DNA of 64,000 nt from Flavobacterium sp. 140616W15 (GTDB lineage Bacteria; Bacteroidota; Bacteroidia; Flavobacteriales; Flavobacteriaceae). Below are positions 1 through 64,000 of this stretch, one piece after another. Position numbers and translations under genes: made by a program. The stretch lies in NCBI RefSeq assembly GCF_003668995.1, contig NZ_CP033068.1, positions 2,356,001 to 2,420,000 on the forward strand, given 5' to 3'. A model generated the notes under the pieces. The model worked only from the letters and a program-made list of their open reading frames with translations. It did no database searches and had not been told where the DNA came from. The first letter of the stretch is position 1; every line of letters begins with the position of its first letter.

Positions 1-3
1 ACA

Positions 4-2099
4 TTACCGAATTCTATCTGAATCATTTATATTCTTGCCTTTAAATTCAGTGTCTTTCATTTTACCAAAGGAATATTTTATGGCAATTGAAATCTCATGA
101 GAATCTATCAAATATCTTGCTTGTGAGTTTACATTATTAACAACAAACTGCTCTTCAATAACATTATTATTAAAAACGTTATTAAAACTCAAAGTACAAT
201 TCCAGTTTTTGAAAAAGGTTTTAGAAAGTGCCATATCAATAACAAATCTTTCATTTTTCTCAAATGCTCCTATATGTTGTTTGGTTAATCCCCAGCAAGA
301 AACAGATAAAGTATATCCTTTTGGTAGTTTAAATTCGTTACTTGAGTAATAATACAAATAGGGTTTTGAGGATAAAAACAGAGCCGAATCATCTTCTATT
401 TTTTCTAAAATGAAAACTAAAGAATTTGTCATTGTCCAAAATTCATAACTAAAGGGTAGCGTAAAGTCGGCTGAAAAACCTGACTCTCTATCGAAATTTT
501 CATCTTTAAAAGTTAATATATTTTGCTCTTTATCATAAGTAAAACTACTATAAACAGGATTTGTATTTTGATAAAAACTTAGTTTAAGCGATTTATCATT
601 ATACTGAAAAACGGAAGAAATTTCGTTGCTAATAGTCGGGTCAAGATTGATATTTCGCGCATATACAAAATAAGGATTAATATAAGTTGTTCCTTGACTT
701 AAAGAGGAATAATTAGGTCTAGAAATACTTTTAGAGTAATTTAAACTAATACTTTTTGTGCTATCTATCGGAAATGTAAATTCTGCTTTTGGGAAAAAAT
801 CGGTGTAGTTTTTCTCAATTAAAGGTGTTACATCCGTTTTATATCTTCCATTTGCATTAGTATTCTCAACCCTAAGTCCAACCGTAAAATCAATTTTATT
901 TATTTTACCTGATAACTGACTATATCCTGCTAGATTTTGCTCTTTAAAATCATAATGACTCAGTATATTTTGATTTGTTTCATAGTCGAAAATATCAAAA
1001 TCTGACTTTGAATTTGCAGAAGAATAAAGCCCTCCCACTTCAAAAATCATTTCATTTTTAAACTTTTTCTCTATATCAATTCTTCCTAAAAAAACACCAA
1101 CTTTAAATTTTTGATCACGAATTTGTGTCAATCCAAACTCAGTATCGTTATAGTTATTTTGAACTTCACTAAACACTCCCTGATCAAAATTAGAATATTG
1201 AATACCTGCAAAAACCTGTGTTTCAATAGACTTAATCTTTTTTAAATAATTCAAAAATGAGTTCGAAAAATCCTTATTACTAGCATTATCAGTAAAAGTT
1301 AGAACGTTATTTGTAACATCCTCTTTTTATTATAAGTATTTGCATTTATGTCAAAAGTATCACTTTGCAATTTACTACTAACAGTAAACGACAGATAATC
1401 ATCCTCATTTATTTTATAAAATAAACTACCACCAAAAACAAACTGTTTCCTTTTTGTAAAAGCCTCAACGTTATAATTCGAAACAATACTAGCATTCGGG
1501 ATTGCATAATCGACACTCTGGTATTCCCAAGGTTGCAATTGGTTATAATTAAAATTAGCCTTCCACTCTAGTTTACCTTTCTTAAAACTAGAATTAAATC
1601 CAATATAATTATTAAAGTCTTTCTTAAAAGAAGCTGTTTCAGATAAAATGGTCCTAAACCCATCTTTTTTACTAAACTTTCTTGTAACTAAAATTACTGC
1701 TCTACCTTCGGCTTCGTATTTAGCAGATGGATTCTGGATAATTTCGATATTCTTTATATCGTCAACAGCTAGAGCATTCAAATCGTTTATTCCTACCTTT
1801 TGATTATCGATATAAATAAGAGGAGTTCCTTTGCCAACAATAGAAATATTCTCTTTGTCTGAACTTATAATAATTTTAGGCAGTTTAGACAATAAATCCA
1901 TCGTATTAGGAATAGAATTATAAATAGAATTGGGTACATCTATTTTTAAGTTTCCGTTTTTATTGATAAATGTTTTTGACTTAGCATCAATAACAACTTC
2001 CTCTAACTTATTCGGAATACTATCTTTTGGAGTTTCATTTTGTGCATATCCAAATGCAGAAACAAGAAGACAGATTATAATTATTATTATTTTAATCAT
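4..2099 (-). CDS. Outer-membrane beta-barrel receptor (TonB-dependent receptor-like), broken by an apparent frameshift
   Basis: Signal peptide at residues 1-19 (cleavage after GYAQ), then a plug-like region (IYIDNQKV, VDDIKNIEIIQNPSAKYEA) and a long beta-rich barrel ending in a YSFGK strand with a short tail. This matches the outer-membrane beta-barrel family related to TonB-dependent receptors. The reading frame breaks at a T5 run (1324-1328 on the plus strand). One extra base joins the two halves (about 266 and 416 residues) through N-K-K-E-D-V-T-N-N-V into one protein of about 698 residues. The start codon overlaps the stop of the upstream hydrolase in an ATGA, so the two are probably translationally coupled. 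The substrate is unknown. The protein should sit in the outer membrane. Family confidence is good; the frameshift is probably technical. Confidence 0.8.
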
Positions 2100-3052
2100 T
2101 TTTTAAGTAAATTAAGAATCCAATTCAAACAATCCTCTGTATCCATTATCGACCATGAATGTGGATTTTTGCTCCCGTTTAATTTCACGCCTTTACCTTG
2201 GCTTATAATTACATTTGCATTGTAATTGCCCATGATTCTTAATTGGTTGATCATTCCAACTATATCAATCCCATTCCAATCCTGCAAATCGCGGTGACGT
2301 TCATTAATTAGCCAGTTAATATCCAGATCAGTATACATTCTTATCGGCATGTTTTTTAAGTATCTTGCATTCCCTCCATCTTTTGCACCAAAAGAAAAAA
2401 TAGAAGCTTCGATATATTTTTCAGGAAACTGATCAGGCGAACCACCATACAAACTATCCCAATTATCCTTTATCCATTTTGCTTCATTTGTCCCTGCTTC
2501 AGAAAAATTTCTTTCAATTTCTCTTTCGCAATATTTATAAAAACGAGCATGATCCAGCGGAGCATCTAGAGCAAAAATGCCTTTAGGAATTAAAAAGAAT
2601 TTACTCGGATTCTTAACCGAATTTTCTGCATAAGTCAAAGAAATAATACCACCATTTGATAAACCTCCTAAAATAAAATTATCCTTAGAGACTTTGTGCT
2701 TTGTTACAATTTCATTAAAAATCTTGTCTAAAAAAGCAAAATCAGCTTCTCTACTATCTGTTCCCCAATTTATAGAAGGAATAATTACGACCATTCCTTT
2801 CTTAACAGCTAACTCATGCAGTGTTATTTGTTTTAATAAATCTTCTGTAGTTTCTCCTCCAGAAGGCAAAATTACCAATGCACCAATAATATCCGTTTTC
2901 GGAACCATTTTATAATAATGCAATGATTGAGAGTCTTCGTCATTGACATATAAATCATTGGTATCTAAATAATCTACCGTTACTTTTTCCATTTTTTGCC
3001 CATAACAAAATGTAATTCCAAATAGAATCAGCATTGATAATCGTTTTCTCAT
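2096..3052 (-). CDS. Secreted alpha/beta hydrolase
   Basis: 318 residues with an N-terminal signal peptide (FGITFCYGQ). The region LVILPSGGET resembles the oxyanion-hole strand of esterases. LGGLSNGG (nucleophile Ser about 132) is a G-x-S-x-G nucleophile elbow, and a late His (KNPHSW) could complete the triad. It is likely a periplasmic or exported esterase/peptidase-like hydrolase; the substrate cannot be told. It is the first gene of a two-gene unit with the outer-membrane receptor gene, overlapping it by four bases (ATGA), so it may process what that receptor imports. It is divergent from the two-component system at 3191, which may control it; that is inference from position. Confidence 0.75.
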   Translation of the reverse strand: MRKRLSMLILFGITFCYGQKMEKVTVDYLDTNDLYVNDEDSQSLHYYKMVPKTDIIGALVILPSGGETTEDLLKQITLHELAVKKGMVVIIPSINWGTDSREADFAFLDKIFNEIVTKHKVSKDNFILGGLSNGGIISLTYAENSVKNPSKFFLIPKGIFALDAPLDHARFYKYCEREIERNFSEAGTNEAKWIKDNWDSLYGGSPDQFPEKYIEASIFSFGAKDGGNARYLKNMPIRMYTDLDINWLINERHRDLQDWNGIDIVGMINQLRIMGNYNANVIISQGKGVKLNGSKNPHSWSIMDTEDCLNWILNLLKK

Positions 3053-3163
3053 AATTTGTGTTTTTCTATATATTTCGATTGCAAAAATGCTCCTAAAAAA
3101 TACTTTTGTAAGTTAATCGTAGGTTAATCGGGAGTTAATTCAAGAATTAAAAGATAAAAGACT

Positions 3164-3171
3164 TATTTTTG
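3164..3171 (+). promoter_or_regulatory. -7 promoter element for the histidine kinase gene
   Basis: TATTTTTG matches the Bacteroidota -7 consensus TAnnTTTG, 19 bases before the kinase start codon. No clear -33 TTG is seen. Confidence 0.5.
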
Positions 3172-3190
3172 AAATGTATTTTTTGATAAT

Positions 3191-4552
3191 ATGAAACACA
3201 GAATCAATTTATTAATTTTTTTTTCGGCTATCGCCCTCGTGGTTTTATCTGTTGTACAATGCTATTTAGTAAAAACAACCTATGATTATAAAGTCGCACA
3301 ATTCCATTCAGAAATAAAGAATGAAATAGCTAATATTACAAATGATTATAGCGATATCGATTCAACTATTGTCTTCAAAAAAGAGCTTCTTTACAAGCAA
3401 TTAGCCGAGAATTATATTCATGACAAAAAAACAAAAGCAGATATTAAAAGTGCTTTGTTACAAAATGAATTTCGTAGCGAACTAACTCAAAAATTGCAAC
3501 TGAAATTTGAAAGAGAAATTCCAAATTTTTCGATTGATTTTGCCATTGTACTCAACAAGTTTATCATCTATAATAATTCTAAAAAAGCAGATACTATTTT
3601 CTCTGAAAAGCCATTTATAAAAAACAAATTATATGGCAATCTGGCTTCGCTTGACAATGCTTTTTTAGTTCGAAATTATGCAAATACAGCAAGCGTAACT
3701 GCACAAACCCAAGATTATAATTTATTAACCGAAGACTCTATGTATGTTTCGGTTATCGATTGGGAAATGATAATATTAAAAAGAATGAGCATGATTTTGT
3801 TTCTTTCTTTACTATCTATTTTAACCCTGATAACACTTTTTGTAATTGCCATAAAAGCATTAATCAAGCAAAAAAAGGTAAGCGATATCAAAACTGATTT
3901 TATTAATAATATCACCCACGAACTCAAAACTCCTCTGACAACTTTGGCCATTTCGACCAAAATACTAGAGCGAAAAGACATTCGTGACAACGAAATTCAT
4001 TTTAATTCTATTCTTAATACCATTTCTCGCCAAAACAACCGTTTACAGAGTTTAATCGACCAAGTTCTGGCAAACTCCTTAGAGGAGAATGAAATGGAAA
4101 TGCAAAAAGAAAAAATCATTACAGAGCCTTTCCTAAATGCTATTATAGAAGATTTTAGAATTACGTATCCAAAGGTTACCGTTGAAACTCGATTTACCAC
4201 AAACGATACGATATTGGTATTAGATAAATTTCATTTAACAACAGCCATCCTAAATGTACTCGAAAATGCTGTAAAATATGGTTCTAATACAATTACTATT
4301 AAAACAATATTAAACAAGAACGAATTCGGTTTGAGCATTCAGGATAACGGAATTGGAATTTCTAAAAACAAACATCTATTATTATTTGATAAATTTTACC
4401 GCGTAGAACAAGGCAATCTACACAATTCAAAAGGATTAGGATTAGGACTGTATTATGTAAACCAAATTATAAAAGCACATCAAGGAACAATTGCTGTAAT
4501 GAGCGATTTAGGAAAAGGAGCAAAGTTTTACATTAGCATTCCGTTGAATTAA
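3191..4552 (+). CDS. Sensor histidine kinase (HisKA/HATPase_c)
   Basis: 453-residue membrane sensor kinase. Transmembrane helices lie at about 7-27 and 199-222 and flank a periplasmic sensor domain of roughly 170 residues with no recognised fold. The HisKA phosphoacceptor is in NNITHELKTPL (His243). The ATP-binding domain shows an N box (LNVLENAVKYG), a G1 box (DNGIGIS), an F box (FDKFYRV) and a G2 box (KGLGLGLYYV). It should autophosphorylate and pass phosphate to the response regulator encoded 65 bases downstream. The architecture resembles RprX-type kinases of Bacteroidota. It is divergent from the hydrolase/receptor pair, which makes those genes possible targets. The signal is unknown. 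Confidence 0.93.
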   Translation: MKHRINLLIFFSAIALVVLSVVQCYLVKTTYDYKVAQFHSEIKNEIANITNDYSDIDSTIVFKKELLYKQLAENYIHDKKTKADIKSALLQNEFRSELTQKLQLKFEREIPNFSIDFAIVLNKFIIYNNSKKADTIFSEKPFIKNKLYGNLASLDNAFLVRNYANTASVTAQTQDYNLLTEDSMYVSVIDWEMIILKRMSMILFLSLLSILTLITLFVIAIKALIKQKKVSDIKTDFINNITHELKTPLTTLAISTKILERKDIRDNEIHFNSILNTISRQNNRLQSLIDQVLANSLEENEMEMQKEKIITEPFLNAIIEDFRITYPKVTVETRFTTNDTILVLDKFHLTTAILNVLENAVKYGSNTITIKTILNKNEFGLSIQDNGIGISKNKHLLLFDKFYRVEQGNLHNSKGLGLGLYYVNQIIKAHQGTIAVMSDLGKGAKFYISIPLN

Positions 4553-4617
4553 GTTTTCAGTCGCAGTTTCAGTCCTGATAACTATCGGAATCAGTTGCAA
4601 TACTTACAATTAATAAA

Positions 4618-5307
4618 ATGAAAAAAATACTTTTAGCCGAGGATGATTCAGATTTTGCAAACGTGCTTAAACAATATCTGGAACTATATGATTATGAAGT
4701 TACATGGGCAGAAAATGGGCAAGAAGCTTTAGCTATATTTCAAACTACAACATTTGACATTTGTGTGTTTGATGTTATGATGCCTATTATTGATGGATTT
4801 ACACTTGCCGAAAAGGTCATTAAAATCAATCCCGAAATACCTTTTATTTTTTTGACAGCCAGAAAGCTTAAAGAAGACAAAATCATTGGTTTAAAACTGG
4901 GAGCAGACGATTATATCGTAAAACCTTTTGAAGCCGAAGAGCTTATCTTACGGCTGAACAATATCTTGAAAAGAAGCCAACAAAAATTATCGATTTTTGC
5001 CCAAGCAAGCAATTTACAGATTGGAGCTTATTTATTTGACACCAAACGTTTGTGTTTAAAAAAAGACAATATAACACAACAGCTTACTGAAAAAGAAGCT
5101 GCTCTTATTCATTTCTTTTACACACATAAAAATCAAATGCTAAAAAGAGAACAAATCCTATCATCGATTTGGAAAAATGACGACTTTTTTTCTGGCAGAA
5201 GCATGGATGTTTATATCAGTAAAATTCGAAAATACTTTAAAGACGATTCCCGAATTAGCATCGATAGTATTCGTAATATCGGACTGGAGTTTAAAATAAT
5301 AGATTAA
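4618..5307 (+). CDS. OmpR/PhoB-family response regulator
   Basis: 229 residues. The receiver domain (1-115) has acidic residues Asp9/Asp10, phosphoacceptor Asp52 (VFDVMMP), Thr80 (FLTAR) and Lys102 (VKPFE). The C-terminal winged-helix domain (about 135-229) contains LTEKEAALIHFF, REQILSSIW and the recognition-helix stretch SMDVYISKIRKYF, as in RprY-like regulators. It is the cognate partner of the kinase just upstream. The 3' end overlaps the convergent panE stop by four bases (5304-5307). Confidence 0.94.
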   Translation: MKKILLAEDDSDFANVLKQYLELYDYEVTWAENGQEALAIFQTTTFDICVFDVMMPIIDGFTLAEKVIKINPEIPFIFLTARKLKEDKIIGLKLGADDYIVKPFEAEELILRLNNILKRSQQKLSIFAQASNLQIGAYLFDTKRLCLKKDNITQQLTEKEAALIHFFYTHKNQMLKREQILSSIWKNDDFFSGRSMDVYISKIRKYFKDDSRISIDSIRNIGLEFKIID

Positions 5308-6236
5308 TTACTCTCATATTTAGCTAATTTATCTAAAATCATCTGATAGGTTGGTGTTTCGATTTCGTATTTTAAACCTTCATTTACAACAAATTCAGTA
5401 AGCGACGAAAGCTCTGTTTTTTTTCCTGCCAACAAATCACGATGCATAGACGAAGTTGCATCACGAGGCGTTTTTTCTAATTTCAATATCGTTTGCATTA
5501 CAATATCATTAGGTAAATTCAGTCCTTTTACAGCTGCAATCATAGTGATTTCATTTAATAACGAAACATATAAATTACGGCTAGAAGCATTTTCCATAAT
5601 TTCACCAATATTCTGATTTAAATAAGAAGTAGCCGAAGCTAGGGATGAAATAAAAACAAACTTTTCCCAAACCGTATCTTCGATAGTATCTACTAAATAA
5701 CTTTCGATTTTAGCATTCTCAAAAATAGTTTGTAACGCCTTCATTTTATAAACCGAAGCACTATCGGAACCAAAAAATAGTTTTTCGTAAACACCTATTT
5801 TTTTAATTTCACCAGGCGCAACAATCATCGAAACGATATATACACAACCTTGCAAGACTTCGTTATCTGGAAAAATAGTACTAATGCGTTCTGGAGCATC
5901 AACGCCATTATATAAAGGAAGAATAACCGTATTCTTGGTAATGCATTTTTTTATGACATCAAGACTTTCTTCGATATCATAGGTTTTAGTAGCACAAATA
6001 AGACAATCTAGCTTACCGATTACTTCAGGATCATTAGATACTACAGTTGGAAAAACAGTCGTTTCTCCTTCATCTGTACTAATTTTCAAACCCGATTGAG
6101 CAATAACTTCCATTGCTTTTCCTCTAGCAATAAAAACGACATCTATAGCATCATTTTCGGCATAAGCTTTCGCCAAAAGTCCACCAAAATAACCTCCTAC
6201 TCCACCCAATCCTAAAATTCCGATTCTTGTTTTCAT
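5304..6236 (-). CDS. panE: 2-dehydropantoate 2-reductase (ketopantoate reductase)
   Basis: 310 residues. The N-terminal Rossmann motif ILGLGGVGGYFGG (about 7-19) binds NADPH. The C-terminal ApbA/PanE helical domain contains VWEKFVFISSLAS with the family's catalytic lysine, and a later region with glutamate in LTEFVV. The enzyme reduces ketopantoate to pantoate in pantothenate/CoA synthesis. A related 2-hydroxyacid or ApbA-type activity is possible because the family is broad. It is a single gene convergent with the response regulator, with no other pantothenate genes nearby. Confidence 0.82.
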   Translation of the reverse strand: MKTRIGILGLGGVGGYFGGLLAKAYAENDAIDVVFIARGKAMEVIAQSGLKISTDEGETTVFPTVVSNDPEVIGKLDCLICATKTYDIEESLDVIKKCITKNTVILPLYNGVDAPERISTIFPDNEVLQGCVYIVSMIVAPGEIKKIGVYEKLFFGSDSASVYKMKALQTIFENAKIESYLVDTIEDTVWEKFVFISSLASATSYLNQNIGEIMENASSRNLYVSLLNEITMIAAVKGLNLPNDIVMQTILKLEKTPRDATSSMHRDLLAGKKTELSSLTEFVVNEGLKYEIETPTYQMILDKLAKYESN

Positions 6237-6474
6237 TATGATATTTTTTATACAAATTAAAAAGGTCGCTATAAATTAAAAACTTAAAACCTGCTTAATC
6301 GATAGTCTTTTAATAGTATTAACTAGTTTTAAAATAAGCTTCTACAATAATAAATACTAAAAAATAAAATTGTTAAACCAAAAGTAATAAATTCCTATTT
6401 TGAGTTTTTAGAAATAATTTGAAGAAGATTGTTTCATGAAAATAACTTTGATACTCTCACAAATATAAAAAAAT

Positions 6475-6787
6475 GCAGACCTATAAGCCGGATTCTGTTC
6501 TTGTTATTACTAACAATACCTTATCATTTATCTAGACTTACAATTACTCATAAGTTCAAGCTATCTACCCTTCAGCAACGAACGAGAAGCTCTTAAATGC
6601 TGATATACTTGATATTTCACCGCATAGAGTTTACCTGGTTTCACTACAGCATTACCTGTACATACTTTCTGTTGCACTTGTCCTAACGCTATTTCTAACG
6701 CCGACGGGTGTTACCCGCTATGCTTCTCTGTGGTGTCCGGACTTTCCTCCCTTTTGATTTCTCAAAACGACGATAAGGCGGTCTGCG
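6475..6787 (-). ncRNA. rnpB: RNase P RNA (bacterial type A)
   Basis: On the minus strand the sequence opens with GCAGACCGCC, continues into GGAGGAAAGTCCGGAC (conserved CR-I), has ACAGAAAGTATGTACAG in the specificity domain and GGTGAAATATC in the catalytic core, and closes with ACAGAATCCGGCTTA followed by AGGTCTGC, which pairs with the 5' end to form P1. This is the catalytic RNA that matures tRNA 5' ends. A TAAATTTG element lies directly upstream. The ends are set from P1 pairing and could shift by a few bases. Confidence 0.96.
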
Positions 6788-6790
6788 TGG

Positions 6791-6798
6791 CAAATTTA
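6791..6798 (-). promoter_or_regulatory. -7 promoter element for rnpB
   Basis: On the minus strand TAAATTTG matches TAnnTTTG and ends about four bases before the P1 5' strand of RNase P RNA. This is the spacing expected for a transcription start at or just before the mature 5' end. Confidence 0.7.
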
Positions 6799-6911
6799 GC
6801 GTTTTTATAGGTTACTTCCGAGTATTACAAAATTTACTTTAACACTCTTTTACAAAGACTTAATTTTAAAATAGTTATCTTTAGTCGTCAACCTGTAAAA
6901 TTTCATTTATC

Positions 6912-7205
6912 ATGATTAGAATGTATCATTACGCAACTGTATCCAAGGCTTTGGATCAATTAAACGAAAAAGGATTTACTTATGATTTTAATCTAAATGA
7001 AGATGTAATTAAGAAAAATCCTGAAAAATTTGAAATCGTGCATGTGTATCGATACGAAGGCAACTCCGATCCTGGAGATGAAGCTGTGGTTTATGGAATA
7101 AAATCTACCTCAGGCAAAAAAGGTGTTTATGTTGCAGGATTTTCAGCCAATTCTGATTCTGAAACCGCAAAAATCTTAAGTGATTTAAGCATCAAAGGAA
7201 GATGA
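6912..7205 (+). CDS. Small conserved Bacteroidota protein of unknown function
   Basis: 97 residues, cytoplasmic, no signal peptide or membrane segment. Key stretches are [27 protein letters not shown] and a C-terminal [12 protein letters not shown]. As far as I recall, homologues are common in Bacteroidota and sometimes carry a misleading phosphoribosylpyrophosphate synthetase label; the protein is far too short for that enzyme and lacks a PRPP-binding loop. It is a single gene, divergent from rnpB. Function unknown. The start at 6912 could also be the internal Met at residue 4. Confidence 0.75.
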
Positions 7206-7283
7206 TTTATTTAGGAACAATCTTAGTTGCTATTGGACAATGCAATTAAGTTAAAACATCTTTTATATTGAACTGAATAAATC

Positions 7284-7340
7284 TCTCGCAAAGACTCCAA
7301 GTCGCAAAAAATCATGTAAAAACTTGGCGTCTTTGTGAGA
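7284..7340. repeat. REP-like intergenic hairpin
   Basis: Two 19-base arms (7284-7302 and 7322-7340) pair with two mismatches around a 19-base loop. The arm motif (TCTCGCAAAGAC) recurs in other gaps of this window. It lies between a plus-strand gene and a minus-strand gene that converge, so it may also act as a bidirectional terminator. Confidence 0.6.
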
Positions 7341-7411
7341 TAAATTATAGTTCAAAAAGCTTAACTTAATGACATTTAGCTCATGCCTACACAAGAGAGA
7401 TAATTTTTTCT

Positions 7412-8296
7412 TTAAGCCTTAATTAGCTTTGCATATTCGGCGATTTTAGCCTCGCTTATTTGTTTTGTAATTTCGAGTAATCGCTTTACTTTGGGTAGCA
7501 ATGCATCGATATCTTCTTTTGTTACTATAAACTTTGGATTATAACGTGCTTCGATATAAGCACTTTTTAAAAGTTCGAATAATCGTTTTTCTTCGGGGGT
7601 ATCATTGGGAAAAACTGACGGTAAATCTGATGAATATTTCCTTGTAAAAGAAAACAACTTAGTCAAATTATGCTGTTTTGGATTGGTTAACGTATGTACC
7701 AATCGAATCGTCTGAAAACTATTTTCGCAAGTTTGATGAAGGTAAAAAGAAACTATTCTATAGTCTTTATCATCATAACCATGCATAGCACTTCTGAAAA
7801 AACTATTTGCTCTACCAAATTTATCTTCAAAATATTCTTCTGCCTGTTGTCTTATTTCATCAAAGCGAAGTGGGCGCTGTTCTGCAAGAGTAAACTTTTC
7901 ACTGTCATAAAGTACAACCCCTTCATCTTTTATCTGTGTATAAAAATATCTGCCTGTGTCGATATATTCATTTAATCGTTTTATATTTTCATGAATAAAC
8001 TCAACTGGAGTTTGCAAATCTGGGTCTCTATAATACATATCATCAACTGTATCAAGCATTCGGGTTGCTCTTTGGTCGGTTACTCCATCTGTTACTACGA
8101 GTATATCATAATCGCTCCTATAAGAAGTAGGAATACCAAATTCTACTCTTTCGTCACGATCTACATATTCATTTCTTGCATAACTTCCGTAGAGAATAAT
8201 CATTTGCGTTTTTGGAAGTCTTGCCGTTATTTGTTCTACAAAACGCAGAAGATCTCTTTGTTTCTTTTGTGGCAGATAGGCGATAGATTTCTTCAT
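7412..8296 (-). CDS. Fused nucleotidyltransferase-HEPN protein
   Basis: 294 residues from the ATG at 8296; an upstream in-frame ATG at 8320 overlaps the promoter element, so I prefer the shorter form. The N-terminal half has a Pol-beta-type nucleotidyltransferase motif LYGSYARNEY (about 36-45) followed, after an insertion, by YRSDYDILVV (Asp62/Asp64). The C-terminal half (about 150-285) is helical and HEPN-like (QAEEYFEDKF, YLHQTCENSFQTI, AYIEARYNPKF). In MNT-HEPN toxin-antitoxin pairs these domains are separate proteins; here they are one chain, as in some Bacteroidota proteins. The strict HEPN RNase motif R-x4-6-H is not evident, so nuclease activity is uncertain. Confidence 0.8.
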   Translation of the reverse strand: MKKSIAYLPQKKQRDLLRFVEQITARLPKTQMIILYGSYARNEYVDRDERVEFGIPTSYRSDYDILVVTDGVTDQRATRMLDTVDDMYYRDPDLQTPVEFIHENIKRLNEYIDTGRYFYTQIKDEGVVLYDSEKFTLAEQRPLRFDEIRQQAEEYFEDKFGRANSFFRSAMHGYDDKDYRIVSFYLHQTCENSFQTIRLVHTLTNPKQHNLTKLFSFTRKYSSDLPSVFPNDTPEEKRLFELLKSAYIEARYNPKFIVTKEDIDALLPKVKRLLEITKQISEAKIAEYAKLIKA

Positions 8297-8317
8297 TATA
8301 AAGTAGTTATTATGAAA

Positions 8318-8325
8318 CAAAGATA
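8318..8325 (-). promoter_or_regulatory. -7 promoter element for the nucleotidyltransferase-HEPN gene
   Basis: Minus-strand TATCTTTG fits TAnnTTTG, 21 bases before the preferred ATG at 8296. A start at 8320 would fall inside this box. Confidence 0.5.
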
Positions 8326-8463
8326 ATTATATTCTTATTCTATTAGAAATGAAAAATTTGCTTTGCTATATGTTAGATAAAACAGAATAAAATATCAAAA
8401 TGATTTCGGTATTAATTGGCATTAATGCACATTTACATTACTTAAATTATGGATGATTTTTAC

Positions 8464-9053
8464 TTAATTAACCTCTACCTCAAAAGATTCTGTATATGTA
8501 ATGGAAGTTTTTTCTTTATCATTAAATTTATAATTAACAACTGTTTCTATTGTATTAATTCCCTTTTTAATTAATACTTCTTTTACTTCAATGCCTGTCT
8601 GAGATGTTTTTTTAATGTTCGTTTAGCTTTTGTATTACTTACATTTTCAATCTTTAAAGCACGTTTAGCATTAGGTATATTTGCTATTAAATAGTGATAT
8701 TTTAAGGTGTCTCCAACTTTTAAATATTGATTAACACCTTCTTTAAGCCGTCTTTTGTTTGCTATTTTATTTTGATAGGTTTCTATTAATGCTTGCCCTT
8801 TAAAATTTTCGACATTTCCTTTTTCATCAAAAAGAATAGTAAAAGCTTGCTTACCAGAATCAGCGTATAATGTGTAACGCATAATTTTTCCTGATGGAAA
8901 ATTATCAATCCTTTCTTCAACGAGCTCATTTCCTTTCTCGTTATTGTGAACTAGTTTGTCATCAAAATAAGCTTTATCATCATTAATATAAAAACTCAAG
9001 GCGATGAAACCTAGTATCAGAGAGAACACTATTATTATATATTTCTTTTTCAT
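8464..9053 (-). CDS. Small membrane-anchored protein, paralogue of the next gene; possible immunity protein (apparent frameshift)
   Basis: One hydrophobic N-terminal helix (about 5-22: IIIVFSLILGFIALSFYI) followed by an extracytoplasmic domain. Residues 60-196 align with the neighbouring protein at 9103-9857 (shared DSGK, DEKG, VGDTLKY, LANLPN-like and EVLIKKGIN-like stretches). The frame breaks in a T7 run (8607-8613). One extra base restores a C-terminus that continues K-T-S-Q-T-G-I-E-V and ends ESFEVEVN, like the paralogue's ITFEVNVN. That gives about 196 residues rather than 156. It lacks the MORN-like middle of its paralogue. Its role is unknown. Its position downstream of an orphan toxin-like gene suggests immunity. 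Confidence 0.6.
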
Positions 9054-9102
9054 TATTTCTTTTTGTTGAGATTTATAAGGCGCTTTTCCTAATCGATATT
9101 GA

Positions 9103-9857
9103 TTAGTTCACATTTACTTCGAAAGTAATTGTATCTTTAAAGACAGGAGTGATTTTATCCTCAAACTTATACTCTACTATTGCACTAATTTTATTTATAC
9201 CTTTTTTAATAAGAACTTCTTCTACATTAACCTTTGTTGGTGGGCGATGTTTTATAATTCTTTTAATATCACTATCATCGATACTCACATTTTTTACTTT
9301 AAAACTACGTTTGGTATTTGGTAAATTAGCTAATAAATATTGATATTTTAAGGTATCTCCAACTCTTAACATCTGTTTAGTTTTAATATTATTTTGATAC
9401 ACTTCTAATAATGGATATCCTGAATATTCCCTTACTCCTTTTTCATCATAGCTAATAATAAAGCAAGATTTTCCAGAATCAGTATACATAACATATTTAT
9501 TTATCAATCCAGTTGTGTCATAAAAAGTACTTTCTAAAGTGATTTTGCTGTTTTCCCTATAGTGAAAGGATTCTAGATTACCATTATCATAATAGTAAGA
9601 ACAAATCCCATTTGGCTCATTATCTATGAATTGACCTTCTGCTATTTTTATTCCTTTTTTATTGTATCGTGTGAACTTACCTTCGAAAATAGTATCTCCA
9701 TTTCTAATAATATATTCTGATATATCTGTTATTTTTCCATCTGGACTGTATTCTTTTAAAGTATAAACTTTTTCATCTCTAAAATAAAAATGAAGTAGTA
9801 ATATTGCAAAAAGTGCAACAGAAATTACAACTAGTATTTTTTTATTTCTTTTTTCAT
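9103..9857 (-). CDS. Membrane-anchored MORN/YwqK-like protein, likely immunity protein (apparent frameshift near start)
   Basis: From the ATG at 9857 the frame stops after eight codons. One extra base in the T6 run 9849-9854 gives an uninterrupted protein of about 251 residues starting M-K-K-R-N-K-K-I-L. A transmembrane helix follows (about 8-25), then YwqK/MORN-like repeats (KEYSPDGKIT, FEGKFTRYNKKG, NGICSYYYDNGNLE), then the C-terminal domain shared with the gene at 8464. Without the repair there is no start codon before residue about 118, which argues the break is an error. The start lies directly after the stop (9858-9860) of the disrupted toxin-like gene. YwqK-type proteins are often found beside toxins; the immunity role is inference. 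Confidence 0.65.
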
Positions 9858-10028
9858 TTATTTTTTTTGTTGTGATTCATAAATATCTCTTCTCACAAAT
9901 TCATTTTTATTTGGGTCACTAGGATTATTAACTATTTGAATATATTCAGTTTTTGAAAAGAGGCAGGAGTTGTATTATCTCTTTTTAGACTGCCCCCAAA
10001 AAGTTAGACACTATTTGGGGGCATTTTT

Positions 10029-10559
10029 ATGGAAAGAAAAGTCAAGTATGATTACGCATTCAAACTTGAATGTGTAAGGTTAGTTATCGAGAAAGGATAC
10101 TCCAGTGAAGCGGTATCTAATGAAAAGAGTATTAGTGAGTCAAATATTCGTAGATGGGTTAGCTTTTACAGAGCATATGGAACAATCGGATTGTTACCAC
10201 GGAAGAATCGTGTCTATTCCATTGATTTTAAACAAAAAGTATTACTATCAATAGATAAGGATTTATTATCACTAAGGGAAGCTCGTTTAAAATTTAACAT
10301 TCCCTCAGACTCAATTATTATCAGATGGAAAAGAGATTTTGCTAACTTTGGTTTAGAGGGATTATCATCTAAACCTAAAGGAAGACCCAGATCTATGAAT
10401 TTTAAGAGAAAACAGAGAAAAACAGACAAACCCTTAACTAGGGAAGAAGAACTTTTAAAGGAACTGGAGTATTTACGAGCTGAGAACGAAATTTTAAAAA
10501 AGTTCAACGCCTTAGTTCAAGCCGAACAAGCCAATCAAAACAAAAGGCTCAAACCATAA
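10029..10559 (+). CDS. IS3-family transposase OrfA (helix-turn-helix)
   Basis: 176 residues: two helix-turn-helix units (about 8-55 and 65-115, KLECVRLVIEKGYSSEAV and LREARLKFNI) for binding the element ends, then a basic linker (RPRSMNFKRKQRK) and a leucine-zipper-like coiled coil (EELLKELEYLRAENEILKK) for multimerisation. The slippery A-AAA-AAG (10496-10502) falls in its last part. OrfA ends in TAATG, overlapping the orfB start by one base. Confidence 0.93.
   Translation: MERKVKYDYAFKLECVRLVIEKGYSSEAVSNEKSISESNIRRWVSFYRAYGTIGLLPRKNRVYSIDFKQKVLLSIDKDLLSLREARLKFNIPSDSIIIRWKRDFANFGLEGLSSKPKGRPRSMNFKRKQRKTDKPLTREEELLKELEYLRAENEILKKFNALVQAEQANQNKRLKP
10496..10502 (+). promoter_or_regulatory. 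Programmed -1 ribosomal frameshift site (A AAA AAG)
   Basis: The heptamer lies in the right phase of orfA (TTA AAA AAG). After a -1 slip the frame is open (V-Q-R-L-S-S-S-R...) all the way into orfB, giving an OrfAB fusion, as known for IS3-family transposases. Confidence 0.85.
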
Positions 10560-11392
10560 TGGAACTAAGGCATAAATATGATTTAGACCTCTTGCTAAAT
10601 TGTACGAACATGGTTAGAAGTACTTATTATTACTATGAAAAAAGAAGTCAAGTAATTGATAAATACAAAGATGTTAAAGATTTGATTAAACAGATTTACA
10701 ATCATCATAAGGGTAGATTAGGTTACAGGCGTATTACTTTATTAATCAAGCAAAAAGGAATTTTAATTAATCACAAGACAGTGTTGCGATTGATGAAAAT
10801 TTTAGGATTAAAAAGTTTAATCAGAATCAAGAAGTACAGATCATATAAAGGAGAACAAGGAAAGATAGCTCCTAATATATTGCAGCGCAATTTTAAGGCT
10901 GATAAACCCAATCAAAAATGGGCTACCGATGTAACTGAGTTTAATATCTCAGGTAATAAATTGTACTTATCACCTATAATTGATCTTTTCAATGGGGAAA
11001 TAATAAGTTATGATTTATCTGAAAGACCAAATTTTAATCAAATCACCAATATGCTTAAAAAGTCTTTTCGAAGAATATCAAATGATACTAATTTAATATT
11101 ACACTCCGATCAAGGCTGGCAGTATCAAATGAAGCGATATCATCAGCTTTTGAAGGAGAAAGGATTAGTGCAGAGTATGTCAAGAAAAGGAAACTGCTTA
11201 GACAATGCAGTTATAGAAAATTTCTTTGGCATATTAAAATCAGAACTATTTTATATTATGAAATTTAAAGACATAAATCATCTAAAAAAGGAAATTATAG
11301 AATATATAAAATATTACAATAATGAAAGAATCAAACTGAATTTAAAAGGAATGAGCCCGATACAATATCGAGCTCATCATTATCAAAATTAA
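10559..11392 (+). CDS. IS3-family transposase OrfB (DDE integrase core)
   Basis: 277 residues. An HTH_21-type region (YNHHKGRLGYRRI) is followed by the rve DDE core. The first Asp is in WATDVTEF, the second in LHSDQGWQYQ, and the Glu in CLDNAVIENFFG, with the usual downstream K/R-rich helix. It catalyses transposition, normally as the OrfAB fusion made by -1 frameshifting at 10496-10502, and can also start on its own ATG at 10559. Full-length and without internal stops. Confidence 0.95.
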   Translation: MELRHKYDLDLLLNCTNMVRSTYYYYEKRSQVIDKYKDVKDLIKQIYNHHKGRLGYRRITLLIKQKGILINHKTVLRLMKILGLKSLIRIKKYRSYKGEQGKIAPNILQRNFKADKPNQKWATDVTEFNISGNKLYLSPIIDLFNGEIISYDLSERPNFNQITNMLKKSFRRISNDTNLILHSDQGWQYQMKRYHQLLKEKGLVQSMSRKGNCLDNAVIENFFGILKSELFYIMKFKDINHLKKEIIEYIKYYNNERIKLNLKGMSPIQYRAHHYQN

Positions 11393-12044
11393 TTATAAAT
11401 TTGTCTAAACTTTTGGGTGCAGTCTATTTCTTACTTGCCTCTTCTTTTACAGATTTCCCTGCCTTTATTGCATTAGCCCCATGATCGGTTGCTGTCACAA
11501 AATCATCGGTTTTGTTTTCTTTTGTTGGTCTTCCTCCGTTAGTGCCTTTTCCTTTACTAGAACTGCCTTTTCTTTCAAATCCCAATACAATAATAAGAGC
11601 TTCAAATGCACCTCCAAAATCAATCCATGTAACATCTCTTGTACCTCTGCGTAAGGAGCTTGGATCTTGATTATTTCCTCCGTCAGAAAATGCTATTCCT
11701 CCAAAACGGAATGGTTTTTTATTAAAATTATAAATAACTTCTCCGTTATAAGTTATTAGTTTAGTATCTCCATCTAATAATAATCGGTTACCATTAACAA
11801 ATGTCTTTCCCCAAGTGTGACCTAAATTAGAATAGTGGTCAATTTTTGCGCGCCCGTCTATCCAAATTAGCTCCCCTGTTATTTTATTCCTGTACCAATC
11901 AAATGGTGTTCTCCCATGCATATCAGCCAATTGCAATAAATCGTTATTATAGGCTGCATATGAAAAATACTGTCCAAGATCTTCATCATTTATAAAGCTG
12001 TCAAAAGTACATAAGTCGTCAAGGTCATCAAAATTTCCAAACAT

Positions 12045-12452
12045 AGCAAATAGTGTATTATTGTAAGTTATTACTTCTTTTACAGCAATAATACATAAAA
12101 ATTACCCTACTTACAACATTCAGCATCAATTATACATCCTTTAAAATGAATAATTAACCTGATTACTCAGATATATTCAAAAGATAGCGTGTTAATACTT
12201 TCCACTTTCGTTCGAATAAGATACAAAAGCATTTTAACTATTTTGAATTGCTTTGATAATCCCGAATTTAAAATTAAATAACTCAGTACTAATCAATCAA
12301 CAAAGCTATTAATCGTGATCTAAATAACCTTAATAGAAGATAAAATTCAATAAGTTTTCTGATTTTATAAAGTAAGAATACTAAAAAGAGCTCACTTTAT
12401 AAACTACTAAAAACACAATAAAAAAGACTATTATTGTATTAAAATCAACTTC
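12045..12452. other. Intergenic gap of about 400 bases with no recognised feature
   Basis: Very AT-rich, with stops in all frames, between two divergent genes. Upstream of the ATG at 12044 the frame stays open for about 22 codons without a start codon, hinting that the toxin-like gene is a displaced 3' fragment. No RNA, terminator or clear promoter was seen. Confidence 0.4.
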
Positions 12453-13112
12453 ATGAAATTAAAGTACATTTTATTATTAACATTCTTTTGCTTTTATAAT
12501 TATTCTTATTCTTGTAAATGTGAGCCACACAACAAAGAAACAATGGTTGCTGAAGGGTTAAAAAATTATGACATTGTTTTTTATGGAGAATTATTAAAAT
12601 CTGACACAATATCTGGAGATTTTACTTTTAAAGTTTTAGAACTATTTAAAGGAAAAATCAATTCAACTTTTATTCACGGAAATGCAATTGGAAATAATTG
12701 CTCATTCTTCCCAATAAAGAAAGAACTTTGGATTATTTATGCTAACTATAAGAACAACAATAAAATTACCATTAGTATATGTTCTCCTAGTATGGGACTA
12801 GAATCGTTATTAGGTGCTTATCCAACTCCACCTCTACCAAGATACAATGGGATAAAAGATATTGATCTTAGAGAATTATACCAAAAAGTATATCTTTTAG
12901 AGGATAGGAATCAAAATATTATAAATTGGATTCAACAGTTAGAAAGACTTAGATCATACAAAACCTCACAGAATATAATTTCTGAAAAAGAAAAAGCAGA
13001 TCAAAAAATAGAAACTTACAGTAGTTATATTATTTTTTCTTTATTTATAAACATAATATTATTTTCTATTTTGATATTTATAATTCTAAAGAAAAAAGCT
13101 TTCGTTAAATAA
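12453..13112 (+). CDS. Secreted TIMP/netrin-like domain protein with C-terminal membrane anchor
   Basis: 219 residues. A signal peptide (1-20) is followed by SCKCEP, so the mature protein starts at or near Cys21-x-Cys23. This N-terminal C-x-C, then YDIVFYGELLKSD, FKVLELFKGK and later Cys residues (NNCSFF, ISICSPSMG) are what one sees in NTR/TIMP-like domains of bacteria. A helical stretch (about 150-185) and one transmembrane helix (about 190-212) followed by KKKAFVK anchor it. Bacterial members are mostly uncharacterised; protease inhibition should not be assumed. It is a single gene beside the IS-disrupted locus. Confidence 0.6.
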   Translation: MKLKYILLLTFFCFYNYSYSCKCEPHNKETMVAEGLKNYDIVFYGELLKSDTISGDFTFKVLELFKGKINSTFIHGNAIGNNCSFFPIKKELWIIYANYKNNNKITISICSPSMGLESLLGAYPTPPLPRYNGIKDIDLRELYQKVYLLEDRNQNIINWIQQLERLRSYKTSQNIISEKEKADQKIETYSSYIIFSLFINIILFSILIFIILKKKAFVK

Positions 13113-13383
13113 ACAAATTGGCATTACGAATTTCAGTAAGTTATTTTTTAAATATAGTACTCGGAATTCTATCCAACCATTATACCTTTAAAAAACTTTC
13201 TAAGAATTCAGTTACTACAAAATCTCTCAATTTCATAACGCCTGCAAAAGAAAAATTAGAATATTAGTTCTCAAACTCGAACAATGCCGAGCAGGCGAAG
13301 TAAATGTGCATGCAAAATTTAACCCCAAGTTTATCATTTCAAGAAATAAACCTAAGCGCAAATTTCTACAATTAGCCTTGGAT

Positions 13384-13938
13384 CTAAACTCTTAACACCC
13401 CGCGGAATCCTCTGGCAGCATAATATGAATCTGCCCCGTTATGATATACAAAAACTGTATTATAACGAAAATCAGCAAAAAGTGCTCCTCCTAGTTTTCT
13501 GATATCAGCTGGTGTTACTATCCAGCTTGATGTTTTAGTATCAAATTTGCCAAGTTGCTGTAGCTCTCGATATTCTTTTTCGGTCAAGATATCAATCCCC
13601 ATATGGGTTGCTATATTAACTGCGCTATCTTTAGGTTTGTTTTCTTTTCTTTTTTCCAGCGCTTCATGATCGTAACAAATGCTTCTCCGTCCTTTAGGGC
13701 TTTCGGCAGAACAATCATAAAAAATATATTCATCGGTAGCTTTATCATAACCAACAACGTCTGGCTCGCCTTCGGTTATTTCCATTTCATTTAGCGACCA
13801 CATTTTTTCGGCATTTGCTTCTAATTTTGTTTGTACTTTAGACCATTCAATTGCTTGATGACGATTGCTGTTTTTCTCAAAACGAGTTTTTAAGATATCA
13901 AGTAATGTTCTATTTTGTTCTGCTGATAACTTTTTCAT
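13384..13938 (-). CDS. DUF4256 domain protein
   Basis: 184 residues from the ATG at 13938 (MKKLSAEQ); an in-frame upstream ATG at 13977 would add 13 hydrophobic residues atypical of this soluble family. Conserved stretches are HQAIEWSKVQTKLEA, GGALFADFRYNTVFVYHNGA, ESYYAARGF-like SYYAARGFRG and EPDVVGYDKAT followed by FYDCSAESPKGRR. This matches DUF4256 along its whole length. Function unknown, probably cytoplasmic. It stands alone on the minus strand, convergent with the TIMP-like gene. Confidence 0.85.
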   Translation of the reverse strand: MKKLSAEQNRTLLDILKTRFEKNSNRHQAIEWSKVQTKLEANAEKMWSLNEMEITEGEPDVVGYDKATDEYIFYDCSAESPKGRRSICYDHEALEKRKENKPKDSAVNIATHMGIDILTEKEYRELQQLGKFDTKTSSWIVTPADIRKLGGALFADFRYNTVFVYHNGADSYYAARGFRGVLRV

Positions 13939-14220
13939 GTTATTCAATTTTATAAAAATTACTATTAAAAGATTCATCTAAATAATTCAATAAATTCATC
14001 TTATTTCAATTATACAATAACGAATGACTTTATTTCTAGCTAAAATAATTATTTTTTGATTACAAATTAACATTCTAAAATGAATAACTAAATACCTGAA
14101 TGTTATCATTTCAAATAAAATTAGGCTCTATTATTTAATAGTAATTATTTAAAAATCAGTAACTACTTAAACGTGCAAAATCTTTCAATATTTAAATTTT
14201 TAAATCTTTAAATTATAATC

Positions 14221-14228
14221 TATCTTTG
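14221..14228 (+). promoter_or_regulatory. -7 promoter element for dnaX
   Basis: TATCTTTG matches TAnnTTTG, 18 bases before the ATG at 14247. A possible TTG start at 14226 lies inside this box and is therefore unlikely. Confidence 0.65.
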
Positions 14229-14246
14229 CTATCCAATAAACAATCT

Positions 14247-15972
14247 ATGGAACAATTTGTAGTATCGGCTCGTAAATATCGCCCGCAGACATTTAAAGAT
14301 GTTGTGGGACAAAAAGCGATTACCAACACTTTACTAAATGCCATAGAAAGTAACCACCTTGCTTCGGCACTATTATTTACAGGACCTCGTGGAGTTGGTA
14401 AAACAACTTGTGCACGTATTCTTGCACGAAAAATAAACCAGCCCGGTTATGATGATCCTAATGAAGATTTTGCTTTTAATGTTTTTGAACTTGATGCTGC
14501 TTCTAACAACTCTGTAGATGATATTCGTAACTTGATTGATCAGGTTCGAATCCCTCCACAAACAGGACAGTATAAAGTATATATTATTGACGAGGTGCAT
14601 ATGTTGTCATCGGCCGCTTTTAATGCTTTTTTGAAAACATTAGAAGAACCGCCTAAACATGCCATCTTTATATTGGCAACAACTGAGAAACATAAAATCA
14701 TTCCAACGATTTTATCTCGTTGTCAAATTTTTGATTTCAAAAGAATTACCGTTAAAGATGCCAAAGAACACCTAGCTGAAGTGGCAACAAGTCAAGGTGT
14801 TGTTTACGAAGACGATGCGTTACATATCATTGCGCAAAAAGCGGATGGTGCAATGCGTGATGCTTTGTCTATTTTTGACCGAGTTGTTTCTTATTGTGGT
14901 ACCAATTTAACACGTCAGGCTGTTACCGAAAACTTAAACGTTTTAGATTACGAAACTTACATTTCTATCACTGATTTTATCCTTGAAAATAAAATCCCTG
15001 AATTATTAATCGCTTACAATGACATCCTTGCCAAAGGCTTTGATGGCCATCATTTTATTGCTGGTTTAGCATCGCATTTTAGAGATTTATTGGTTAGCAA
15101 AACTCCTTCTACTTTATCTCTTCTTGAAGTTGGTGAACAGGCTCAACAAATGTATGGGATACAGTCTCAAAAAGCGAGTCAGGAATTTTTACTAAAAGGA
15201 ATTGAAATTGCTAATGATTGTGATTTAAAATATAAGTTAAGTCAGAATCAGCGACTTTTGGTTGAACTTAGTTTGATGCAATTGGCCTCTATCAACTTTG
15301 ATGGAGAAAAAAAAAGTTGAGCAATACATAATTCCGCCTACTTATTATAGAAATCCTACTTTCTCTATCACAGAAGTTAAAGCTCCTGTCGAAAAGAAAG
15401 AAGCACCTCTAGCAACGCATAATTCAACTCCAGATACTCAAAAACCTGAAACTGAAGCTCCAGAAAAAGTAGCTGAAGCTAAACCAGTAATACCAAATAT
15501 TACAAAGCCAGGTGTTTCAGCATTTTCTTTATCAAGTATTCGTAAGAAAAAAGAATTAGAGGCTGCTAATAAATCTTATGTAAAGCCAACAACTCATTTA
15601 CCTACTGAGGATTTTACCGAAACAGAAATGTTACTACAATGGAATAAGTATGCACAACGTTTAGGCGAGAAAGGTTTTAAGATAATGGAATCATTATTAC
15701 TTATAAACGATCCTGTTTTAAACGGCACTTCTATTTCTATCGAACTACCTAATGAAGGCTCTAAGCTTGATTTTGAAAAAGAACTTAATGGCTTATTAGG
15801 ACATTTAAGAGGACATTTGCATAATCACGATATTACTATTAATATTATTGTAAATGAGAGTTTTGAATTCAAAAGAAGTCTTAACGATCAGGATCGCTAT
15901 AATAGGTTATTAGAAATAAATCCAAACATCGAACTTTTAAGAACAACATTTGGATTAGATTTACATACTTAA
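14247..15972 (+). CDS. dnaX: DNA polymerase III gamma/tau subunit, reading frame broken at an A9 run (possible programmed slippage)
   Basis: Clamp-loader ATPase. Walker A GPRGVGKTT (46-54), Walker B/DEVH at IIDEVHML (113-120), sensor-1 LATTEKHK and the arginine-finger region LSRCQ are all present. The usual four-Cys zinc module after Walker A is absent and is replaced by NQPGYDDPNEDF. Frame 0 runs about 357 residues to DGEKKS and a TGA directly after A9 (15307-15315). The +1 frame continues with KKKVEQYIIPPTYY for about 220 residues with a Pro/Glu-rich linker and a tau-like C-terminal domain ending LDLHT. The full tau would be about 574 residues. The short product would correspond to gamma, as made by slippage in Thermus dnaX. 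A sequence error is the alternative. Confidence 0.9.
15307..15315 (+). promoter_or_regulatory. A9 slippery run in dnaX
   Basis: Nine adenines followed by GTTGAG. In frame 0 a TGA follows immediately; the -1 frame also stops within six codons; only the +1 frame (loss of one A or gain of two) continues into the tau C-terminus. Runs of nine A are known sites of RNA polymerase slippage. Confidence 0.5.
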
Positions 15973-16060
15973 TTAAGCTAAGTTCTGAGACTCTGAGACA
16001 CTAAGGTTCAAAGATTATACGCAAAGACTACCAGTCCCAATAGCTAGAATGGCTAAAAAA

Positions 16061-16639
16061 CTACTTATTCTTTAGTCCAAAATTATAAATTTTTGTCAGC
16101 CATTTTTCTTTTTGATTACTATTGGATGTTTTTATAACTCCAATATAACTTACTTTGACTGGTTTTACACCGCAAAATTCTAAAGTAGATTTCTTTAATT
16201 GATTTACGCTTGGTCTTCCAAAAAACAACCTGTAATACCAACCTGGCTGATCTAAAGTAGTAATAATATGAGCTGTTTTGTCTTTTAAGAGTTTATCCCA
16301 CCAAACCGAATTTTCACGATACTGGAAAGCCATTCCTGGCAAAAAAAGCCGATCAATAAATCCTTTTGTAATTGCTGGCAATCCTCCCCACCAAACTGGA
16401 TGAATCCAAACTAAATGATCTGCTCGTTTTATTTTTTCCCACGACTCTAATAAATCAGGCTCTAATTCGGTTCTTCTTTGATAACCGAATTGCAAATTGG
16501 GATTAAACTTCAGATTGGCTATTGTAATCGTTTCTACTTTTGCATCTGATTGCAAAGCTCCTTTTTTATAAGCTTCGGCTAAAGCAAAATTAAAACTTGC
16601 TGGATTAGGATGTCCATTGATAATGAGAATGTTTTTCAT
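16061..16639 (-). CDS. NAD(P)H dehydrogenase (quinone), flavodoxin-fold
   Basis: 192 residues from the ATG at 16639 (a TTG six bases earlier is less likely). INGHPNPASFNFALA is the FMN phosphate-binding start of the MdaB/KefF/WrbA-like family. LVWIHPVWWGGLPAITKGFIDR is the characteristic second flavin contact, split here around WGGLPA. It should reduce quinones or similar electrophiles in the cytoplasm. It follows the Rossmann oxidoreductase gene on the same strand with a gap of only a few bases, so the two form an operon. Confidence 0.87.
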   Translation of the reverse strand: MKNILIINGHPNPASFNFALAEAYKKGALQSDAKVETITIANLKFNPNLQFGYQRRTELEPDLLESWEKIKRADHLVWIHPVWWGGLPAITKGFIDRLFLPGMAFQYRENSVWWDKLLKDKTAHIITTLDQPGWYYRLFFGRPSVNQLKKSTLEFCGVKPVKVSYIGVIKTSNSNQKEKWLTKIYNFGLKNK

Positions 16640-16645
16640 GTTCAA

Positions 16646-17677
16646 TTAGCTTATTTTAAGATTAATTGTGCTGTAATTATTTAATGCTTCAAAGATTTCT
16701 TGTGCTGAATGTGTTTGATGACTGAAATAAATTCCGTTTACTAAATCTTCATTTAGCATCTTTTCGATATGTAAAACTGTAGAAAATGCTGTTAGCTCAG
16801 CCTGACCTTTAACGCTTTGTAAGCTTATTTTTCTTGTCTTATTCTGTGCTTTAATAACGATTTCAAAAATAGTTTGATCTCCATTTCCGCTCCCTCCAAA
16901 CAATAGTTTTCTTTCTCTTAAAGACATTATATTAAAAATCTTAAGCGATTGAAAATAGCCCATTAAACTGGTGACAAATTTAGAATTATAGGTCATTTTT
17001 ACCGAAACAGTCGGTATTTTTTCTATCTGATTTAAAATAAATAAATCTGGCACATCTAGATTATAAACCTGACGTTTTCCAATTCCGAATGAGAAGTTGT
17101 ATTTTTCAGAGTTTAAAAAATGCTTGACATTTTGAGGTTTATTATTTTTATAGACAATAAATGGTTTACATACATTTTCTGCCAAAAAATTTGCTGAACT
17201 TTTCCCTGCTAAGTCTTTTATAGAATAATAAATATAAAGATTTGTTTCCTGAATTTTACTCTTATCTGGTTCTACCAAATCAACCAGATTACCAACTATC
17301 CCTCCCATCCAGCCGGAGCCAAAAACAATGTGACTATTTACATTTTGTTTGTTTGCTATTGCTAGATCATATGCAACTGTTAAATCTGGAGTAGGTTTTG
17401 TAATATCTATATAATCTAGCTTATTTTGTATTGCGTACTTTAAGATTTCATTATCACTGTCTTTTGTACACAATACAATTAGATCAATTTTATTATCAAT
17501 AATACAGTCAAAAGTTTTTGAATTGTTTACATCAATAACCAAATCATTGATTGTATTCCCTAATTGTCGACTCCCAACAAATAAGTTATAGTTAGGATTT
17601 CTTCCTTTAAGTATGCGCAATATAACTTTACCAACTAATCCTGTTCCTCCTATTACTAAAATATTTTTTCTCATCAT
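16646..17677 (-). CDS. NAD(P)-binding saccharopine dehydrogenase-like protein
   Basis: About 342 residues with an N-terminal Rossmann motif VIGGTGLVGKVI (8-19) and SRQLGN after strand two. The rest resembles saccharopine-dehydrogenase-like reductases (LDYIDITKP, HIVFGSGWMGGIVGN). The substrate is unknown. Two in-frame ATGs (17677 and 17674) are equally good starts. It is the first gene of a pair with the quinone reductase and is divergent in role from the Crp-family gene upstream, which lies on the same strand 60 bases away with its own promoter. Confidence 0.72.
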   Translation of the reverse strand: MMRKNILVIGGTGLVGKVILRILKGRNPNYNLFVGSRQLGNTINDLVIDVNNSKTFDCIIDNKIDLIVLCTKDSDNEILKYAIQNKLDYIDITKPTPDLTVAYDLAIANKQNVNSHIVFGSGWMGGIVGNLVDLVEPDKSKIQETNLYIYYSIKDLAGKSSANFLAENVCKPFIVYKNNKPQNVKHFLNSEKYNFSFGIGKRQVYNLDVPDLFILNQIEKIPTVSVKMTYNSKFVTSLMGYFQSLKIFNIMSLRERKLLFGGSGNGDQTIFEIVIKAQNKTRKISLQSVKGQAELTAFSTVLHIEKMLNEDLVNGIYFSHQTHSAQEIFEALNNYSTINLKIS

Positions 17678-17693
17678 TACATATTGTTTTCAG

Positions 17694-17701
17694 CAAACAT
17701 A
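17694..17701 (-). promoter_or_regulatory. -7 promoter element for the oxidoreductase pair
   Basis: Minus-strand TATGTTTG fits TAnnTTTG, 17-20 bases before the candidate ATGs. This supports separate transcription from the regulator gene. Confidence 0.5.
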
Positions 17702-17736
17702 ATGACGAAACTGCTCTCGGTAACCAGACAAATGTC

Positions 17737-18297
17737 CTATAAAATTGCTTTCCGAATTCGGCTTAAGTGTCTTGGTGTAACTCCTAAAAAAGAAGCTAAA
17801 TACTGTAACGGAATCAACTGAATATAATTGGGGTGATTTTTAAAAAGGGTTTCATAACGTTCTTTTCCTGTCAGTTTCTGAAAAGATAAAATGCGTTGTT
17901 CTAAATTTATATATTGCATTTCTGCTATTATTCGTCCCGTTTTTTGCCAATGAATACTATTTTCATAAAGATGCTCAATACTAGCATGGCTTATAACTTC
18001 GAGTTCTGTATCAAATAACGCCTGAATATTTTCTTCTGTTGGTTTCTGGGTAATAAAACTAGCAAAAGCTGCCATAAATTCATTCTCGAATGTAATACAG
18101 TTTGTGATTTCTTCTCCTTCAGAATTGATATAAAATGAGCGCAAGGCACCCGATTTTATCAAAACAATATCTTTAGCTATTTGTGATTCTTGAATTAAAA
18201 AATCTCCTTTTTTTAATTTCTTTCTAGTAATTAAACCATCTAATTTATCTAATTCGTTTAGAGGTAAAACTTGAAGAGATTGAAATATTGATTTCAT
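17737..18297 (-). CDS. Crp/Fnr-family transcriptional regulator
   Basis: 186 residues. An N-terminal cyclic-nucleotide-binding-like beta-roll (about 10-115: KKLKKGDFLIQESQ, ALRSFYINSEGEEI, FENEFMAAF) is followed by a shortened winged helix ending PLQYLASFLGVTPRHLSRIRKA, whose helix-turn-helix is clear. There is no Cys cluster, so it is not an Fnr-type iron-sulfur sensor. This short form is common in Bacteroidota. The adjacent oxidoreductase operon, and the channel gene upstream, are plausible targets but nothing in the sequence proves it. Confidence 0.88.
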   Translation of the reverse strand: MKSIFQSLQVLPLNELDKLDGLITRKKLKKGDFLIQESQIAKDIVLIKSGALRSFYINSEGEEITNCITFENEFMAAFASFITQKPTEENIQALFDTELEVISHASIEHLYENSIHWQKTGRIIAEMQYINLEQRILSFQKLTGKERYETLFKNHPNYIQLIPLQYLASFLGVTPRHLSRIRKAIL

Positions 18298-18316
18298 TGT
18301 GTTTTATTATGAATGA

Positions 18317-18324
18317 CAAAATTA
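18317..18324 (-). promoter_or_regulatory. -7 promoter element for the Crp-family gene
   Basis: Minus-strand TAATTTTG fits TAnnTTTG, 19 bases before the ATG at 18297. Confidence 0.5.
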
Positions 18325-18331
18325 TTGCATT

Positions 18332-18928
18332 TTACGAATCGATAGCTTTTTCAGCTGAACTGAAAATATTTTCAATTCTTTTATCCGGAATTAACCATAA
18401 TAATGCCACTATAAAATAACATGCTCCTGAAATCCATTCGTTAAAGAAAGAGCTAATGATTCCTATTACATATAAAACTACCGAAGTTTTCCCTTTTAAA
18501 TCTTTCCCTAATGTTTTTGCTAATGCTGAATTTTTTCCTTCGCTAGAAACAATAATCTCTTGTAATATAACATATGCAATTGCTGACAACAATAATATAG
18601 CACCATACAATGCCATTGCTGGTTTAGCAAAATTATGTTCTCCCATCCAACCAGTTGAAACAGGAACCAGCGAAAGCCAAAAAAGTAAATGCAGATTAGC
18701 CCAAAGAATTTTAGCATTGACTTTGGTTACTCCGTGTAATAAATAATGATGATTATTCCAGTAAATACCTATATAGACAAAACTCAAGACATAACTTATA
18801 AATTTAGGGAAAAGAGGTATTAAATCCTTAAAGCTTTCTTCATGAGGAACTTTAATCTCCAGAACCATAATAGTCAGTATAATTGCCAAAACACCGTCAC
18901 TAAAAGCCTCTAATCTCGTTTTATTCAT
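18332..18928 (-). CDS. TMEM175-family (DUF1211) membrane protein, putative potassium channel
   Basis: 198 residues with about six hydrophobic segments. The N-terminal signature RLEAFSDGVLAIILTIMVLE matches the R/K-x3-FSDGV pore-helix motif of bacterial TMEM175 channels; IGIYWNNHHYLLH and LLFWLSLVP are also typical. Bacterial TMEM175 proteins form tetrameric, weakly K-selective channels. It should be in the inner membrane. It lies upstream of the Crp-family gene on the same strand with a gap of about 34 bases, but that gene has its own -7 box. Confidence 0.85.
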   Translation of the reverse strand: MNKTRLEAFSDGVLAIILTIMVLEIKVPHEESFKDLIPLFPKFISYVLSFVYIGIYWNNHHYLLHGVTKVNAKILWANLHLLFWLSLVPVSTGWMGEHNFAKPAMALYGAILLLSAIAYVILQEIIVSSEGKNSALAKTLGKDLKGKTSVVLYVIGIISSFFNEWISGACYFIVALLWLIPDKRIENIFSSAEKAIDS

Positions 18929-19031
18929 AAAGTATTAAATAGTACAACTCTTGGCTGTAGTTAATAAAAGTACTATAACTATATATTCTTGCAGAACTGT
19001 TAAGCCTAAATTTACTGATACTAAATAAATC

Positions 19032-19080
19032 TCTCGCAAAGAAGTAAAGTCTTTTTCGTTTTCTTTGTGCCTTTGCGAGA
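19032..19080. repeat. REP-like hairpin downstream of ppx
   Basis: Perfect 10-base arms TCTCGCAAAG and CTTTGCGAGA close a longer imperfect stem containing AAAG/CTTT stretches. It shares the arm motif with 7284-7340. It starts 11 bases after the ppx stop (minus strand) and may end that operon. Confidence 0.6.
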
Positions 19081-19090
19081 AGATAATTAA

Positions 19091-19981
19091 TTATATTTTT
19101 CCGTAATACATTGCCTTTACAATACCATCTGAAAGACCAATTTTAGGAACATAAATTTGTCGTGCTCCACTCCATTTCATTGCATTAAGATATATTCTTG
19201 TTGCTGGAATGATTACATCGGCACGATCGGGATTAAGCCCTAATTCAGCAATTCTTTGATCATATGTTAGAGAATTTAAGAAAGCATATTGTGAGTTTAC
19301 ATAAATATACGATAAGGGTTTTTCTTGCTGTTTGCCCGACATTTTGAACAATTTATTAATATTCCCCCCTGACCCTATAAGTGTAACTTCTTCGTATCCT
19401 TCTGTATTAGTTCTAATCCATTTTTCAATTTCATCCCATACCACATCGCAAACCATTCCGTTTAGTAATCGCACAGTTCCTGCTTTAAAAGATCTTGAAG
19501 TAACCAATTTTCCGTTTGAGAAGAGTGTAAACTCTGTACTTCCACCTCCAACATCTACAAAAAGATACGTTTGATCTGTTTTTAACAAATGATGTAAATC
19601 TGTTGAAGCAATAATAGCTGCTTCTTTTTTACCATCGATAATTTCAATCTTTATATCTGCTTTCTTCTTGATTATTTCTACCACTTCTTTTCCATTATAG
19701 GCTTCTCTCATTGCTGATGTTGCAAATGCCATATAACGTTCTACTTTATGTACTTTCATTAAAAGATTGAATGCCTTCATTGCGTCACACATTCTTTCAA
19801 TATTTTCTTGAGATATTTCACCAACTGTAAAGGCATCTTGTCCTAAACGAATTGGCACACGTACTAGTGAGCTTTTATTAAACTGAGGTTCCTTCCCCTC
19901 TTGTTCTACAACATTGGAAATTAACAATCGCATGGCATTTGATCCAATATCGATTGCTCCATATTTTTTTATTTTAATCAT
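19091..19981 (-). CDS. ppx: Exopolyphosphatase / Ppx-GppA phosphatase
   Basis: 296 residues of the ASKHA phosphatase fold, matching the short Bacteroidota form without the C-terminal HD-like domain. AIDIGSNAMRLLI (about 9-21) is phosphate loop 1; FVDVGGGSTEFTLF (about 140-153) is phosphate loop 2. FATSAMREAYNG is the usual third region and LIGSGGNINKL the adenosine-side loop. It should remove terminal phosphate from polyphosphate, with (p)ppGpp-related activity possible. It follows ppk1 on the same strand with a gap of about 43 bases, so synthesis and breakdown of polyphosphate are encoded together. Confidence 0.92.
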   Translation of the reverse strand: MIKIKKYGAIDIGSNAMRLLISNVVEQEGKEPQFNKSSLVRVPIRLGQDAFTVGEISQENIERMCDAMKAFNLLMKVHKVERYMAFATSAMREAYNGKEVVEIIKKKADIKIEIIDGKKEAAIIASTDLHHLLKTDQTYLFVDVGGGSTEFTLFSNGKLVTSRSFKAGTVRLLNGMVCDVVWDEIEKWIRTNTEGYEEVTLIGSGGNINKLFKMSGKQQEKPLSYIYVNSQYAFLNSLTYDQRIAELGLNPDRADVIIPATRIYLNAMKWSGARQIYVPKIGLSDGIVKAMYYGKI

Positions 19982-20024
19982 TCTCGCTTATGATTTGAAA
20001 TTTAGCATATTACTATAAAGACTA

Positions 20025-22112
20025 TTATTGTTTTAAAACAACTTCTTCTATAGTATTTACTTTGTTTTGATAATATTTGTATGTTTCTAATTGTGCTCTA
20101 AATACGGCATGATGGTTTCTAGCTTTGTATTTATTATCTAATTTATAAGAATGAAAACGGACTTTTACATTTCCTTTCCAAGCAATATTAAAATTATCTA
20201 TTAACTCATTTTTAATTGCTTGATCATAAATTGGACAAGTTACTTCTACTCTTCCGTCTAGATTTCTTGTCATAAAATCGGCTGATGATATATACACCTC
20301 GCTCAATCCTGCATTACCAAAAATATAAACTCTTGAATGCTCCAGATAATTATCAACAATACTTATTGCTTCTATATTTTCACTCATTCCAGGAATTCCA
20401 GGAATTAAAGAACAAATCCCTCTTACTTGTAGTTGAATTTTCACCCCTGCATTACTCGCCTCGTATAATTTATCTATCATTTTATAATCCGATAAACTAT
20501 TCATTTTAAGCTTTATATATGTCTTACGACCTGCTAGCGCATGAAGAATCTCTCTGTCGATTAATTTTACAAATTTAGATCTTGTGTAATGTGGCGATAC
20601 TATTAAATGTTTGTAACGGTGCACTCTGTAATTAATGTCAAAGAATTCAAATATCTTAGAAATATCTTTTAGAATTTGTTGATGACTTGTAAATAATGTA
20701 ACATCGGTATAAATCTTAGCCGTTGATTCATTGAAATTACCTGTCGAAATAAATCCATATCTTTTGGTTTTTCCTTCATCAACTCTTTCAATCACACATA
20801 TTTTACTATGCACTTTTAGCCCTTTAATTCCAAAAATAAGGTCAATTCCTTCCATTTGCATTTGCTCTGCATACGAAATATTCGAAGCTTCATCAAATCT
20901 AGCCTGTAGCTCTATTTGTACTATTACTTTTTTTCCGTTTTTAGCGGCATTGATTAACGAACTAATTATTTGAGAATTCTTAGCCAAACGGTATAATGTA
21001 ATCTTAATTGATGTAACTTTTGGATCTAAAGCTGCTTCTCGTAAAAACTTAGTTACGTACGAAAACGACTGATAGGGTGCATTTAGCAAATAATCTTTTT
21101 TTCCAATTTTTTCCAATATACTTCCTTCCATACTCAGTCCTGGAATTGGCAATGGTAAATTTCTTTTATATAACAAATCATGTCTTCCTAAATTAGGAAA
21201 ATTCATATAATCACGTCGATTATGATATCTTCCCCCAGGGATTATACTATCTGTGGAAATGATTTTCATTTTCTCGAGAAAAAACTGTAATGTATCTGGC
21301 TCAATTAATTGATCGTAAATAAAACGAACTGGCTCACCTATTCGTCTATCTTTTACTGATGTAGCTATTTTTTCAAGCATACTTTTACTCAAATCACTAT
21401 CGATATCTAACTGTGCATCACGAGTAATTTTTATCATATGTGCAGAGACACTCTTGTAATCAAAAATGGTGAAAATGCTACTCAAATTATGCCTAATAAC
21501 ATCATCTATCAGAATAATATAATTTTTATCATCATGAGAAGGTAAAACAACAAATCTGTTTATGGTTTTAGGAATTTCGATTACAGCATATCTAACTTCT
21601 CCAGTATTGTTCATCTCTAAACGTACTGCCAAATAACCTAAGGTATCTTTTAAAACTGGAAACTCAGCTAAGTCATTTAATATGATTGTAACCAATTCTG
21701 GACTTAATTTCTCAATGAAAAAATTCTTTAAATATTCTTCCTGATCTTTTGTAATCTCATTTTCGGTAATAATAAAAATATTCTCTGTTTCAAGTTCTGC
21801 TTCAATATTGCTTAATATCCTTAAACTCTCTGATTGTTGCTGAATCACTATTTCAGTAATATCCTTAACTAATTGTTGAGCAGATATTCCTCCTAAGTAT
21901 TTTTCGCCTGATATTCCTGAAAGACTTAATCTTCGGATAGCGGCAAAACGAACTCTAAAAAACTCATCTAAATTATTCGAAAAAATTCCTAAAAAACGTA
22001 ATCTGTCTAAAAGTGGTACTGTAATATCAGCTGCTTCTTGTAATACTCTTGCGTTAAATGCCAGCCAACTTTTTTCTCTATCTATATATTTTTGTTCGTA
22101 CACTGTATTCAT
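20025..22112 (-). CDS. ppk1: Polyphosphate kinase 1
   Basis: 695 residues, the usual length. The N-terminal domain begins YIDREKSWLAFNARVLQEA and has the FLGIFSNNLDEFFRVR motif typical of PPK1. The catalytic C-terminal half has GLKVHSKICVIER (phosphohistidine region, His about 434), FISTGNFNESTA, and a second HKD-like box LEHSRVYIFGNA. It polymerises the gamma phosphate of ATP into polyphosphate through a phosphohistidine. Its start overlaps the sixA stop in a four-base ATGA, so the two are translationally coupled. Confidence 0.96.
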   Translation of the reverse strand: MNTVYEQKYIDREKSWLAFNARVLQEAADITVPLLDRLRFLGIFSNNLDEFFRVRFAAIRRLSLSGISGEKYLGGISAQQLVKDITEIVIQQQSESLRILSNIEAELETENIFIITENEITKDQEEYLKNFFIEKLSPELVTIILNDLAEFPVLKDTLGYLAVRLEMNNTGEVRYAVIEIPKTINRFVVLPSHDDKNYIILIDDVIRHNLSSIFTIFDYKSVSAHMIKITRDAQLDIDSDLSKSMLEKIATSVKDRRIGEPVRFIYDQLIEPDTLQFFLEKMKIISTDSIIPGGRYHNRRDYMNFPNLGRHDLLYKRNLPLPIPGLSMEGSILEKIGKKDYLLNAPYQSFSYVTKFLREAALDPKVTSIKITLYRLAKNSQIISSLINAAKNGKKVIVQIELQARFDEASNISYAEQMQMEGIDLIFGIKGLKVHSKICVIERVDEGKTKRYGFISTGNFNESTAKIYTDVTLFTSHQQILKDISKIFEFFDINYRVHRYKHLIVSPHYTRSKFVKLIDREILHALAGRKTYIKLKMNSLSDYKMIDKLYEASNAGVKIQLQVRGICSLIPGIPGMSENIEAISIVDNYLEHSRVYIFGNAGLSEVYISSADFMTRNLDGRVEVTCPIYDQAIKNELIDNFNIAWKGNVKVRFHSYKLDNKYKARNHHAVFRAQLETYKYYQNKVNTIEEVVLKQ

Positions 22113-22594
22113 TTTAAATCTTTAGGGAAAATGGTTTTTTGAGTTCTGCCTTTATCTATTTTGTCCCAACTTTCTGCTTCAAATTGTAATGATACAAAAC
22201 CTGAAGTAGGCACATTGTCGATGAAAACATCCCCAAATTTATTAACAAAATTTGTAATAGCCTCGTTATGTCCGAAAAGAATAACACTTTCGAAAGTATT
22301 ATTACACGATTTGATAACCTTTTCTAATTGTTTCTCATCAAAAGTATAAAGATCGTCTTTGTAAATAATACTTTCTATTGGATATGAAATATTTTGTGCA
22401 AAAATAAGTGCTGTTTCTACGGCCCTTGCAGCGGTACTACTCCACATCAAAAAGGTCTTAGGCAGAAAATTTGAAATATTAGCTGAAACGTTATGCGCAT
22501 CATGAATTCCTTTTTTCATCAAAGGTCTATCAAAATCTTTCAAAGGTGCTTCCCAACTTGATTTTGCATGTCTGATTAATATTAAATTTTTCAT
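22109..22594 (-). CDS. sixA: SixA-family phosphohistidine phosphatase
   Basis: 161 residues of the histidine-phosphatase superfamily. The RHG-type motif is LIRHAKSSW (catalytic His9), then DFDRPLMKKG, the SSTAARAVETA box and the second catalytic His in VILFGHNEA. SixA enzymes dephosphorylate phosphohistidine on signalling and phosphotransfer proteins. It is the first gene of sixA-ppk1-ppx, overlapping ppk1 by four bases. PPK1 itself works through phosphohistidine, which makes a functional link attractive but unproven. Confidence 0.88.
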   Translation of the reverse strand: MKNLILIRHAKSSWEAPLKDFDRPLMKKGIHDAHNVSANISNFLPKTFLMWSSTAARAVETALIFAQNISYPIESIIYKDDLYTFDEKQLEKVIKSCNNTFESVILFGHNEAITNFVNKFGDVFIDNVPTSGFVSLQFEAESWDKIDKGRTQKTIFPKDLK

Positions 22595-23252
22595 ATTACG
22601 GATACTATTTGTTTTACAAGGAATGTGTTTATAAATTTTATGACTTATATATCCTTTTTTGAATCACTACTAAAAAAAGATACTTTATGATTAAATCTCA
22701 AAAATAGCCTTAAAATTTTAGCTACAATTTACAAAAGAATTTCATAAAGACATCTCTTTTATTGATTTTTTATATTTCAGATTTTGTAGTTAAAAGAATT
22801 TATGATAGTAAATCATCATAATAAATTCTTAAATAATAATCTTCCAGTTTCGACCTCAATTACTCAAACTACGAATACTATTAAATTTTAACTTTTTGAA
22901 ATATTTTCAAAAACATCTCAAAAATATTTTCAATAAAACATGTATTTAATCTATGATAAATGTATTTCGTCGAGATTTTTACCTCACGAACAAAACACAC
23001 TAATAGACTGATTATCAACCATTTAAGTGTTGTTTTATTTTTTCATTTCGAGCTATTTTTTTAAAAAAAAGGGCTTGAAAAAAAATATATTTCAGAAAAA
23101 AAAGGGCTATTTTTTTTGTTTTTTATAACAAAAAAATACATTTCAACGAGTATTTGAGTCATTTGCAGGAAAAAAAAATCAATTAAAAATAGACTATATA
23201 ACTTTGATTATGTTAAAAAATTAAAAATTTAATAAAATATAAAGCTAAAAAT
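22595..23252. promoter_or_regulatory. Long AT-rich upstream region of the adhesin cassette
   Basis: A 658-base gap between divergent units. It holds several A and T runs of eight or so bases, two copies of AAAGGGCT (about 23068-23075 and 23100-23107) about 30 bases apart, and a TAnnTTTG box at 23199. No gene was found. The length is unusual for this window and suggests regulatory content. Confidence 0.45.
23199..23206 (+). promoter_or_regulatory. -7 promoter element for the adhesin cassette
   Basis: TAACTTTG matches TAnnTTTG, 46 bases before the ATG at 23253. A TTTG occurs upstream at 23162 but the 33-base spacing is too long for the usual -33 element. Confidence 0.6.
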
Positions 23253-23831
23253 ATGGGAACTAAAACTACTCTTAAAGCGACAACAAAAACTAATGGATTC
23301 TGTAAGCTAAATTTATATTCAAAAAAAGATTTAATTCATATAAATCCAGTTTCAAGAATTAATTCAAAATTTATTTTGGTATTAATTGTCATACTAACTT
23401 CAACATTTTCATTTGCACAAAGTGGTTCCTGCAAAGCTACCCTTGTTGTTGAAAATAATGGAAATAATAGAAGTACTCCTCCCAACGGAACTTACTACTC
23501 AATGATTCTTACCAACAATAGTTCATCATCAGACACTTACATTTTGGATGCTAAGAACATTAATGCCAGTTGTACCAATACCGATGGTAGTTCTACGGCT
23601 AAAAATGTAATTATTAATACTGATTTTATTGATTCGGAAAAAAATGCTATTAGCCAAATTACTGTAAGTGCTGGACAATCTGTAAATTTTTACATCCACG
23701 TTACTTTACCAATGGGAACTCCTGTAGAGAAATGGTCTTGCAACCAGATTACTGCAACTTCAAAAAACTGTACAAATTATTCAATTTCTACTGTTTTACA
23801 TACCTACGTCATTAATCCTGCTAATGATTAA
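23253..23831 (+). CDS. Secreted small protein preceding the giant adhesin
   Basis: 192 residues. An unusually long polar N-terminus (about 37 residues) precedes a hydrophobic core (FILVLIVILTSTFSFAQ) with a likely cleavage after FAQ at about 55. The mature part is a beta-rich domain of about 137 residues with Cys residues (GSCKATLV, NASCTN, WSCNQIT, KNCTNYS) and VSAGQSVNFYIHVTLP, resembling Ig-like or DUF11-type modules. There is no T9SS sorting domain. It is 37 bases upstream of the adhesin gene on the same strand and shares its promoter. Probably a periplasmic or surface partner; family not recognised. Confidence 0.7.
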   Translation: MGTKTTLKATTKTNGFCKLNLYSKKDLIHINPVSRINSKFILVLIVILTSTFSFAQSGSCKATLVVENNGNNRSTPPNGTYYSMILTNNSSSSDTYILDAKNINASCTNTDGSSTAKNVIINTDFIDSEKNAISQITVSAGQSVNFYIHVTLPMGTPVEKWSCNQITATSKNCTNYSISTVLHTYVINPAND

Positions 23832-23868
23832 AATAAATATATCAAGTATTCCCTTAAAATAATTAAAA

Positions 23869-26800
23869 ATGGAAAAACTATTACACTCTTCTAGCAATTA
23901 TTTACGAGATATAAAAAAAATATACTTTGTAATATTATTTCTTCTGACATCTTTATTTGGTTTTGCTCAAACAATAAACACAAACAAAACAGTAACTGCA
24001 AACGCGACTAATTGTGGTGTTATTAATGTAAAAGTAGATATTACTGGTTCAAATCCTCCTACTCGAAACTCTGATGTAATTCTGGTTATTGATGTATCTG
24101 GTAGTATGGGTTTTGCCATTAATAATGACACAAAAACATCTATGGATTATGCAAAAGCTGCTGCTAAAGCTTATGTTACTCAAGCTTCTTCAAATACAAA
24201 TAATCGAATTTCTATCGTATCATACACAACAACTGGTAAGCTAGAAATTGGTTTAACTAATTTGACTCCAGCAGGTGTAACTGCTATAAATGCAAAAATT
24301 GATGCATTGGTGCCTCTAAACGGGACAAATATCCAAGACGGTCTAGTAAAAGCTGAAACAGAATTAGAAGCCAATGGTAGATTTAATTGTGAAACTTCAA
24401 GAGCTATTATTTTGCTAACTGATGGTGTAACGAACTTAACGGGACCTACCGGTAGTACAAGTTGTAACACTAGCACAACTTCTACTTGTGTAACCAGTGC
24501 AATAACTGCTGCTACCAATGCAAAAACTACTATAAAATCTTCTATCACCTATAACAATCAAGTCTTTTCGGTTGGTTTATTTGGTGGTATTTCTGGTAAT
24601 ATAAATACTGTAGGAAGCGATCAATACGTAGCTAAATACACTCTAGATCAAATTCAAGGAAGCCCTGCTTATATTACACAAAGCGGAGCGAATTTAACCG
24701 CAATATACAATCAGATAGCAACTCAAATTTCTTGGGTTGCCCAAAGTTTAGTAGAAAAAGAAACCGTAATAGCTGGCTTTACAATAGGAGCCATTACAAC
24801 AACAAAAGGAACAACCTCTACATCTGGTCAAGTAATTACCTGGAATGCCGATTTTTTAAATTCTGAAACTATTACATTAAACTATCAATTAACTCCAACT
24901 GGAACCGCATGTGGTACTCAAACAGTTAGTACATCAACTTTAAATTATCAAAATTCTGCCTGCGCCAGTGGTTCTACCCCTATAACATCACCTACTTACT
25001 TTGTTCCGTGCGCCCCAGTCATTACTGGAGTTTTAAGTGCCTGCGGTTCAACAACATTAACCGCAACTACAAACGCTACTTCTCCAACCTATATTTGGCT
25101 TAAAGATAATGTCGTTATAAACGGACAGACTTCTGCTACATTAGTTGCAACCGCAAGTGGTTCATACACAGTAAAAGTAAAAAATGGTAGTACAAATTGT
25201 GAATTAACTTCTGCAGCATCAGTGGTAACTATTAGCCCTGCAGCTGCTTTAGTAGCACCTGTAAATGCAACTCTCACAGGTTGTGGAACTAATGCAATTA
25301 CAGGACTTCCTTTCAGTTCGGCAAGTGCAACCATAACCCTTGCGCAATTAAATACTGCTGGAGGATCATTAGCTAATAGTGGCTCCATTGGTACTTATAC
25401 GATATCCTATTCTGATACTACAACTGGTACTTGCCCAATAATAGTAACGAGAACTTTTAAAGTTACTGCAGGTTGTGGTAATGTAACCGCCACTCAAACA
25501 ATAACTATTCAAGATACGACGGCTCCTACTTGGACTACCGCTCCAACTGCACTGAATGTAACGCTTCAATGTAGCGATACTGCTGGTTTGGCTACTGCTC
25601 AAGCAAGTGCTCCTGTAGCAACTGATAATTGTGGTGGAACGGTGACTTATACTAAAGTAAGTGGAGCTTTCGCTGTTTCTTCAACTTGTGCTAATGCTGG
25701 AACGTATACTAATACTTGGATTGCTAAAGATGTTTGTAACAACTCTTCTAATACTTTTACTCAAACAATAACTATTCAAGATACGACGGCTCCTACTTGG
25801 ACTACCGCTCCTACTGCGCTTAATGTTACGCTTCAATGTAGCGATACTGCTGGTTTAAGTACTGCTCAAGCAAGTGCTCCTGTAGCAACTGATAATTGTG
25901 GTGGAACAGTAACATATACTAAAGTAAGTGGAGCTTTCGCTGTTTCTTCAACTTGTGCTAATGCTGGAACGTATACTAATACTTGGATTGCTAAAGATGT
26001 TTGTAACAACTCTTCTAATACTTTTACTCAAACAATAACTATTCAAGATACGACGGCTCCTACTTGGACTACCGCTCCTACTGCGCTTAATGTAACACTT
26101 CAATGTAGCGATACTGCTGGTTTAACTACTGCTCAAGCAAGTGCTCCTGTAGCAACTGATAATTGCGGTGGAACGGTGACTTATACTAAAGTAAGTGGAG
26201 CTTTCGCTGTTTCTTCAACTTGTGCTAATGCTGGAACATACACCAATACTTGGATTGCTAAAGATGTTTGTAACAACTCTTCTAATACTTTTACTCAAAC
26301 AATAACTATTCAAGATACGACGGCTCCTACTTGGACTACCGCTCCTACTGCGCTTAATGTAACACTTCAATGTAGCGATACTGCTGGTTTAACTACTGCT
26401 CAAGCAAGTGCTCCTGTAGCAACTGATAATTGCGGTGGAACGGTGACTTATACTAAAGTAAGTGGAGCTTTCGCTGTTTCTTCAACTTGTGCTAATGCTG
26501 GAACGTATACTAATACTTGGATTGCTAAAGATGTTTGTAACAACTCTTCTAATACTTTTACTCAAACAATAACTATTCAAGATACGACGGCTCCTACTTG
26601 GACTACCGCTCCTACTGCGCTTAATGTTACGCTTCAATGTAGCGATACTGCTGGTTTAAGTACTGCTCAAGCAAGTGCTCCTGTAGCAACTGATAATTGT
26701 GGTGGAACAGTAACATATACTAAAGTAAGTGGAGCTTTCGCTGTTTCTTCAACTTGTGCTAATGCTGGAACGTATACTAATACTTGGATTGCTAAAGATG

Positions 26801-29800
26801 TTTGTAACAACTCTTCTAATACTTTTACTCAAACAATAACTATTCAAGATACGACGGCTCCTACTTGGACTACCGCTCCTACTGCGCTTAATGTAACACT
26901 TCAATGTAGCGATACTGCTGGTTTAACTACTGCTCAAGCAAGTGCTCCTGTAGCAACTGATAATTGCGGTGGAACGGTGACTTATACTAAAGTAAGTGGA
27001 GCTTTCGCTGTTTCTTCAACTTGTGCTAATGCTGGAACGTATACTAATACTTGGATTGCTAAAGATGTTTGTAACAACTCTTCTAATACTTTTACTCAAA
27101 CAATAACTATTCAAGATACAACAGCGCCAGCATGGACAACGGCTCCAACTGCGCTTGATGTTACTCTTGAATGTAGTGATACTGCTGGATTAACAACTGC
27201 TCAAGCGAGTGCCCCAGTTGCTACTGATAATTGTGGTGGAACAGTAACGTATACTAAAGTAAGTGGAACTTTTGCCCAAGGCAACTGTGTAAACTCTGGA
27301 ACATATACTAATACTTGGACAGCTACTGATGTTTGTACTAATATATCAAATGTGTTTACACAAGTAATTACTATTCAAGATACAACTGCGCCAACATGGA
27401 CTACCGCTCCTACTGCGCTTGATGTTACTCTTGAATGTAGCGATACTGCTGGATTAACAACTGCACAAGCGAGTGCCCCAGTTGCTACTGATAATTGTGG
27501 TGGAACAGTAACGTATACTAAAGTAAGTGGAACTTTTGCCCAAGGCAACTGTATAAACTCTGGAACATATACTAATACTTGGACAGCTACTGATGTTTGT
27601 ACTAATATATCAAATGTATTTACACAAGTAATTACTATTCAAGATACAACAGCTCCTACTTGGACTACCGCTCCAACTGCGCTTGATGTTACTCTTGAAT
27701 GTAGCGATACTGCTGGATTAACAACTGCTCAAGCGAGTGCCCCAGTTGCTACTGATAATTGTGGTGGAACAGTAACGTATACTAAAGTAAGTGGAACTTT
27801 TGCCCAAGGCAACTGTATAAACTCTGGAACATATACTAATACTTGGACAGCTACTGATGTTTGTACTAATATATCAAATGTATTTACACAAGTAATTACT
27901 ATTCAAGATACAACAGCTCCTACTTGGACTACCGCTCCAACTGCGCTTGATGTTACTCTTGAATGTAGCGATACTGCTGGATTAACAACTGCTCAAGCGA
28001 GTGCCCCAGTTGCTACTGATAATTGTGGTGGAACAGTAACGTATACTAAAGTAAGTGGAACTTTTGCCCAAGGCAACTGTGTAAACTCTGGAACATATAC
28101 TAATACTTGGACAGCTACTGATGTTTGTACTAATATATCAAATGTATTTACACAAGTAATTACTATTCAAGATACAACAGCTCCTACTTGGACTACCGCT
28201 CCTACTGCGCTTGATGTTACTCTTGAATGTAGTGATACTGCTGGATTAACAACTGCACAAGCGAGTGCCCCAGTTGCTACTGATAATTGTGGTGGAACAG
28301 TAACGTATACTAAAGTAAGTGGAACTTTTGCCCAAGGCAACTGTGTAAACTCTGGAACATATACTAATACCTGGACAGCTACTGATGTTTGTACTAATAT
28401 ATCAAATGTATTTACACAAGTAATTACTATTCAAGATACAACAGCGCCAGCATGGACAACGGCTCCAACTGCGCTTGATGTAACTCTTGAATGTAGTGAT
28501 ACTGCTGGATTAACAACTGCACAAGCGAGTGCCCCAGTTGCTACTGATAATTGTGGTGGAACAGTAACGTATACTAAAGTAAGTGGGACTTTTGCCCAAG
28601 GCAACTGTATAAACTCTGGAACATATACTAATACCTGGACAGCTACTGATGTTTGTACTAATATATCAAATGTATTTACACAAGTAATTACTATTCAAGA
28701 TACTACTGCGCCAGCATGGACAACGGCTCCAACTGCGCTTGATGTTACTCTTGAATGTAGCGATACTGCTGGATTAACAACTGCACAAGCGAGTGCCCCA
28801 GTTGCTACTGATAATTGTGGTGGAACAGTAACGTATACTAAAGTAAGTGGAACTTTTGCCCAAGGCAACTGTGTAAACTCTGGAACATATACTAATACTT
28901 GGACAGCTACTGATGTTTGTACTAATATATCAAATGTATTTACACAAGTAATTACTATTCAAGATACTACTGCGCCAGCATGGACAACGGCTCCAACTGC
29001 GCTTGATGTTACTCTTGAATGTAGCGATACTACTGGATTAACAACTGCACAAGCGAGTGCCCCAGTTGCTACTGATAATTGTGGTGGAACAGTAACGTAT
29101 ACTAAAGTAAGTGGAACTTTTGCCCAAGGCAACTGTGTAAACTCTGGAACATATACTAATACTTGGACAGCTACTGATGTTTGTACTAATATATCAAATG
29201 TATTTACACAAGTAATTACTATTCAAGATACTACTGCGCCAGCATGGACAACGGCTCCAACTGCGCTTGATGTTACTCTTGAATGTAGCGATACTACTGG
29301 ATTAACAACTGCACAAGCGAGTGCCCCAGTTGCTACTGATAATTGTGGTGGAACAGTAACGTATACTAAAGTAAGTGGAACTTTTGCTCAAGGCAACTGT
29401 GTAAACTCTGGAACATATACTAATACTTGGACAGCTACTGATGTTTGTACTAATATATCAAATGTATTTACTCAAACAATCACTATTCAAGATACAACAG
29501 CTCCTACTTGGACTACCGCTCCAACTGCGCTTGATGTTACTCTTGAGTGTAGCGATACTGCTGGATTAACAACTGCACAAGCGAGTGCCCCAGTTGCTAC
29601 TGATAATTGTGGTGGAACAGTAACGTATACTAAAGTAAGTGGAACTTTTGCTCAAGGCAACTGTGTAAACTCTGGAACATATACTAATACTTGGACAGCT
29701 ACTGATGTTTGTACTAATATATCAAATGTATTTACTCAAACAATCACTATTCAAGATACAACAGCTCCTACTTGGACTACCGCTCCTACTGCGCTTGATG

Positions 29801-32800
29801 TTACTCTTGAGTGTAGTGATACTGCTGGATTAACAACTGCACAAGCGAGTGCCCCAGTTGCTACTGATAATTGTGGTGGAACAGTAACGTATACTAAAGT
29901 AAGTGGAACTTTTGCCCAAGGCAATTGTGTAAACTCTGGAACATATACTAATACCTGGACAGCTACTGATGTTTGTACTAATATATCAAATGTATTTACA
30001 CAAGTAATTACTATTCAAGATACAACTGCGCCAGCATGGACAACGGCTCCAACTGCGCTTGATGTAACGCTACAATGCAGTGATACTGAAGGATTAAATA
30101 CTGCTCAAGCTAATGCTCCAGTTGCTACTGATAATTGTGCAGGAACGGTGACTTATACAAAAACTACTGGTGTTTTCCAAAGAGGAGTTTGTGGAAGTAC
30201 AGGAACATACACTAACACATGGACAGCAACTGACAGTTGTGGTAATATTTCGGATACATTTACACAAGTAATCACTGTTGAAGATACTGCTATTCCAAAT
30301 TGGATTACGCAAGTTGGAACATTAGACATTACATTACAGTGTAGTGATAATGAAGGATTAATCAATGCACAAAATCAAGCACCTACCGCTACAGCAAATT
30401 GTTCAATAGTAACTTATACCAAAACAAGTGGTCAGTTTTCACCATCACAATCATGTGCTAATGCTGGAACTTACACCAATACATGGGTTGCTAAAGACGA
30501 TTGTGGTAATATTACTGCAGCTTTCACGCAAGTGATTACTATTGAAGACACTACTAAACCAACTTGGTCAACTAATGCAACTGATCTAAATATCACATTA
30601 CAATGTAGCGATGCTAGTGGATTGGCAACTGCTCAGGCAACTTTCCCAACAGCAACTGATAATTGTGATACTGATGTAGCAAACATTACAAAAGTAAGCG
30701 GACAGTTTGTAGCATCTGAATCTTGTGCTAACTCTGGAACATATACTAACACTTGGACTGTTACAGATAATTGTGGTAATGTTTCTGATACTTTCACGCA
30801 AGTGATTACTATTGAAGACACTACTAAACCAACTTGGTCAACTAATGCAACTGATCTAAATATCACATTACAATGTAGCGATGCTAGTGGATTGGCAACT
30901 GCTCAGGCAACTTTCCCAACAGCAACTGATAATTGTGATACTGATGTAGCAAACATTACAAAAGTAAGCGGACAGTTTGTAGCATCTGAATCTTGTGCTA
31001 ACTCTGGAACATATACTAACACTTGGACTGTTACAGATAATTGTGGTAATGTTTCTGATACTTTCACGCAAGTGATTACTATTGAAGACACTACTAAACC
31101 AACTTGGTCAACTAATGCAACTGATCTAAATATCACATTACAATGTAGCGATTCTAGTGGATTGGCAACTGCTCAGGCAACTTTCCCAACAGCAACTGAT
31201 AATTGTGATACTGATGTAGCAAACATTACAAAAGTAAGCGGACAGTTTGTAGCATCTGAATCTTGTGCTAACTCTGGAACATACACTAACACTTGGACTG
31301 TTACAGATAATTGTGGTAATGTTTCTGATACTTTCACGCAAGTGATTACTATTGAAGATACTACTAAACCAACTTGGTCAACTAATGCAACTGATCTAAA
31401 TATCACATTACAATGTAGCGATGCTAGTGGATTGGCAACTGCCCAAGCAACTTTCCCAACAGCAACTGATAATTGTGATACTGATGTAGCAAACATTACA
31501 AAAGTAAGCGGTCAGTTTGTAGCTTCTGAATCTTGTGCTAACTCTGGAACATACACCAACACTTGGACTGTTACAGATAATTGTGGTAATGTTTCTGATA
31601 CTTTCACGCAAGTGATTACTATTGAAGATACTACTAAACCAACTTGGTCAACTAATGCAACTGATCTAAATATCACATTACAATGTAGCGATGCTAGTGG
31701 ATTGGCAACTGCCCAAGCAACTTTCCCAACAGCAACTGATAATTGTGATACTGATGTAGCAAACATTACAAAAGTAAGCGGACAGTTTGTAGCATCTGAA
31801 TCTTGTGCCAACTCTGGAACATACACTAACACTTGGACTGCTACTGATAATTGTGGTAATATTTCTGATACTTTCACGCAAGTGATTACTATTGAAGATA
31901 CTACTAAACCAACTTGGTCAACTAATGCAACTGATCTAAATATCACATTACAATGTAGCGATGCTAGTGGATTGGCAACTGCCCAAGCAACTTTCCCAAC
32001 AGCAACTGATAATTGTGATACTGATGTAGCAAACATTACAAAAGTAAGCGGACAGTTTGTAGCATCTGAATCTTGTGCCAACTCTGGAACATACACTAAC
32101 ACTTGGACTGCTACTGATAATTGTGGTAATATTTCTGATACTTTCACGCAAGTGATTACAATTGAAGATACTACTAAACCAACTTGGTCAACTAATGCAA
32201 CTGATCTAAATATCACATTACAATGTAGCGATGCTAGTGGATTAGCAACTGCCCAAGCAACTTTCCCAACAGCAACTGATAATTGTGATACTGATGTAGC
32301 AAACATTACAAAAGTAAGCGGACAGTTTGTAGCATCTGAATCTTGTGCTAACTCTGGAACATACACTAACACTTGGACTGTTACAGATAATTGTGGTAAT
32401 TTTTCTGATACTTTCACGCAAGTGATTACTATTGAAGATACTACTAAACCAACTTGGTCAACTAATGCAACTGATCTAAATATCACATTACAATGTAGCG
32501 ATGCTAGTGGATTAGCAACTGCCCAAGCAACTTTCCCAACAGCAACTGATAATTGTGATACTGATGTAGCAAACATTACAAAAGTAAGCGGTCAGTTTGT
32601 AGCATCTGAATCTTGTGCCAACTCTGGAACATACACTAACACTTGGACTGTTACGGATAATTGTGGTAATGTTTCTGATACTTTCACGCAAGTGATTACT
32701 ATTGAAGACACTACTAAACCAACTTGGTCAACTAATGCAACTGATCTAAATATCACATTACAATGTAGTGATGCTAGTGGATTGGCAACTGCTCAGGCAA

Positions 32801-34080
32801 CTTTCCCAACAGCAACTGATAATTGTGATACTGATGTAGTAAACATTACAAAAGTAAGCGGACAGTTTGTAGCATCTGAATCTTGTGCTAACTCTGGAAC
32901 ATACACTAACACTTGGACTGCTACTGATAATTGTGGTAATATTTCTGATACTTTCACGCAAGTGATTACAATTGAAGATACTACTAAACCAACATTTAAT
33001 GGAGAGCTTCCTACTGATATGCTTGTATCGTGTGATAACGTTCCTCAAGCTGCTAATATAACTGCATCAGATAATTGTAACCTTGATATTCCTGTAGTTT
33101 ATACAGAAACAAAAAGTAATATTGAAAACGAATGTAGTACAAACTATATATTAACTCGCAAATGGACAGCTAGTGATTGTTCTGGTAATACCGTTTCGTT
33201 TACTCAAATAATTACAGTAAAAGACACTACTCCTCCTACAGGAACTGCACCAGCTGATATTACAAACCTAGTGAACATATCAGATATTCCTGTAGCGAAT
33301 CCGAATGCTATAACAGACGCTGCTGATAACTGTAGCGAAACTGTAAACATAACAGTAAGCGATTCTAATAATGGAGGTACTAGTTGTGCAGGCGTTCCGT
33401 ATATCCTAACAAGAACATACACCTTAACAGATTGTGCTGGTAATAAAACCATATTGGTACAAACAATAACAATTAAACGTGAAGTTATACAACCAAGAGT
33501 GGTCTTCCCTGATCAGGCTTGTAATGCTGATGACTCAACTGTTAATTTATTTGTTCCACTACCAAGAAACACAACTACTGTAGGTACATGGATAGATACT
33601 GATAACACCAATGCTTTACAAGGTAGCACTGTTACCACATTCGGACTTCCTGTTGGTACTTACTCATTCGAATATCAAATACAAGATGAAGTTTGCCCAA
33701 GAAGCTTATTTGTAAACCTTACTGTGAATGATGAATGTAAAGTACTAGGATGTGGAAACATATTAGTTCATAATGCATTCTCTCCAAATGGGGATAACTT
33801 CAATGATAAATTTGTTATCGACAATATAGATAATACAACCTGTTATCCTGATAATACTGTCGAAATATATAACCGTTGGGGAATACTTGTATTTGAAACT
33901 AGAAACTATAATAACACAACAAATGCTTTTGAAGGATTCTCAAGAGGAAGAACAACTATAAGCGAACCATCTGGACTTCCAACAGGAACGTACTTTTATA
34001 TTCTAACTTATACTTCTGTTGATGGAAACGGTGCAATTCAAACCAATAAAAAAGATGGATATTTATATCTAACAAGATAA
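23869..34080 (+). CDS. Giant SprB-like repetitive cell-surface adhesin with von Willebrand A domain and T9SS type B sorting domain
   Basis: 3403 residues. Signal peptide 1-34 (cleavage after GFAQ). The VWA domain lies at about 68-290 with a MIDAS motif DVSGSMG (Asp75, Ser77, Ser79) and LLTDGVTN, followed by a DUF11-like/Ig-like region to about 545. Then come 28 HYR-like repeats: six of 89 residues (547-1080), eleven of 88 (1081-2048), two diverged (2049-2224) and nine of 90 (2225-3034). Each carries about four Cys and a TNTW core. Two diverged modules follow, then a gliding-motility-type C-terminal domain (NAFSPNGDNFNDKF, NRWGILVFE, GTYFYILTY) at about 3295-3403. It should be exported by type IX secretion and moved or displayed on the surface as an adhesin. 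SprF-like and OmpA-like genes follow. Confidence 0.93.
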   Translation: MEKLLHSSSNYLRDIKKIYFVILFLLTSLFGFAQTINTNKTVTANATNCGVINVKVDITGSNPPTRNSDVILVIDVSGSMGFAINNDTKTSMDYAKAAAKAYVTQASSNTNNRISIVSYTTTGKLEIGLTNLTPAGVTAINAKIDALVPLNGTNIQDGLVKAETELEANGRFNCETSRAIILLTDGVTNLTGPTGSTSCNTSTTSTCVTSAITAATNAKTTIKSSITYNNQVFSVGLFGGISGNINTVGSDQYVAKYTLDQIQGSPAYITQSGANLTAIYNQIATQISWVAQSLVEKETVIAGFTIGAITTTKGTTSTSGQVITWNADFLNSETITLNYQLTPTGTACGTQTVSTSTLNYQNSACASGSTPITSPTYFVPCAPVITGVLSACGSTTLTATTNATSPTYIWLKDNVVINGQTSATLVATASGSYTVKVKNGSTNCELTSAASVVTISPAAALVAPVNATLTGCGTNAITGLPFSSASATITLAQLNTAGGSLANSGSIGTYTISYSDTTTGTCPIIVTRTFKVTAGCGNVTATQTITIQDTTAPTWTTAPTALNVTLQCSDTAGLATAQASAPVATDNCGGTVTYTKVSGAFAVSSTCANAGTYTNTWIAKDVCNNSSNTFTQTITIQDTTAPTWTTAPTALNVTLQCSDTAGLSTAQASAPVATDNCGGTVTYTKVSGAFAVSSTCANAGTYTNTWIAKDVCNNSSNTFTQTITIQDTTAPTWTTAPTALNVTLQCSDTAGLTTAQASAPVATDNCGGTVTYTKVSGAFAVSSTCANAGTYTNTWIAKDVCNNSSNTFTQTITIQDTTAPTWTTAPTALNVTLQCSDTAGLTTAQASAPVATDNCGGTVTYTKVSGAFAVSSTCANAGTYTNTWIAKDVCNNSSNTFTQTITIQDTTAPTWTTAPTALNVTLQCSDTAGLSTAQASAPVATDNCGGTVTYTKVSGAFAVSSTCANAGTYTNTWIAKDVCNNSSNTFTQTITIQDTTAPTWTTAPTALNVTLQCSDTAGLTTAQASAPVATDNCGGTVTYTKVSGAFAVSSTCANAGTYTNTWIAKDVCNNSSNTFTQTITIQDTTAPAWTTAPTALDVTLECSDTAGLTTAQASAPVATDNCGGTVTYTKVSGTFAQGNCVNSGTYTNTWTATDVCTNISNVFTQVITIQDTTAPTWTTAPTALDVTLECSDTAGLTTAQASAPVATDNCGGTVTYTKVSGTFAQGNCINSGTYTNTWTATDVCTNISNVFTQVITIQDTTAPTWTTAPTALDVTLECSDTAGLTTAQASAPVATDNCGGTVTYTKVSGTFAQGNCINSGTYTNTWTATDVCTNISNVFTQVITIQDTTAPTWTTAPTALDVTLECSDTAGLTTAQASAPVATDNCGGTVTYTKVSGTFAQGNCVNSGTYTNTWTATDVCTNISNVFTQVITIQDTTAPTWTTAPTALDVTLECSDTAGLTTAQASAPVATDNCGGTVTYTKVSGTFAQGNCVNSGTYTNTWTATDVCTNISNVFTQVITIQDTTAPAWTTAPTALDVTLECSDTAGLTTAQASAPVATDNCGGTVTYTKVSGTFAQGNCINSGTYTNTWTATDVCTNISNVFTQVITIQDTTAPAWTTAPTALDVTLECSDTAGLTTAQASAPVATDNCGGTVTYTKVSGTFAQGNCVNSGTYTNTWTATDVCTNISNVFTQVITIQDTTAPAWTTAPTALDVTLECSDTTGLTTAQASAPVATDNCGGTVTYTKVSGTFAQGNCVNSGTYTNTWTATDVCTNISNVFTQVITIQDTTAPAWTTAPTALDVTLECSDTTGLTTAQASAPVATDNCGGTVTYTKVSGTFAQGNCVNSGTYTNTWTATDVCTNISNVFTQTITIQDTTAPTWTTAPTALDVTLECSDTAGLTTAQASAPVATDNCGGTVTYTKVSGTFAQGNCVNSGTYTNTWTATDVCTNISNVFTQTITIQDTTAPTWTTAPTALDVTLECSDTAGLTTAQASAPVATDNCGGTVTYTKVSGTFAQGNCVNSGTYTNTWTATDVCTNISNVFTQVITIQDTTAPAWTTAPTALDVTLQCSDTEGLNTAQANAPVATDNCAGTVTYTKTTGVFQRGVCGSTGTYTNTWTATDSCGNISDTFTQVITVEDTAIPNWITQVGTLDITLQCSDNEGLINAQNQAPTATANCSIVTYTKTSGQFSPSQSCANAGTYTNTWVAKDDCGNITAAFTQVITIEDTTKPTWSTNATDLNITLQCSDASGLATAQATFPTATDNCDTDVANITKVSGQFVASESCANSGTYTNTWTVTDNCGNVSDTFTQVITIEDTTKPTWSTNATDLNITLQCSDASGLATAQATFPTATDNCDTDVANITKVSGQFVASESCANSGTYTNTWTVTDNCGNVSDTFTQVITIEDTTKPTWSTNATDLNITLQCSDSSGLATAQATFPTATDNCDTDVANITKVSGQFVASESCANSGTYTNTWTVTDNCGNVSDTFTQVITIEDTTKPTWSTNATDLNITLQCSDASGLATAQATFPTATDNCDTDVANITKVSGQFVASESCANSGTYTNTWTVTDNCGNVSDTFTQVITIEDTTKPTWSTNATDLNITLQCSDASGLATAQATFPTATDNCDTDVANITKVSGQFVASESCANSGTYTNTWTATDNCGNISDTFTQVITIEDTTKPTWSTNATDLNITLQCSDASGLATAQATFPTATDNCDTDVANITKVSGQFVASESCANSGTYTNTWTATDNCGNISDTFTQVITIEDTTKPTWSTNATDLNITLQCSDASGLATAQATFPTATDNCDTDVANITKVSGQFVASESCANSGTYTNTWTVTDNCGNFSDTFTQVITIEDTTKPTWSTNATDLNITLQCSDASGLATAQATFPTATDNCDTDVANITKVSGQFVASESCANSGTYTNTWTVTDNCGNVSDTFTQVITIEDTTKPTWSTNATDLNITLQCSDASGLATAQATFPTATDNCDTDVVNITKVSGQFVASESCANSGTYTNTWTATDNCGNISDTFTQVITIEDTTKPTFNGELPTDMLVSCDNVPQAANITASDNCNLDIPVVYTETKSNIENECSTNYILTRKWTASDCSGNTVSFTQIITVKDTTPPTGTAPADITNLVNISDIPVANPNAITDAADNCSETVNITVSDSNNGGTSCAGVPYILTRTYTLTDCAGNKTILVQTITIKREVIQPRVVFPDQACNADDSTVNLFVPLPRNTTTVGTWIDTDNTNALQGSTVTTFGLPVGTYSFEYQIQDEVCPRSLFVNLTVNDECKVLGCGNILVHNAFSPNGDNFNDKFVIDNIDNTTCYPDNTVEIYNRWGILVFETRNYNNTTNAFEGFSRGRTTISEPSGLPTGTYFYILTYTSVDGNGAIQTNKKDGYLYLTR
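25507..27108 (+). repeat. Tandem repeat block A in the adhesin gene (6 x 267 bases)
   Basis: Units start at 25507, 25774, 26041, 26308, 26575 and 26842, nearly identical at DNA level, including silent positions. Differences such as GLATAQ, GLSTAQ and GLTTAQ are shared in alternating units. Confidence 0.95.
27109..30012 (+). repeat. Tandem repeat block B in the adhesin gene (11 x 264 bases)
   Basis: Eleven units from 27109 in exact 264-base steps. Unit-to-unit changes are few: TAPAW or TAPTW, CVNS or CINS, SDTAG or SDTTG. Like variants sit in neighbouring units. Confidence 0.95.
30541..32970 (+). repeat. Tandem repeat block C in the adhesin gene (9 x 270 bases)
   Basis: Nine units starting at 30541 in exact 270-base steps, beginning IEDTTKPTWSTNATDL. 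Two diverged 264-base units (30013 and 30277) bridge blocks B and C. Confidence 0.95.
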
Positions 34081-34086
34081 ATAAAT

Positions 34087-34139
34087 AAAAACACAACTTA
34101 CTGACAATACATCGATTACATTGTCAGTAAGGTGTTTTT
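34087..34139 (+). terminator. Rho-independent terminator after the adhesin gene
   Basis: Twelve-base perfect stem (34097-34108 with 34120-34131), extended by AAAAACAC against GTGTTTTT across a two-base bulge, ending in a T5 run. It lies just after the adhesin stop and would separate it from the sprF-like gene. Confidence 0.85.
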
Positions 34140-34154
34140 AGAAAAAAAAATCTG

Positions 34155-34162
34155 TAATTTTG
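34155..34162 (+). promoter_or_regulatory. -7 promoter element for the sprF-like gene
   Basis: TAATTTTG matches TAnnTTTG, between the terminator and the ATG at 34238. The implied leader is about 70 bases. Confidence 0.55.
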
Positions 34163-34237
34163 ATATACAAATGTATTGACCCATTTTTATCATAAACAAG
34201 AAAAACAATTGCAATAATAAAATAATAAATATCTACT

Positions 34238-35155
34238 ATGAGAACAAAATTATTTTCTTTCGTTTTGATGTTTACAGCTATAGTAAGTTACGCTCAACAA
34301 GATGCACAATTTACACAATACATGTACAACACCATAAATATCAACCCTGCTTATGCTGGGTCGCGAGGAGCTCTAAGTATTTTTGGTTTATACCGTACTC
34401 AATGGGTTGGACTTGATGGTGCACCTGAAACAAGTAGTTTTTCGGTAAATACGCCAATTAACAACAGTAATTTAGGTTTAGGAATATCATTAGTCAATGA
34501 CAAAATTGGTCCCACTAATGAGAATGATCTATCTGTAGACCTTTCTTATACAATACAAACATCTGTAAATTACAAACTGTCCTTTGGTATTAAAGCCACA
34601 GGTAATTTATTCAATCTAGATATCAATAAATTAAATCCAGCAGATCAAGGTGATCCACAATTTCAAAATTTTAATAGTGTCTTTAGACCAAATATTGGAG
34701 CTGGGGTTTATTATCACTCTGATAAAGCATACATAGGTTTATCAGTCCCAAACTTTATCGAAACCAATCGCTATAACGATAATGATTATGCCATTTATAA
34801 AGATAAAATCAATTATTATGTTATGGCTGGTTATGTATTTGATTTAGATAAATATGAAGATATCAAATTTAAACCTGCTGTACTTACCAAAATAGTAGAG
34901 GGAGCTCCATTACAAGTTGATGTTTCGGCTAATTTTATGTTCATCAACAAATTTGTAGTTGGAGTAGCCTACAGATGGAGCGCTGCATTAAGTGCTATGG
35001 TTGGGTTTCAAGTTAGCGATGGACTATATATAGGATATGGCTATGATCGTGAAACCACTAACTTAAACAACTATAATTCTGGCTCGCATGAAATATTCTT
35101 GCGCTATGAAATATTCAAAAACAACGGAAAAATTACAACCCCACGTTTCTTCTAA
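34238..35155 (+). CDS. PorP/SprF-family type IX secretion outer-membrane protein
   Basis: 305 residues. Signal peptide to about 19 (IVSYAQ), then QDAQFTQYMYN and INPAYAGSRGALS, the conserved opening of the PorP/SprF family, and a predicted beta-barrel ending EIFLRYEIF. In F. johnsoniae, SprF sits beside SprB and is needed for its secretion; type B sorting domains rely on such partners. The match of type B adhesin and SprF-like protein in one locus supports a dedicated secretion role. The gene symbol sprF is withheld because several paralogues exist per genome. Confidence 0.93.
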   Translation: MRTKLFSFVLMFTAIVSYAQQDAQFTQYMYNTININPAYAGSRGALSIFGLYRTQWVGLDGAPETSSFSVNTPINNSNLGLGISLVNDKIGPTNENDLSVDLSYTIQTSVNYKLSFGIKATGNLFNLDINKLNPADQGDPQFQNFNSVFRPNIGAGVYYHSDKAYIGLSVPNFIETNRYNDNDYAIYKDKINYYVMAGYVFDLDKYEDIKFKPAVLTKIVEGAPLQVDVSANFMFINKFVVGVAYRWSAALSAMVGFQVSDGLYIGYGYDRETTNLNNYNSGSHEIFLRYEIFKNNGKITTPRFF

Positions 35156-35166
35156 AAATATTTATT

Positions 35167-37101
35167 ATGAAAAATTTCACAATCCTCTACATAACAATAA
35201 TAAGTGTTTTTTCATTAAACAGTTATTCACAACAAGGCAAGATTGCTTCTGGAGACAAGAAATACGACAACTATGCCTATATAGACGCTATTAAGACCTA
35301 TGAACGTGTAGCCGAAAAAGGATACAAATCAGAAGATATGTTCAAAAAACTAGGCAATTCTTATTATTTCAATTCCGAATTTGATAAAGCATCAAAATGG
35401 TATGCCGAATTGTTCGCAATGAATACTGAAGTTGAGCCTGAATATTATTATCGATATGCACAATCATTAAAATCTACAGGAGACGTTACTAAAGCCAATC
35501 AGATATTAGATTTATTTAATCAAAAATCTAAAAAAGACACTAGAGGTAAACTTTATGAAGATGATAAGAATTATCTTGAACAAATTAAATTAAACTCTGG
35601 GCGTTATAAAATTGAAAATGCTGGTATCAATAGTAAATACTCTGATTATGGAACTGCTTTTTATCAAAACAAAATCGTATTTGCTTCGGCAAGAGATACA
35701 GGTAGCTTAGGACAACGCAAACACAAATGGACAGGTGAATATTTTACGAATCTTTACGAATCTGGTGTTGATCAAGATTTTAACCCAAATACTCCGAAAA
35801 AATTTAAATCAAAAATAAACTCTAAGTTTCATGAATCTACTCCTGTTTTTACAAAAGATGGAAAGACCGTTTATTTTACAAGAAACAATTATATTGATGG
35901 TAAAAAAGGAAAAGATGAAAACAAAATTACTTTAATAAAAATATACAAAGCCACTCTCGAAAATGACCAATGGACTAATATAATGGAAGTTCCATTTAAT
36001 AGTAATAATTACAGTACAGGGCATCCGGCATTAAGTCCTGATGAAAAAACACTATATTTTGCATCGGATATGCCTGGAACATATGGGCAATCTGATATAT
36101 ACAAAGTAGCTATTAATACCAATGGAGGATTTAGTTCACCAGAAAATTTAGGACCTGGAATAAATACTGAAGGAAAAGAAACATTCCCTTTTGTAACTGA
36201 TGAAAACGAAATTTATTTTGCTTCTGATGGACATCCTGGACTTGGAGGATTAGATGTTTTTGTTGGAAAACTAAGCGATAAAGGAGTGAGTAATATCCAA
36301 AACGTTGGGTCAGATATCAATTCGCCTCAAGATGATTTTGCTTATGTAATTGACACCAAATCTCGAAGAGGGTTCTTTACATCAAACAAAGAAGGTGGTC
36401 AGGGATCTGACGATATCTATAAATTTATAGAAACAAGAAGATTGGCTTGTGTTCAGGAATTATATGGAACGATAACCGATTTGGCTACAGGAGAAATTTT
36501 ACCAAACACAAAATTGACATTGTACGACAACAATTTTAAAATCGTAAACACAGGCTATTCTGATCAAAATGGAAATTATACTTTCCCTGTTGAATGTGGC
36601 TTGATATATAACCTAAGAGCTGAAAAAGAGAAATATACGACAAAGGAACAAAACGTAACTATCTTAAAAGAAAACGGCAGAACCCAACTATCTATTGCAC
36701 TTGAAAAATCAGAATGCGTGGTAACAATTGGAGATGACCTAGGTAAATGTTTTGGTATAAAAATGATTTATTTCGATTTGGATAAGTCTAACATTCGTAG
36801 AGAAGCAGCCTTAGATTTAGAGAAAATTTTAGATGTTTTAAAAGAACATCCGACTATGAAATTAGACATTCGTTCGCATACTGATAGTCGTCAAACTCAT
36901 AAATACAATGAAGCTTTATCCGACAGAAGAGCAAAATCAACCATAAAATGGCTTGTTCAAAATGGTATTTCTTCAAGCAGATTAACCGGTAAAGGTTATG
37001 GAGAGACACAACTTGTAAACGGTTGTTCTGATGGCGTACCATGTACTGAAGCTGAACATCAAATGAACAGACGAAGCGAATTTATTATTACAGCATTATA
37101 A
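35167..37101 (+). CDS. OmpA-family lipid/peptidoglycan-associated protein with TPR and PD40 repeats
   Basis: 644 residues. A signal peptide (about 1-21, SLNSYSQ) leads into TPR-like helices (about 35-130) and a beta-propeller built of PD40 repeats (about 170-420: HPALSPDEKTLYFASDMPG, FPFVTDENEIYFASDGHPG). A carboxypeptidase-regulatory-like domain (about 430-510) and an OmpA C-terminal peptidoglycan-binding domain (about 530-644: MIYFDLDKSNIRREA, DIRSHTDSR, LSDRRAKS, RLTGKGYGE) follow. This architecture is that of the PorE-like partners of PorP/SprF proteins. It starts 11 bases after the sprF-like stop and should anchor the outer-membrane complex to peptidoglycan. Confidence 0.92.
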   Translation: MKNFTILYITIISVFSLNSYSQQGKIASGDKKYDNYAYIDAIKTYERVAEKGYKSEDMFKKLGNSYYFNSEFDKASKWYAELFAMNTEVEPEYYYRYAQSLKSTGDVTKANQILDLFNQKSKKDTRGKLYEDDKNYLEQIKLNSGRYKIENAGINSKYSDYGTAFYQNKIVFASARDTGSLGQRKHKWTGEYFTNLYESGVDQDFNPNTPKKFKSKINSKFHESTPVFTKDGKTVYFTRNNYIDGKKGKDENKITLIKIYKATLENDQWTNIMEVPFNSNNYSTGHPALSPDEKTLYFASDMPGTYGQSDIYKVAINTNGGFSSPENLGPGINTEGKETFPFVTDENEIYFASDGHPGLGGLDVFVGKLSDKGVSNIQNVGSDINSPQDDFAYVIDTKSRRGFFTSNKEGGQGSDDIYKFIETRRLACVQELYGTITDLATGEILPNTKLTLYDNNFKIVNTGYSDQNGNYTFPVECGLIYNLRAEKEKYTTKEQNVTILKENGRTQLSIALEKSECVVTIGDDLGKCFGIKMIYFDLDKSNIRREAALDLEKILDVLKEHPTMKLDIRSHTDSRQTHKYNEALSDRRAKSTIKWLVQNGISSSRLTGKGYGETQLVNGCSDGVPCTEAEHQMNRRSEFIITAL

Positions 37102-37137
37102 ATAATTAAATAAATTCCTAGTTTTATATTAATTCTT

Positions 37138-37168
37138 AAACCAGTGAGATTAACCTCACTGGTTTTTT
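37138..37168 (+). terminator. Rho-independent terminator of the sprF-like/OmpA operon
   Basis: Perfect 11-base stem AAACCAGTGAG / CTCACTGGTTT with a six-base loop, followed by a T run. It lies 37 bases after the OmpA-family stop. Confidence 0.88.
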
Positions 37169-37194
37169 ATTTTTAGATAATATCCTAATTCTAT

Positions 37195-37480
37195 TTAAAC
37201 TCAAAGTGCACAAGGAAAAAAATACAAAGAGCACAAAAACTTTGCGAACCTTAATGAAAGTCTTTGCGTTCTTTGCGGTTAATTCTTCTGCCACAGATTA
37301 AAGGATTAAATGGATTCCAAAACTTTGCGATCTTTGCGGTTAATTATTTTATTTAATTCTCGCTTTAACGCAAAGCACACAAAGAAAAAAACGCAAAGAG
37401 CGTAAAGCTGTAGATTGAACTTTGCAAACCTTTGTCTGAACATTCATGCCCTATTGCGGTAAATTATTTTTACCTAATCA
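37195..37480. repeat. Cluster of TTTGCGxxCTTTGCGGTTAA-type intergenic repeats
   Basis: Several direct and inverted copies of CTTTGCG and CGCAAAG motifs (for example TCTTTGCGGTTAATT near 37273 and 37336, and ACGCAAAG near 37371 and 37393). They fill a 540-base gap with no gene. Such repeats are common between Bacteroidota genes; I see no coding capacity. Confidence 0.55.
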
Positions 37481-37494
37481 AAACTTTAGAACAT

Positions 37495-37524
37495 AAAAAA
37501 AGCTGTCCATAAAGACAGCTTTTA
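37495..37524 (-). terminator. Terminator of the CAP-family lipoprotein gene
   Basis: Stem AAAAGCTGTC / GACAGCTTTT with a six-base loop. On the minus strand it ends in a T7 run, about 120 bases past the stop of the gene at 37645. Confidence 0.75.
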
Positions 37525-37644
37525 CACTACAAATTAAATAGCCGTTATTAATAAAATAACGGCTATAACCTCAACTTAAATAAACCAGTAACATAAAAAG
37601 GGTTCTTCTATATCTATTCTTAGATTCTAAAAAATAGATTCAAA

Positions 37645-38154
37645 TTATATTTTTGCAAAAATATTGGTATAATATTTTCTTCCATTTACAGTATCTAGTT
37701 TTATTGCTAAACCAAAATGCGTATAATCTCCTTCGATATTACGTTTGTGCCCATCACTTGCAAGCCAAGCTTTTAATACAGCTTCTGGCGTATTATAATT
37801 ATAAGCTACATTCTCGGCAACTTTTTTCGCACCTAAAACTTTAATAATATTTTCTGAACGTGCAACAAAATCATCATGATTAACCACTTTATTAGCAATC
37901 ATATAAATATTATGCTCCTCTGATTTAAAAGAGATATGATTTATTGCTTTTAATTCATTTAACCCAATACTAACTCTATAATCATTAATCAGTTTCATTG
38001 TCTCCAGCTCCGACTGATTATAGGTATAGTTAGTAACAACTTCTGAAGAAACACTTGATTCTTTGTCTGAAACTGAATCAACAGAATCAGATGCACAAGA
38101 ATTCATGGTAAACACTATTACCATAAGCGATAGAATATGAATTTTTAGTCTCAT
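37645..38154 (-). CDS. CAP (SCP/PR-1) domain lipoprotein
   Basis: 169 residues. Lipoprotein signal peptide with Cys20 (IVFTMNSC). The CAP domain starts at ETMKLINDYRVSIGLNEL and has HNIYMI, VNHDDF, ENVAYNY, VLKAWLASDGHKRNI and a closing HFGLAI. These are the usual CAP boxes including the HxxxE-type and GHxxNI-type motifs, though the second His is within SDGHKRN. Bacterial members of this family are surface or periplasmic with mostly unknown roles. Single gene, minus strand, with its own terminator. Confidence 0.88.
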   Translation of the reverse strand: MRLKIHILSLMVIVFTMNSCASDSVDSVSDKESSVSSEVVTNYTYNQSELETMKLINDYRVSIGLNELKAINHISFKSEEHNIYMIANKVVNHDDFVARSENIIKVLGAKKVAENVAYNYNTPEAVLKAWLASDGHKRNIEGDYTHFGLAIKLDTVNGRKYYTNIFAKI

Positions 38155-38327
38155 AATATCAGTAGTTTAAGTTTAAAGTAGATTGTGGGGCAAACTCCTT
38201 AAAAATGGTATTTTTTATAAAATTTGTTTCTTATCATTAGTTAAATCTACATCTTTTATCGCTGAAATACCAAAAAAAACCGATGAACTACATCATAAAC
38301 TAGTTTAAAAATGTAATTTTCCTACAT

Positions 38328-38972
38328 TTAAGACGAAAGACGTTCTATTTTCCATAAATAATCATCTTGAACCGTATACCTAATTCTATCATGCAAGCGA
38401 TTAGGTCTCCCTTGCCAAAACTCTACCTCAACTGGAGTAACAAGAAAACCTCCCCAATGTTTAGGTCTTGGAATTTCTTTTCCTTCAAATTCTTTCTCCA
38501 GCTCTTTTAGATTTTCTTCAAGATAGGTACGCGATGGAATAACAGCACTCTGATTAGAGACAATAGCACCAAGCTTACTGCCATCGGGTCTAGAATCAAA
38601 ATAGCCATCAGAGACAGCCTCAGGCGTTTTTGTAGCAATACCTTTTATAATTACCTGACGCTCTGAATTTGGCCAAAAAAAAGACAAACAAACATGTGGA
38701 TTATTTTGTATTGCCTTTCCTTTTTCAGAATTGTAATTAGTGTAGAAAATAAAGCCTTCTTCAGAGAATTTCTTTAATAAAACCACTCTTGATTTAGGAA
38801 AACCATCCAATCCTATTGTCGAAACAGTCATTGCATTTACCTCATCGACACCTCCAAAATCTTCTACTTCATGAAACCATCTGTTAAAAAGGTTAATCGG
38901 ATCTTCTGGAATAGTAGTTTCCAGTAATTCGCTTTTCTCGTAGGATTTTCTATAATTACTTAGATCATTCAT
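38328..38972 (-). CDS. pdxH: Pyridoxamine 5'-phosphate oxidase
   Basis: 214 residues, the typical length. Family motifs are DPINLFNRWF at the start, GFPKSRVVLLK (FMN binding), FIFYTNYNSEKGKA, FFWPNSERQV, SNQSAVI, and the C-terminal signature VEFWQGRPNRLHDRI. The enzyme oxidises PNP/PMP to pyridoxal phosphate using FMN. A block of 16-17-base tandem repeats lies immediately upstream of its start, in the place of the promoter and leader. Confidence 0.97.
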   Translation of the reverse strand: MNDLSNYRKSYEKSELLETTIPEDPINLFNRWFHEVEDFGGVDEVNAMTVSTIGLDGFPKSRVVLLKKFSEEGFIFYTNYNSEKGKAIQNNPHVCLSFFWPNSERQVIIKGIATKTPEAVSDGYFDSRPDGSKLGAIVSNQSAVIPSRTYLEENLKELEKEFEGKEIPRPKHWGGFLVTPVEVEFWQGRPNRLHDRIRYTVQDDYLWKIERLSS

Positions 38973-38990
38973 ATTTTTGACTTTTTATTT

Positions 38991-39151
38991 TTAGACTAGT
39001 TGGATTGCTAGACTACTTAGATTATTAGACTTACTTAGACATCTTAGATTAATTAGAATATTTAGACTACTTAGATATTTAGACTACTTAGATATTAGAC
39101 TACTTAGATATTAGACTACTTAGATATTAGACTGCTTAGATTGTTAGACTC
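38991..39151. repeat. Imperfect 16-17-base tandem repeats upstream of pdxH
   Basis: At least five clear units of TTAGACTACTTAGATA(T) between 39061 and 39150, plus decayed copies back to about 38991. Not coding in any frame for long. It lies 20 bases from the pdxH ATG. Confidence 0.85.
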
Positions 39152-39260
39152 AATAGAGGCAAATAATATATAGACTATATACTATATTAATTACAACACA
39201 TTTATTATCTTATTCTCTCATTTCCTCATTCTCACATCTAACATCTCACATTAAACAATG

Positions 39261-40166
39261 CTAAAATTCAAAGCTTTTTCCATCATCTCCTAATAATACA
39301 TTTGGAAAAATAGTTTCTGCTTCTTCTTTAAACAATTCGATACTTTCATATCTAGTTGAATAATGCCCAAGAACCAAATGTTTTGCATTGGCTTTTAAGG
39401 CTATTGTAGCTGCTTCTTTGGCTGTTGAATGTAATGTTTTTGAAGCCAGTGCTTCTTCCGATTGCAAGAAGGTACTTTCATGATACAAAACATCTACATT
39501 ATTTATAATCGGAATTACAGCTTCATGATAAACTGTATCTGAGCAAAATGCATAACTCTTAGGAGGCAGAGGATCTAATGATAGTTTTTCGTTGGCGATA
39601 ATAGTACCATCGTCCAGCTTTATATCTCCTCCGTTTTTAATTTTCTGATAATAACACGTATCTATATTATAATGCTGAACTGCATCGACATCTAGTTTCC
39701 TTTCAGCTAATTTTTCCTGAAATAAAAACCCGTTAGTATACACACGATGATTTAAAGGAATTGTCGTTACAATTACTTTTTGATCTTCAAAAACGACTTC
39801 ACTTTTATCTGACTCTAATTCATGAAAGTACAAACCATAGTTTGTCCATGAACTCGATAATTTAAGTTGTAATAATATGATTTCTTTTATTCCTTTTGGA
39901 CCATGAATATGCAAATCGGTAGTACGTCCTAAAAGGCTAAATGTAGATATTAACCCGATGAGTCCAAAGAAATGGTCTCCATGTAAATGCGAAATAAAAA
40001 CATGATTTATCTTAGAGAATTTGACCTTGTTTTTACGCAATTGTACCTGGGTTCCTTCTCCACAATCAATAAGAAACAATCTGTTTTTTATTTCTAATAC
40101 CTGCGAAGTTGGATTGGTAAAAGTTCTTGGAGTAGCGGCATAACAGCCTAATATTGTTAATTTCAA
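39261..40166 (-). CDS. rnz: Ribonuclease Z (tRNA 3' processing endonuclease)
   Basis: 301 residues, short RNase Z form. Metallo-beta-lactamase motif SHLHGDHFFG (His60, His62, Asp64, His65) with FLIDCGEGTQVQL before it. LNHRVYTNGF marks the exosite/substrate side, SYAFCSDT holds the metal-bridging Asp, and LVLGHYSTRY the last His. It cleaves tRNA precursors at the 3' end. It is the last gene of the pyrR-pyrB-(STAS-like)-rnz run, about 96 bases after the STAS-like gene. Confidence 0.96.
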   Translation of the reverse strand: MKLTILGCYAATPRTFTNPTSQVLEIKNRLFLIDCGEGTQVQLRKNKVKFSKINHVFISHLHGDHFFGLIGLISTFSLLGRTTDLHIHGPKGIKEIILLQLKLSSSWTNYGLYFHELESDKSEVVFEDQKVIVTTIPLNHRVYTNGFLFQEKLAERKLDVDAVQHYNIDTCYYQKIKNGGDIKLDDGTIIANEKLSLDPLPPKSYAFCSDTVYHEAVIPIINNVDVLYHESTFLQSEEALASKTLHSTAKEAATIALKANAKHLVLGHYSTRYESIELFKEEAETIFPNVLLGDDGKSFEF

Positions 40167-40262
40167 TTTTATTTTTATTTGTTTATTGGGTAAATCGTTT
40201 ATGAATAAAACATCAAAATAAATCGACTAAACAGTTAAACAAATAAACAATTAACCCATATT

Positions 40263-40594
40263 TTAGAATCCTAAATCTCTTTCTATTTCATCCATTTCAA
40301 TAATATCATGCGCCTCTAAAACTGAAGGAACAACAACTAAAGTGCTTGGAACTGCGTTATAATCAATATCAGAAACAACAATAACAAAAGATTTTTTAGC
40401 TTTTTTTGTTGCTTAGATAGCGGTAATAATAATTTGATATCGTTTATAGTTAAGTCTTTATGAGCTAACAAATCGATAATAATATTGTGATTCCCGAAGG
40501 TCTTAAACTGTTGCGTTATTTTTTCCAGAAAAGAAATAAAATCTCCCTGGGTGTCTTTAATTATTGTAGTATGTCCTTTTTGATCTACTTTCAT
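40263..40594 (-). CDS. Small STAS-like protein upstream of rnz (apparent frameshift)
   Basis: Repaired length about 110 residues. The N-terminus (HTTIIKDTQGDFISFLEKI, FGNHNIIIDLLA, TINDIKLLLPLS) has the strand-helix rhythm of STAS/anti-anti-sigma proteins. As read, the frame ends after 85 residues in an unlikely Leu-rich tail. One extra base in the T7 run 40401-40407 restores KKAKKSFVIVVSDIDYN and an acidic C-terminus EMDEIERDLGF. No catalytic residues are seen. A small protein in this position before rnz seems to be usual in Flavobacteria; function unknown. Confidence 0.65.
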
Positions 40595-40667
40595 TTTTTC
40601 AATTGCTATACATTCATTTATCCCAAATAAATCGTTTGGAATAACGAAGGTAGTTTCTTTTTGGAAA

Positions 40668-41594
40668 TTATTGAAGTTTTGAAGCCAAAAGATAAATAAC
40701 TGCCATACGAACAGCTACTCCATTTTCGACTTGATTTAGAATAACCGAATGTTCTGAATCTGCTACTTCCGATGTTATCTCTACTCCCCTATTTATTGGT
40801 CCGGGATGCATAATTACAATCTCTTTATTCAAAGAATCTAATAATGCTTTATCTACACCATATTGTTGTGAATATTCTCTTGTAGAAGGAAAAAAGTTAA
40901 CATCCATTCTTTCATTCTGAACACGTAACATATTGGCAACATCACACCATTCTAATGCTTTACGCAAGTTAGGTTCTACAGTAACTCCTAAGGATTCAAT
41001 ATATCTTGGAATTAATGTTTTTGGCCCACAAACTTTAACCTCAGCACCTTGCATTTGCAAAGCATATATGTTAGATAATGCCACTCTAGAGTGCAGAATA
41101 TCTCCCACAATTACTACTTTCTTTCCTGCAACATCTCCTAGTCTTTCTCTAATAGAATAACTATCCAATAAGGCTTGTGTTGGATGTTCATGTGCACCAT
41201 CTCCAGCATTTACAATACTAGCTTTTACATTCTTGGATAAAAAGTAAGCTGCTCCAGGATTGGCATGGCGCATTACGACCATATCCACTTTCATCGAAAG
41301 AATATTATTTACCGTATCGATAAGTGTTTCTCCTTTTTTAACCGATGATTGTGCTGCCGAAAAACTAATAACATCGGCTGATAATCTTTTTTGTGCTAAT
41401 TCGAACGAAAGTTTTGTTCTGGTACTATTTTCAAAAAATATATTGGCAATAGTAATATCTCTCAACGAAGGAACTTTTTTAATTGGTCTGTTAATGACTT
41501 CTTTAAAATGGTCGGCAGTTTCAAAAATTAGGTTAATATCATTCTCATTGATATATTTTATTCCTAATAAATGATTTACGCTTAATTCTTTCAT
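40668..41594 (-). CDS. pyrB: Aspartate carbamoyltransferase catalytic subunit
   Basis: 308 residues. Carbamoyl-phosphate binding motif FENSTRTKLSFE (about 54-65), MRHANPGAAYFLS, the HEHPTQALLDSYSIRE region, and HPGPINRGVEI near the C-terminus. These are diagnostic of the catalytic chain that makes carbamoyl aspartate in pyrimidine synthesis. No pyrI regulatory chain is in the window. It follows pyrR by about 75 bases. Confidence 0.97.
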   Translation of the reverse strand: MKELSVNHLLGIKYINENDINLIFETADHFKEVINRPIKKVPSLRDITIANIFFENSTRTKLSFELAQKRLSADVISFSAAQSSVKKGETLIDTVNNILSMKVDMVVMRHANPGAAYFLSKNVKASIVNAGDGAHEHPTQALLDSYSIRERLGDVAGKKVVIVGDILHSRVALSNIYALQMQGAEVKVCGPKTLIPRYIESLGVTVEPNLRKALEWCDVANMLRVQNERMDVNFFPSTREYSQQYGVDKALLDSLNKEIVIMHPGPINRGVEITSEVADSEHSVILNQVENGVAVRMAVIYLLASKLQ

Positions 41595-41670
41595 TGTATT
41601 GTTTATTTGTTATTTGTTAAAATTGCTAATCGTTTCGTTTTGCGATTAAACAATGTAACGATTCAACTTT

Positions 41671-42210
41671 TTAATTAGTAACCAAGTAAACGACATCTTC
41701 GCCATCCTTCTCTTTCCAACTCACTATCACTTTCTCATTATTGATAGCATCTACCTGTCTGCCACGATAATCGGGCTGTATTGGTAAATGTCGGCTAAAA
41801 CGCCTGTCGATTAACACCAATAATTCAATTTCTGCAGGTCGTCCGAAAGATTGAATAGCAGTTAATGCTGATCGAATACTTCGTCCTGTGAATAATACAT
41901 CATCTATAAAAATGACTTTTTTATCCTCTACAATAAAATTGATTTGGGTTTTATTAGCTTCTAGTGGTTTATCTGTTCTTCGAAAATCATCTCTAAAAAA
42001 AGTAATGTCTAAATAACCTAATGTAATCTCAGGCGTTTTATATTCTTTTTCTAATAATTCTTTCAGTCGCTCTGCCAAGTAAACACCTCTAGGTTGAATT
42101 CCTACCAAAATCGTGTCTGAAAAATCAAGATGCTTTTCTATCAATTGACAGGCCAAACGATGTAATATGATAGTAACTTCTTTTGAATTAAGTAATACTT
42201 TTTGACTCAT
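41671..42210 (-). CDS. pyrR: Bifunctional pyr operon regulator / uracil phosphoribosyltransferase
   Basis: 179 residues from the ATG at 42210 (MSQKVLL); an upstream in-frame ATG at 42246 precedes the promoter box. The PRPP loop is VIFIDDVLFTGRSIRSA, with VGIQPRGVYLAERL earlier and LIDRRFSRHLPIQPDYRG as the PyrR-type region after it. It acts as uracil phosphoribosyltransferase and, in Gram-positives, as an RNA-binding attenuator; whether attenuation applies here is unclear, and I see no obvious attenuator before pyrB. Confidence 0.95.
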   Translation of the reverse strand: MSQKVLLNSKEVTIILHRLACQLIEKHLDFSDTILVGIQPRGVYLAERLKELLEKEYKTPEITLGYLDITFFRDDFRRTDKPLEANKTQINFIVEDKKVIFIDDVLFTGRSIRSALTAIQSFGRPAEIELLVLIDRRFSRHLPIQPDYRGRQVDAINNEKVIVSWKEKDGEDVVYLVTN

Positions 42211-42235
42211 AGTAAAAGTGTAGTGTTTGGTTGGG

Positions 42236-42243
42236 CAAATATA
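42236..42243 (-). promoter_or_regulatory. -7 promoter element for pyrR
   Basis: Minus-strand TATATTTG matches TAnnTTTG, 25 bases before the ATG at 42210. Confidence 0.6.
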
Positions 42244-42461
42244 CAAAATCAGATTTTATTTGTTGGGGTGTTCGAGCGGGAAATATTTTTTTTTGATTTA
42301 AGAGTGAATTGGGAGGTTTTATTAGTAATTATAGCAAACATTATTTCTTATAAATTTAACCCAGAATCAAATCATATTAAGTTGTTTTTTACGGTTTCAC
42401 ATATTAGAATCAAATATCTTTTTTTTACATTTGGTTTATTTCACTCTAAAAATCAGTTACA

Positions 42462-43220
42462 ATGAACAAATGCAAATTATGTGGTAACAAAGGAAAACTT
42501 GTAAAATCTCATATTATCCCCAAGTTTATGTTCAAGAAAATGAAAGATGAGGATAATGTTTTTTATGAAATAATTTATGACCCCGACACTAATACATCTA
42601 AATCAAAAAAAACACAAATAGAAGATTATGATAGAAATATATTATGTGAAAATTGTGATAACAAAATTTTAGGAGGAATTTACGAATCTTATGCTCAAAA
42701 AGCATTATATGGTGGAAGTTTACCCGTTGAAGTTTCCCCTGAATGCAAAAATTACAAAAATTCAGATGATGGCGCAGAATATAGTATATGTAAAAATTTT
42801 GATTATCAAAAAATAAAGAATTTTTATTTGTCAATCTTATGGAGGGCAAGCATAACTGATAGATCTTTTTTTAATCAAGTAAATCTAGGGAAAAAGCACG
42901 AAGAAAGAATCAGGGAGATTCTATTTAATAATGAAAAAGTCTCAGAAGATGAATATCCAATTGTAATAACTTCATTTATGAGAACAGAAAATACATTAGA
43001 AAACCTAATAGCTCAACCAAAAAGAATAAAAACAAAATCAGGACTAAATGGCTATATTTTTTTGATCGATAGTCTCCAATTTATTATTTACGTAAATTCT
43101 CATGAACACAAATTAACCCGTGAAATCAAGCAGATTTCATTAAAAGAAGAAGAAATGGTAACCCTACATCTACCTAAAGGAAAAGAGATAGAATTCTTAA
43201 AAATACTGATTAACAAATAA
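42462..43220 (+). CDS. HNH-like zinc-finger protein of unknown function
   Basis: 252 residues. The N-terminus has C4-x2-C7 (MNKCKLCGN), SHIIPKFMF (His17) and a second pair C62-x2-C65 (ILCENCDNKI). This spacing is that of HNH/treble-clef nucleases with the His in an SHIIPK-like box, though a clear catalytic H-N-H triad is not complete. The rest is mixed alpha/beta (FYLSILWRASITDRSFF, YIFLIDSLQFIIYV) with no recognised family. It is 9 bases from the next gene and both differ from the housekeeping surroundings. Similar C-x2-C/SHIIPK proteins occur in accessory and defence regions. Nuclease activity is inference. Confidence 0.6.
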   Translation: MNKCKLCGNKGKLVKSHIIPKFMFKKMKDEDNVFYEIIYDPDTNTSKSKKTQIEDYDRNILCENCDNKILGGIYESYAQKALYGGSLPVEVSPECKNYKNSDDGAEYSICKNFDYQKIKNFYLSILWRASITDRSFFNQVNLGKKHEERIREILFNNEKVSEDEYPIVITSFMRTENTLENLIAQPKRIKTKSGLNGYIFLIDSLQFIIYVNSHEHKLTREIKQISLKEEEMVTLHLPKGKEIEFLKILINK

Positions 43221-43229
43221 TTAAAAGCT

Positions 43230-43844
43230 ATGACAAACCAAAATTCACACTTAATACTTACATATCCAGAAGGCTTCTCTCAAGAAATCATCGATAGCGA
43301 CATATCTAAATTGGAAGTAAAAGATTTAAAGATACAATTAGAAAAACATGAAACTGATACTTATGCAGCAATGGAATGGATTATACCAACTTTCTTTGCT
43401 ACATTTATTCTTAAATCTTATTTTGAATCTTTCCTACAAGAAGCAGGAAAAGACCACTATCAACTTCTTAAAAATGCTTGCAAAAAAATGTTAGCAAAGG
43501 GAAACGCAACTCAAGTTCAGCTAATTTCAGCAAGTAAATCAACACAAAAATTATCTAAAAAATACAGTCAATCACTTTCTGTATCAATTTTGGCTCAAAT
43601 GAAAACAAATCGGCAAATTAAGCTTTTATTTGACAATAATTTAGAATTAAGTGACTGGGAAAATGCTGTTGACGAATTCTCTGACTATATCTTAGAACAT
43701 CATCAAAACTATCCTAACGACCAACTATCTAATAAAATAAAAAATTTATCCCCAAAAGTTTATTATATCATTTATGTAAAAATAAATCCTAAATCAAAAA
43801 AATTAGAATTTCACGACGATAACACTATGATGGCGGAATTATGA
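43230..43844 (+). CDS. Unknown protein with possible membrane segment, paired with the HNH-like gene
   Basis: 204 residues, no signal peptide. Residues 45-70 (AAMEWIIPTFFATFILKSYF) form a short hydrophobic stretch that could be one membrane helix or a buried helix. The remainder is helical and Lys-rich (NACKKMLAKGN, SASKSTQKLSKKYSQS), with a C-terminal beta stretch VYYIIYVKINPKSKKL and DDNTMMAEL. No family recognised. It starts 9 bases after the HNH-like gene and is surely cotranscribed. The pair could be a nuclease plus a regulator or effector. Confidence 0.6.
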   Translation: MTNQNSHLILTYPEGFSQEIIDSDISKLEVKDLKIQLEKHETDTYAAMEWIIPTFFATFILKSYFESFLQEAGKDHYQLLKNACKKMLAKGNATQVQLISASKSTQKLSKKYSQSLSVSILAQMKTNRQIKLLFDNNLELSDWENAVDEFSDYILEHHQNYPNDQLSNKIKNLSPKVYYIIYVKINPKSKKLEFHDDNTMMAEL

Positions 43845-44028
43845 AATTTAAAATTAGATTAATTCATTTGTTCTTTATCGCAATTACCTAAAGTAAAGCG
43901 ATTTACAATAAATTCTTTTCATACTTACAAAATATCGCTACACTGTAGCTTTATCTCAAAATCTGAATATTTGCTATAAATATGATGCTCCACTGGAGCA
44001 AATTCCCATCATGTTTTCTAAAACTAAT

Positions 44029-44075
44029 AAAAAAAAGAGGCTATCCAAAAATTACTTTTGGACAGCCTCTTTGCT
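44029..44075 (-). terminator. Terminator of the phosphoesterase gene
   Basis: Long stem AAGAGGCTATCCAAAA / CTTTTGGACAGCCTCTT with one wobble or mismatch. On the minus strand it ends in a run of about eight T, 20 bases past the stop at 44096. Confidence 0.85.
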
Positions 44076-44095
44076 ATTTAAATATTCTTTGTTTA

Positions 44096-46840
44096 CTATT
44101 TCACAATTAATTTAGCTGTAAACAATTTACGAGAATGTATTTTTAGAATATAAACTCCTTTTGGTAAATCTTGGTTTATTAGAGAGAACTTATTGTTGTT
44201 TACATTTTTTGTAGCGTACAATAATTTTCCTTCCATATTATAAATCTCAATTTCATCAATAGGATATTCCGACTGAATAAAAGTTTCCGCATTACTACTA
44301 GTAGGATTTGGATATACTTTTAATCCATTATCAATTTTAAACTCGTCATTACCTAGAGAACTATCGATTACTTCAAAAGAAACCCTGTTTGATACTTCGT
44401 CATAAGAATCATTAGTAAACATTACCAAAAAGTAATTTCCTTTTTCAGTAGGTAAATCTGTGGTAACAATAGCTTTAGTTCCTTCCGAAAGTCCTTCAAA
44501 ATAAGTATAACTCACCAATGGTTTTTCGTTAGGATTATCTCCTTCATGATAAATTCCCAACCAATCTTTTACAATTCCGGGAGCATCTGTCCATGAAGCT
44601 GTAATTTGTTCGCCAAGATCATATACGGGTTTATTAATCCATAATTCGGTAACTACCGCTCCAACTTTAAAGAATACTTTATTTCCGATAGCATTAAAAC
44701 TATCCTGCAAATAATATTCGGCATAATAATATCCTTTTGGTAAGTTGTTAAATGATTTAGTGTCTGCAACTGTGGTAACATATTGCCAACTTGTTGACGT
44801 AACACCAGATCCTGGATTTACTCCCATTCTATATATACCAATCCAATCTTTTGTCAATTGTGGTCCATTAGTATAATTAACAACTATTGGTGTTCCAACA
44901 GAATATTCCGTATTATCTGTAGTTAATACAGGAACTGGCCCAACATAAAAATATTTACGTGGTGCAATTTCTGTATACCCTCCATTAGAGAATATTACGG
45001 CATAATAACGTCCTTTATTAGCCAATCCGTTAGGGAAATTAATAAATCCGCTTGGACTGCCATTTGTATATTGCCAAGTTAAAGATGGTGTCGATGATCC
45101 CGGTGTTTGCCCTTCTTTATACAATCCTATCCAAGTTTTTGTACTCGCTGGTGCATCGGTAAAATCAACTTTAATAGGTGCACTTTGCAAATAAGTTAAA
45201 GCATCGGTAACAATCTCAGTATTCACATTATTACTTCCAGTAACAGTAAATGCTTGAGCATCGCTCCAAGGAGACCATTCAAGATTGCGATCTCTGTATC
45301 TTAACTTCACATAATACTTACCATTAGGAAGCGAGTTTGAAGCCAAATCCATCTTGGTAATATCTACACCTAGATTTATATCAACAGTTGAATCTTTTTG
45401 AGTCTTATATTTTCCGTATAAATTTTCGAAATCGCGATATACTTCTTTTTTAATTATATCAAATGTTGGCGTTTGCGAAATTAAAAACTGACTTGTATTT
45501 AATAACTCATTTGTTGTAGTGCTATATGCTGAACCTGATATCGTTAAAGGTAAAGTAACATTTGCTGTAAAAGTATTTGTAATAGCTGGCTTTACTGGTG
45601 CAACTTTGTTTTTATACCTATGAAACTCGTCCATTAATTGGTTATTTTTCCATTTATCAACGCTTCCGATTGAATAGCTTTCGATATCCATTTTTCCGTT
45701 TGTAACATCAATATCTACAATTTGGTAAATCCAATTGCATATTGTTTTCTGTACATCTTCAAAGTCTTGTTCTGTAGATGATCCCCAATATTGATCCCAC
45801 GCTGTTCCTCCCGAAATAATATTATAGGTTGGTGTGTTTTTTAATTGTCCTCTGTGATACAAATGATGGTGCGCCCCAATATGTATAGAATATTTTGGAG
45901 ATGTTACCAATAAAGGAACAGCTGTATTACGAACCCATGTAGAGATATCTCCAACATATTGCTCTGCCTGATATGGTCTGTGGCTAAGTGAAAAAATCCA
46001 CTCTACGGTATTATCTGTATTTGCGGCAGCAAGAACCTGTTGCAACCAAGTTAACTGCGCAGCTCCTGTATGCTCTGAGCTTAAACTGATAAATAAAACA
46101 TTACCCGCTTGTTGTGCATAATAATTTTCTGTGCCTGATGAAATTCCTTTATAAGAAAGCTCACTAATATAGAAATGATCGTAATACGAATTCATACCAA
46201 GTGTTCCGTAGGTTTCATGGTTTCCTACTGTGGTCTGAATCGGAATATTACCTGATAACCCCCTATTCTTTTTAAAGTGTACGTTTTCGTAATGATCTAA
46301 AGTTCCTACATCGACTTGATCCCCCACCATAAATGTCATCGAAATATTATCTTCAGGAGATAATGTTGAACCCCATTTTTGTTTTATTTTTCTTTTTGCT
46401 GCCGATACTAATGAATCGTAACGAGGTACAGCTTTTAACTGATTATCTCCCATAATCAAAAAGCGAATATGTCCATCGGCAGTAGCCGCTTGCCCTGGAT
46501 TAGGCAATGTTTTAAAGGAATAAACCGTTGAGACGTCTGTACCCGTTTTTATGCGGTAATAATATTTTGTGTTTGGCGAAAGGTTAATCAGTTTCGCGCT
46601 GTGGTAAAAATAATTCCCAGGATAGCCAGAATCTGTAAAAACATTGGTATTACCAGTAACTGTAACATTAAGATTAGCTTCAGTTGTTCCGTATTCTACA
46701 ATAGTTTCTGGATTACTATCTGTTTTCCAGTTAACATAAACAGAGGTGGGAGTTGCGTTTTGTAAATAAGGAAATAGTTTTTGTGCTTGTGTAGTAAAGC
46801 CTATTCCTAAAAGTAATAGTAAAAAATAGAGTTGTTTCAT
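44096..46840 (-). CDS. Secreted calcineurin-like (purple acid phosphatase-type) phosphoesterase with T9SS type A sorting domain
   Basis: 914 residues from the ATG at 46840 (MKQLYFLLLLLG, cleavage after TTQAQ); the longer start at 46891 would spoil the signal peptide. A fibronectin-like N-terminal domain (PYLQNATPTSVYVNWKT) precedes the metallophosphatase core with MGDNQ, MVGDQVDVG, VGNHETYG and IGAHHHLYHRG, the metal ligands of purple acid phosphatases. Three beta-sandwich modules (LTYLQSAPIKVDFTDAP and similar, each with W-I/L-G-I/L-Y) follow. The C-terminus (GLKVYPNPTSS, GVYILKIHS, KLIVK) is a type A sorting domain. It probably acts on phosphate esters outside the cell. Confidence 0.9.
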   Translation of the reverse strand: MKQLYFLLLLLGIGFTTQAQKLFPYLQNATPTSVYVNWKTDSNPETIVEYGTTEANLNVTVTGNTNVFTDSGYPGNYFYHSAKLINLSPNTKYYYRIKTGTDVSTVYSFKTLPNPGQAATADGHIRFLIMGDNQLKAVPRYDSLVSAAKRKIKQKWGSTLSPEDNISMTFMVGDQVDVGTLDHYENVHFKKNRGLSGNIPIQTTVGNHETYGTLGMNSYYDHFYISELSYKGISSGTENYYAQQAGNVLFISLSSEHTGAAQLTWLQQVLAAANTDNTVEWIFSLSHRPYQAEQYVGDISTWVRNTAVPLLVTSPKYSIHIGAHHHLYHRGQLKNTPTYNIISGGTAWDQYWGSSTEQDFEDVQKTICNWIYQIVDIDVTNGKMDIESYSIGSVDKWKNNQLMDEFHRYKNKVAPVKPAITNTFTANVTLPLTISGSAYSTTTNELLNTSQFLISQTPTFDIIKKEVYRDFENLYGKYKTQKDSTVDINLGVDITKMDLASNSLPNGKYYVKLRYRDRNLEWSPWSDAQAFTVTGSNNVNTEIVTDALTYLQSAPIKVDFTDAPASTKTWIGLYKEGQTPGSSTPSLTWQYTNGSPSGFINFPNGLANKGRYYAVIFSNGGYTEIAPRKYFYVGPVPVLTTDNTEYSVGTPIVVNYTNGPQLTKDWIGIYRMGVNPGSGVTSTSWQYVTTVADTKSFNNLPKGYYYAEYYLQDSFNAIGNKVFFKVGAVVTELWINKPVYDLGEQITASWTDAPGIVKDWLGIYHEGDNPNEKPLVSYTYFEGLSEGTKAIVTTDLPTEKGNYFLVMFTNDSYDEVSNRVSFEVIDSSLGNDEFKIDNGLKVYPNPTSSNAETFIQSEYPIDEIEIYNMEGKLLYATKNVNNNKFSLINQDLPKGVYILKIHSRKLFTAKLIVK

Positions 46841-46867
46841 GAGTTGTTGTTTCGTTGTTAGACGAAG

Positions 46868-46875
46868 CAAAAGTA
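46868..46875 (-). promoter_or_regulatory. -7 promoter element for the phosphoesterase gene
   Basis: Minus-strand TACTTTTG fits TAnnTTTG, 27 bases before the ATG at 46840. This supports that start, because 46891 lies upstream of the box. Confidence 0.6.
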
Positions 46876-46998
46876 TTCTTCCAAAATGCAAATACTTTTA
46901 AGACAACATTACCCTTCTTTTATCTTTACTTCTCTTTATTGTAAAATTAATAATCCACCATTTATCTATAATAGGAACATGGATGACAAAGATCTGCC

Positions 46999-47068
46999 AA
47001 GGCGAAAACGCGGATAAAAACGGATTTCATCAGCTTCTTTACTTTAGCAAATCCGCGTCATCCGCGTT
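46999..47068. repeat. Inverted intergenic repeat (CGCGGAT / ATCCGCG type)
   Basis: ACGCGGATAAAAACGGATTT faces AAATCCGCGTCATCCGCGT, forming an imperfect hairpin. This is a familiar type of Bacteroidota intergenic repeat. Confidence 0.55.
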
Positions 47069-47121
47069 CTATTCTCTATTCTCTATTCTCTATTCTCTAT
47101 TCTCTATTCTCTATTCTCTAA
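47068..47121. repeat. Seven-base tandem repeat (TATTCTC)n
   Basis: About seven exact copies of TATTCTC/CTCTATT in a row, in the gap between the DUF418 gene stop and the phosphoesterase start. Confidence 0.92.
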
Positions 47122-47130
47122 TACAAAATA

Positions 47131-48336
47131 CTAAGCTACAACTGTCTTTTTTTCTTTCCCAAAAGAAATCCAAGTTAGCTTATGCCACAACGCTTCTAAT
47201 GGTCCTTGTTTATGTGTTTTAAGCCACCATGTACAGAATCCCAATTGGAGTAAAAACAAAACGATACCTATAAGCAATCCAAATGTTGCGCCTGTATATT
47301 GGTATAATCCTAAACCATAGCGATAGTAAATAAATGATCCTAAAATAGATTGAGTAAAATAACTTGTTAAACTCATTTTTCCAAAAGGAATTAACTTTAT
47401 TAAAACTCTATTCACTGCTTCTTTTTGGTATAACAATACAAATGAGCTTACCAAAACAACCATAAAAGTAACGTTAGACCAAGAAGTAAAAATGATCAAT
47501 AAACTGTTTACAATATCTTTGTTTGCAATAAGTACTGGTAAGTACGTTTTGAATGCAAACAGCGGAATAAATAATACAATTGCAAATAGCAATGCCTTTT
47601 TCCAAAATGCAATACTAGCCGCCGAAGCAACAAAAAGCTGTTTTCTTCCTGCAATCATCCCAAACATGAATAATGCTGGTGCCTGAAAAAATCTTCCGTT
47701 TTCCCATGACCAAAATACCGAAGCCCATCTCCCTATAGATATATTACCCACGGTGTGATCTACAAATGAATTTCCGCTTAAATAGCTATACATATCTCCA
47801 TAATAAGCATTTGATCTATTAACAGGAAGTATATAATCAGGATTAAAAAGAATATTAAAAAAATTAAACCATTCCATTGGAAGCATTAATAAGAAAGTTG
47901 CTATTATCAATACATATTTGGTGTTTAAATTACAAACTGGAATTAATATTAATCCTAAAACGGCATACATCATTAATATATCACCTGAGAAAAATAGTGT
48001 ATTTACTAATCCAAAAACAAATAATATAGCAAGTCGCCAAACATATCTCCATCTAAAATCATTTCCTTTTTTACGCTGATTGTCATATTGAATAAAAAAA
48101 CTAAAACCAAAAAGAAGCGAAAAGATTGCATACGACTTTCCTGCAAAAAGAAAGAATAATGTATCCCAAATTATCTTGTCTAATACTTTAATAGGTTCAG
48201 GCAAATATTCCGGCAAATAATAAAAATCAAAGTGTTCTAAATTATGAAGTAACATAATCGCCATGATGGCTAAACCACGTAATGCATCTATGACTTCTAT
48301 ACGAGGAGATTTTAAACTAAAAGCATTTTCTGACAT
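47131..48336 (-). CDS. DUF418-family polytopic membrane protein
   Basis: 401 residues with about ten hydrophobic helices. The N-terminus PRIEVIDALRGLAIMAIMLLHN is the DUF1624/DUF418 opening (R-x3-D-x2-RG). The C-terminal half carries PFGKMSLTSYFTQSILGSF and FCTWWLKTHKQGPLEALWH, the DUF418 signature. It should be in the inner membrane; the related acyltransferase-3 fold suggests acyl transfer, but no function is established. Its stop lies beside the seven-base repeat. Confidence 0.9.
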   Translation of the reverse strand: MSENAFSLKSPRIEVIDALRGLAIMAIMLLHNLEHFDFYYLPEYLPEPIKVLDKIIWDTLFFLFAGKSYAIFSLLFGFSFFIQYDNQRKKGNDFRWRYVWRLAILFVFGLVNTLFFSGDILMMYAVLGLILIPVCNLNTKYVLIIATFLLMLPMEWFNFFNILFNPDYILPVNRSNAYYGDMYSYLSGNSFVDHTVGNISIGRWASVFWSWENGRFFQAPALFMFGMIAGRKQLFVASAASIAFWKKALLFAIVLFIPLFAFKTYLPVLIANKDIVNSLLIIFTSWSNVTFMVVLVSSFVLLYQKEAVNRVLIKLIPFGKMSLTSYFTQSILGSFIYYRYGLGLYQYTGATFGLLIGIVLFLLQLGFCTWWLKTHKQGPLEALWHKLTWISFGKEKKTVVA

Positions 48337-48370
48337 AATATTTTAAGGATTAATTTATAGTATATTAGCT

Positions 48371-48378
48371 CAAATATA
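48371..48378 (-). promoter_or_regulatory. -7 promoter element for the DUF418 gene
   Basis: Minus-strand TATATTTG fits TAnnTTTG, with a TTG 21 bases upstream at the -33 position. Confidence 0.6.
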
Positions 48379-48593
48379 ATTTTATTTCGCAAAAATTCAC
48401 AATCGAAATCCTCAATTATAATACAGTCTAACAGCCTAATTTTCAATTATTCTTAACTATTTTTCATAAAATTAAAAATCAAATAATAAAACATTTTATA
48501 GGAATTATATAACGTTCTTTTTGAGGTATTCGTTAATTTCACAAAGAGACAAATAATGATTGTCATTTTTAATTAATTTAAAAACACAAAATC

Positions 48594-48767
48594 ATGAAAA
48601 ATAAATTATCTACAATACTAGTCGCTTTAATTATATCATTATCTCTTAGCAGTTGTGAGGTCGTAGAAGGCATTTTTAAAGCAGGAATGGGCGTCGGTGC
48701 TTTTGCTGTAATTATTATAATCGTTTTAATAATTTACATAATCAGCAAACTCATAGGAAAGAAATAA
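48594..48767 (+). CDS. Very small lipoprotein with one transmembrane helix
   Basis: 57 residues. Lipobox at SLSLSSC (Cys about 23), followed by EVVEGIFKAGMGVGAF and one strongly hydrophobic helix (AVIIIIVLIIYIISKLIG) ending KK. Bicistronic context is absent: it is flanked by its own 5' gap and a strong hairpin. Proteins like this are widespread in Flavobacteria and sometimes mislabelled as a cytidylyltransferase. Function unknown. Confidence 0.75.
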   Translation: MKNKLSTILVALIISLSLSSCEVVEGIFKAGMGVGAFAVIIIIVLIIYIISKLIGKK

Positions 48768-48770
48768 CAT

Positions 48771-48812
48771 AAAAAAAGTCCCATCTGCAACAGCAAATGG
48801 GACTTTTAAAAA
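48771..48812. terminator. Bidirectional terminator between the small lipoprotein and the ABC-F gene
   Basis: Stem AAAAGTCCCAT / ATGGGACTTTT with a 12-base loop, A-rich on one side and T-rich on the other, between two converging genes. Confidence 0.85.
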
Positions 48813-48827
48813 ATATATTATTTAGTA

Positions 48828-50450
<1,623 letters not shown>

Positions 50451-50470
50451 CTATATTAATTAATTTTGTG

Positions 50471-50502
50471 CAAAAGTAGTGAAAAAGGTTCAGAGGAGCA
50501 AA
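50471..50502 (-). promoter_or_regulatory. Promoter of the ABC-F gene (-33 TTTG and -7 TACTTTTG)
   Basis: On the minus strand, TTTG (50499-50502), 20 bases, then TACTTTTG (50471-50478) match the full Bacteroidota consensus. The start codon is 27 bases downstream. It is the best complete promoter in the window. Confidence 0.75.
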
Positions 50503-50939
50503 GAAACTAGGTCGCTAAGTTTTTTTAATATGAAAACCGCTAAAAATGTTTTGCCACTCCCGATAGCTATCGGGATAAAAAAGATTAAATAGATTTAAAA
50601 AAAAGCTTTAACCCGAATGGAACGAATTCTTTTGTTGAGAGTAAAGACTACATTAATATTACTACCAGCATATGCTTAATTTTTAGCCCAAAAATAACCC
50701 CAATATTGTCATCCTGATGAAGGAAGGATCTCTGCTAGTAGCTCGACAAAGATTATAAAGTTTCTTGTGATTCTTCGACTCCTCTCAGCATGACAATATT
50801 TGAGGGAAACTATGCGAGCTTTGCACATCACATCCTACGCTTCGCGATTGTGAACATAATGGTTAATTTCACAACAACCACATTTAAAACCTTTGAACCT
50901 TTGCAACTTATAACCTCATAACCTTTTTTTTAGGTCTAA
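50503..50939. other. Gene-free gap with decayed intergenic repeats
   Basis: Contains a CCCGATAGCTATCGGG palindrome near 50557 and a GTCATCC...GGATGACA-like inverted pair (about 50708-50795), both of a kind scattered in Bacteroidota genomes. No gene or RNA recognised. Confidence 0.5.
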
Positions 50940-51712
50940 TTACAATTTACTTTCTTTTTCCAAAGCCACTTCCAAGCTTTCATAATTATTTACCACTTTG
51001 GCGATAAGCCCATCTTTATTAATTATAAAGTGCGTAGGAAAAGCATTTAACTGCAACGTTTCATTCATGTATATCTTCATATTAGGGATCACTGAATATG
51101 ACAATGGTTTTCTTTTCAAAATATTTTTAATTGCTCGGGAGTATCTTCCGCCAAACTCACAAAAAGGATATCTTCTCTATTTTTATATTTTTCAACCAAA
51201 TAATTCACATCTGGAAATTCTTTGATACATGCTGCACAATGAATATACCAACATTTTATAACTACAATTTTTCCTTTCATCGTTTCGTTAGAAACCAAAA
51301 TTCCTTTTAAATCCTTAAAAGAGAATTTAGGGAAAGGAGTATTTTCCATTTTAAAATTCTTATACGCATCAAAAGCCTCCTGATTAATAGTAGCTTTTAT
51401 GCTTGTATCTGAATTGGGTTCGATTTTAAATAATTTATAATAATAAATACTATCATCCGATTGTAATCGAATGGGAATATTACTGCCATTTGCTAACTGA
51501 TCTAAAAAAAAATCTTTAGGTATTTCTTTCGAAAGAGAATCAAGTGCTACAAAATCTCTAGAAAGCATAATGTTCTTAGTTTGATATGCCCACCAGCTGC
51601 TGTAGTCTTTTTGAATTTGTATTGGGTCAACTTCTGGATTTCCATATTTTGTTTGACCTGAACAATACGTAAAAATTAAAAATGTTAGTATAATGGTAAT
51701 TGATTTTTTCAT
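50940..51712 (-). CDS. TlpA/ResA-like thioredoxin-fold protein (apparent frameshift)
   Basis: Repaired length about 257 residues. N-terminal signal with a likely lipobox (FLIFTYC, Cys17). A leading domain of about 100 residues precedes the thioredoxin fold with VIKCWYIHCAACIKEFPDV, whose C-A-A-C is the redox centre, and LFVSLAEDTPEQLK. As read, the frame ends right after QLKIF. One extra base in the A4 run 51118-51121 restores LKRKPLSYSVIPNM and the cis-Pro stretch NAFPTHFIINKDGLI that the fold requires, ending ALEKESKL. It should act as a periplasmic thiol-disulfide oxidoreductase. Confidence 0.82.
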
Positions 51713-51738
51713 GAAGTTTTAATACAATAATTGGGATT

Positions 51739-51746
51739 CAAAAATA
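51739..51746 (-). promoter_or_regulatory. -7 promoter element for the TlpA-like gene
   Basis: Minus-strand TATTTTTG fits TAnnTTTG; a TTG lies 23 bases upstream. The ATG is 27 bases downstream. Confidence 0.55.
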
Positions 51747-51784
51747 GGTAAAAAAACAGGTAAATTTCCCAATCACTATAAAGC

Positions 51785-51814
51785 AAAAAAAAACCTGGCA
51801 CTTAGTGCCAGGTT
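51785..51814 (-). terminator. Terminator of the chitin utilisation locus
   Basis: Perfect stem AACCTGGCAC / GTGCCAGGTT with a three-base loop; on the minus strand it is followed by a run of about nine T. It lies 160 bases after the chiA stop. Confidence 0.88.
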
Positions 51815-51976
51815 CATAATGATCTCCTTTAGGTAAAAACCAAATAACAAATTACCTAAATTCAATGCATTTGTCCAAAATATGAAAAATCTAATTAAAA
51901 AATAAATAACCAAACTCAATTTTAACTGCCCCAATTTTTCATTTTTTTGAAATCTTAAAATCTTAATTTATAATCA

Positions 51977-54900
51977 TTAATTCAAAAAGTTCATTACTTT
52001 AAATGTCTTTTTCGTTCCTTGTTTATCAGTCACAATTACTATAAACAATTGTTTTGTTGAGAAACTTCTATTCTCAAGTAATAAACTATTAGTATCTTGA
52101 ATATTCTTGTAACTTAATATCGATTGTCCGAGCATATTGTATATCTCAACTTGATCAATACTACTTGCTTCATTAGATATTGCTAATGCATTATCTTTAA
52201 AGTATGCAAGTGTTTTATTACTTGTTAGTTCTATCTTATCTTCTGCTTTTAATTTAGCACTTTGTGTTGCAAAATAAGCCGCATATGCTTTAGATAATTC
52301 AGAGGAATTACCACAAGAAGATGCATCCCAGTTTACAGACCAAGTCATCAAACCTCTTAAAGAAGGATATGGTCCGCCTGGTTGCATAGTGTAGGTTCTT
52401 CCTGAAAAAGTAGTTCCAGTTCTTAGATAATTCATAGCATTAATTCCTTCAGTCGGCGTTAAATAACCACTACCTGCTGCACTTGGACAAGCTGGTAATG
52501 CAATAAGAACTTTTGAGGCTGGTAAACCATCAAAACGCATTCCTGTTGTACCAATGTTATAGCCTTTTATTATCATATCAGTTAGGCCTGTTACCATGTT
52601 TGCTTTCTTAGCTGAACCATAATATTGACCATCTAATCCGTTTTCTCCTCCTGTATTATACAATTGTACAGCTAACAAATCTAATTCATTACGTAAATTT
52701 TGAATGATCGGCAGAAAAGAACCAAAAGTATCATTATAGGTAGAATATCCTCCTTGTACATATTGTGTTTCTGGAGCCGCAGTTAATAAAAATCCAGGGC
52801 CATAATAAGCTTTTAATTCTTTGAAAGCATCTACTACGTTTTTTAATCTAGGATAAGCAGAAATACCCGCATAAGAAATATCTCTTAAACCTCCTGCACT
52901 AAAATTCATCGATCCACCTTCAAAATCAATATCAACTCCATCAAATTGATACTCATCAATAATTGCTTTTAGACCATTAACAAATATATTTTTTGAGTTA
53001 CATTGTCTAAAACAACATGACCGTTTTGACCTCCAATAGAGACAATAACAGGAACCCCGCTATCTCTTAAGGATTTTATATCATTTTTCAACAATTGCTT
53101 ATCGAAAACACCATTGGTCAAATATCTAGCGTCATTTGTAGTTAACACTGGTGTATAACCATCACGATTAACTGTTTCTACGAAAGAATAATCGACTACG
53201 TTAAACTTACTTCCCACCATTTGAGAAAAATATAAAAATGGAGCAGCAGTATTCTCCCAAGAATGTGCATATCCTAAAAGAACTTTAGACGGAAGCGGAA
53301 TGAATATTCGTGTCGAATTAGTAATCGTAATCGATTGATTTAATAATTTTTCACCTCCTGCATTATCTATCGCTTTTACTATTAATGGATATGTTATATA
53401 AGCATTTGGAGTAAAGGTATAGTTGTATGCATTCCCTGTGCCTTTTGTCATAGGAAAATAGGTTCCGTTTATGCTTACCGAAACGCTTGAAATTGTACCA
53501 TCGGCATCTGTAACATTAACACTTATTGGCACTGCTTGGAAACCTGAAGGCTGATTAATTGTTGTCGTTGCTGGTGAAACCCAAGTAATTACTGGCAATG
53601 AATTAGGACAAGTTGTTCCTGAACATTGTAAATAGAATGTTTTTGTATTTTCTGCAGTTGTACCACTTGAAGCCGTTACTGTAGCTTTCAACGTATAGTT
53701 TTTGTTAAAATCTGCTGCAACTGGTGTCCAATTTGCCACATATTCTGATCCTGAAAGTGCTGCAGTAATATTTTGTCCGTTGATATTGAATACAACAGAA
53801 GAAATAGTTAAGCTAGCGTCTACACTTGCAGTTGCTTTCAACTGAATCGCTGTTCCCGGAGCAATCGCTACAGTTGCAACTGAAGGAGCCGTAATAGTAA
53901 CCTGAGGTGGTGTAACTGTATTTGTATTAAAGTTATAAACCTGAGGCGTTGTTGGCATAGCAAAGTTGGTCAGATTATTTGGAAAATACGCAGTATTATT
54001 ATTTTCCCAAGCGTTTAATTTTAAACTTAATACTTGTGTATAACCTGCTGTAACTGTATTATCGTAGCTAAAAACTCCTTGTGCATCTGTTGTAGCAATA
54101 ACACTTTTCCAGTTGTGCGTGCTATCTGTCCAAGGCACAACTAATTCTACTTTAGCCCCTGATACAGGAGTTACTCCATTCTTAACTGTTCCACTAATTA
54201 TAGTACCTGGTGCAACAAGCTCTTGAGTAACGTTTAAAACTTTGCTTTGAGTTGAACTATTATCAACTGGAGTTTTAGTTTCTGATACCGCAACTACTTC
54301 GCTTGGTACGCTTTCGCCTGCAACTTTTAATGGTGCTACTGTTCCTGTATTAAAGTCATAGACTTGTGAAGTAGCTGGAATAGCAAGATTCGTTAAATTA
54401 GAAGGAGAATAATTAAGACCATTATTCTGCCATGAATTCATTTTTAAACTAGCAATAATTGTATATCCTGAGAATATTGCATTATCAAAACTATATTTTC
54501 CTTGTGCATCTGTAGTAGCCAGGAAAGTAGCATAAGGATGAGCATTATCTGTCCAATTAAAGATTAACTCTACTTTAGCACCTGCTACTGGATTTCCTCC
54601 ATTCTTAACTGTTCCACTAATTTTACTAGCTGGAGCTGCATTTTGTGTAAAGTTTAAAACTTTACTCGCTGTAAGATTGTTGTAAACTGTAGATGCTGGT
54701 GAAAATGTTACTCCTGCTTTTGCAATTGTTACAGTATAATTTACTCCAGAGGCTAAATTAGCAATGCTATATGTTCCTGTAGTACTAGAAACTGCTGTAA
54801 CAGTTCCTAAACTAGAAGTTACCGTAACCGTAGCACCCACAACTGGATTTGTACCATCCATCACGCTTCCGCTAATGGAATAATATACCGTTTGAGTAAA

Positions 54901-56793
54901 ATTTAAAACTTTATTATCACTTAAAACTGGATATACTGTAGTTGCTGGCGAAAATGTCTGACCTGTTTTTGACGCCGTAACTGTATAATCAAGTCCTGCT
55001 GTTATATTACCAATACTATACGCACCACTCACATTAGAAACTGCTGAAAAAACGACACTTCCTGCGGTTGCTGTAACTGTTGCTCCTGCAACTGCTGTAG
55101 TTCCATCCAGAATAGTCCCATTAATTGTATAAAGTGGTTGTGTACCGTTTATAACAACATTAGCTTGATTTGCTATAAGATTTGTTAATGTAACTGGTGT
55201 AAAAGTATATGAACTTTTTAAAGCTGTTATTGTATAATTTGCTCCAGAAACCACATTATTAAATGTATAATTTCCATCTGGCGATGTAACTGTTTGTACA
55301 ATAGCATTAGTTGCATCTTTTAACTGAACTGTTACATTGGGAACTAGATTTGCTCCATTTTTAACAGAACCGCTTACTATTAATGTTCCTATTACCGCGG
55401 CACGGAATGTATCATCTACCTGAGTCAATAATGAATTAGGAATCGCACCTCTTGTATCTTGAGATAACTCCCAAATCATTCCTCCACCAAGGTTTTTAGT
55501 TTTAATATATTGTGCTTTTAAATCAATTGATTGTTTATCTTCATAACTAATAAACTGTCGTAAAGAAGCATTATATAAGTAAGGAACTTTAGTTGTATTA
55601 TCCCAGTATCTTACCCACCCTGCTGCAGTTGCAGTTGGTGTCACCATCATCGTATTCGGATCTAAATAAGGATGCGAATTTGTAACTGGATTCCCTACTA
55701 AATCACAAATTTCTATACTTCCAGATTTTTCGCATGCACCAGCACCATCCCAAGTTCCCGTTGGATTTTGTGGATTCGCACATCCAGAAACAGCATACCT
55801 AGGAGCAGCAACAAATAATCCATTAGTTGAATTAGTAGCTACATTATCGAATTTTTTTCCATAGAAAGGTATTCCCATTATTAATTTATTAGCAGGAATT
55901 CCAATAACATTCAAATATTGACTTGTTAACTCATCAAGCGATTCTGATTGAGTTGCGCTGTATAAAGGATCATTTGGATTTCCACTTGCATATAAAGGTG
56001 CATTGTAGCTCGTTTTATCATACCAGTTTCCACCAAGGTCGTATCCAAAATAAGTAATATAATCGCAGTAAGTCGAAAGATCCTCTGTCATTCCATATTG
56101 TGCTCTATTGTTTGGGCCTAAATATTGTGACGATACTTTTCGAACATTGTTTCCTGCCGCAATAGTGATTAGCTTATTTGGCATTGCCTGACGCATTGCT
56201 TTTAATAAATACACTAAATTTTTATTATCATCTGGGCTGTATTTTTGCGGAGGAACTGGAGATCCATTAACAATCTCAGTACCATCTGTTCCTCCAGAAA
56301 GAGGGTATTCCCAATCAATATCAAATCCATCTATAAAAGGATAAGTCACTAGAAAATTAGCCATATCTGCTGCCAAAGCTGCTCTAGCAACAGGGCTTGC
56401 AGAAATTGGAGAAAGATCCTGACCTTTTGTCCAACCTCCTACAGAGATCAAAATTTTTAAATGAGGGTACTTTTCTTTAAGTTTCTTCATATCATAAAAG
56501 TTCCCTTTTACAGGAGCATCCCATGGAATCCCACCTTCGGTGTGTTCAAAATCGGCATAGGTGTCTAAGCATTTTAATTTAGTATTCTCTGGCCGTGCTG
56601 GATCAAAAGTTGTTCCGTAGAAAGAATAATTTAAATGAGTTATTTTGCTTCCGTCAATCTTAGGGACATTAAAATCCCTAGCATAGATTGCCCATTGCGC
56701 ATAGTATCCGACAACTTTTTTATTATGTGCTGGTTGAGCAAATAATACGATCGGAAACAGAAATAAAAACAGTAATCTGTAATAATGTTTCAT
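51977..56793 (-). CDS. chiA: Secreted two-domain GH18 chitinase, ChiA-like (apparent frameshift)
   Basis: Repaired length about 1605 residues, close to F. johnsoniae ChiA. Signal peptide 1-20. The first GH18 domain has ISVGGWTKG and DGFDIDWEYPL (catalytic Glu162), extending to about 465. A chain of carboxypeptidase-regulatory/Ig-like modules (about 470-1150) follows. The second GH18 domain has VSIGGQNGH and FDGVDIDFEGG. A type A T9SS sorting domain ends the protein (VEIYNMLGQSILSYKN to MNFLN). The frame breaks at the T6 run 52989-52994, just before the second catalytic motif. One extra base joins VTQ-KNIFVNGLKAIIDEYQ to it. It degrades chitin outside the cell. Confidence 0.92.
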
Positions 56794-57175
56794 AATTAAT
56801 AAATAGGTTGGTTAATAAAAAATTAAAAAACCAAGTGCTTCATACGATTGTATTGATAATACAAAAACCAATAATCATTTTAAACAAATGGTAAATCACA
56901 AATCCAGATTACATCAAATGCAACTGAACTCTTTTAAATTAAAACAGATAAACTTGGGGCTTAGCAATCTTAATATAAATCTTTATTATATCTATAAACT
57001 TAAATGTCAATTTAATATAGATTCTGATTCGAAAAAAAATCCTAATCTAACCGCCTTACCATAATCTATCTCTCCTAGAAAACTATAGGAGAGATAATTA
57101 CTAATTAATTATGGCAACTAAACTTCAACTAATTCAATTATTAATCACTCAAACTTTACTTTATATTTCTTTATA
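56794..57175. other. Intergenic region between the GH20 gene and chiA with one strong hairpin
   Basis: A perfect 11-base inverted repeat (57067-57077 and 57086-57096, TATCTCTCCTA) lies about 80 bases after the GH20 stop, without a T run. It could trim or stabilise mRNA ends so that chiA is expressed separately. No TAnnTTTG box was found before chiA, and no gene. Confidence 0.45.
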
Positions 57176-59241
57176 TTATAATAATTTTTTTAAACTTTCG
57201 TAAACTGCCAATTCTACATCTCCATAATCTTTAGAGTTACATTTCTCTAATAATTCATTTAAAACTGTTGGTGCAACTGTTGCTTTATTATCCAAAACAT
57301 TTACTAATTGTTGAGATAAATCACTAAGATTATTTGCTAAAGGCAAAATAGGTTGAATCAAAGGTGCATTTTCACTTAAACTTGCTAGACTAGATTTTAA
57401 TCCAATCCATTTATTTAAAAATGCAGTAACTTTGGCTTTATTAGCAACCGATTTGTCTGCTAAATATTCTTTTACAACTACATCAAAAGCTATTGCATCT
57501 GAAGCATCTGGCGTGCAAGCATCTGCAAAAAGTGTAAATGGAGAATACGTTTGATACTCAACTCCACCTTTATTTCTCTTATATCCTTTTAATGGCTCAC
57601 ATACGTTAGAGAAATCACTTAATGCTGTAATATTTTGATTATTTGCTATGTTTCTTAAGATTACATCCTTGTTTCTAATATGGGTGATTCCTAGTTCTTC
57701 TAATCTAAATGAAACAACTGCTAATCTTTTGCGCAAGCTATTTAAATCTCTAACATCTTCTGCAGACCATAATCTTTCGGCAATAGCGGCTGTTCTTGGC
57801 CAAAGTCTTGAATCTATAGTTAAAGGAGTAACAAGTTCAGTCCACATTGTAGCTTCGCCACCTAATACTCTTGCTTTTTCTTCAGGGGTAAAATTGGCAC
57901 TTTTAGGCAATGGATCATTTAAGTAATGAGCTTCTACACCTTGAACCAAATCAATATAATACCCATTAGACAAAACAGTTTTGTAACCATTTTTCACAGA
58001 TTCAGTTAATGATTTTCCAACTGGCACTCCTTCGTTCGGACCTCTCCAAGCATGAATAATAGCATCTTTAGACATATCTTTTGTCATGATCTCTTCCCAT
58101 CCCATCAACTGTTTACCATGTTTTTTAAGCATTGGTACTAATTTCATTGTAAAATAAGTTTGTAAGTCATGATTCGTTACTAACTTATTTTTCTTTTTAA
58201 ACTCTTGAATTTTAGGGTTTGAATCCCAATCTTTACCTTCGTTTTCATCTCCTCCAATATGAAAGTATGCGCCTGGAAATAATGGACAAGTCTCATCAAA
58301 TATTTCACTTAACAATTGGTATGTTTTAGGATTTGTTGGATCTAATGTAGGGCTAAAAACTCCTGCATTGCGTTCTATACTATATGTAGAAACTACCGCC
58401 GCTTTTGCACTGCCCTCTGAATTTCCATTAGAAATATTAATTACTTTACTTCCTATTTCTGGGTAAGCTGTTAAAATAGCAGATGCATGACCCGGAACAT
58501 CTATTTCTGGCACTACTAGAATTCCACGTTCGTCTGCATATTTCACAATATCTTTAATTTCTTCTTGCGTATAAAAAAATCCATCCGACGCTAATTCAGT
58601 AAGCTTAGGATGCTTTTTTAATTGAATTCTCCATCCTTGATCATCTACCAAGTGCCAGTGAAAACATTCATTTTCACAGCTGCTAAGGCATCTAAATTTC
58701 TTTTAACAACATCTACAGGCTGAAAATGTCTTGCTACATCCATCATTAAGCCTCTCCATGTAAATCTTGGAAAATCTGAAATTTGTGAAACTGGAAAATA
58801 GTAAGAAGTACTATTATTTTGTAACATTTGTAACAATGTTTCAAGACCATGTAATGCTCCTAAATCACTTGTTGCATTAATTGTAATTTGATTTTGTTTT
58901 ATATCAAGATGATAACTCTCGTCTTCATATAAACCAATCTTACCACTCTTAGTGCAATTTATTTGTAATTGTGCTGTAGGTGCCGAATTTAACTTAGTCA
59001 AAAAATCTTGTTCAAAAAACAATCCAGTTCTTCCATCTAATCGTCTTAAAAAACGAGTTGCTGCACTAAAAATTCTTGGGTTTGGATTTCCTGTGATATT
59101 TACTCTAAACCCTTTAGTAACGGCAAATGTACCTTGGTTTAAATTTATTGTTTGTGGCCATGGCATAAGGTTTAATTGCTCTTTCTTTATTTGAGCATTT
59201 GCAACTATCCCAGAAAATAATAAAATCAATATATATTTCAT
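57176..59241 (-). CDS. GH20 beta-N-acetylhexosaminidase (apparent frameshift)
   Basis: Repaired length about 688 residues from the ATG at 59241 (MKYILILLFSGIVANAQ); an upstream start at 59307 would bury the signal peptide. A GH20b-type N-terminal domain (LMPWPQTINLNQG, GLETLLQML) leads to the catalytic barrel: FTWRGLMMDVARHF, VPEIDVPGHASA, the catalytic pair in FHIGGDENEG, HAWRGPN and GEATMWTELV. The frame breaks at the A4 run 58661-58664. One extra base restores KMNVFHWHLVDDQGW, an invariant GH20 stretch, so the break is very probably an error. It cleaves chito-oligosaccharides to GlcNAc in the periplasm. Confidence 0.92.
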
Positions 59242-59400
59242 ACTTTTTGTTGTAAAAGAGCCTTTTGCAATCAATAAATATTGACCTAAAAACTCGGGTA
59301 AAAACAAAACTCAGAAGAAAACCAATTTGAACCTCTTTATCGCTGAGATTATCATCTGAATTTTGTAACTTAAATTATTCTAAATACTCTTTAAAGCTTA

Positions 59401-61338
59401 TTAATAATCAAAACGTTTAAAAGCTTCGATTGCTTCGTATTCTGCAAGACCTAAATCATCGTATAAAATCGCTGTGTTTTTGTTACGATCTTCAGCTCTA
59501 ACCCAAAATTCTCTTGAGTCATTACCTTGAAACATCACTCTGTCTTTTTGAGATTGGTGATATAAAATAGCATGACGTTTTAATAATACTTCAGATGGAC
59601 TTAACGGTACAGCCATGTCTATTTCATGAATATCCCATTCGTGCCAAGCACCTCGGTATAACCATAGCCAGCAATCATCCATATAAGGTTGTGGTTTTAG
59701 TTCCTTCATTGCAGCAAAAATGGCATTCAAACATACCTCATGCGTTCCATGCGGATCTGCTAAATCTCCTGCTGCAAATACCTGATGTGGTTTTATTTGG
59801 TCGATAATGTCTTTTACAATAGCAATATCTTCAAGACCTAACGGATTTTTCTTAATTTGTCCTGTCTCATAAAACGGTAGATCCAGGAAATGAGTATTTT
59901 CATCTTTTAACCCAATATATCTCGTAGCGGCATACGATTCTCTTCGGCGGATAAGTCCTTTTAACTTTCTTACTTCCAAGGAATCAATTTGATTTTCTGA
60001 CTTGTTATTTAGAAAATCAATCACCGATTTGAAATTTATTTTTGTGTCTGAATCAGCAAAAAAATCATTACTTACCTCAGCAAACTTTAACGCCTCATCA
60101 TCAGTAACGGCAATATTTCCAGAGGTTTGATATACAACATGCACATCATGCCCTTGTTTTATTAATTTTGAGAATGTTCCTCCCATTGAGATAACATCAT
60201 CATCTGGATGGGGACTAAAAAGGATAATTCTTTTCTTAGCTGGATTAGCTCTCTCTGGACGATGTGAATCATCAGTATTGGGCTTACCTCCTGGCCATCC
60301 TGTAATCGTATGTTGTAATACGTTGAACATATTAATGTTCAAATCGTAAGCAGAACCTTCTTGAGCCAATAAATCGGACATTCCGTTATTATTGTAATCT
60401 CTGTCGGTTAATTTTAAAATAGATTGTTTTGTTTTTTGACACAACCAAACAATCGCTTTACTTTTTAATTCCTGATTCCAAATACACTCACCAACTAACC
60501 ATGGCGTTTTAAAACGAGTTAGTTCAGATGCAGCTGATTGGTCTAAAACAAAAGTTGCATTACCATGATTTTGCAAAAATGTTGCTGGAACTTCAGAGCT
60601 AATATCACCTTGAATGGTTCTCTTGATAATATCGGCTTTGTTTTGTCCCCAAGCCATAAGTACTATTCTTTTGGATCTGAGAATTGTAGATACTCCCATT
60701 GTAATGGCCCTTTTTGGCACATTATCAATCCCGTTAAAATCGGAAGAAGCATCTACTCTCGTGATATGATCCAAAGTAATAATACGTGTTCCTGAATTTA
60801 TATGCGATCCCGGCTCGTTAAATCCTACGTGCCCTGTACGGCCAATTCCTAATAATTGAAAATCTAGTCCTCCAGCATTCTTAATGTTCATTTCATAATC
60901 AATACAATATTGATTCAATTCATCAATCGAAACAGTACCATCTGGAATATTTACATTCTCTGGTTTGATATCGATATGATTAAACAAATGTTGATGCATG
61001 AAATGGTGGTAGCTCTGATTATTTTCTTTAGTCATCGGATAATATTCATCCAAATTAAAAGTGATAACATTGCTAAAACTCAATCCTTCTTCATTGTGCA
61101 TTCTAACTAATTCTTCATATACCTTTATAGGTGAAGAACCTGTGGCTAAACCTAGTACACAAGATTTGTTCTTTTCTTGCTTTGATCTAATTAATTGAGC
61201 AATTTCCTGCGCAACAATTATCGATGCTTCGGTAGAATTCTTGAAGATTTCGTTGTGGATTTTTTCAAATCGTGTCTCTTCAAATTTACCAGCACTTTTA
61301 TAGCTAATGTCTGGTTTAATTTCTATAGCACTTCTCAT
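59401..61338 (-). CDS. nagB: Glucosamine-6-phosphate deaminase fused to a PIG-L/LmbE-like deacetylase domain
   Basis: 645 residues, far longer than the 260-odd of stand-alone NagB. The N-terminal domain (about 20-290) has LGLATGSSPIKVYEELV, NLDEYYPM and LLGIGRTGHVGFNEPGS, diagnostic of NagB. The C-terminal domain (about 365-645) opens with LFSPHPDDDVISMGGTF, the PIG-L/LmbE zinc site P-H-P-D-D, with AAGDLADPHGTHE later supplying a third metal ligand. NagB converts GlcN-6-P to fructose-6-P and ammonia. PIG-L domains deacetylate GlcNAc groups, so the fusion could do both steps; that is inference. It is cytoplasmic, between susD and the GH20 gene. Confidence 0.92.
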   Translation of the reverse strand: MRSAIEIKPDISYKSAGKFEETRFEKIHNEIFKNSTEASIIVAQEIAQLIRSKQEKNKSCVLGLATGSSPIKVYEELVRMHNEEGLSFSNVITFNLDEYYPMTKENNQSYHHFMHQHLFNHIDIKPENVNIPDGTVSIDELNQYCIDYEMNIKNAGGLDFQLLGIGRTGHVGFNEPGSHINSGTRIITLDHITRVDASSDFNGIDNVPKRAITMGVSTILRSKRIVLMAWGQNKADIIKRTIQGDISSEVPATFLQNHGNATFVLDQSAASELTRFKTPWLVGECIWNQELKSKAIVWLCQKTKQSILKLTDRDYNNNGMSDLLAQEGSAYDLNINMFNVLQHTITGWPGGKPNTDDSHRPERANPAKKRIILFSPHPDDDVISMGGTFSKLIKQGHDVHVVYQTSGNIAVTDDEALKFAEVSNDFFADSDTKINFKSVIDFLNNKSENQIDSLEVRKLKGLIRRRESYAATRYIGLKDENTHFLDLPFYETGQIKKNPLGLEDIAIVKDIIDQIKPHQVFAAGDLADPHGTHEVCLNAIFAAMKELKPQPYMDDCWLWLYRGAWHEWDIHEIDMAVPLSPSEVLLKRHAILYHQSQKDRVMFQGNDSREFWVRAEDRNKNTAILYDDLGLAEYEAIEAFKRFDY

Positions 61339-61448
61339 TTTTTATTTATTATAATATTTATTATAAAGACATGCGCGTTTAAAAGAGGCATAAGTAATTT
61401 ACATTACTTATGCCACTTACATTCTTTCTTAAAAATTTGTTTTTTTTA

Positions 61449-63016
61449 TTAGAAATTAGGACCTGTAGTATCCCACCAAAGTCTAGTTGCTCCGTTATCT
61501 GGACCACCAAGTGCCGCAACTCCAGATGCAACACCTTTAGGATTGGTTGCAGCTTCTGCTTGAGAAAAAGGTAATCTTCGAACTCCTAACTCAGTGCTAA
61601 TTAAACCACCACTTCTGTTATTTGTAATTCTGAATAATTTAGGATATCCAGTTCTTCTAAATTCAGACCAAGCTTCTTGCCCATCAGGATAAGTAGCAAT
61701 CCATTTTTGAGTGATAATTTTTTCAAGATTAATTTCTTTAGAAGCTCCCCAAGCAACTGTAACTTTACTTACTGCAACTGCATTATTTGCAGGATTAAGT
61801 GGATCTACATAATCTTTAGCAACTTTAACATTGTCTGTAATGTAAGTTGCAGCACCTTCAGCTCCATTTTGCTCAAAGAAGCTTTTATACCAGACTCATA
61901 TAAATCTTTTGCATTACCATTCATATTCCATCCTCTCAAGGCACCCTCGGCTCTTAAGAAATATACTTCAGCAGTTGACATCCAAGTAACTTCACCTGTT
62001 CTGGTTCTTGGACCAGTTTGTGAAAATTTAGCATATGTAGATGGAGTTGGATAAAGAATCCCCGTTCTAACTCCTTTATATTCTCCAGGAGAAACCTTAG
62101 ATGTTTCCCAATATTTAGCTATACGTGGATCTCCGTATCCTCCTAAGATAGACTCCATATCTGCACCCATAAACAAACCTCCCCAAGCATGACTCATTTG
62201 TTCTATCACATTAAGATCTAATGGAGATTTAATTTTCATTACATCCTTATTCGTCGTAAAAACACCAGTGGCATGATTAATTGCTTTTTCTGCTTCTGCC
62301 TTACCTAAGATTGGATCTACCTTAGAAATACGCATCGCTAATCTTAAACGCAATGAATTAGCATATTTAACCCATTGAGAATAACTCCCTCCACATGAAG
62401 ACAAATCTGTCTGAGTAAACTTTGAAACCTCATTAGCATTAGCTCTTGTTGTCAACTCTTTTACTGCAAAATCTAAATCCTTAAACATTTGTTTATAGAT
62501 ATCTTGCTGAGAATCATAAATTGCTGCACCATCACCTCCAAATTTAGAATAAACAGCAGGACCATACATGTCTGTTATTCTTTGCATAGTAGCAACTTTC
62601 ACAATAAGTGACCAAGCATAAAACTGATCGTATTTTCCTTTTGCTCTTTGTTCTACTTTATAAAGATTTGCAATAATGCTTACATAAGCATCATCCCATG
62701 CATATGAATTCCATGAATCTCTCAAAGAATAACTATGATTATTATTGCCATCAAAATCATTTGGAGTAGTCATATATCCAGACCATCCATCTGCTTCTAA
62801 ACTTTGTTGTAACTGATATTGCCATGTAATATCAGAAATATATAGCCTAGTAAATGCAGGTTTAATTAACCCTTTTATATTATTAAAGTTTTGTTCTAAA
62901 TCCACTGTAGTTGCACCTACTGGATTTTGATTTAATTCCTCAAAATTATCTGTACAACTAACAGCTGCAAGTAAAGAGAAACATATTGCTGACTTTTTTA
63001 TTAAATTTAATGTCAT
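61449..63016 (-). CDS. SusD/RagB-family surface lipoprotein (apparent frameshift)
   Basis: Repaired length about 522 residues. Lipoprotein signal with Cys21 (SLLAAVSC) followed by TDNFEELNQNP. SusD features include WQYQLQQSLEADGW, the TPR-like helices and RITDMYGPAVYSKFGGDG. A SusD-typical C-terminal region follows, but the frame breaks at the A3 run 61875-61877 and ends in a nonsense tail. One extra base gives FEQNGAEGAATYITDNVKV, ITQKWIATYPDGQEAW, FRRTGYPKL and a stop at 61449. It binds chitin oligosaccharides at the surface as the lid of SusC. It is 10 bases after the susC stop. Confidence 0.93.
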
Positions 63017-63026
63017 GATTGTAAGA

Positions 63027-64000
63027 TTAGAAAGTTAAGTTTAAATTAAGACCAATACTTCTTGTTGATGGCATTCCAAGAACATCAACACCTTGTAAAC
63101 CTTCTCCTGTACTTAAAGCTACATTTGGATCAAAAGGGGCATCTTTGTAAATAAAGAACAAGTTTCTTGCTATTAATGATATACTAGCCGATTGAACAAA
63201 TGGTAATGTTTTTTTGTTAAAAGTATATCCAACAGATATTTCTCTTACACTTACATTTGTAGCGTTATAAACATATTCTCCACTTACTCCATTTCTACCT
63301 GCAGTATTTGTATAATAAGCAAAAGCATCCATTGAAGTTACAGGAGTTCCATCACTAGCTCTTACACCATTAATTTGCTTTCCTCCAGCATTTCTAGCAT
63401 CTCCTGAAGCTTTTGAAACACCATTAAAATCATTCATTGCTTCGGTTAAACTTAGAACATCACCTCCAAAACGTCCATCAAGTAAGATATTAGCTGTAAA
63501 TGAACCAAACTTAAATGTATTTGACCAACTTAACATAAAGTCAGGATTTGCATTACCTACTTCTTCCCAACTTGTTCTTTGAATTGTTCCATCATTATTA
63601 ATCAATATTCTACCTTGAGCATCTTTTTTGAAATTAACTCCTTCAATTACTCCAAAAGGTCTTCCTTGAATTAATGAGTATCTATAAGAATTTGATCCTG
63701 GATCAGTAAGTACAATTCTTCCATTATTCGTTTCAGAAGGAATATCATTCACTTTACTCTTATTTTGTGAATAATTAATTCTAGTATCCCAACCAAATTT
63801 AGCACCTCTAATAATATCAGCATATAAAACAACCTCAAAACCTTTGTTTGAAATACTACCAGCATTAATTGCATAGTTTGCAAAACCATCAGGATTAGTA
63901 GGATCTGCTGGAACTTGAAGAAATTGATTTTTAGTATCCGAATTGTAGTAAGAAAGTTCAAATCCTAATCTGTTATTAAACATTCTCCACTCTGTACCAA
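63027..64000 (-). CDS. SusC-family TonB-dependent outer-membrane transporter (C-terminal part, cut by the window end)
   Basis: About 324 residues of the barrel are visible; the gene continues beyond base 64000. The frame is open to the edge ([17 protein letters not shown]), so a start at 63983 would be false. Typical SusC strands are seen: [43 protein letters not shown] and [15 protein letters not shown]. The [19 protein letters not shown] stretch and the terminal [11 protein letters not shown] with a final Phe complete the pattern. It imports oligosaccharides with energy from TonB, paired with SusD just downstream. Confidence 0.95.

Follow-up and report, generated by a model that had tools for sequence, protein, structure and literature searches.

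Transcriptional slippage in the dnaX gene of Thermus thermophilus was reportedly described by Larsen in 2000. In Thermus, the slippage takes place on a run of nine adenines (A9; PMC1088944, in the part of that paper that is available). In E. coli, gamma and tau also come from one dnaX gene, and there it is the shift that yields gamma, with an upstream Shine-Dalgarno sequence and a stem-loop (available parts of PMC5009743 and PMC3711429). A third group comprises the 17 split dnaX genes that Antonov 2013 obtained from GeneTack, all of them -1 and nine of them with A10, for which transcriptional realignment was predicted; Flavobacterium may be among the A10 species of that set (PMC3711429, as far as its available text goes). 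What gamma does in E. coli was disputed for a long time, and it is now tied to resistance to UV and to mutagenesis by Pol IV; in Caulobacter gamma is essential and made by proteolysis (both according to the available part of PMC5009743).

We analysed a window of 64,000 nucleotides from Flavobacterium sp. 140616W15 (contig NZ_CP033068.1, positions 2,356,001 to 2,420,000), in which dnaX is written as two open reading frames that meet at an A9 run (Table 1). This split is confirmed. Frame 0 reads GGA GAA AAA AAA AGT TGA at the hinge, and the three frames remain open for 1, 218 and 4 codons past the run. The sequence-only reading of this DNA had described a gamma-sized frame 0 closed by TGA one codon after nine adenines and a +1 frame with a tau-like C-terminus of about 220 residues, and both descriptions were borne out by the open reading frames and by profile matches. 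In the NCBIfam model PRK14971 (gamma/tau, 614 positions), residues 1-354 of the first part align to positions 2-368 (606.5 bits) and residues 26-219 of the tail to positions 418-613 (78.1 bits), each half alone being below the curated whole-protein cut-off of 685. The first part also matches TIGR02397 dnaX_nterm with 378.5 bits, above that model's cut-off of 250. With the third frame closed as well, a transcript in either non-tau frame would be translated into gamma.

Table 1. Features of the split dnaX locus, in window coordinates.
Feature	Position	Strand	Basis
dnaX frame-0 ORF from its ATG, gamma-sized, domains I-III, 357 aa (357 codons)	14247..15320	+	ORF reading; TIGR02397 dnaX_nterm, PRK14971 (part), DNA_pol3_delta2, DNAX_ATPase_lid
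A9 run, proposed slippage site	15307..15315	+	Read directly from the window sequence; comparison with relatives (A10 in 139/145 closest genes)
tau C-terminal part, +1 frame, 218 codons past the run, stop TAA 15970-15972	15316..15972	+	ORF; PRK14971; relatives; dN/dS
TGA closing frame 0 one codon past the run (gamma terminator)	15318..15320	+	Sequence
TAA closing the third frame four codons past the run	15329..15331	+	Sequence

The tail has a dN/dS of 0.13-0.24 in ten pairwise comparisons with relatives, while the gamma part has 0.016-0.071, and to judge from these ratios the tail is under purifying selection. Together with the PRK14971 match, this indicates that it is the tau part and not junk. 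A Pfam scan of the window's tail reported no family. Protein databases list the Flavobacterium tau tail as a separate entry, called gamma/tau or hypothetical protein depending on the record, with Pfam PF28557. The AlphaFold model of the tail has a mean pLDDT of 70.2 and a pTM of 0.42, and a Foldseek search with it returned nothing at E<=0.001. The top rows were chains of the SirA/DnaA domain I complex (4tps, 7.6e-3) and Vibrio DnaB/DciA (8a3v), and domain V of E. coli tau came at rank 5 (2aya, E 0.077, TM 0.21 by query); these model-based rows are suggestive only.

The locus resembles dnaX of Thermus thermophilus in having a run of at least nine adenines past the gamma domains, with tau and gamma as the expected products and nearby stops in the non-tau frames (at 1 and 4 codons in the window). 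It differs in that tau lies in frame 0 in Thermus, whereas in the window and in most of its closest relatives gamma occupies frame 0 and tau would be reached by a slip. It also resembles the split genes of Antonov 2013, which have two adjacent open reading frames and produce tau only through recoding, but the genes of that set are all -1 in the available text (PMC3711429), in contrast to the A9 with tau at +1 in the window and to the -1, +1 and uninterrupted genes that share the conserved run across the class. The dnaX of the window thus belongs to a known kind, but its run length and its direction are unusual.

To place the locus we read 318 dnaX loci from the genus, order, class and phylum of the window, which gave 286 unique genes after the removal of 32 duplicates and 283 usable ones after three were dropped at contig ends. 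They combine best-scoring matches with regions picked by hand: 36 genes of the order chosen for their mix of split and fused genes (those with tau in the frame of gamma), 18 split-looking and 20 fused genes of the class, the latter picked by open-frame length alone, 20 genes from elsewhere in the phylum, and fused or divergent genes of the genus. Given this sampling, the shares of split and fused genes are not estimates. A run of A9 to A12 was found in the linker past DnaX domain III in 269 of the 283 genes (16 A9, 235 A10, 16 A11 and 2 A12). Such runs are confined to this region: there are 270 runs of at least nine adenines in 118,860 nt of linker windows, whereas the same genes have none in their gamma code (273,951 nt) or tau C-terminus (84,698 nt). 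Among the 20 fused genes of the class that were picked on length alone, 18 have A9-A11. The sampled dnaX genes encode KKK at 61 other places, none of them by A9; a lysine-rich peptide as the true cause of the run was therefore rejected.

At the family level, with tallies that mostly rest on one to few genes each, all 14 tabulated families of the order show the run. Elsewhere in the class, 28 of the 30 families sampled have it, and in the rest of the phylum 9 of the 18 sampled do. Within the order, one family (f4) had no dnaX match, and another with a tiny genome (f16) is represented by a single gene, L189, that lacks the run and is outside the 14. L189, from a genome of 0.3 Mb (G051), is an endosymbiont-like dnaX with no run of at least nine adenines, no long tail in any frame and a T11 near the same place. 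It is counted among the 14 genes lacking the run and was placed in no type, as it has neither run nor long tail. Four members of the class (L244, L250 and L294 from family f47, and L276 from family f62) have a continuous tau and no A-run.

Among the 145 genes with at least 82% identity over the gamma domains (including the window's own, and hereafter the closest genes), which also take in a few other genera, e.g., Winogradskyella, Hyunsoonleella, Confluentibacter and Myroides, the run is A10 in 139, A9 in three and A11 in three. The layout is split in 132 of them (129 with tau at -1 and three at +1) and fused in 13, and 127 combine A10 with tau at -1. The sequence-only reading had proposed that Flavobacteria make the short form by default, which is correct for the layout of the split majority and not for the 13 fused genes. 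The same pattern is found in each of the sets from which these counts derive. Of 29 relatives from the same genus, 28 have A10 with tau at -1 and one is fused with A10. A set of 80 named loci has 69 A10 and two A11 genes split at -1, eight fused A10 genes and a single A9 gene split at +1, that of Flavobacterium sp. YO12 (L042), which is in the same state as the window. A further 55 loci, which overlap with these 80 and were later cleared of duplicates, comprise 43 A10 genes split at -1, nine A10 and two A11 fused genes, and one A10 gene split at +1.

An uninterrupted gene with no long A-run, which the sequence-only reading had named as an observation that would speak against it, did not turn up in the genus: of the 128 genus genomes with a match, seven look fused (by an open frame of at least 560 aa, the only criterion used, and with some genes partial), and all seven retain A10 or A11. 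Beyond the genus such genes do exist, namely the 13 of 283 in more distant families that are fused and lack the run. The proposal of a candidate programmed slippage, with the A-run as the hinge between gamma and tau, is nonetheless supported by the conservation of the run across Flavobacterium and far beyond.

In contrast to the run, the frame of tau is not conserved. Of the 269 genes with a run, 179 have tau at -1, nine have it at +1 and 81 have it in gamma's own frame, the last sharing the Thermus layout with an uninterrupted tau. The run itself is found in all three codon phases (215, 30 and 24 genes), starts 1 to 289 nt beyond the aligned end of the gamma domains and is followed by G, T or C. 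Ten families mix split and fused genes (f1, f7, f11, f20, f26, f48, f56, f68, f74 and f86), and one (f2) has split genes of both directions. On a FastTree phylogeny of 282 gamma tips, the minimum number of changes is at least 39 for polarity, at least 26 for phase and 9 for the presence of the run, a count that could reach 13 at most because only 13 tips lack it; this is a quick tree, its related tips are not independent, and some of the changes within the genus rest on metagenome bins. These comparisons suggest that selection has probably preserved the run in most of the class Bacteroidia and in some of the remaining phylum, through tens of changes in phase, position and polarity.

Stops are also placed close to the run. 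Both wrong frames stop within six codons past it in 241 of the 269 genes (14-19% at control positions). This is the case for 72 of 81 fused genes with a run (controls 13.7% and 15.4%) and for 169 of 188 split ones (17.1% and 19.4%), and it extends outside the closest group, with 59 of 68 fused and 40 of 56 split genes. The 13 fused genes that lack the run gave none in this test, but the contrast is weak and adds little because the distance was measured from an arbitrary point, the end of the alignment, and the controls were low (5% and 8%). Hence, whatever frame holds tau, the other two would usually yield a gamma-sized protein.

These patterns are what a switch based on transcriptional slippage would produce, and we consider it probable that the dnaX A-run is such a switch, giving two protein sizes. 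The RNA polymerase would slip on the run and make mRNAs with fewer or more adenines; those in one frame would be translated into full tau (domains I-V), and those in the other two would meet a stop a few codons on and yield gamma (domains I-III). In the window, the faithful A9 transcript would encode gamma, and a transcript one A shorter or two A longer would encode tau. In most Flavobacterium, which have A10, one added A would give tau. We infer that the slip occurs in RNA synthesis, with some efficiency, and that both proteins are made. Selection would then hold the run and the nearby stops but not the polarity, as both products would still be made, so that tau may sit in any frame. The 14 of 283 genes that lack the run count against this explanation.

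The nine adenines of the window may differ from the true length of its run. In this alternative, which can hold together with transcriptional slippage, the gene is truly split, but its actual run is A10 and is read as A9 through a local error of one base or as a culture variant; tau would then be at -1. We see the chances as even. A single lost base would explain the A9, since the relatives carry A10: the norm of A10 is found in both of the nearest relatives read (L034 and L144), and of 398 genomes of the genus two, the window's own and one other (G370), have exactly this A9 site pattern. The window also contains other broken genes. The sequence-only reading had set dnaX apart from these, on the ground that it did not fit their pattern of one missing base, a distinction that fails now that the usual state is known to be A10 with tau at -1, of which A9 is exactly one base short. 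On the other hand, A9 with tau at +1 is found in two other assemblies (L042 and L274), and the window's genome has 56 A10 and 390 A9 runs, against 57 and 386 in one relative (G312) and 70 and 375 in another (G004). Its counts also resemble those of 14 other genomes of the genus, so a general loss of bases in the long A-runs of this assembly was rejected.

A rival mechanism is programmed -1 ribosomal frameshifting at A_AAA_AAG. It would resemble that of E. coli dnaX with the roles of the products exchanged, the short form being the default and the long one needing the shift, and it is unlikely as the general explanation. It has several observations in its favour. Nearly all of the closest genes split at -1 (127 of 129) carry the heptamer in frame, a likeness to E. 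coli dnaX, and tau is apparently made by ribosomal frameshifting in a few bacteria (Atkins 2016, available part of PMC5009743). Of the 145 closest genes, 137 have a 4-mer like a Shine-Dalgarno sequence in the 20 nt upstream, against 67 of 580 control windows, although in the genus it doubles as code for a conserved Gly-Glu; outside the closest group it is more weakly enriched, with 16 of 56 split genes (controls 32 of 224) and 21 of 68 fused ones (31 of 272). Downstream folding gave mean z-scores of -0.29, -0.60 and -0.58 in three sets of 40, 56 and 50 genes, with -0.18, 0.08 and -0.59 at controls 200 nt further on. The second set, the split genes outside the closest group, folds slightly more strongly than its control (z<-2 in 12% against 4%), but the first, the 40 sampled genes of the closest group, is near it. 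These signs suggest that ribosomal shifting may contribute in places. However, the heptamer is present in just 13 of the 50 genes split at -1 outside the closest group, leaving 37 without it, and in none of the nine split at +1, which it is unable to serve. The run is close to ten adenines whatever its phase. In the window, frame 0 has A_AAA_AGT in place of the heptamer. In contrast to E. coli, no strong stem-loop is evident here, and the short product is that of frame 0, so that a shift would give tau. Slippage on the A-run is favoured over a ribosomal shift of the E. coli type because it accounts for all frame states at once, and the use of both shift directions for one gene is a mark of transcriptional realignment by the criterion of Antonov 2013 (PMC3711429, available text).

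It is very unlikely that the tail is produced by re-initiation as a separate protein and not as tau. The three A9 genes do have an ATG in the tail frame 6 nt ahead of the run, and a start codon, GTG and TTG included, is found within 60 nt from the start of the run or upstream in 9 of the 132 split genes of the closest group and in 18 of the 56 outside it. Yet no ATG in the tail frame occurs up to 60 nt past the start of the run in 128 of the 132 closest split genes, which makes a separate start unlikely in this group, nor in 52 of the 56 others, and the fused relatives code for a single protein. Lastly, a mere sequencing or assembly error in a truly continuous gene has next to no chance of being the explanation, and a pure assembly artefact is ruled out as the cause of the split because the layout recurs in many separately assembled genomes, with 132 of the 145 closest genes split, even though relatives' open reading frames are broken in the window in 1 of 21 (G312) and 1 of 20 (G004) cases against 0 of 25 in each reverse test, and one-base gaps at runs of at least five bases, the dnaX run included, amount to nine bases lost and none gained in the window relative to G312 (two lost and two gained relative to G004). 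Elsewhere in the window, on the minus strand, two open reading frames that are continuous in a relative fall in two frames (8467-9053 and 7-2072).

If the dnaX A-run is indeed a transcriptional slippage switch, then selection acts on the existence of two DnaX sizes and not on which of them is read directly, making the run an element that is fixed in function and free in frame. The repeated change of polarity around a retained run suggests that selection maintains both products in a large group, and the importance of gamma to a whole class would then have strong evolutionary support. The split dnaX genes now filed as fragments or hypothetical proteins would be intact, a warning for annotation that an intact replication gene can appear broken or misassembled, and the site would offer a natural system in which to measure RNA polymerase slippage. 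The slippage-type dnaX is already known as a kind; its breadth across the class and its frame turnover appear to be new, as far as our searches go, since among the matches listed for open-licence papers we found no description of dnaX slippage in Bacteroidota that spans the class or changes polarity. Finally, the comparison uncovered five metagenome bins labelled Chitinophaga, Rhizobium, Sphingobacterium and Bdellovibrio (L066, L070, L072, L075 and L079) that carry a Flavobacterium-like dnaX with 90-92% identity, which suggests that their labels are wrong.
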